From positions 1-21,210 of IMG/VR virus record IMGVR_UViG_3300009419_000125: a stretch of DNA of 21,210 nucleotides; one strand, 5' to 3'. Position numbers and translations under genes: made by a program. Origin of the DNA: a virus. Of the stretch, positions 1 to 21,210 are shown piece by piece; position 1 is the first letter of the stretch; every line of letters starts with the position of its first letter. The notes below the pieces were generated by a model. It made no database searches and was not told the origin of the DNA. It saw only the letters and a program-made list of their open reading frames with translations.

Positions 1-555
1 AATCTGATTCCGGTTCAAGTATGGCGGCGCGCATAGTGGCGAAAGTATTTCGTAACCTTGCCAATTTTTGACCGCTTCGTCGTGCCGGTGCGATTCCGCC
101 CAATCAAAGCCCATGATCAGGCACGCCGTGGTGTGCCCGTTGTCGCGTAACCAGCGCTTGAACACCTTGGCTTTTAACTCGACGCTACAGTGTGCCGTGC
201 GCGTGTTGCCCATATATCGCCGGTCACGAAAAACTTGGTACGGGTCACGCCCATCGGCCAGCCAATAGAACGCCGGATTGAACGTGTGGTTAAAGATTTC
301 ACGCGCCGCTGCTAGGCACGCATGGCGGCGTAGGTCACCCACAGGCGGCACGTCAGCCACAAGGTGCACCAGCTCCGGCGGTACTTCCACCTGTGGGCAA
401 TAAACACGCGCCGCATCGACTAGAAAGCGGTACAAGTCGGCGTCTTCGATCAGTGTGTCACAAAATACAGCGGTAAACTGCTTGCCCGCTTTTTGTGCCA
501 GCACTCCGGCGGCGAATGATCCAGCGCCACCGCTAAACGACAATACGTTAATCAT
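1..555 (-). CDS. PAPS-reductase family PP-loop protein (3' partial)
   Basis: This gene has no stop codon before the left edge, so 185 residues of a longer protein are visible. The N-terminus carries the PP-loop S8-G-G-A-G-S13 inside LSFSGGAGSFAAGVLA, the nucleotide-binding signature of the PAPS reductase/adenine nucleotide alpha-hydrolase superfamily. A central HCSVELKAKVFKRWL (about residues 122-136) matches the conserved Cys-Ser-x-x-Leu-Lys region of phage members, and GFDWAESHR (149-157) matches the later acidic/basic motif. It starts at ATG 555, preceded by AAGGA eight bases upstream, and overlaps the upstream gene by eight bases. It is the last visible gene of a leftward operon. Phage members are usually annotated as phosphoadenosine phosphosulfate reductases, but their real substrate is mostly unknown; a role in sulfur metabolism or in modifying nucleic acid is only a guess. 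Confidence 0.85.
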   Translation of the reverse strand, partial: MINVLSFSGGAGSFAAGVLAQKAGKQFTAVFCDTLIEDADLYRFLVDAARVYCPQVEVPPELVHLVADVPPVGDLRRHACLAAAREIFNHTFNPAFYWLADGRDPYQVFRDRRYMGNTRTAHCSVELKAKVFKRWLRDNGHTTACLIMGFDWAESHRHDEAVKNWQGYEILSPLCAPPYLNRNQI

Positions 556-1222
556 GGTTTTGTTCCTTCGGAAATTTATGCAAGCCCTTAACGTCTCGGC
601 CGAGTTGCGCCAAAGCCTTGACACAAGCCCGTGCAAAATCAAGGTCTATCCGCTGGTTTATGGCCGTAGGACGGCAGGCGTTGTTGATCTTGTGACGGCT
701 CACGCCTGCGGCATCTGCCAACATGCCCTGCTGACCGTAACCAAGGGCGCAAAAACCGCGCACCGCTTCGATCACGTCATCATATTGGCGCTCGATCAAG
801 ACAAGCGTGCCCACATGTTCTCGGATAGGCACGAGCGTCTTTTTCTCCGACCATCGGTGCGGATTGCCTAAATATGCCCGTGACAAGCCGCAGACTTTTG
901 CAAGTGCCGTTGTCCGGCCGTTGCGTGCTGCCAACCATGCCCGCGCATCGCGCACCGTGGCGAAGTACAGCACCAGCACGTCATTGTGCCAACAACCATA
1001 TTTCAGCAACTCGGCGCGCGTGACTTCAGCCACTAACACGCCGTTCTCGGTGATGACTAGCCGCCCCTGTGGTGAGTCATACGCGGCGCTGTACTGGATG
1101 CCCTTTGCACCCGTCCAAAGCGCGTCGGTACTGTCGATGACCAAGGCACTGAAGCGGCCTAGGCGCTTAAGCACAAGCCCGTGGGCAAGTGCAAAGTGTA
1201 CCCAAAAAGAATTATTAAGCAT
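548..1222 (-). CDS. Unknown protein with two helix-turn-helix-like stretches
   Basis: I do not recognise the family. With the start at ATG 1222 the product is 224 residues. An earlier ATG at 1228 is also possible, but AGGAG lies only three bases before it and nine before 1222, so 1222 is preferred. The first half is a mixed alpha/beta segment rich in aromatic and aliphatic residues. In the middle, TTALAKVCGLSRAYLGNP looks like a helix-turn-helix, and near the C-terminus QQGMLADAAGVSRHKINN is a second one, followed by a helical tail. This suggests a DNA-binding or regulatory protein, by inference only. The start overlaps the stop of the upstream gene by eight bases and the stop overlaps the next start, so translation is probably coupled. 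Confidence 0.7.
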   Translation of the reverse strand: MLNNSFWVHFALAHGLVLKRLGRFSALVIDSTDALWTGAKGIQYSAAYDSPQGRLVITENGVLVAEVTRAELLKYGCWHNDVLVLYFATVRDARAWLAARNGRTTALAKVCGLSRAYLGNPHRWSEKKTLVPIREHVGTLVLIERQYDDVIEAVRGFCALGYGQQGMLADAAGVSRHKINNACRPTAINQRIDLDFARACVKALAQLGRDVKGLHKFPKEQNHD

Positions 1223-1991
1223 TGCCATACACTCCTGTAGCTGGTATGTGATCATGTTGTTTGTGGCCGTTGAGATACCACACCGCGCCCGCCTCAAGTC
1301 CGGCCACCCAGAACGCCACGGCTTCAGGCGATAACCACAGGCCGTCTGTCTCACCGTCCGCCTGAATAAATGCCTTGATGCCCTTGAGCGAAGACCGGCC
1401 GTTGTCGTCTACGTGCCATAGTCCGGCATCCCACGGCAGATTAAACGTAGTATCGAGTGAGCTAACCGCAATCACGCCCGTAGGGCAAACCACTACGCGC
1501 ACCGTACGCTCTGTACCAGCATAGGTGATTTTACGTGTGCAGGCGCTAACCGTTAGCGGTTCCCGTACCAGTACAGCGTTCGCAAGTGCCAGCGCATCAA
1601 ATAGCGATACGCTGCCCGCCGACACTTCGACCTTCGCCACCAGCTCGCGCAATTTTGCGTAGTCCACGGGTGACCGATCCACCACGGCCGCAGGTTCAGC
1701 CGGTACAATCGGGTTACTGTTCGCCTTAAAAAACGCTTGTGCTCGGCCTTGCTCGAAAGCTACGCGGCGCTCGTTTTCTAGCGCGAACAGTACGCGCGCT
1801 GTGGTTTGGCTCCGACCGCCACACCGCGCCGCACTGTACAAGCGCGCTGCGGTAATTTCGGGTATTAGTGCCACCTCGGCCGGTGTAATGCCCGCCGCTT
1901 TTGTAATGCCGCCCTGTGCGATTCTTGCCAGTGCTTCCACTGGATTAAAGCGCTTGCCATTTAGCCCGCGCCCTTTGATTGGTTGGTTCAT
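1215..1991 (-). CDS. Unknown 258-residue protein in leftward operon
   Basis: No family was recognised. The start at ATG 1991 is well supported by AAGGAG six bases upstream, and that ribosome-binding site overlaps the stop codon of the preceding gene. The N-terminal third (about residues 10-80) is helical and rich in Ala, Arg and Ile. A linker containing IVPAEPAAVV follows, and the C-terminal part (about 140-258) is beta-rich with several aromatic residues (GLWHVDD, FWVAGLEAGAVWYL). No signal peptide or membrane helix is evident. Spacing of about ten bases to the upstream gene and overlap with the downstream gene place it in the five-gene operon. Confidence 0.7.
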   Translation of the reverse strand: MNQPIKGRGLNGKRFNPVEALARIAQGGITKAAGITPAEVALIPEITAARLYSAARCGGRSQTTARVLFALENERRVAFEQGRAQAFFKANSNPIVPAEPAAVVDRSPVDYAKLRELVAKVEVSAGSVSLFDALALANAVLVREPLTVSACTRKITYAGTERTVRVVVCPTGVIAVSSLDTTFNLPWDAGLWHVDDNGRSSLKGIKAFIQADGETDGLWLSPEAVAFWVAGLEAGAVWYLNGHKQHDHIPATGVYGNA

Positions 1992-2001
1992 TTCGTGCTC
2001 C

Positions 2002-2319
2002 TTAGCAGTGATAAATATAGCGCCACAAATACGCTAATTGGCAGATCTGTCTATCGTCCAGCGGATAGTAATTCCGCCACCAAGGGTAATAATCCAACGG
2101 CACATAGTCGCCAAAATCATCGACTACCAACCGCGCAGGGGTTACCACATTTTGCGCCACCACACGCAACGCCGGATGATGTGCCCTTGGGTTGATTCCG
2201 TCCACAGTGTACAGGAACCGCCCCACCGTCAGCCCCGCCGTGACGTAAACGTCAAGAAGGTGGCCGCAACCTTTGGCGCGCCGGTCAAACCGGACGGCCA
2301 GTTTTTGATCAATAACCAT
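2002..2319 (-). CDS. Unknown 105-residue protein
   Basis: The reading frame is open back to 2442, but the likely start is ATG 2319, preceded by GAGGTG and lying eight bases after the stop of the upstream gene; a longer version would overlap that gene by over 100 bases. The N-terminal half is basic, with a possible zinc-free beta core (LLDVYVTAGLTVGRFLYTVD). The C-terminus is unusually rich in tyrosine and tryptophan (PLDYYPWWRNYYPLDD, YLWRYIYHC). An overlapping 99-codon frame on the plus strand has no operon context and is taken as a shadow. Function unknown. Confidence 0.6.
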   Translation of the reverse strand: MVIDQKLAVRFDRRAKGCGHLLDVYVTAGLTVGRFLYTVDGINPRAHHPALRVVAQNVVTPARLVVDDFGDYVPLDYYPWWRNYYPLDDRQICQLAYLWRYIYHC

Positions 2320-2327
2320 GTTACACC

Positions 2328-3173
2328 TCACCAGTAAATTTTTGAGCCGTCTAGCGAAAACGTGACTTCCACGCCCGAATTCAACAGGCACGACTCCGAT
2401 GTGTGGTAGTACGCCTCTTGCTCCAGCAGGTGCGACACCCACCGATCAAGATAGCGCCGGACGTCCTCGAAAATGTCCAAGCGAATAACGTCCTTGCCAT
2501 CGGTGCGCGCCGGTTCATTGAGATACCCTTCGACGCGGTAAGCGTTCAGCTTTTGCCCTTTGCACAACTGTAGCCAGATTGCACACAACACCCGCGCCGT
2601 GCCGTCTGAATAAAACCATTGGGCGCGCGGTTCCCGTAGACTCGCCAGAATCAGATCAATCCGGTATTTCTTTAATCCGGTGCGCTGGCAAAGCGCCGCC
2701 ACGAAGTCGGACTGTTTAACGTAGCTCAATCGACCGGCCACCGTCCAACCGCCACCGCGATGTGGTGCAAGCGTCAACTGATCCAGTCCCAACAACGCCA
2801 AGTCCTCAAGAATCAACTCGCGCTCGTCTGAATCGTCATAGTTGGCCGTTTGATCTTCTGCCCACAGGTTCAGCGCCCGTTGCTTAGCCGACTCGCCTAA
2901 ACAATCGTACGGAACCCGAACCGACGCATAGTCATAGTCACAAAGCACCCGCGCCCGTTCTAGGATCAACTCACGCGGTACAGTCGCCAGACCAACCGAA
3001 CGACCCGCCCACTGTAACACGTTTCGTACAGTATGATCCCCAAGGTCGGCGCTAGGATCACGCACTACCGCCACCAATTCTTCGCCGACCTGTACGTCTA
3101 AACATAACGCGGCCACCCCAATCACGCCGTCCAGCGTCTGACGCTGTTCTAGGCTCAATGCTAATTGTTCCAT
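2328..3173 (-). CDS. Unknown 281-residue protein, first gene of leftward operon
   Basis: No family was recognised. The frame is open back to 3239, but ATG 3173 is preceded by AAGGGGAAGC at good spacing, whereas the earlier ATGs have none. The product is acidic overall. An N-terminal helical segment (about residues 1-75) is followed by an Asp/Glu-rich stretch (ANYDDSDERELILEDL, near 130), a small globular part, and a C-terminal region ending SGVEVTFSLDGSKIYW that reads as a beta-hairpin. It is the promoter-proximal gene of the leftward operon, next to the AT-rich control region. Proximity to a putative origin fits an early or replication-linked protein, but nothing in the sequence proves it. 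Confidence 0.65.
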   Translation of the reverse strand: MEQLALSLEQRQTLDGVIGVAALCLDVQVGEELVAVVRDPSADLGDHTVRNVLQWAGRSVGLATVPRELILERARVLCDYDYASVRVPYDCLGESAKQRALNLWAEDQTANYDDSDERELILEDLALLGLDQLTLAPHRGGGWTVAGRLSYVKQSDFVAALCQRTGLKKYRIDLILASLREPRAQWFYSDGTARVLCAIWLQLCKGQKLNAYRVEGYLNEPARTDGKDVIRLDIFEDVRRYLDRWVSHLLEQEAYYHTSESCLLNSGVEVTFSLDGSKIYW

Positions 3174-3255
3174 GATGCTTCCCCTTGTGCCCACAATTGG
3201 GCGTTGACTCGATGGATTCATGATGCAATAGCCGCGCATTTAAGTATGTAACTAA

Positions 3256-3261
3256 ATTGTA
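3256..3261 (-). promoter_or_regulatory. Possible -10 element for leftward operon
   Basis: Read leftward, the hexamer is TACAAT (five of six matches to TATAAT), about 80 bases upstream of the first gene of the leftward operon. There is no good -35 at 16-18 bases, so this is weak unless an activator is used. Confidence 0.3.
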
Positions 3262-3288
3262 TCACGTAGTAAAAATATCGGTATTTTT

Positions 3289-3297
3289 TGTGGATAA
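3289..3297 (-). promoter_or_regulatory. DnaA-box match (TTATCCACA)
   Basis: The nine bases TGTGGATAA are a perfect reverse-strand match to the consensus DnaA box TTATCCACA. It lies on the left side of the AT-rich region, about 250 bases from the most AT-rich core. A single exact 9-mer can occur by chance in 21 kb, so its weight comes from the surrounding repeats and AT content. Confidence 0.45.
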
Positions 3298-3347
3298 CTT
3301 TGAAATACATTTGGCATACAAATACGAAATTGCTCGGGTTGCAGTTA

Positions 3348-3443
3348 TTTTTGTGGTAAGTGACTGAAAACTAAGGGTATGTTCGACGTTATAGAAAGTT
3401 ATGGCGAATTAAAGGCATCCTTTTTGTTGCAAGTGACTGATAA
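3348..3443 (+). repeat. 23-bp imperfect direct repeat pair
   Basis: Copies at 3348-3370 and 3421-3443 share TTTTTGT, then G or T, then G, then AAGTGACTGA, differing at only three positions, and start 73 bases apart (about seven helical turns). A third, degenerate TTTTTGTGG start lies at 3287 and includes the DnaA-box match. They may be operator or iteron sites. Confidence 0.6.
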
Positions 3444-3540
3444 TTATCACGAAGTTGACTCGAAAGTGAAATTATAGAAATTATAGATTTTTTTTGAAAA
3501 AAGGGGATTGGACTCACTTAAAACTTAATGAGAATCATTT

Positions 3541-3606
3541 ACCAAAAAAAGGAAAAAATAAGATAAATAATATAATAAATAATATATATAACTAATATAA
3601 GTAATA
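3541..3606. other. Extreme AT-rich core (possible DNA-unwinding element)
   Basis: This stretch is almost entirely A and T, with alternating TA steps (for example AATAATATATATAACTAATA). It is much more AT-rich than anything else in the window. Such tracts melt easily and occur in replication origins and strong promoters; the assignment is inferred from composition. Confidence 0.4.
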
Positions 3607-3697
3607 TCATCTACTTAGAGACTAAAAGTGAGCATTACTTTGGGTTTTACTTTTGACGCTCGGCAAAGATGCACAACCGGCGCAATCTTACCTGCCC

Positions 3698-3706
3698 TGT
3701 TATAGT
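3698..3706 (+). promoter_or_regulatory. Extended -10 promoter candidate
   Basis: TGTTATAGT contains TG-N-TATAGT, an extended -10 element. No -35 match lies 16-18 bases upstream, which extended -10 promoters can tolerate. It is oriented toward the VRR-NUC gene. Confidence 0.35.
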
Positions 3707-3810
3707 GTGCTCTGTTACACAAAGTGACATATACCCCCGCGTGCTTTTTGTACACTGCCAAAACACCGCGCACCGGCCACGAGTAACGCTCGGCCAGCGC
3801 TTCGACTGTT

Positions 3811-3819
3811 TGTTATAAC
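3811..3819 (+). promoter_or_regulatory. Extended -10 promoter before VRR-NUC gene
   Basis: TGTTATAAC contains TG-N-TATAAC (five of six in the -10), 20 bases before the ATG at 3839. The predicted transcript would start near 3826 and still include the AAAAGG ribosome-binding site. The element overlaps the 8-bp palindrome GTTATAAC, so a repressor could act here. Confidence 0.4.
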
Positions 3820-3838
3820 CACGTAAAAGGCGAACACT

Positions 3839-4315
3839 ATGGCTTCAGCTCTTACACCGGCACAATTAGCAAGCGCTGGCACTGAACACGCGCACCAAAG
3901 GGCATATTTCGCGGCGTTGCGTAGCGAGTTACCCGACATCGAACCGGCACGCCTAGACCTGATTTATGCGATACCAAACGGCGGCCAGCGCTCGGCCAGC
4001 ACGGCGGCTAAACTCAAGGCCGAGGGCGTCAAAGCGGGCACGCCTGACGTATGCGTTCCGATCCCGTCCTGTGGGTATGGTGCGCTATACATCGAATTCA
4101 AAAAACCGAACGTCGGCAAACTATCCGCTGACCAGATCGCGAAAATTGAGCGGCTGCTACATGTGGGCAATCTATGCGCTGTAGTCGAAGATTGGCAGGC
4201 TGCAATCACCGTTACACGGGCGTATCTGACGCACCACGGACTAGAATCGTTGCATAGCCGCCCGTTTGGCGTGATTTGGCTTGTTAGCTCGGTTTGTCCA
4301 CCTAGTCTGGTGTGA
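3839..4315 (+). CDS. VRR-NUC domain nuclease
   Basis: This 158-residue protein matches the stand-alone phage VRR-NUC domain, a PD-(D/E)xK-fold nuclease whose members act on branched or structured DNA. Visible features in order are HQRAYFAALR (19-28), IPNGGQRS (45-52), GVKAGTPDVCVPIP (63-76) with the catalytic Asp70, the E-x-K pair IEFKKP (85-90, Glu86 and Lys88), and KLSADQ (94-99). The later VVEDWQAAI helix is also typical. The last 25 residues are not obviously part of the domain. ATG 3839 is preceded by AAAAGGCG. It sits alone between two repeat-rich non-coding regions, consistent with a role in replication or recombination; that role is inferred. Confidence 0.9.
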   Translation: MASALTPAQLASAGTEHAHQRAYFAALRSELPDIEPARLDLIYAIPNGGQRSASTAAKLKAEGVKAGTPDVCVPIPSCGYGALYIEFKKPNVGKLSADQIAKIERLLHVGNLCAVVEDWQAAITVTRAYLTHHGLESLHSRPFGVIWLVSSVCPPSLV

Positions 4316-4364
4316 TCGTACCGGAAAAAGACCAGAACGGCGTATACGCGATTCTGTGCAGTTT

Positions 4365-4400
4365 TGGCGGGGGTAACTTGGGCATTAAAGCGCCCCGCCA
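4365..4400. repeat. 8-bp inverted repeat around first iteron
   Basis: TGGCGGGG at 4365-4372 pairs with CCCCGCCA at 4393-4400 across a 20-base loop that contains most of the first GGGGTAACTT copy. No T-run follows on either strand, so it is not a typical terminator. Confidence 0.5.
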
Positions 4401-4462
4401 GAAAAATTTAGGGGTAACTTGACCATTAAAGGGGTAATTTTGGGGTAACTAAGGGGTAACTT
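4370..4462 (+). repeat. Array of five GGGGTAACTT iteron-like repeats
   Basis: Copies start at 4370, 4411, 4431 (GGGGTAATTT), 4442 (GGGGTAACTA) and 4453, giving spacings of 41, 20, 11 and 11 bases, close to whole helical turns. The first two copies extend to a 21-bp repeat ending in CATTAAAG with two mismatches. All lie in the same orientation. Such phased direct repeats are typical of initiator or regulator binding arrays; which protein binds is unknown. Confidence 0.75.
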
Positions 4463-4541
4463 AGCTCTTAATAGATAGAAAAATTTCGATAGATTTCGTG
4501 GCGCGTTCGAGATTGCCGGTTACAGTGTATCCCGATTGTAA

Positions 4542-4621
4542 GTGCCAGCATAGTTGGCACGACGATTGCTACGGGCGCGCGCACCTGCGCGTAGGCGTGC
4601 CAACATGCGCGCGTGCACCCG
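4542..4621. other. GC-rich stem-loops, possible structured RNA or ori element
   Basis: GTGCCA (4542-4547) pairs with TGGCAC (4555-4560) over a seven-base loop. Next to it, CGGGCGCGCGCA (4572-4583) pairs with TGCGCGCG (4606-4613) and CCCG (4618-4621), a 12-bp stem with one four-base bulge. No gene with a ribosome-binding site covers the region. Confidence 0.35.
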
Positions 4622-4715
4622 TTTCATCCTATGGCCGGTGGATCAGGGTGCACCGTGGCGCGCTGTGGTGCTGTGGTCGGCTTGTGGCGCGTGCTAAATA
4701 AATGCGTATATTGTG

Positions 4716-4744
4716 TTGACATCGCGTTACCATTGCAGCACAAT
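4716..4744 (+). promoter_or_regulatory. Sigma70 promoter TTGACA-N17-CACAAT
   Basis: A perfect -35 (TTGACA, 4716-4721) is followed at the optimal 17-base spacing by CACAAT (4739-4744, four of six). It lies about 50 bases before the ATG at 4795 and should drive the three small genes up to 6079. Confidence 0.7.
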
Positions 4745-4794
4745 GGCGTCACCAGCAGCGAACGGCGCTACTGGATAGCGTAGGACGAAACGAC

Positions 4795-5016
4795 ATGAGT
4801 GCTCAATTTAGCGTTACTGTGGAAAGTATCAATGACAAAGTGTGCAAAATGCGCGCTGTTTTGGCTGTTGTGTCAGTGGCGCGTGATAGCGAAAATTGCA
4901 TCATTAGACGCGTGCTCAATCGCTCGACAGGCCGCATTTTTATCCTACATGGTCAGCTAGCAAAATGCGCCAAAACCGGCCGCTTTGTATCGTATGCCGT
5001 AGTACATCAATCGTGA
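4795..5016 (+). CDS. Small unknown protein (73 aa)
   Basis: Unrecognised, probably early phage protein. ATG 4795 follows TAGGACGAAACGAC, giving a modest AGGA ribosome-binding site about nine bases away, and lies just downstream of a strong promoter. The sequence is beta-rich (FSVTVESI, AVLAVVSVA, GRIFILHG) with three cysteines and a basic second half, so a small beta-barrel is plausible. Its codon choice, like that of the next two genes, uses many AT-ending codons compared with the late genes. Confidence 0.6.
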   Translation: MSAQFSVTVESINDKVCKMRAVLAVVSVARDSENCIIRRVLNRSTGRIFILHGQLAKCAKTGRFVSYAVVHQS

Positions 5017-5091
5017 TTGTACGTGTTCATTTAGCGCTCATTCTGTGGGCGCTTGTCATCTGTTTTACTACACTTTCTCTGTGAGGCTTCT

Positions 5092-5541
5092 ATGCGTATC
5101 ATTCTCAATATCGGCAATTTTGCGAGCGCCAATTATCAAGATTTAGACGGCAATCAGTTAGACGGCCATGTGATCCCGACACTACCGGCAATCGTTGGCA
5201 CGCTCAAAAGCGCGCTACCTTGTGGCGCGCGCTTAGCCTGTATTGGCTTAGTTGATCGTGGTGAGGATGACGAAAGTACGTTTGTTGTGTATTGCCACTG
5301 TGAGCCAAGCGCATACAATGGCTTTTTGGACGCTGTACAGCACGTAATAGCGCCCACATTGTCACAAGATTGCATTGCGTGCTGTATCGTGGACGCTATC
5401 ACAGCGCCGTTTAGTGGACGTCCTTGCGGTAGTGTTTTACGTGTCGACAGTGGCGTGTTATTAGGCGCGTATAGTGAAGCATGGGGCTGTTTTGCACCAG
5501 AATACTTCGTTACCTATTTTGACGAATTGTGCTATTGGTAA
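5092..5541 (+). CDS. Unknown protein (149 aa)
   Basis: Function not recognised. The frame is open from a TTG at 5053, but ATG 5092 is preceded by GTGAGG six bases upstream and is the likely start. The product begins MRIILNIGNFASANYQDL and contains eight cysteines, including a Cys-His-Cys triplet (VVYCHCEP, about residues 66-73) and CIACCIVD (about 93-100). It is otherwise a soluble alpha/beta protein with an aromatic C-terminus. A strong intrinsic terminator starts ten bases after its stop codon. Confidence 0.65.
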   Translation: MRIILNIGNFASANYQDLDGNQLDGHVIPTLPAIVGTLKSALPCGARLACIGLVDRGEDDESTFVVYCHCEPSAYNGFLDAVQHVIAPTLSQDCIACCIVDAITAPFSGRPCGSVLRVDSGVLLGAYSEAWGCFAPEYFVTYFDELCYW

Positions 5542-5551
5542 CACGCTGTAC

Positions 5552-5576
5552 AGCGCGCTATATAGCGCGCTTTTTC
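5552..5576 (+). terminator. Intrinsic terminator after the 149-aa gene
   Basis: AGCGCGCTATATAGCGCGCT is a perfect 20-base palindrome followed directly by TTTTT. The overlapping palindrome GCTGTACAGC at 5545-5554 could form an alternative structure. It may be partial, because the next gene lies only 23 bases beyond with no clear promoter of its own. Confidence 0.8.
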
Positions 5577-5599
5577 CATTCTTTTTAATGAGGTGATTT

Positions 5600-6079
5600 A
5601 TGGCACATTCAGCCGCTTTTACTGGCCTACAAGGTCATTCAGTTGGTGCTTTCTTTCCTGTACGTGTCGTTGGTGTTGGTGACCTATGGCGCGTAAAAGA
5701 CGCGGCCAATGTGACCGTGTGGAATTCTCATTCATGCCACACGGCGCATGTCGTGGCTCAATTGCTACATGATACCGCAAACAGTTACAGCAGCGATTCT
5801 AACCACGGATACCGCCTATTCTGTGAAGCAGTACGCCTAGGCCTTATCGCGCCACTAGCAGACGCTACGCGCCTGCGTGTTATCACATGCCCACGGCGTA
5901 ACATTCCAATATACAGCGTGTGGTTTGAGTCGAGCGCGCTAGATAACGCAGCTATCGAAGATTTAGCGAACAACACGCCGTTTGTCGTTGATACCGGCTA
6001 CGGCGTTAAATGGTCATATATCTCTGTAACGTGTGAAGACACGGCGCGCGCTTTGCTGCTTAAGCGCCGTAAAGCATAA
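5600..6079 (+). CDS. Unknown protein (159 aa)
   Basis: No family was recognised. ATG 5600 has a good ribosome-binding site (GAGGTG six to ten bases upstream). The protein starts MAHSAAFTGLQGHSVGAF, has a beta-rich N-terminal part, a helical middle rich in Asp, Ser and His, and a basic C-terminus (LLLKRRKA). No membrane helix or known motif is seen. It is the last gene of the early rightward unit, lying between two intrinsic terminators, so it may be expressed by readthrough of the first. Confidence 0.65.
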   Translation: MAHSAAFTGLQGHSVGAFFPVRVVGVGDLWRVKDAANVTVWNSHSCHTAHVVAQLLHDTANSYSSDSNHGYRLFCEAVRLGLIAPLADATRLRVITCPRRNIPIYSVWFESSALDNAAIEDLANNTPFVVDTGYGVKWSYISVTCEDTARALLLKRRKA

Positions 6080-6100
6080 CGCTTCACCATACCGACCACG

Positions 6101-6128
6101 ATACCGGCTAACATAGCCGGTATTTTTT
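6101..6128 (+). terminator. Strong intrinsic terminator
   Basis: ATACCGGCTA pairs perfectly with TAGCCGGTAT over the three-base loop ACA and runs into six T residues (6123-6128). It ends the rightward early transcription unit. Confidence 0.9.
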
Positions 6129-6204
6129 CGCCTATGTTCTAGTGTGCTGGCACAAAAACCGAATGGTACTCATTATCAATTGAGCGTTTTAGCGCGCTGT
6201 CGTT

Positions 6205-6234
6205 TTGACCATTTAACATAATGTACATTATACG
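6205..6234 (+). promoter_or_regulatory. Promoter-like element with palindromic operator
   Basis: TTGACC (6205-6210) and TATACG (6229-6234) are separated by 18 bases, and the perfect 14-base palindrome ATAATGTACATTAT (6218-6231) fills the spacer and touches the -10. On the opposite strand the same palindrome supplies an exact TATAAT, though without a good -35. A regulator bound to the palindrome would block either promoter. Confidence 0.45.
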
Positions 6235-6278
6235 ACATTGATTGGATGCAATACTTACCCGTCCGACCGGATCGGCTA

Positions 6279-6318
6279 GGGGTGCATAGTGGGGGGGCAG
6301 GGGTGCAGGGCTGGGGGG
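6279..6318 (+). other. G-rich tract with G-quadruplex motif
   Basis: Runs of 4, 7, 4, 3 and 6 guanines are separated by 8, 2, 4 and 2 bases, so the last four runs satisfy the standard G3+N1-7 quadruplex pattern. GGGGTGCA occurs twice (6279 and 6300). It is non-coding on both strands and unlike anything else in the window. It may be a cos/pac-type or replication-control site; that is inference. Confidence 0.6.
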
Positions 6319-6388
6319 CCTAACCGAAAAATCATATCCAAAAAACTAAAAGGTTCTTTTTCTTCGTTGTTGTGCTAATCATGAAACA

Positions 6389-6514
6389 CTAGGGTCGGTT
6401 CTGGGTCAAGCATGGCGTCGTGCATAATTGTACGTTGACTGTAACAGTGACTGGCCCGTGTGATGTGCAACCTGTCAGGGCGACGAACACAGCGAGCCAA
6501 CCAAGTGTGGGCAT
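6389..6514 (-). CDS. Small lipoprotein (41 aa)
   Basis: The protein begins MPTLGWLAVFVALTGC, a short hydrophobic signal ending in a lipobox (L-T-G-C16), followed by a 25-residue mature part rich in Thr and Val, with cysteines at 31 and 35. ATG 6514 overlaps the upstream stop codon by one base (TGATG), pointing to translational coupling. It would be lipidated and anchored in the cell envelope. It resembles an outer-membrane spanin (Rz1) or a superinfection-exclusion lipoprotein in size, but no partner inner-membrane spanin is adjacent and it runs opposite to the lysis cassette, so a conversion/exclusion role is also possible. Confidence 0.65.
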   Translation of the reverse strand: MPTLGWLAVFVALTGCTSHGPVTVTVNVQLCTTPCLTQNRP

Positions 6515-6918
6515 CAAGCCGCTTGCTCCCGTTTAAGTGCCCGACGTGCTCGCTTGTACGCATTGACATAATCGCGGTTGGCCTGATGCCACAGCGCATG
6601 GGCTACTTTAGCCTTCTCGGGGTGGGACTGCCGGTACTCAGCCAGTTTTTCACGGTTGCACTCAGTGCACGCATGACTGATCACAAAACGCGTGGTGTTG
6701 TTATGCGGCTGGCACAAGCGACCTTCGTACGTGGACAGGCCCTTGTAATAGGCACGACCACGCGCGGTTATCTTCGGCCAGAGAATATCGATGACGTGAT
6801 CGGTAAACTCGCGGTGCTTGTACATCCGCGCAAGCTCAATGGTTGGGAGGTCAAGCGCGACCAGCTCAGCGAGGCGGACGACCTCGGCGAATGGCGGCAG
6901 GTGTGGTGCACTTTTCAT
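6514..6918 (-). CDS. Small zinc-finger/HNH-like protein (134 aa)
   Basis: The start is ATG 6918, preceded by AGGG seven bases upstream; the open frame reaches 6999 but that extension crosses the promoter. The C-terminal half has the spaced set Cys69, His72, Cys84 and Cys87 (LCQPH and HACTEC), followed by helical NPEK-like repeats (QSHPEKAKVAHALWHQANRDY) and a basic tail. This layout is common in small phage proteins with a treble-clef zinc finger related to HNH/endonuclease VII types. A canonical H-N-H catalytic triad is not clear, so it may bind DNA rather than cut it. It shares an operon with the lipoprotein gene and has its own promoter. Confidence 0.7.
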   Translation of the reverse strand: MKSAPHLPPFAEVVRLAELVALDLPTIELARMYKHREFTDHVIDILWPKITARGRAYYKGLSTYEGRLCQPHNNTTRFVISHACTECNREKLAEYRQSHPEKAKVAHALWHQANRDYVNAYKRARRALKREQAA

Positions 6919-6946
6919 AGTCAGCCCTATACGAATGTGAGATCGA

Positions 6947-6975
6947 AGCATAAGACGGGGCTGGGTTACTGTCAA
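6947..6975 (-). promoter_or_regulatory. Leftward sigma70 promoter TTGACA-N17-TATGCT
   Basis: Read on the minus strand, a perfect TTGACA (6975-6970) precedes TATGCT (6952-6947, four of six) at the ideal 17-base spacing, about 28 bases before the ATG at 6918. It should drive the two-gene leftward unit without phage factors. Confidence 0.75.
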
Positions 6976-7003
6976 ACGGTTACACGACTTTACAAACAAT
7001 TAC

Positions 7004-7032
7004 TGTACGAAAGCACACAGGCGAAATATAGT
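7004..7032 (+). promoter_or_regulatory. Weak promoter candidate before late block
   Basis: TATAGT (7027-7032, five of six) lies about 40 bases before the ATG at 7071. The matching -35 at 17 bases is TGTACG (three of six), so a phage activator may be needed if this is the late promoter. Confidence 0.35.
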
Positions 7033-7070
7033 TCGTCCTGTACCCACGTTGGGTATCACTGGAGAGAATC

Positions 7071-8069
7071 ATGGGTCTTAATATCAAAGCGGGCGACCGC
7101 GTATACATCCCGAATGTGTCACCTCAAATTTTCACTGTTGAGCCGTACGGTGATCGGCTGTGCATTCAACGCGTCGGCGAAGGGCGTATGGGCTTTTTCG
7201 CGTCGGGCTACGTCACCTACGGCGGCACACGTCCGCTGGCTAAAGAGCGCATCCCTGAAGTATGGCCTGCGACTTGGGCGGTGCACACGTTCTTCACGAA
7301 AGTCATGGGCTATCGCTTGGACGCACCGAAGTACATCGACAATCCAGCCACCGAAGTAACGCGCCAGTTTCCGTGGCCGGACAAACCAGCGTTCGACAGC
7401 TTTTTACTCGCCATGCAGAATTCTACCGAGCGCATGACCAAGCTGCTTGGCGTGTGGAACGAGCTGACCACGACGACCGGCCCCGATACCGTGAACGTGG
7501 TTGTCAACCTGCCAAACGGCGACACGCTGGCAACAGAGCGGCAACAGGAAGCGACGGCTAAGCTCAACGAAGCATTGACCGTGCCGCCGCGCGCTAAGTT
7601 TGAATTCAAAGCTGGTGACATGGTGTACTACCCGTACGGTGGCGGCACGCTGCGTGAATTGTCCGAAGTAAACGACGTGGTTTTCCGCGTCGCGCCGAAT
7701 GTGGAAGTTTGCCGTGACGGTTCCGGTGTTAAGACGCCGTGCCAAGTGGTGTATCCAGCGACGGCCGAATGGCGAAAGCGCCTGAGTCTGATGCACCCAT
7801 GTGTGAATTTTGCGCCGCCGTACACTAACACGGTGCGGGTTAGCGTACTGTTGTCGCGGGAAGAACAGGCAATACGCGGACGTAATGGCCGTGAAAAAGC
7901 GTTCCTGCCCTGCTACGTCAGTGACGTGAGCCAAGAAGTCGCCGACGCCTGCGGTGGTATGCCCGAGCTGGTCTACCTTGGCTACTTGGACAAACTGTGG
8001 ACGCACACGCACGAGGCTAAGTTTGTCTGCCCTGCGGGCGATAACGTGATCCTGCTGGAGCAAAAATAG
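7071..8069 (+). CDS. Unknown 332-aa protein with duplicated domain, first late gene
   Basis: No named family was recognised. ATG 7071 has a strong ribosome-binding site (GGAGAG seven bases upstream). The protein appears to contain two related beta-rich modules: KAGDRVYIP near residue 6 and KAGDMVYYP near residue 180, each followed by alternating hydrophobic strands and a helical or aromatic segment. The linker (about 95-170) contains a helix and a Thr-rich strand (TTTTGPDTVNVVVNLPNG). The 'KAGDxVY.P' openings resemble small SH3-like barrels. It starts the rightward late block, ahead of lysis and packaging genes, and may be a virion-accessory or host-directed protein. Confidence 0.65.
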   Translation: MGLNIKAGDRVYIPNVSPQIFTVEPYGDRLCIQRVGEGRMGFFASGYVTYGGTRPLAKERIPEVWPATWAVHTFFTKVMGYRLDAPKYIDNPATEVTRQFPWPDKPAFDSFLLAMQNSTERMTKLLGVWNELTTTTGPDTVNVVVNLPNGDTLATERQQEATAKLNEALTVPPRAKFEFKAGDMVYYPYGGGTLRELSEVNDVVFRVAPNVEVCRDGSGVKTPCQVVYPATAEWRKRLSLMHPCVNFAPPYTNTVRVSVLLSREEQAIRGRNGREKAFLPCYVSDVSQEVADACGGMPELVYLGYLDKLWTHTHEAKFVCPAGDNVILLEQK

Positions 8070-8071
8070 CC

Positions 8072-8293
8072 ATGCCGTACGCCTTCGATGGTACGAAGGT
8101 TCCGGCAAGGTTACCTACGCAGGCGTGCGGTGGCACGCCCGTGTGGGACAACGAATCGGGCTACACGTACCGCTGTGATACCTGCTTTGCTACTATTGGT
8201 AGCATGGGCCAACCGAGCCGCTGCGTTGAGATCAATGCACACGACGCCGACACTGTTTTAGCTTATTTAGAAGGTGCTGCAAGTGAAACGTGA
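8072..8293 (+). CDS. Small unknown protein, possible zinc ribbon (73 aa)
   Basis: The gene starts two bases after the previous stop codon. Its four cysteines are Cys19 (QACGG), the Cys35-x-x-Cys38 pair (RCDTCFATIG) and Cys48 (PSRCVE), which could form a small zinc ribbon, though the spacing is irregular. No other motif is seen. The ribosome-binding site is weak (GGAG eleven bases back), suggesting coupling to the upstream gene. Confidence 0.55.
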   Translation: MPYAFDGTKVPARLPTQACGGTPVWDNESGYTYRCDTCFATIGSMGQPSRCVEINAHDADTVLAYLEGAASET

Positions 8294-8648
8294 AAAATCA
8301 CCCCCGCACAGCGGCCTTGATGTCAATGTGCCTGCTGAATTGTTAGCTGCCCACAAGCAGCTAATGGCACAGTCTGATGATATTGTACGTGCGCTGTCTG
8401 ACAGCTTGACGAACATTATTCGCTTGGCCCGTGAAAATCACTCGGTAAAAGTTGACGACATACTCGAACACGACGGCAAGGTTTTTATTGTTGTCGGCGT
8501 CGAGGTGGTCATCCCGTGGTATTCGGATCAATTCGTCGTTGATCGGCTTGTTGTGCGCCGCAAGACTAAAAAAGGCACATGGTCAATCGCGCGACACAGT
8601 ATTTGTTACACACGAACAGGAGAGCTACAATGGCCGATGTACCTTTGA
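8283..8648 (+). CDS. Unknown protein, paralogue of the next gene (121 aa)
   Basis: Start GTG 8283 is chosen because AAGG lies eight bases upstream; it overlaps the previous gene by eleven bases. A helical N-terminal half (LLAAHKQLMAQSDDIVRALS) is followed by a beta-rich domain: ILEHDGKVFIVVGVEVV, then FVVDRLVVRRKTKKGTWSI, then a Tyr-Thr-Arg-Thr-Gly-Glu-Leu turn. The same order (helix, then DG.x.(F/Y)xV strand, long hairpin ending K-G-x-x-x-W/R, and a (T/A)xG(E/A)L turn) recurs in the neighbouring 8630 gene, so the pair look like a tandem duplication. Function unknown. Confidence 0.6.
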   Translation: MKREKSPPHSGLDVNVPAELLAAHKQLMAQSDDIVRALSDSLTNIIRLARENHSVKVDDILEHDGKVFIVVGVEVVIPWYSDQFVVDRLVVRRKTKKGTWSIARHSICYTRTGELQWPMYL

Positions 8649-8998
8649 GGGGTCTTAACGGCCTCGACCGCACCGCCTTGGTGGAGCACGAGCACAACGC
8701 TTGGCTAAAGCTGGTCGAGCAGCAGCGCGCGCTCAAGGCTGCCATGCACGACCTCGAATGTCAGATGAGCGCCACGCTTCGGGCCAGTGCTGAATTCCAG
8801 CCTGACCAGATTGTGACGCTCGGCGATCAGAGTTATGTCATTGAATCGATTGACGTTACTATTGGCCGCGACCGCGCGTACATTTACGGTTACTTCGTCC
8901 GCAAGGTTTTGGCATCTGGGCGCAAGGGCGTACACCGCTGGCGCTTGTACTACGACGCGGCCGGTGCACTTAACCAGTCCCAGTGGAGGGTTAGCTGA
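8630..8998 (+). CDS. Unknown protein, paralogue of the preceding gene (122 aa)
   Basis: ATG 8630 is preceded by AGGAGAG eight bases away; the longer open frame from 8579 lacks a site. The N-terminal helix (HNAWLKLVEQQRALKAAMHD) is probably a coiled coil. The C-terminal beta domain (VTLGDQSYVIESIDVTI, then a hairpin with KGVHRWRLYY and AAGALNQSQW) parallels the one in the preceding gene. It overlaps that gene by 19 bases and the holin candidate by one. The fold looks like a small barrel; role unknown. Confidence 0.65.
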   Translation: MADVPLRGLNGLDRTALVEHEHNAWLKLVEQQRALKAAMHDLECQMSATLRASAEFQPDQIVTLGDQSYVIESIDVTIGRDRAYIYGYFVRKVLASGRKGVHRWRLYYDAAGALNQSQWRVS

Positions 8999-9177
8999 TG
9001 GACGCTAATTTATTCGCCGTGTGGGCTATCTCCGCGTACGTGCTCTTTGTGTTTAACGCCCTGTCGCTGTCAGTCGTTGTTGCGGCTGGCTGCGTGACCT
9101 TAACCCGTAGGCAAGCGCTTGGTTCGTTTATTATCGCGCAACTGCTGCTTGCTTTATTCCTTTGGATGCAGCTCTAA
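8998..9177 (+). CDS. Holin candidate (59 aa, two membrane helices)
   Basis: This short gene starts at ATG 8998, overlapping the upstream TGA by one base, with GGAGGG at good spacing, and ends at TAA 9177. The product has two hydrophobic helices, about residues 5-33 (FAVWAISAYVLFVFNALSLS and on) and 41-58 (GSFIIAQLLLALFLWMQL), joined by a short basic turn (TLTRRQ). Length, two helices and position 257 bases before the endolysin gene fit a class II holin that forms the inner-membrane lesion. An antiholin or other small membrane protein is the alternative. Confidence 0.7.
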   Translation: MDANLFAVWAISAYVLFVFNALSLSVVVAAGCVTLTRRQALGSFIIAQLLLALFLWMQL

Positions 9178-9422
9178 TGAAAAAACACCGCGAGCTTTTA
9201 GCCAAGATTTTGTCCGGCGAAGTCACCCGAATTAACGTAAGCGATCCTGTCGCTATGCAGCTACGGGAGGGCGAGCTTATTCAGGTACGCACGTCGTCGC
9301 TCGACGACGCCGGTACAGTTTTGTGTCGTGCGTCGCCGACAGTCACCAGCGCCGAACAGGCGGCGATCTTTGACGCGCCACCCCCGCCTGCGCTACTATC
9401 CGCTATACGCGGCCATAACTGA
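9177..9422 (+). CDS. Unknown 81-aa protein between holin and endolysin
   Basis: Start ATG 9177 overlaps the holin stop by one base (TAATG), so translation is probably coupled; no independent ribosome-binding site is seen. The protein has a basic N-terminal helix (MKKHRELLAKIL), a short beta segment (ELIQVRTSSL) and a proline-rich C-terminus (DAPPPPALL). There is no signal peptide or membrane helix, which argues against an inner-membrane spanin. Function unknown. Confidence 0.6.
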   Translation: MKKHRELLAKILSGEVTRINVSDPVAMQLREGELIQVRTSSLDDAGTVLCRASPTVTSAEQAAIFDAPPPPALLSAIRGHN

Positions 9423-9434
9423 CTGGAGACAGGT

Positions 9435-10172
9435 ATGCTTTACCCGAAAAAACAGATTCAACTGGCGTTAAACGCCTACCATGCGAAGCACGCTACACCT
9501 CACGCGCCAGTCCTCAAAGGAACCGGCGAGTGGGGGCCGCTCAGCGTTGCGAGCTGGAACCGCTACATCGCCCGCGAGAAAACGCTAGCTGCACCGACCT
9601 ACCTGCACATGGACGACCGACTGGTTTACGTCTACGCGCGTAAGCTACTGGAGTCAGCCGGTATCGAGCTGCCGCCGCCTTGGTTCTACGTCGCCGAGTC
9701 GTTGATCGGCCAACGCGAGATCAAAGGCCCTAAGCACAACCCATTGATTTTACGCATGTGGGACGCTATCGGGGCGAAGATTCGAGACGACGAAACGCCG
9801 TGGTGCGCGGGCTACGTCGGTTACTGTCTCGACCAGTGCGGCCTGCCAAACAGTCGGTCAGCCGCTGCCCGCTCCTACCAGAAGTACGGCCGCAAGTGCG
9901 AGGTACAGGTAGGCGCTATTGCTGTGCTGTCACGTCCGCCAAGCAACTGGTCAGGACATGTGGGCATCGTGGTCGGTAAAACCAAGGACGGCGGTTTGCT
10001 ACTCAACGGCGGCAATCAGGGTGATGCCGTGAGCATCGCCAAATTCGATCCTAAGCGCGTGCTCGACTACCGCTGGCCGAGCGACTGGCCGCAAGCCAAT
10101 CCGTTCGCCCGTGGTTGGGGCAAGCTGCCGGTATTCGCGTCAGCCGGTGCATACAGCACAAACGAGGCGTAG
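9435..10172 (+). CDS. Endolysin, TIGR02594/CHAP-like cysteine peptidase
   Basis: This 245-residue protein matches the phage TIGR02594 (NlpC/P60- or CHAP-like) cell-wall hydrolase group. The conserved part begins around residue 84 with WFYVAESLIGQREIKGPKHN. It has the catalytic cysteine in TPWCAGYVGYCLD (Cys124), the histidine in SGHVGIVVG (His175) and the polar residue in LNGGNQGD (about Asn191-Asn194), and ends with a conserved VLDYRWP. The N-terminal 80 residues are helical and may bind the wall or substrate. There is no signal peptide, so it should need the holin for release. ATG 9435 follows GGAGACAGGT. The cut is presumed to be an amide bond in peptidoglycan. Confidence 0.85.
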   Translation: MLYPKKQIQLALNAYHAKHATPHAPVLKGTGEWGPLSVASWNRYIAREKTLAAPTYLHMDDRLVYVYARKLLESAGIELPPPWFYVAESLIGQREIKGPKHNPLILRMWDAIGAKIRDDETPWCAGYVGYCLDQCGLPNSRSAAARSYQKYGRKCEVQVGAIAVLSRPPSNWSGHVGIVVGKTKDGGLLLNGGNQGDAVSIAKFDPKRVLDYRWPSDWPQANPFARGWGKLPVFASAGAYSTNEA

Positions 10173-10176
10173 TCCC

Positions 10177-10713
10177 ATGCTAACCGAGTCCTTACCCTTC
10201 ACGCTCCAGCGTGCCAGCGACACCGGCACGCTTAACCAGCTCAAGACCGCCTACGCCGAGTTGCAGCTACGCAATCCGTCGCAGGCGCACATGAATGCCC
10301 GCTCGCTTTTCGGCGACGACATCGGGTCGGTGCTGTACGCCACTACCGCGTGGCCGACCGATCCGTTTGTGTTGGCTGAGGTCGAACGACTGGTTGACGT
10401 GCACGGTGAGGACTTCTTCATGCCCACGCGGCGCGAGTTTTGCCATCGATTGTGGCAGGACATCGGCACAGCACAGGGCAGCACCAAGATTGCCCTGTAC
10501 AAAACCTATGCCGAAGCGCGGGGCTGGACAGCCGAGATGGAGCTTGCCCGAATGGCGCGTTTGAACGCTGGTGGTAGTACCAACACCACAAACGTGATGG
10601 TCGTTATGCAAGCACCTACAGCGGCCGACTGGGAAGACCAAATGCTGAAGCAGCAGACTACCGTGCAAGCGGAGGGCAAACGGATCTATGAGCAGTCTGA
10701 GCAAAACACCTGA
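10177..10713 (+). CDS. terS: Terminase small subunit
   Basis: The 178-residue protein lies immediately before the large terminase and overlaps it by 26 bases. It has the layout of phage small terminases: an N-terminal region, a central helical DNA-binding part (EVERLVDVHG, FMPTRREFCHRLWQ, IALYKTYAEARGWT), and a C-terminal tail ending in NVMVVMQAPTAADWEDQM that would contact the large subunit. ATG 10177 is preceded by GAGG ten bases upstream. Small terminases recognise the packaging start and load the motor. Identification rests mainly on synteny and overall layout. Confidence 0.75.
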   Translation: MLTESLPFTLQRASDTGTLNQLKTAYAELQLRNPSQAHMNARSLFGDDIGSVLYATTAWPTDPFVLAEVERLVDVHGEDFFMPTRREFCHRLWQDIGTAQGSTKIALYKTYAEARGWTAEMELARMARLNAGGSTNTTNVMVVMQAPTAADWEDQMLKQQTTVQAEGKRIYEQSEQNT

Positions 10714-12190
10714 TTTTACGCCCAAGATCATTTGGCAACCAATCGCCGGAAGCTCACAACAGTTTGCGCTGGACAGTCGCGCCCACCACACGCTTTACTG
10801 CGGTACGCGCGGTTGCGGCAAGACCGACGTGCAGCTCATGTCGTTCATGAAACACGTCGGTCGCGGCTACGGTCGCTACTGGCGTGGTATTATTTTTGAC
10901 CGAGAATACAAGAACTTAGACGATATTGTAGACCGGACAAAGCGCTGGTTTAAGCAGCTATGCCCTGAAGCCAAATTCCTTGAGAACAAGGCCGACTACA
11001 AGTGGGTCTGGCCGACCGGCGAGGAGCTGTTGATCCGCGTCGCCAAGAAGGAAAAAGACTACTGGTCGTACCACGGGCAGGAGTTTCCCTTCATCGGTTG
11101 GAACGAGCTGACCAAGTACCCGAGTGGCGACTTGTACGATTTGATGACCTCGTGTAATCGTTCGTCGTTCCGGCCACCTGTGGGCAGCGACATCCCTGAG
11201 ATCCCGACAGTCGTGTTCAGCACCACGAACCCGTGGGGCGCAGGTCACCGCTGGGTTAAAGAGCGGTTCATCAATCCAGCGCCGTACGGCAAAGTGGTCA
11301 CGCACACGCAACGCATTCTTAACCCGCGTTCCGGCCAGCTTGAGGATTTCACGCTGACCCAAGTTGCCATTTTTGGTGCGTACTACGAAAACACGTTCCT
11401 CACACCTGCGTACATTGCACAGCTCACCAAGATCAAGAACCGCAACATGCGCAAGGCGTGGTTGCTTGGATCGTGGGACGTGGCGTCAGGCGGGGCGTTC
11501 GACGACGAGTGGGACAGCGACTACAATATCATCAGTAACTTCTGCATCCCGTCAGAGTGGCGCACGTTCCGCGCGTTCGACTGGGGATCGTCAGCACCTT
11601 TCGCCGTCGTCTGGTTCGCCGTCACGGACGGAACCGAAGTCATACTGCCCGACGGCAGTATTTTCGCACCCCCGCGAAACTCGCTCATTGCCTTCGACGA
11701 GTGGTACGGTATCAACGATGACAGGAAGGGCGTTGGCCTGACGCCAAGTGCCATCGCTTTCGGCATTCGCAATCGGGAGACGCACTTTCGTACGGCAGCC
11801 TATATTGAAGGCGACATCCCGAACGCTGGGCCAGCCGACGGTCAGATTTACAGCATTATCTCGCATGAGACGAAGACTATCGCCAAGCTCATGGAGGAGT
11901 GCGGCGTGCACTGGGTTCGCGCGGACAAGTCCAAGGGTTCCCGCGTCAACGGGCTGGCACTCGTACGCGACCGGATGACCAACGCCAAGAAATGCGAAGG
12001 GCCTGCGCTTTACATCATGCGACGTTGCCGCTACTCTATCGAGACAATTCCGGTGCTTCCTTTGGATGCCGACGACATGGACGACGTAGACAGCGATGCT
12101 GAGGATCACCTTTACGATGTGTTCCGGTACGCTGTACTTGCCGACATTGCACGGTACACGATGGATCTCGCCATAGATTTTGGAGCTTGA
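10688..12190 (+). CDS. terL: Terminase large subunit
   Basis: This 500-residue packaging motor combines an ATPase and a nuclease. Walker A is GTRGCGKT (39-46). Walker B with its catalytic glutamate is FPFIGWNEL (133-141, Glu140), and the coupling motif is STTNP (178-182). The nuclease domain begins around FRAFDWGSSAPFAVVWF (295-311), where Asp298 is the first metal ligand, and the late acidic motif DAEDHLYDVFRY (470-481) supplies another. It drives DNA into the prohead and cuts it. The start lies inside the small-subunit gene with GGAGGG upstream. Length and motifs look complete. Confidence 0.95.
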   Translation: MSSLSKTPDFTPKIIWQPIAGSSQQFALDSRAHHTLYCGTRGCGKTDVQLMSFMKHVGRGYGRYWRGIIFDREYKNLDDIVDRTKRWFKQLCPEAKFLENKADYKWVWPTGEELLIRVAKKEKDYWSYHGQEFPFIGWNELTKYPSGDLYDLMTSCNRSSFRPPVGSDIPEIPTVVFSTTNPWGAGHRWVKERFINPAPYGKVVTHTQRILNPRSGQLEDFTLTQVAIFGAYYENTFLTPAYIAQLTKIKNRNMRKAWLLGSWDVASGGAFDDEWDSDYNIISNFCIPSEWRTFRAFDWGSSAPFAVVWFAVTDGTEVILPDGSIFAPPRNSLIAFDEWYGINDDRKGVGLTPSAIAFGIRNRETHFRTAAYIEGDIPNAGPADGQIYSIISHETKTIAKLMEECGVHWVRADKSKGSRVNGLALVRDRMTNAKKCEGPALYIMRRCRYSIETIPVLPLDADDMDDVDSDAEDHLYDVFRYAVLADIARYTMDLAIDFGA

Positions 12191-12192
12191 GT

Positions 12193-12570
12193 GTGAACAT
12201 ACTACTGCCGGTTGCGGCACGGCTGGGCGTGGAATACGAACACCCCGAGCACCGCCGGATGAATAAGGTCTGGCGAGCGGTTCGCGACTGCCTGCTAAAA
12301 CGTGTTAAAGAACAGGGCCTTGTGTACCTGCCGCATCCTACGCCTGAGTACCTGAAGTCGTCTGACCCGAAGATTCGGCAAGCTGCCGAGCGCCGGTACG
12401 TGTCATATAATAAACGCGCTGTCCATGTGCCGATGTGCCGTCGAACCCGCAGTGGTTTGATCGGACAGGTAAACCAGCGCCCGCCGCTCGTCAAGCTGCC
12501 GGAACAGCTTGAGCTATACAAGCGCCAGATGAGCATTCGAGGCTCAGCTTGTACAGTTTGGCTACCCTAG
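12193..12570 (+). pseudogene. Portal protein (DUF4055), N-terminal part before frameshift
   Basis: GTG 12193 has GGAG seven bases upstream and lies two bases past the terminase stop. The visible 125 residues match the N-terminus of DUF4055 portals (EHPEHRRMNKVWRAVRDC, then YVSYNKRAVHV, then SGLIGQVNQRPPLVKLPEQL). Correct sequence appears to end near codon 116 (about base 12540), after which ten residues of nonsense lead to a stop at 12570. The remainder of the protein continues in the -1 frame. The portal is the dodecameric head vertex through which DNA passes and is essential. I see no slippery heptamer here; a single missing base in CGAGG-CTCAGC (about 12538-12546) would restore the frame. 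Confidence 0.75.
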
Positions 12571-13682
12571 TTGTCGGCGAGCTTACCTCGATGGGGCGCT
12601 GTGCACTTGTGGCTGACTTCAGTGCTACGATGGAGCGGCCGTTTGTCGAGATTGTGGCTGCCGAGGATATTATTACGTGGGCAGGCTTCGACGGTAAGAA
12701 AGTGACTGCCGCTACTCCTTTGCGCATGATCATGTATCGTCAGGCGTACGACCGGCTCAGTGCAGATATGACCGTGGTGGAACAACACACACGGCTGGTG
12801 CACATGGCGATGATTAACGACGTGGCGCATGTGCGCGTTCGCACGTTAGAAAACATGTGGGGTGAATGGCTTCCGGTTCTAGTCAACGGAGCTAAGGTTG
12901 ACCGTCTGCCCGCCATCGTGCTCGGGGCTGAAGTCAACGATGTTGATGTCGAAACCCCGCCTATGGCTGAGCTGGCCGAAATCGAGATTGCACACTACCG
13001 CAACAGCGCCGACTACGAAGAAATGGTGCACGTCGCCGGACAGGCCACACCCGTGTTCACCGGCTTGACCGAGGACTGGTACAACAACGTGCTTAAGGGC
13101 ACAGTGCGCTTTGGGACGTACGGCGGTATCCCGCTACCTAAAGACGCCGACGCCAAGTTTCTACAGATCGTTCCCAATGGCGTTGCCGCTGAAGCGATCA
13201 AGCAGAAGGAGGCGATGGCCCGAGCGGTCGGGGCACAGCTCATTGAGGAACGGCAGATCCGCCGTACCGCTGCTGAGGTCGGTATCGAAGCTGCTGCCAA
13301 CCACTCGACGCTAAGCCTTGCTGCCCACAATACTGAGGAAGGACTCAATTACGCCCTGCGGTTCTCCGCCATGTTTGTGGGCGCGCCGGAAGATTCCGTG
13401 AGCTTTAAATTCAACGCCGACTACTCGGGTGGCGCATCCAGCGTCGAAGCACGTCGCACTGTCGTTGAAGAATACCTCAAGGGCGCTATTAGCTGGACTG
13501 AGCTGCGCGACAGCTTACGTCAGGGCAATCCGCACGTCACGATGGACGACGATGCGGTCAAGAAGGAAATCGAGGACGCACAGGAGGCAAAGCGTGTTGC
13601 CCTAATGGAGCAGAGCAGCTACAATCCTGACGGCAGTCCGAAACAACCAAAACCTGAAGGTGATCCAAATGCTAAAACGTAA
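12549..13682 (+). pseudogene. Portal protein (DUF4055), C-terminal part after frameshift
   Basis: This frame continues the DUF4055 portal in the -1 frame relative to the preceding fragment. Homology appears to begin a few codons before 12549 (RLSLYSLATLVVGELTSMGR). Typical features follow: RPFVEIVAAEDIITWAGFDG, EWLPVLVNGAKVDRLPAIVL, the highly conserved ELAEIEIAHYRNSADYEEM, then the long helix KQKEAMARAVGAQLIEE, and a helical C-terminus with an acidic/proline tail. The part listed is 377 codons long and ends in TAA overlapping the scaffold gene. Together both parts give a portal of about 495 residues, a normal length for the family. The break is recent, since both frames are otherwise intact. 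Confidence 0.8.
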
Positions 13683-14331
13683 ACTTACCGCTGAACAGTT
13701 TGCCGCACTCGATGTGACCCTCCAAGGTCTGTACCTGCTGAAAGGCGGCGAGTATGTGCTGAAGCTCGAAGGCTCCGACCCAGACACGGACAACTTCCGT
13801 ACGCTGGCACAAACAGCACAGGCAGAAAAAGCTCAGCTACAGCTTGATCTTGACAAGGCAAACAAAGCCCTTGCTGAGCAGACAGCCGGTAGCGCTGCGG
13901 CAATCGAAGCCGCCACTACTGCGGCTAAAGAAAGCCAAGCCCGTGCTGTCGCCCTGCTGCTGCAAAAAGAGCGCGCTGCCCTTGTGGGCACTGTTGCTTC
14001 CAACTTCACCGCACCGGCCCTTGTAGCTCGCGATGTCGAGACACGGGTACAGGTTGAATACGACGAAGCTACCGGCGAAGTTAAAACCAAGATTCTCGAC
14101 GCGAAAGGCGGCGAGACTACCCTCGACGCGCTCAGCAACGAATACTTGAGCCGCCCAGACTTAGCTGGTATTATCGCCAAGAAGCCGAGTCGCGGCGCTA
14201 TGGATACGCCTGCTGGTACGGAGGTTCCAAAAGCCACCGACGCACCGACGCGTAGTTACGCGCCACAGGATCGCAGTAAGCTCATTTCAGATCTTAAGGC
14301 GAAAATTCAAGACGTAGGTAAAGAGGATTAA
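13669..14331 (+). CDS. Scaffold protein
   Basis: The 220-residue product lies between portal and major capsid, the standard place for a scaffold. Its first 40 residues are globular. A long Ala/Glu/Lys-rich coiled coil follows (about 45-105; for example AEKAQLQLDLDKANKALAEQ). After that comes a short beta segment (VQVEYDEATGEVKTKILDAK) and a basic, proline-containing C-terminus (SKLISDLKAKIQDVGKED) of the type that binds coat protein. ATG 13669 has AAGG eight bases upstream and overlaps the portal stop by 14 bases. No protease domain is visible. Confidence 0.75.
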   Translation: MLKRKLTAEQFAALDVTLQGLYLLKGGEYVLKLEGSDPDTDNFRTLAQTAQAEKAQLQLDLDKANKALAEQTAGSAAAIEAATTAAKESQARAVALLLQKERAALVGTVASNFTAPALVARDVETRVQVEYDEATGEVKTKILDAKGGETTLDALSNEYLSRPDLAGIIAKKPSRGAMDTPAGTEVPKATDAPTRSYAPQDRSKLISDLKAKIQDVGKED

Positions 14332-14333
14332 CC

Positions 14334-15344
14334 ATGCCTATCGGTAACAATTTAGAGCAGTTTACGCTTCAGGCGTACACTGCGATGACGGAAGTCATCC
14401 AAGACACTGTGCGCCTCTTTAACGGCGCAAGTAACGGTGCAATCATCCTGACTGGCGGCGACCTGCAATCAGCGTTTAGTGAAGAAGCGTTTTACGCGCT
14501 ACTTACCGGCGACTTGATCAAGAGCCGTAACCCATCAGGCACAGCCGCGACTACCGAGTTTAGTCTTGAGCATGCGTTGGCGAACAAAGTAAAAGTCGCC
14601 TTGCGCACTGATACCTTGGTCTTCACGCAGGCTTGGTACGACTGGATCGCCCGTGATCAGGCTGAAGCTGCCAGTGTGTTTGGTATTCAGTTGGCCGAGA
14701 AGATTTTTGAGGCTCGTCTCGAAAACGCTATCGCAATGCTGAAAGCCTGCGCTGGTACTAACCCGAATCTGGTTCGTGACCAGTCAGCCGCTACCGGCAA
14801 AGACGGTATCATGAGCTACACCAACTTGCTGCTGGCTGCTGACTTGTTCGGCGACAAAGCACAGCGGATCAACTGCTGGTTGATGCACTCGCGTGCCAAG
14901 ACCCAACTGATCGAAGGCAACTTGGCTAACACCGAGCGCCTGTTCCAGTTTGGTGGCGTGAACGTGATGAGCGATGCTGAAGGCCGCCCAATTATTTTCA
15001 CCGACGTAGCTGGTCTACGCAGCGGTGCGGGTACTGGCCCAGATCCAGTGCTGTTCCACACACTTGGTTTGACCCAAGCTGCTGCCATTGTTGAGCAGAA
15101 CAGCGACTGGCAAGACCACGTTGATCGCAGCAACGGTCAAGAAAACATTAAAGACACCTACCAAGCGCAGTGGTCTGAAAACTACGCAGTCAAGGGCTTC
15201 GCCTACGACGTTGCGTCCATTGACAAGAAAGTCGGTATTACACCGGCCGCACTAGCAGTGAGCGCAAACTGGGATCAGAACGTGACCAGCGACAAGGACA
15301 CGTTCGGGGTGCAGCTCGACACCCGCCTCGTAGCGTTGCCGTAA
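14334..15344 (+). CDS. Major capsid protein
   Basis: The 336-residue protein follows the scaffold by two bases, has a strong ribosome-binding site (GAGG seven bases before ATG) and is followed by an intrinsic terminator, all typical of the coat gene. The N-terminus (EQFTLQAYTAMTEVIQDTV) is helical. The middle has the regularly spaced Asp/Ala-rich segments and strands expected of an HK97-like fold (WYDWIARDQAEAASVFGIQL, NCWLMHSRAKTQLIEGNL, GGVNVMSDAEGRPIIFTDV). The C-terminus is polar. Identification rests on position, length and overall pattern; I see no diagnostic short motif. Confidence 0.8.
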   Translation: MPIGNNLEQFTLQAYTAMTEVIQDTVRLFNGASNGAIILTGGDLQSAFSEEAFYALLTGDLIKSRNPSGTAATTEFSLEHALANKVKVALRTDTLVFTQAWYDWIARDQAEAASVFGIQLAEKIFEARLENAIAMLKACAGTNPNLVRDQSAATGKDGIMSYTNLLLAADLFGDKAQRINCWLMHSRAKTQLIEGNLANTERLFQFGGVNVMSDAEGRPIIFTDVAGLRSGAGTGPDPVLFHTLGLTQAAAIVEQNSDWQDHVDRSNGQENIKDTYQAQWSENYAVKGFAYDVASIDKKVGITPAALAVSANWDQNVTSDKDTFGVQLDTRLVALP

Positions 15345-15355
15345 GGCTGACATGG

Positions 15356-15380
15356 AACCGCAGCTACGGCTGCGGTTTTT
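15356..15380 (+). terminator. Intrinsic terminator after major capsid gene
   Basis: AACCGCAGC pairs with GCTGCGGTT over the loop TACG, giving the very stable C-TACG-G tetraloop closing, followed by TTT. Partial termination here would reduce downstream expression relative to coat protein. Confidence 0.9.
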
Positions 15381-15401
15381 ACATTGACTGGAGAGAAAAT
15401 C

Positions 15402-15977
15402 ATGGCAAAATCTTTACGCACCGTTTTACCTATCCTGCTTGTGTTTGCAGCACGGACTGGCCCAACGCGTGAGGAGCTGCAAGCAGCTCAAGAACAGTAC
15501 CCCGAGTTTCGTGTCTTTGGCCGGAGCAGCGACTATGCGCGCAATGTTGAACCGCACGCTGCGGTTATTGGTGATCCAATCCCTGCTGCTTACCGTGGCA
15601 GCCGCTCGCCTGCTGAGTACCTCGAAGCACCCGAACCTGTTGTGGCCCCGTCCGTTGCCGAGGTACTTGCGGGTATCGCTCAGGCCGGAAAGCCTGTTCA
15701 GAAAAAACAGCGCAAGGTTAAAGCCAGCGGCGACCTCCCACCTGTCGATGCGAGCAAGCCCGCGCCGGTACAGGAACCAGCGGAACCCGCGACATCCGAA
15801 GATGAGCCACAGCTAAGCGACAACGCCGTCAGCGACATGAGCCAGCTAATTGCCAGCATTGGTGGTGTAGCCGAAGTGGACGAATTGGCGACTACGACTT
15901 TCGCCCCGCTGGAGCCACTCGCCCCGCTGGAAGAAGTTAAGCCAGAAGGCGACAACCCCGAAAAATGGGAGTCCTAA
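15402..15977 (+). CDS. Pro/Ala/Glu-rich protein after major capsid (191 aa)
   Basis: ATG 15402 is preceded by ACTGGAGAGAAAATC, one of the repeated leaders in this window. The N-terminus (about residues 1-50) starts MAKSLRTVLPILLVFAA and looks globular. After residue 65 the sequence becomes low in complexity and rich in Pro, Ala and Glu (VQEPAEPATSEDEPQL, PLEPLAPLEEVKPE), with a Lys-rich patch (VQKKQRKVKASGD). It is probably an accessory head or neck protein with a flexible acidic tail. I do not recognise the family. Confidence 0.6.
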   Translation: MAKSLRTVLPILLVFAARTGPTREELQAAQEQYPEFRVFGRSSDYARNVEPHAAVIGDPIPAAYRGSRSPAEYLEAPEPVVAPSVAEVLAGIAQAGKPVQKKQRKVKASGDLPPVDASKPAPVQEPAEPATSEDEPQLSDNAVSDMSQLIASIGGVAEVDELATTTFAPLEPLAPLEEVKPEGDNPEKWES

Positions 15978-15980
15978 GCC

Positions 15981-16436
15981 ATGTACGCAACCAACGCAGA
16001 GCTTGTCACCTATGCGGCTGAGCGCGGAAGCGTAATCAGTCTCGACGAAGCGTCGGCGTTGGTTGCGCGGGCTTCCACCTATATCGACGTTGCCTACAAG
16101 TTTGTGGGCAATCCAGTCACCGACGAGGCTTCGTTCCCGCGCACAGACACCGGCATTACCGCCTATGACGGCGTTATTCCCGCTCCTGTTCGGCGGGCGA
16201 CCCTGATGGTGGCCTACGACTTCCAGCTCGGCATCAACGTCGAGTTTGGCGGTGATCGTAGCGCTGTAACACGCGAACGCGTGAGTCAGGGCGCAATCGA
16301 AACCTACTACAGTGTCAAGCAAGACGACTACGGTTCCACCCCGATGGCAGTTCACCGGCCCAGTCAAAAAATACTCCAAGATGCTGGCCTGATCGACGGC
16401 TTCGGCGACATGTATATCAATGTGGTGCGCGCATGA
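15981..16436 (+). CDS. Head-tail connector (DnaT-like/gp6-type)
   Basis: This 151-residue protein fits the connector family often annotated as 'DnaT-like ssDNA-binding' in phages. The N-terminus has the usual pattern MYATNAELVTYAAERG with ASALVARASTYIDVAYKFVG, then a middle ending in PAPVRRATLMVAYDFQLG. The C-terminal part (SVKQDDYGSTPMAVHRPSQK) leads to a short helix. Its place, two genes after the capsid, is where head-completion proteins attach to the portal. GGGAG precedes ATG 15981. Confidence comes from pattern and synteny together. Confidence 0.7.
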   Translation: MYATNAELVTYAAERGSVISLDEASALVARASTYIDVAYKFVGNPVTDEASFPRTDTGITAYDGVIPAPVRRATLMVAYDFQLGINVEFGGDRSAVTRERVSQGAIETYYSVKQDDYGSTPMAVHRPSQKILQDAGLIDGFGDMYINVVRA

Positions 16437-16801
16437 CACGCGCCCGCGTCTACACACGAGCTGAAGCTACGGCGCGCAAGCTGCTTGCACGCTACGGTAG
16501 CCCGTGCACGCTCGTGCAGCAGGACAACGTAGACAGCGACAAGCCTTGGCGACCCGCTGCCGCAGCTCCTGTGCAGTTCACCGGAACCGCTGTGGCGTTT
16601 CAGCCGCAGATGGACAGCTTCGCCGAGATCGCAGATATTACGCTGCTACGCAAGGCTGCCATCTTCGTGCTAGACCAGCCGGTCGAGCCACGCATCAACG
16701 ATCAATTCCTGTGGGCAGGCGCTTCTTATCTGGTAGCTGCTACGCGCACCTTGAATCCTGATGGAAACGGCGCGATACTGTACTCCGTCGCGTTACGGTG
16801 A
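16433..16801 (+). CDS. Head closure/stopper-like protein
   Basis: The gene overlaps the previous one by four bases (ATGA). The product has a basic N-terminal helix (TRAEATARKLLARYGSPCTL), then a beta-rich barrel (VQFTGTAVAFQPQMDSF, AAIFVLDQPVEPRINDQFLW, ASYLVAATRTLNPDGNGAIL). The strands and the P-x-I-x-D-x-F-x-W-x-G segment are like head-closure proteins that plug the connector. I assign this by position and strand pattern; family not proven. Confidence 0.65.
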   Translation: MTRARVYTRAEATARKLLARYGSPCTLVQQDNVDSDKPWRPAAAAPVQFTGTAVAFQPQMDSFAEIADITLLRKAAIFVLDQPVEPRINDQFLWAGASYLVAATRTLNPDGNGAILYSVALR

Positions 16802-16808
16802 TAGCGAA

Positions 16809-17228
16809 ATGTACCTAGACCGCAAGACAGCCGAGGACGAGGTGTATGGTACGCTGTTTAGTTTAGCAGCTCAGCACCTACCGGCCCTGCCAATTTATGT
16901 CAATGGGGTGACCAGTACCGAGGGGCTTACCGAGGCCACTGCCCACATTGAGGCGGGCGTCTATAACATCGATAGCGAAAAAGCTGTCTTCGCCGCTGGT
17001 GTTTGGCGCAGGAACCGTATGCTGCTTGTCGAAATTGTGGTCGCACCGAGTACAATTGACAGGGAGGCTGCGGCTTGTTTCATGGACTGCCTGCGTAACC
17101 AGTACCATCAACGCATTGGTACTGGTACAATAACTGTCGATAGCGCCGAGTGGCAAGAAAAACCGCGAGACATGGGCTACGGTTTTCTGCTTGAGGTTGA
17201 CTTCCACTACGATGAGCGAGTGCTTTAG
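16809..17228 (+). CDS. Tail terminator/completion-like protein (139 aa)
   Basis: ATG 16809 follows the previous stop by seven bases with a weak GGTGAT site. The longer frame back to 16761 lies inside the previous gene. The product starts with a helix (DRKTAEDEVYGTLFSLAA), then a strand PIYVNGVTSTEGL, a core of alternating hydrophobics (RMLLVEIVVAPS), a helix (AAACFMDCLRNQYHQR) and a C-terminal strand ending in YGFLLEVDFHYDERVL. Size and place directly before the tail tube fit a tail terminator of the gpU type; sequence alone does not prove it. Confidence 0.6.
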   Translation: MYLDRKTAEDEVYGTLFSLAAQHLPALPIYVNGVTSTEGLTEATAHIEAGVYNIDSEKAVFAAGVWRRNRMLLVEIVVAPSTIDREAAACFMDCLRNQYHQRIGTGTITVDSAEWQEKPRDMGYGFLLEVDFHYDERVL

Positions 17229-17229
17229 C

Positions 17230-18816
17230 ATGCCAAAAATCGAATCAAGCCAGACAGGGCTTTTCCTGTCGCCCGAAGTCTCACTCGGCGTGCTACCAGC
17301 AGCGCCAGTGTTCATCCAGCAGGAGCCTAACGGCTACTCGGACTTTGGCTCCAGTATTTCAACAATGGCCCGCGAGCCGATCACTTCCAGCCGTCAGCGT
17401 AAGCGCGCGACTGTGAACGATCTTGAGGCGACTGCGGGCTTTAGTGCGGATTTCTTGCAGCGGCAATCGCAGCATCATATCGCCGCTGCACTGTTCAACC
17501 TGCCTTACGCTAAGTTTACGACTGCCCCGCTGTTTGGCGCAGTGACTGGTGACCCAACGATTGCAGTTACCGTAACAGCCGCAGACGAAGTTGCTGTACC
17601 TACAGTTGGTGCTGTTGGCGCGCCTTTGGTTGTCGGTAGCATTGTCGCCCTACGCGGCAGCCGGTACACCACAAACAACACCGCATTGGTGGTTACGGCC
17701 AAGAACGTGGATTTGCTGACCTTCCAGCGCGCTTACGGCACAGGCAATTTAGCCGTTGATACTACCGATGAAGACATTGTAATGACCGCCGTCGGCCACC
17801 GCTTCGACTTTGGCGCGGTTACCTTCGACGTGTCTGGCGACGAATTCGTGCAGATGCAGTTTGCTGTGAACGCCACGCACACCAGCGTAGTTGACCAGCT
17901 ACACGTAGGCGAATGGTTGTTCATTGGTGGCGACGCTGCCAACAGCCGTATTGCCGAAGCGCCACCGTTCTACGCACGTATCGCGGCCATCGGCAACGAC
18001 GGTACGACCTACACGTTGAGCCTTGACACCACGACTAGCGCGCTTGTGGCAGCAGGCGGGACGATTGGCACTGTGGGCATTAAGCTCGACGTGTACTTCG
18101 GCACGTTCATTCGTAACCCGAAAGACGGCGAACAGCAGCACCGCTTGAGCTTCACCTTTGACCGCACGTTCGACTCTACCCTGAGTCGTGCTGAGCGCGT
18201 ACGCGGCGCTGTCGCTAACGAGCTGAGCTTGGCGCTGGCCTCGAAGGAAAAAGCCACTATCGACGTCGGTTACATGGCGCTGAATAGTTGCGTGCGCTCT
18301 GCCGTGACCAACGAAGTGTTCAAGCCGGTCACTGGTGAAACTTCGTACAATCTGTCGGTAGACACCTTCCGTCAGCGGCTGGCGATCCGTACTGGCGAGC
18401 TGAACCCTGCGGCGCTGTTCGCCTTCGTGCAGTCGATGGAATTCACTATCGCTAACAACATCACTGCCGACGACGCTATCGGTGTTCTCGGTGCGTTCGA
18501 CATGACCGCCGGTCAATTCAACGTCGATCTGAGCGTGACCGCGTACTTGATGGACTTGGAAGCGGTTTGCGCTGTACGGAACAACGAAGTGCTCGGTGCG
18601 GATATTATCCTAGCGAAGCAGAACCAAGGTGTCGTCGTAGACGTGCCGGAATTCACTGCGAGCAACGGACGTATCAACGTCGAAAAAGACACCTCGGTGA
18701 AAATTCCGGTCGAGGGTCTTGCGTGGGCCAACCGCTTTGGCTACACTGTTGGCTTCACCTTCTTTGATTGGCTACCGGACGTAGCCATGCCAGCAACCGC
18801 AAATTGCGATTGCTGA
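17230..18816 (+). CDS. Tail tube (major tail) protein
   Basis: The 528-residue protein starts at ATG 17230, one base after the upstream stop, and is followed by a strong terminator, as expected of a highly expressed structural gene. It is nearly all beta-strand. An N-terminal segment YSDFGSSISTMAREPITSSR with RKRATVNDLEATAGFSADF resembles tail-tube proteins. The middle (about 110-260) has repeated Thr/Val-rich strands (AVTVTAADEVAVPTVGAVGA) that may be an inserted Ig-like domain. The C-terminal third (RVRGAVANELSLAL and on) returns to tube-like pattern. The length exceeds simple tube proteins, consistent with an extra domain. Confidence 0.7.
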   Translation: MPKIESSQTGLFLSPEVSLGVLPAAPVFIQQEPNGYSDFGSSISTMAREPITSSRQRKRATVNDLEATAGFSADFLQRQSQHHIAAALFNLPYAKFTTAPLFGAVTGDPTIAVTVTAADEVAVPTVGAVGAPLVVGSIVALRGSRYTTNNTALVVTAKNVDLLTFQRAYGTGNLAVDTTDEDIVMTAVGHRFDFGAVTFDVSGDEFVQMQFAVNATHTSVVDQLHVGEWLFIGGDAANSRIAEAPPFYARIAAIGNDGTTYTLSLDTTTSALVAAGGTIGTVGIKLDVYFGTFIRNPKDGEQQHRLSFTFDRTFDSTLSRAERVRGAVANELSLALASKEKATIDVGYMALNSCVRSAVTNEVFKPVTGETSYNLSVDTFRQRLAIRTGELNPAALFAFVQSMEFTIANNITADDAIGVLGAFDMTAGQFNVDLSVTAYLMDLEAVCAVRNNEVLGADIILAKQNQGVVVDVPEFTASNGRINVEKDTSVKIPVEGLAWANRFGYTVGFTFFDWLPDVAMPATANCDC

Positions 18817-18838
18817 TAAAAAGTAGGTGCTAAGGACG

Positions 18839-18873
18839 CCGCCTAGCTCACAGCCCGTGCTAGGCGGTTTTTT
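18839..18873 (+). terminator. Intrinsic terminator after tail tube gene
   Basis: CCGCCTAGC pairs with GCTAGGCGG over an 11-base loop and runs into six T residues (18868-18873). It separates the tail tube from the chaperone genes. Confidence 0.9.
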
Positions 18874-18894
18874 AATGCAGACTGGAGAGAAATC

Positions 18895-19335
18895 ATGGCT
18901 ATTACCAAAAGTTTTGCCCGCAAAGAAGACGCAATCCGCGACGGCGTGTGGTTTGAAGTCGGTATCGACGAGTCAAACGGCCTACCAATTAAAGTCAAAC
19001 TGGCGCGCGGCCATAACTCGAACCCACAATTTAAGCGTGAGATCGAAAACGCCACCCGCACCAAGCGCGCTGCACTGTCACGGCGCTCCGCCCAGACCAA
19101 CGACATGTTGACCAAAGCGGTGCAGGAAGCTGTGGTCGTGGCTTGCTTTAAAGATTGGGAGAACGTCATCCTCAACGACGAGGACGGCCCACTGCCGTTC
19201 AGTACCGAGAACGTGCGCCAGATCGTCGAGCTGCTACCTGAATTCTTGGACGCGTGTGTGACCTTTGCCACTGACGACAATAACTACGTCGGTTGCGATG
19301 ATGACGCGGACGCCGAAGGTGATGTAAAAAACTAA
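18895..19335 (+). CDS. Tail assembly chaperone, short form (G-like)
   Basis: The 146-residue product starts at ATG 18895 behind ACTGGAGAGAAATC. It lies between tail tube and tape measure, as lambda G does. The sequence is mixed helical and acidic at its end (DDNNYVGCDDDADAEGDVKN). The last sense codons GTA AAA AAC followed by TAA contain the slippery heptamer A AAA AAC, so some ribosomes should shift -1 and make a longer GT-like protein. The chaperone coats the tape measure during tail assembly and is absent from the finished tail. The family is inferred from position and frameshift, both very specific for this pair. Confidence 0.85.
   Translation: MAITKSFARKEDAIRDGVWFEVGIDESNGLPIKVKLARGHNSNPQFKREIENATRTKRAALSRRSAQTNDMLTKAVQEAVVVACFKDWENVILNDEDGPLPFSTENVRQIVELLPEFLDACVTFATDDNNYVGCDDDADAEGDVKN
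19326..19332 (+). promoter_or_regulatory. Programmed -1 frameshift slippery site A AAA AAC
   Basis: In the G-like frame the codons are GTA AAA AAC TAA, so the heptamer A_AAA_AAC is in register for simultaneous slippage, with a stop codon directly after it. The -1 frame stays open for another 120 codons. A 10-bp inverted repeat (19355-19364 with 19386-19395) lies 22 bases downstream. Confidence 0.9.
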
Positions 19336-19694
19336 CGGAAGTCCTTACCTATTCGCTCAAGTACACGCCGGATTTTGAACAGCAGGTACTTGAGCAATGC
19401 CTTCGGGCGGGTAGGGGCGAACCGGAGTTTTACCGCAATAAGCCGTACCTCCGCTGCGGACTTGAATTGTACTTTGATGCTTTCTTCGACCTTGGCACAA
19501 CACGCGCCGCTGGATTCGAGACGATACTGCCGATTTCGTGGCTCGCCGTCAGGCAGTATGCTATCCTCTGCCATTATGACGAGTATCAAACGGACTTTCT
19601 CCACGAAGCCGTTCAGGCGCTCGATACAGTTTACCTCGAATGGGTGAGGGCGCAGCGTGGCGAACCGGATAAAGCAAGCAACAACCCTCCTTGA
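19332..19694 (+). CDS. Tail assembly chaperone, -1 frame extension (GT-like)
   Basis: This frame has no start of its own at the correct place; it is read after a -1 shift from the preceding gene and adds 120 residues, giving a fusion of about 266 residues. The extension begins LTEVLTYSLKYTPDFEQQ, continues through AGRGEPEFYRNKPYLRCG and ISWLAVRQYAILCHYDEY, and ends EPDKASNNPP. Length and position match the T part of lambda-type GT proteins, which bind tail tube subunits while G coats the tape measure. It overlaps the next gene by 38 bases. Confidence 0.8.
   Translation, partial: LTEVLTYSLKYTPDFEQQVLEQCLRAGRGEPEFYRNKPYLRCGLELYFDAFFDLGTTRAAGFETILPISWLAVRQYAILCHYDEYQTDFLHEAVQALDTVYLEWVRAQRGEPDKASNNPP
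19355..19395 (+). other. Inverted repeat, possible frameshift-stimulating hairpin
   Basis: GCTCAAGTAC (19355-19364) and GTACTTGAGC (19386-19395) are exact inverted repeats of ten bases with a 21-base loop. In the mRNA they could form a hairpin, though 22 bases from the slippery site is longer than the usual spacer. Confidence 0.5.
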
Positions 19695-20127
19695 ATTAGC
19701 CCGAGCTTGTCGGCAGGCTCCGGCTGAAATAGCGCGCGTTACTCGTGACGCGCGCAACAGCCTAGCAGGTGTGCTACTCAGCGACCTGACCTTGATCACC
19801 CCCGTCGATACTTCGCAAGCCCTGTCAAACTGGGTAGTCTCGCCAGCACCGGCTGGTTCAGAATTACCGCCGCACGTCGAAGGTAAAGGCGGCTCCACAC
19901 GGAACGCTTCGGCCAAAGTCGCCTACGCCAAGGGCAAGTCGGCTATGCGCAAGATACCTGTGGGCACATCACTTTTTCTGGTAAACTACGCGGGACACAT
20001 CGACTTGCTTGAGTACAAAGGCGTTTCACCCCAACAAGCAAAGGGCTTTGTGGCGCGTACAGTCGCGAACGCAGCAGCGCAAGCAGACGTTGTTTTGGCA
20101 CAGGAGCTGAGCAAACGTGGCTATTAA
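19657..20127 (+). CDS. HK97 gp10-like tail completion protein
   Basis: The GTG start at 19657 has GAGGG at good distance, inside the end of the frameshift extension. The 156-residue product shows the pattern of HK97 gp10-like proteins: an N-terminal helix (DARNSLAGVLLSDLTLIT), the conserved PVDTSQALSNWVVSP (about 49-63), a variable loop (PHVEGKGGSTRNASAKVAYA), IPVGTSLFLVNYAGHIDLLE (about 100-119), and a helical C-terminus. These proteins help complete the head-tail or tail structure. It is unusual in lying after the chaperone pair rather than near the neck genes. Confidence 0.6.
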   Translation: MANRIKQATTLLELARACRQAPAEIARVTRDARNSLAGVLLSDLTLITPVDTSQALSNWVVSPAPAGSELPPHVEGKGGSTRNASAKVAYAKGKSAMRKIPVGTSLFLVNYAGHIDLLEYKGVSPQQAKGFVARTVANAAAQADVVLAQELSKRGY

Positions 20128-21210
20128 CATCGAAGTAAAAGACAAGGTAGACCCGAACGTAGCGTCGAGCTTCGAGCGCATTGCTGCGGCCGCTCGACGT
20201 GCCTATGGTGACATCGAGCGTATTAACAGCCTGATCCGTGGTATGAATTCCGGCGCGCTAAAAGGCATCAGCAAAGAAGCCGCAGCGGCTTCGCGGGCTA
20301 TGGCTGGCGCAGAAGTCGCGCAGGCCGCCGCCGCCACGGCGCGCACCAAACAGCTACGTGAAGAATATCGCACCGAGATGGTGCGGCTTGAAATGCTTAA
20401 GAAGAAAGCGCTCGCTGCTGAGGAGATCGCGAACAAACGCCGCGCGCGTGTTTTGGCCGATGCTAAGGCTGAAAACGATCAGGTTCGTCTTGCCGCACAG
20501 CGACGTTTTATCGCACAGGACGAGTACATCAAAGCGCAACAACGTATGGCTAAGCTGAAAGGCGACGAAGCCGACGCACGCAAGCGCCAGATTTCTGCCG
20601 ACGCGGCACAAGTTGACCTCACCAACAAACGTACAGCCAGCAACGTCAAAACTGCCCAAGCACAGACAGCACAAGCTGAAGCGCGGGTTAAGCAGTCTGC
20701 GGCTGCGAATGCTTTGGCTGTGAACAACATCCTCGGGCAGCACACGGCCACAACAGCCAGCAACGTACTCACCCGCGACGCGGCCAACACCGCAGCGGCA
20801 AAATCACTGGCTGATAAGCGCGCCGCCGATGCAATCGCGGCGGACAACCGGCGTACTGGCACGGCCGACATCAACGCCAACCGCCGACGCCAAACCGCCG
20901 ATGCTGAGGCGAAGGCAGCACAACTGGCGGCGCAGCAGATTGCGGCCGCGCAAGCACGCACCGCCGCAGCAGCCGCGCGTGCGGCAGCATCACAGAGTCG
21001 AGCAAGCGCAGCGGCGTCAGCTATGCGGGCGGCTGCCGCGCGGGCGAGTGCGACGATTGATCGGCTGGCGGCTGCCCACAATAGAGCGCGCGCCGCTGCG
21101 TCACAACACGCGGGCGCAATGGACACGCTACAGCGCAAATGCAGCTTCCTGCGTTCCGACGGCTTGCGCTGGGCCAAGACCTTGGCAGCACTAGGCGGCG
21201 CGTCACTGAC
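20117..21210 (+). CDS. Tape-measure protein (5' part, runs off right edge)
   Basis: GTG 20117 overlaps the previous gene by eleven bases. The visible 364 residues start VAINIEVKDKVDPNVASSF and continue as an almost unbroken Ala/Lys/Arg/Glu coiled coil (RLEMLKKKALAAEEIANKRR; AAQLAAQQIAAAQARTAAAA), the hallmark of tape-measure N-terminal regions. There is no stop before 21210. The protein sets tail length and is packed inside the tube. Position just after the chaperone pair and the next gene is as expected. Confidence 0.85.
   Translation, partial: MAINIEVKDKVDPNVASSFERIAAAARRAYGDIERINSLIRGMNSGALKGISKEAAAASRAMAGAEVAQAAAATARTKQLREEYRTEMVRLEMLKKKALAAEEIANKRRARVLADAKAENDQVRLAAQRRFIAQDEYIKAQQRMAKLKGDEADARKRQISADAAQVDLTNKRTASNVKTAQAQTAQAEARVKQSAAANALAVNNILGQHTATTASNVLTRDAANTAAAKSLADKRAADAIAADNRRTGTADINANRRRQTADAEAKAAQLAAQQIAAAQARTAAAAARAAASQSRASAAASAMRAAAARASATIDRLAAAHNRARAAASQHAGAMDTLQRKCSFLRSDGLRWAKTLAALGGASL

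Follow-up and report, generated by a model that had tools for sequence, protein, structure and literature searches.

A helically phased array of decamer repeats beside a VRR-NUC gene in a phage genome fragment and its possible link to replication

A non-coding gap in a phage genome fragment holds five direct copies of the ten-nucleotide unit GGGGTAACTT, which form an array that is not due to chance and is helically phased. The array is probably a landing strip for some protein. We tentatively favor, with a probability of about 40%, the reading that it consists of iteron-like sites bound cooperatively by a phage protein and that its role is probably tied to replication. The window analyzed here, that is, the whole stretch of 21,210 bases, is itself a fragment of the virus. 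The array and its nearest surroundings comprise the following features:

4370..4379, + strand: copy 1, exact GGGGTAACTT, within the hairpin 4362-4403
4411..4420, + strand: copy 2, exact GGGGTAACTT, followed by GACCATTAAAG
4431..4440, + strand: copy 3, GGGGTAATTT, one mismatch to GGGGTAACTT
4442..4451, + strand: copy 4, GGGGTAACTA, one mismatch to GGGGTAACTT
4453..4462, + strand: copy 5, exact GGGGTAACTT
4362..4403, no strand: inverted repeat TTTTGGCGGGG/CCCCGCCAGAA, surrounding copy 1
3839..4315, + strand: VRR-NUC nuclease gene (Pfam PF08774, 8.7e-7; phrog_824, 3e-40), directly upstream of the array
4716..4744, + strand: sigma-70-like promoter match TTGACA-17-CACAAT, beginning about 250 bp past the array

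All five copies lie on the + strand, with start-to-start steps of 41, 20, 11 and 11 bases. The first-pass annotation had described five repeats in one orientation with these spacings; this holds, except that copies 3 and 4 each deviate from the unit by one mismatch. Its remark that the spacing approaches whole helical turns was confirmed, as the copy starts are phased at 10.5 bp with a resultant of 0.92 (P ~0.02 against random placement over the same span). Anywhere in the 21,210 bases, no further copies of GGGGTAACTT with at most one mismatch were found. When two mismatches are allowed, the unit occurs 15 times in the whole window against 12.2 ± 3.4 expected by chance; there is no excess at this level, and the signal of the array is therefore that of a local cluster. 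The 8-mer GGGGTAAC is present in four copies within 93 bp, a density reached in none of 200 shuffles of the window (first-order Markov) and in none of 2000 shuffles of the local region. This cluster is the sole repeat family of its kind in the window.

According to the ORF listing, the gap that holds the array (4316-4497) is non-coding, and the array starts 55 bp after the stop of the VRR-NUC gene. To the right are small ORFs of unknown function, followed by an endolysin-like gene, terminase, portal and more structural genes; the terminase shares about 53% identity with those of phages of Variovorax, Burkholderia, Pseudomonas and Achromobacter. To the left of the VRR-NUC gene, a 600-bp divergent gap separates it from leftward genes without a known family, the sole exception being the last of them, which is PAPS-reductase-like. 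The array had been placed in a non-coding region between the VRR-NUC gene and an early promoter. Its non-coding nature is upheld, while the promoter amounts to a sequence match some 250 bp downstream. The GC-rich stem-loops reported next to the array come down to the single hairpin at 4362-4403, which contains copy 1 and folds no better than shuffled sequences (z -1.0). A reading of the array at the RNA level was dropped, as we found 0 Rfam families and no significant fold.

In the iteron-like reading, a phage-encoded DNA-binding protein would assemble side by side on the array, along one face of the helix. The five direct, phased sites would serve a phage replication initiator or its regulator, and they would do so from a place just behind the VRR-NUC gene, with the origin-like region 3240-3640 lying about 0.75 kb away. 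From the form and the place of the array we infer protein binding, a phage-encoded binder and a role in replication, the phage origin of the binder being counted here because the 21-kb fragment contains no initiator gene. Arrays of iterons are found at origins of phages and plasmids, the lambda O sites and the P4 alpha sites being examples. Like these, the array has several direct 10-nt copies, helical spacing and a non-coding setting with a replication-type gene nearby. Unlike these, it has no proven initiator gene and no proven A+T-rich unwinding element. The iteron-like reading is supported by the phasing, by a clustering that exceeds all shuffles and by the identity of the nearest gene, a nuclease of the replication/recombination type. 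It is also supported by the cumulative GC skew, which turns at 3.5-4 kb, although the gene directions turn there as well.

The best origin-like sequence of the window is found on the other side of the VRR-NUC gene:

3240..3640, no strand: origin-like region, a divergent intergenic gap with an A+T-rich stretch to ~3610
3356 and 3429: TAAGTSAYTGAAAAC-type motif, in the 3240-3640 region
3289..3297, - strand: exact DnaA box TTATCCACA, in the divergent gap

The region also contains three IHF-like sites with one mismatch each. Three TTTTTGTKG-led repeats were observed there as well. In a weight-matrix scan of the window, the best motif site was that at 3356 (P 0.002 for the gap); among the top six sites, two others fall in the same divergent gap and none falls at the array. 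The TAASYCATTGAAA motif, a companion of such arrays elsewhere, was not detected at the array, where scores are far below that of 3356, and no IHF-like site is present in 4200-4800. The idea that the array is part of a TAAGTCATTGAAAAC element was dropped after the weight-matrix test, which pointed to 3356 instead. The array has no internal copy of CTAASYCATTGAAAAC and thus does not make up an element of CTAASYCATTGAAAAC plus array. Searches of the window for DUF3987 and AAA_25 gave no match; initiators of other types may escape such searches, and the record is fragmentary. Judged by sequence, the origin-like region and the array are separate features. The proposal of replication iterons or a cooperative operator, already made in the first-pass annotation, is consistent with a phased direct array and with arrays of other units in related phages. 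It fares less well as regards an origin at the array itself, where no other origin feature is found.

How the motif at 3356 and 3429 should be read was assessed in other viruses. Its 17-mer form, GCTAAGTCATTGAAAAC, matched 118 viral stretches, and 73 of 84 instances (80 loci) were located outside ORFs. At these places (L273-L352, besides the two in the window) the 17-mer is non-coding and often flanked by phage-specific direct repeats; it occurs after PrimPol/RepA genes and sometimes near tRNA ends. For viral loci of the TAAGTCATTGAAAAC motif, 22 of 54 distinct contexts had at least three copies of a phage-specific 7-mer nearby (9% in the control), and 11 loci had a PrimPol/RepA-type ORF within 4 kb. 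By analogy, such loci would support the iteron-like reading of the array. Proximity to tRNA ends was seen for 3 of 54 contexts versus 7 of 1080 background stretches. We infer that the TAAGTCATTGAAAAC motif is IHF-like because its complement, WWWTCAANNNNTTA, resembles an IHF site; this resemblance and the proximity to tRNA ends led us to give up the motif as origin-specific.

Related phages were sought at several levels. The whole window has no phage relatives at the megablast level, and neither has the region 4200-4800 by blastn. With the array as the query, the matches were confined to short stretches in phages and a single one in plasmids. For the neighboring ORFs 2328-3239 and 5089-5541, no confirmed relatives were found in viral contigs. 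Since a single-sequence TerL query returned just one relative, an alignment was used as the query instead. It yielded 80 TerL relatives (identity at most 54%), 27 of which keep VRR-NUC upstream; in none of these 27 did we find a GGGGTAA cluster at that place or any repeat array adjoining VRR-NUC. Conservation in close relatives had been put forward as a check on the array, and the outcome is negative: no syntenic relative has the unit, although all of them are distant, as the TerL identity indicates.

Some related phages within the same range of TerL identity (L229, vB_PmaS-R3, L221 and L266) do have intergenic arrays, built of other units of 8-10 nt. In L229, the array of GTTTAATG directly follows a DUF3987 primase-helicase gene and precedes a PD-(D/E)XK nuclease gene. 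In Paracoccus phage vB_PmaS-R3 (12.6 kb), the array of GTATAATGG is located ~1 kb past the primase gene. L229 and vB_PmaS-R3 resemble the window in belonging to the same terminase group and in having a unit of 8-10 nt repeated in an intergenic gap close to replication genes. They differ from it in the unit itself, in the position of the array after a primase gene and in that both arrays flank CTAASYCATTGAAAAC, an accompanying motif that the array in the window lacks. By analogy, arrays of other units in related phages, two of them at or near a primase gene, would support the iteron-like reading. So does an array of GGGGTAACTT itself in L144, which has no adjacent integrase and follows a DUF5906 gene by ~2.3 kb. 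Counting against this reading are the missing unit in the 27 VRR-NUC relatives, the lack of both TAASYCATTGAAA and an IHF-like site at the array, the lack of an initiator gene in the window and the appearance of GGGGTAACTT elsewhere as an integrase arm site. If the copies are iterons, the array together with 3240-3640 would point to where replication starts in a phage group that is little known, and would offer a simple binding test.

Alternatively, the array might be an operator or upstream activating array, on which a phage transcription factor binds cooperatively to control the rightward genes from 4795 on. Direct repeats one helical turn apart would suit such binding, and a promoter match does lie downstream, at 4716-4744. 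Moreover, one of the eight genome matches of the 11-bp-spaced pair described below (L173) is upstream of a gene for an HTH_3 regulator. However, the distance of about 250 bp between the last copy and the promoter match does not favor this reading, nor does the lack of a regulator of known family among the neighboring genes tested. Promoter matches in the region are also few and modestly above chance (7 sigma-70-like matches against 3.7 ± 2.2 expected). On balance, we consider an operator unlikely, roughly half as probable as iteron-like sites.

Slightly less probable still is the reading of the copies as orphan arm-type sites for a tyrosine integrase, with the array making up one arm of an attachment site. 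The integrase would then come either from a part of the genome beyond this fragment or from a different element. The reason to consider it comes from bacterial genomes. The 11-bp-spaced pair GGGGTAACTWNGGGGTAACTT occurs eight times in ~85,000 bacterial species genomes, and in four cases a tyrosine integrase gene carries it at the 5′ end. In one of the four (L175), the array has a tmRNA- or tRNA-like 3′ end on one side and, on the other, an integrase that combines the domains Arm-DNA-bind_3, Phage_int_M and Phage_integrase; in the others (L176, L170 and L172), the pair sits at the 5′ end of a gene with a Phage_integrase domain. As for the remaining occurrences, L171 has the pair directly after an apparent tRNA 3′ end (with no ARAGORN gene call there), the flank of the pair in L174 is homologous to L172, the L173 pair is the one upstream of the HTH_3 regulator gene, and in L177 the pair is within local repeats. 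A complete tRNA gene (Arg in L188, Ser in L191), the array and an Arm-DNA-bind_3 integrase gene follow one another in two further elements. In L162 and L164, a tmRNA 3′ end takes the place of the tRNA beside the array and an Arm-DNA-bind_3 integrase, and in L164 arm pairs flank the tmRNA end on both sides. These further elements are islands and prophages, in which the unit flanks the tRNA or tmRNA 3′ end. Position and domain content identify GGGGTAACTT as a predicted arm-type site in these integrase elements. The opinion that no array with this unit was known is thereby superseded, as the unit recurs beside tyrosine integrases in several phyla. A literature search for the unit or motif returned no description of this array within its coverage, from which subscription journals were largely absent.

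The array in the window shares with the arm sites of P4-like integrases (Arm-DNA-bind_3, PF13356) of several phyla the same 10-nt unit, the direct orientation and a step of 11 bp (11-12 bp in the arm sites). It differs in having no integrase, no tRNA/tmRNA core and no inverted copy, and in having five copies, some of them set 41 and 20 bp apart, steps that are unusual for arms. The 21-kb record, a fragment, gave 0 matches to PF00589 (Phage_integrase) or PF13356. Next to the array there is no tRNA and no T-arm-like sequence; the search covered cores of the tRNA/tmRNA type, whereas non-tRNA cores would need host sequence. An inverted copy, GTTACCCC, is absent from the window. In addition, both flanks carry phage-type genes, and a tyrosine integrase is present in only two of 26 TerL relatives, 24 being without one. 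Arrays with no Phage_integrase match in their own record also exist elsewhere (for example, L087, L096, L101 and L105). If these are orphan arm sites, phages that lack an integrase could engage those of other elements. Whichever reading holds, direct pairs of GGGGTAACTT beside P4-like integrases and tRNA/tmRNA ends in several phyla represent a candidate conserved arm-type site, usable as a marker for attachment sites.

A relic of tandem slippage without function is improbable. Short-period G-rich words readily expand, and the unit is not kept in relatives. Decamer pairs within 31 bp occurred in 74 viral stretches, whereas the reversed control gave 10 (a sevenfold difference); most of the decamer pairs lie inside ORFs and about a quarter outside, and the viral excess of GGGGTAACTT pairs stems largely from coding repeats. 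On the other hand, the steps of 41, 20, 11 and 11 do not represent one period, yet the copies are in helical phase, and the stretches separating the outer copies share nothing but CATTAAAG. Least probable of all is that an integrase-less phage uses the array, as a set of arm-type sites, to integrate with the borrowed integrase of another element, or as a decoy to titrate away the integrase of a rival island.

Several other repeats came to light in these searches. L105 has about six copies of TTGATTCCCTYGGGGTAAC at 11020-11449 around a 104-aa ORF, near a gene for the ArdA antirestriction protein. Iteron-like direct repeats inside ORFs occur in L028 (6672-6728), L066 (3615-3650) and L009 (2514), the repeat-bearing ORF of L028 matching only families of unknown function. 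Decamer pairs with a period of 12 inside ORFs were rejected as binding arrays, as most of those translated encode PQVT/PEVT peptide repeats in proteins of different kinds. One 12-nt repeat thus gives rise to PQVT/PEVT peptides in dissimilar phage proteins (L107, L108, L109, L116, L115, L093, L117 and L145), among them a membrane protein, a pyrimidine-dimer glycosylase-like protein and a ribonucleotide reductase.
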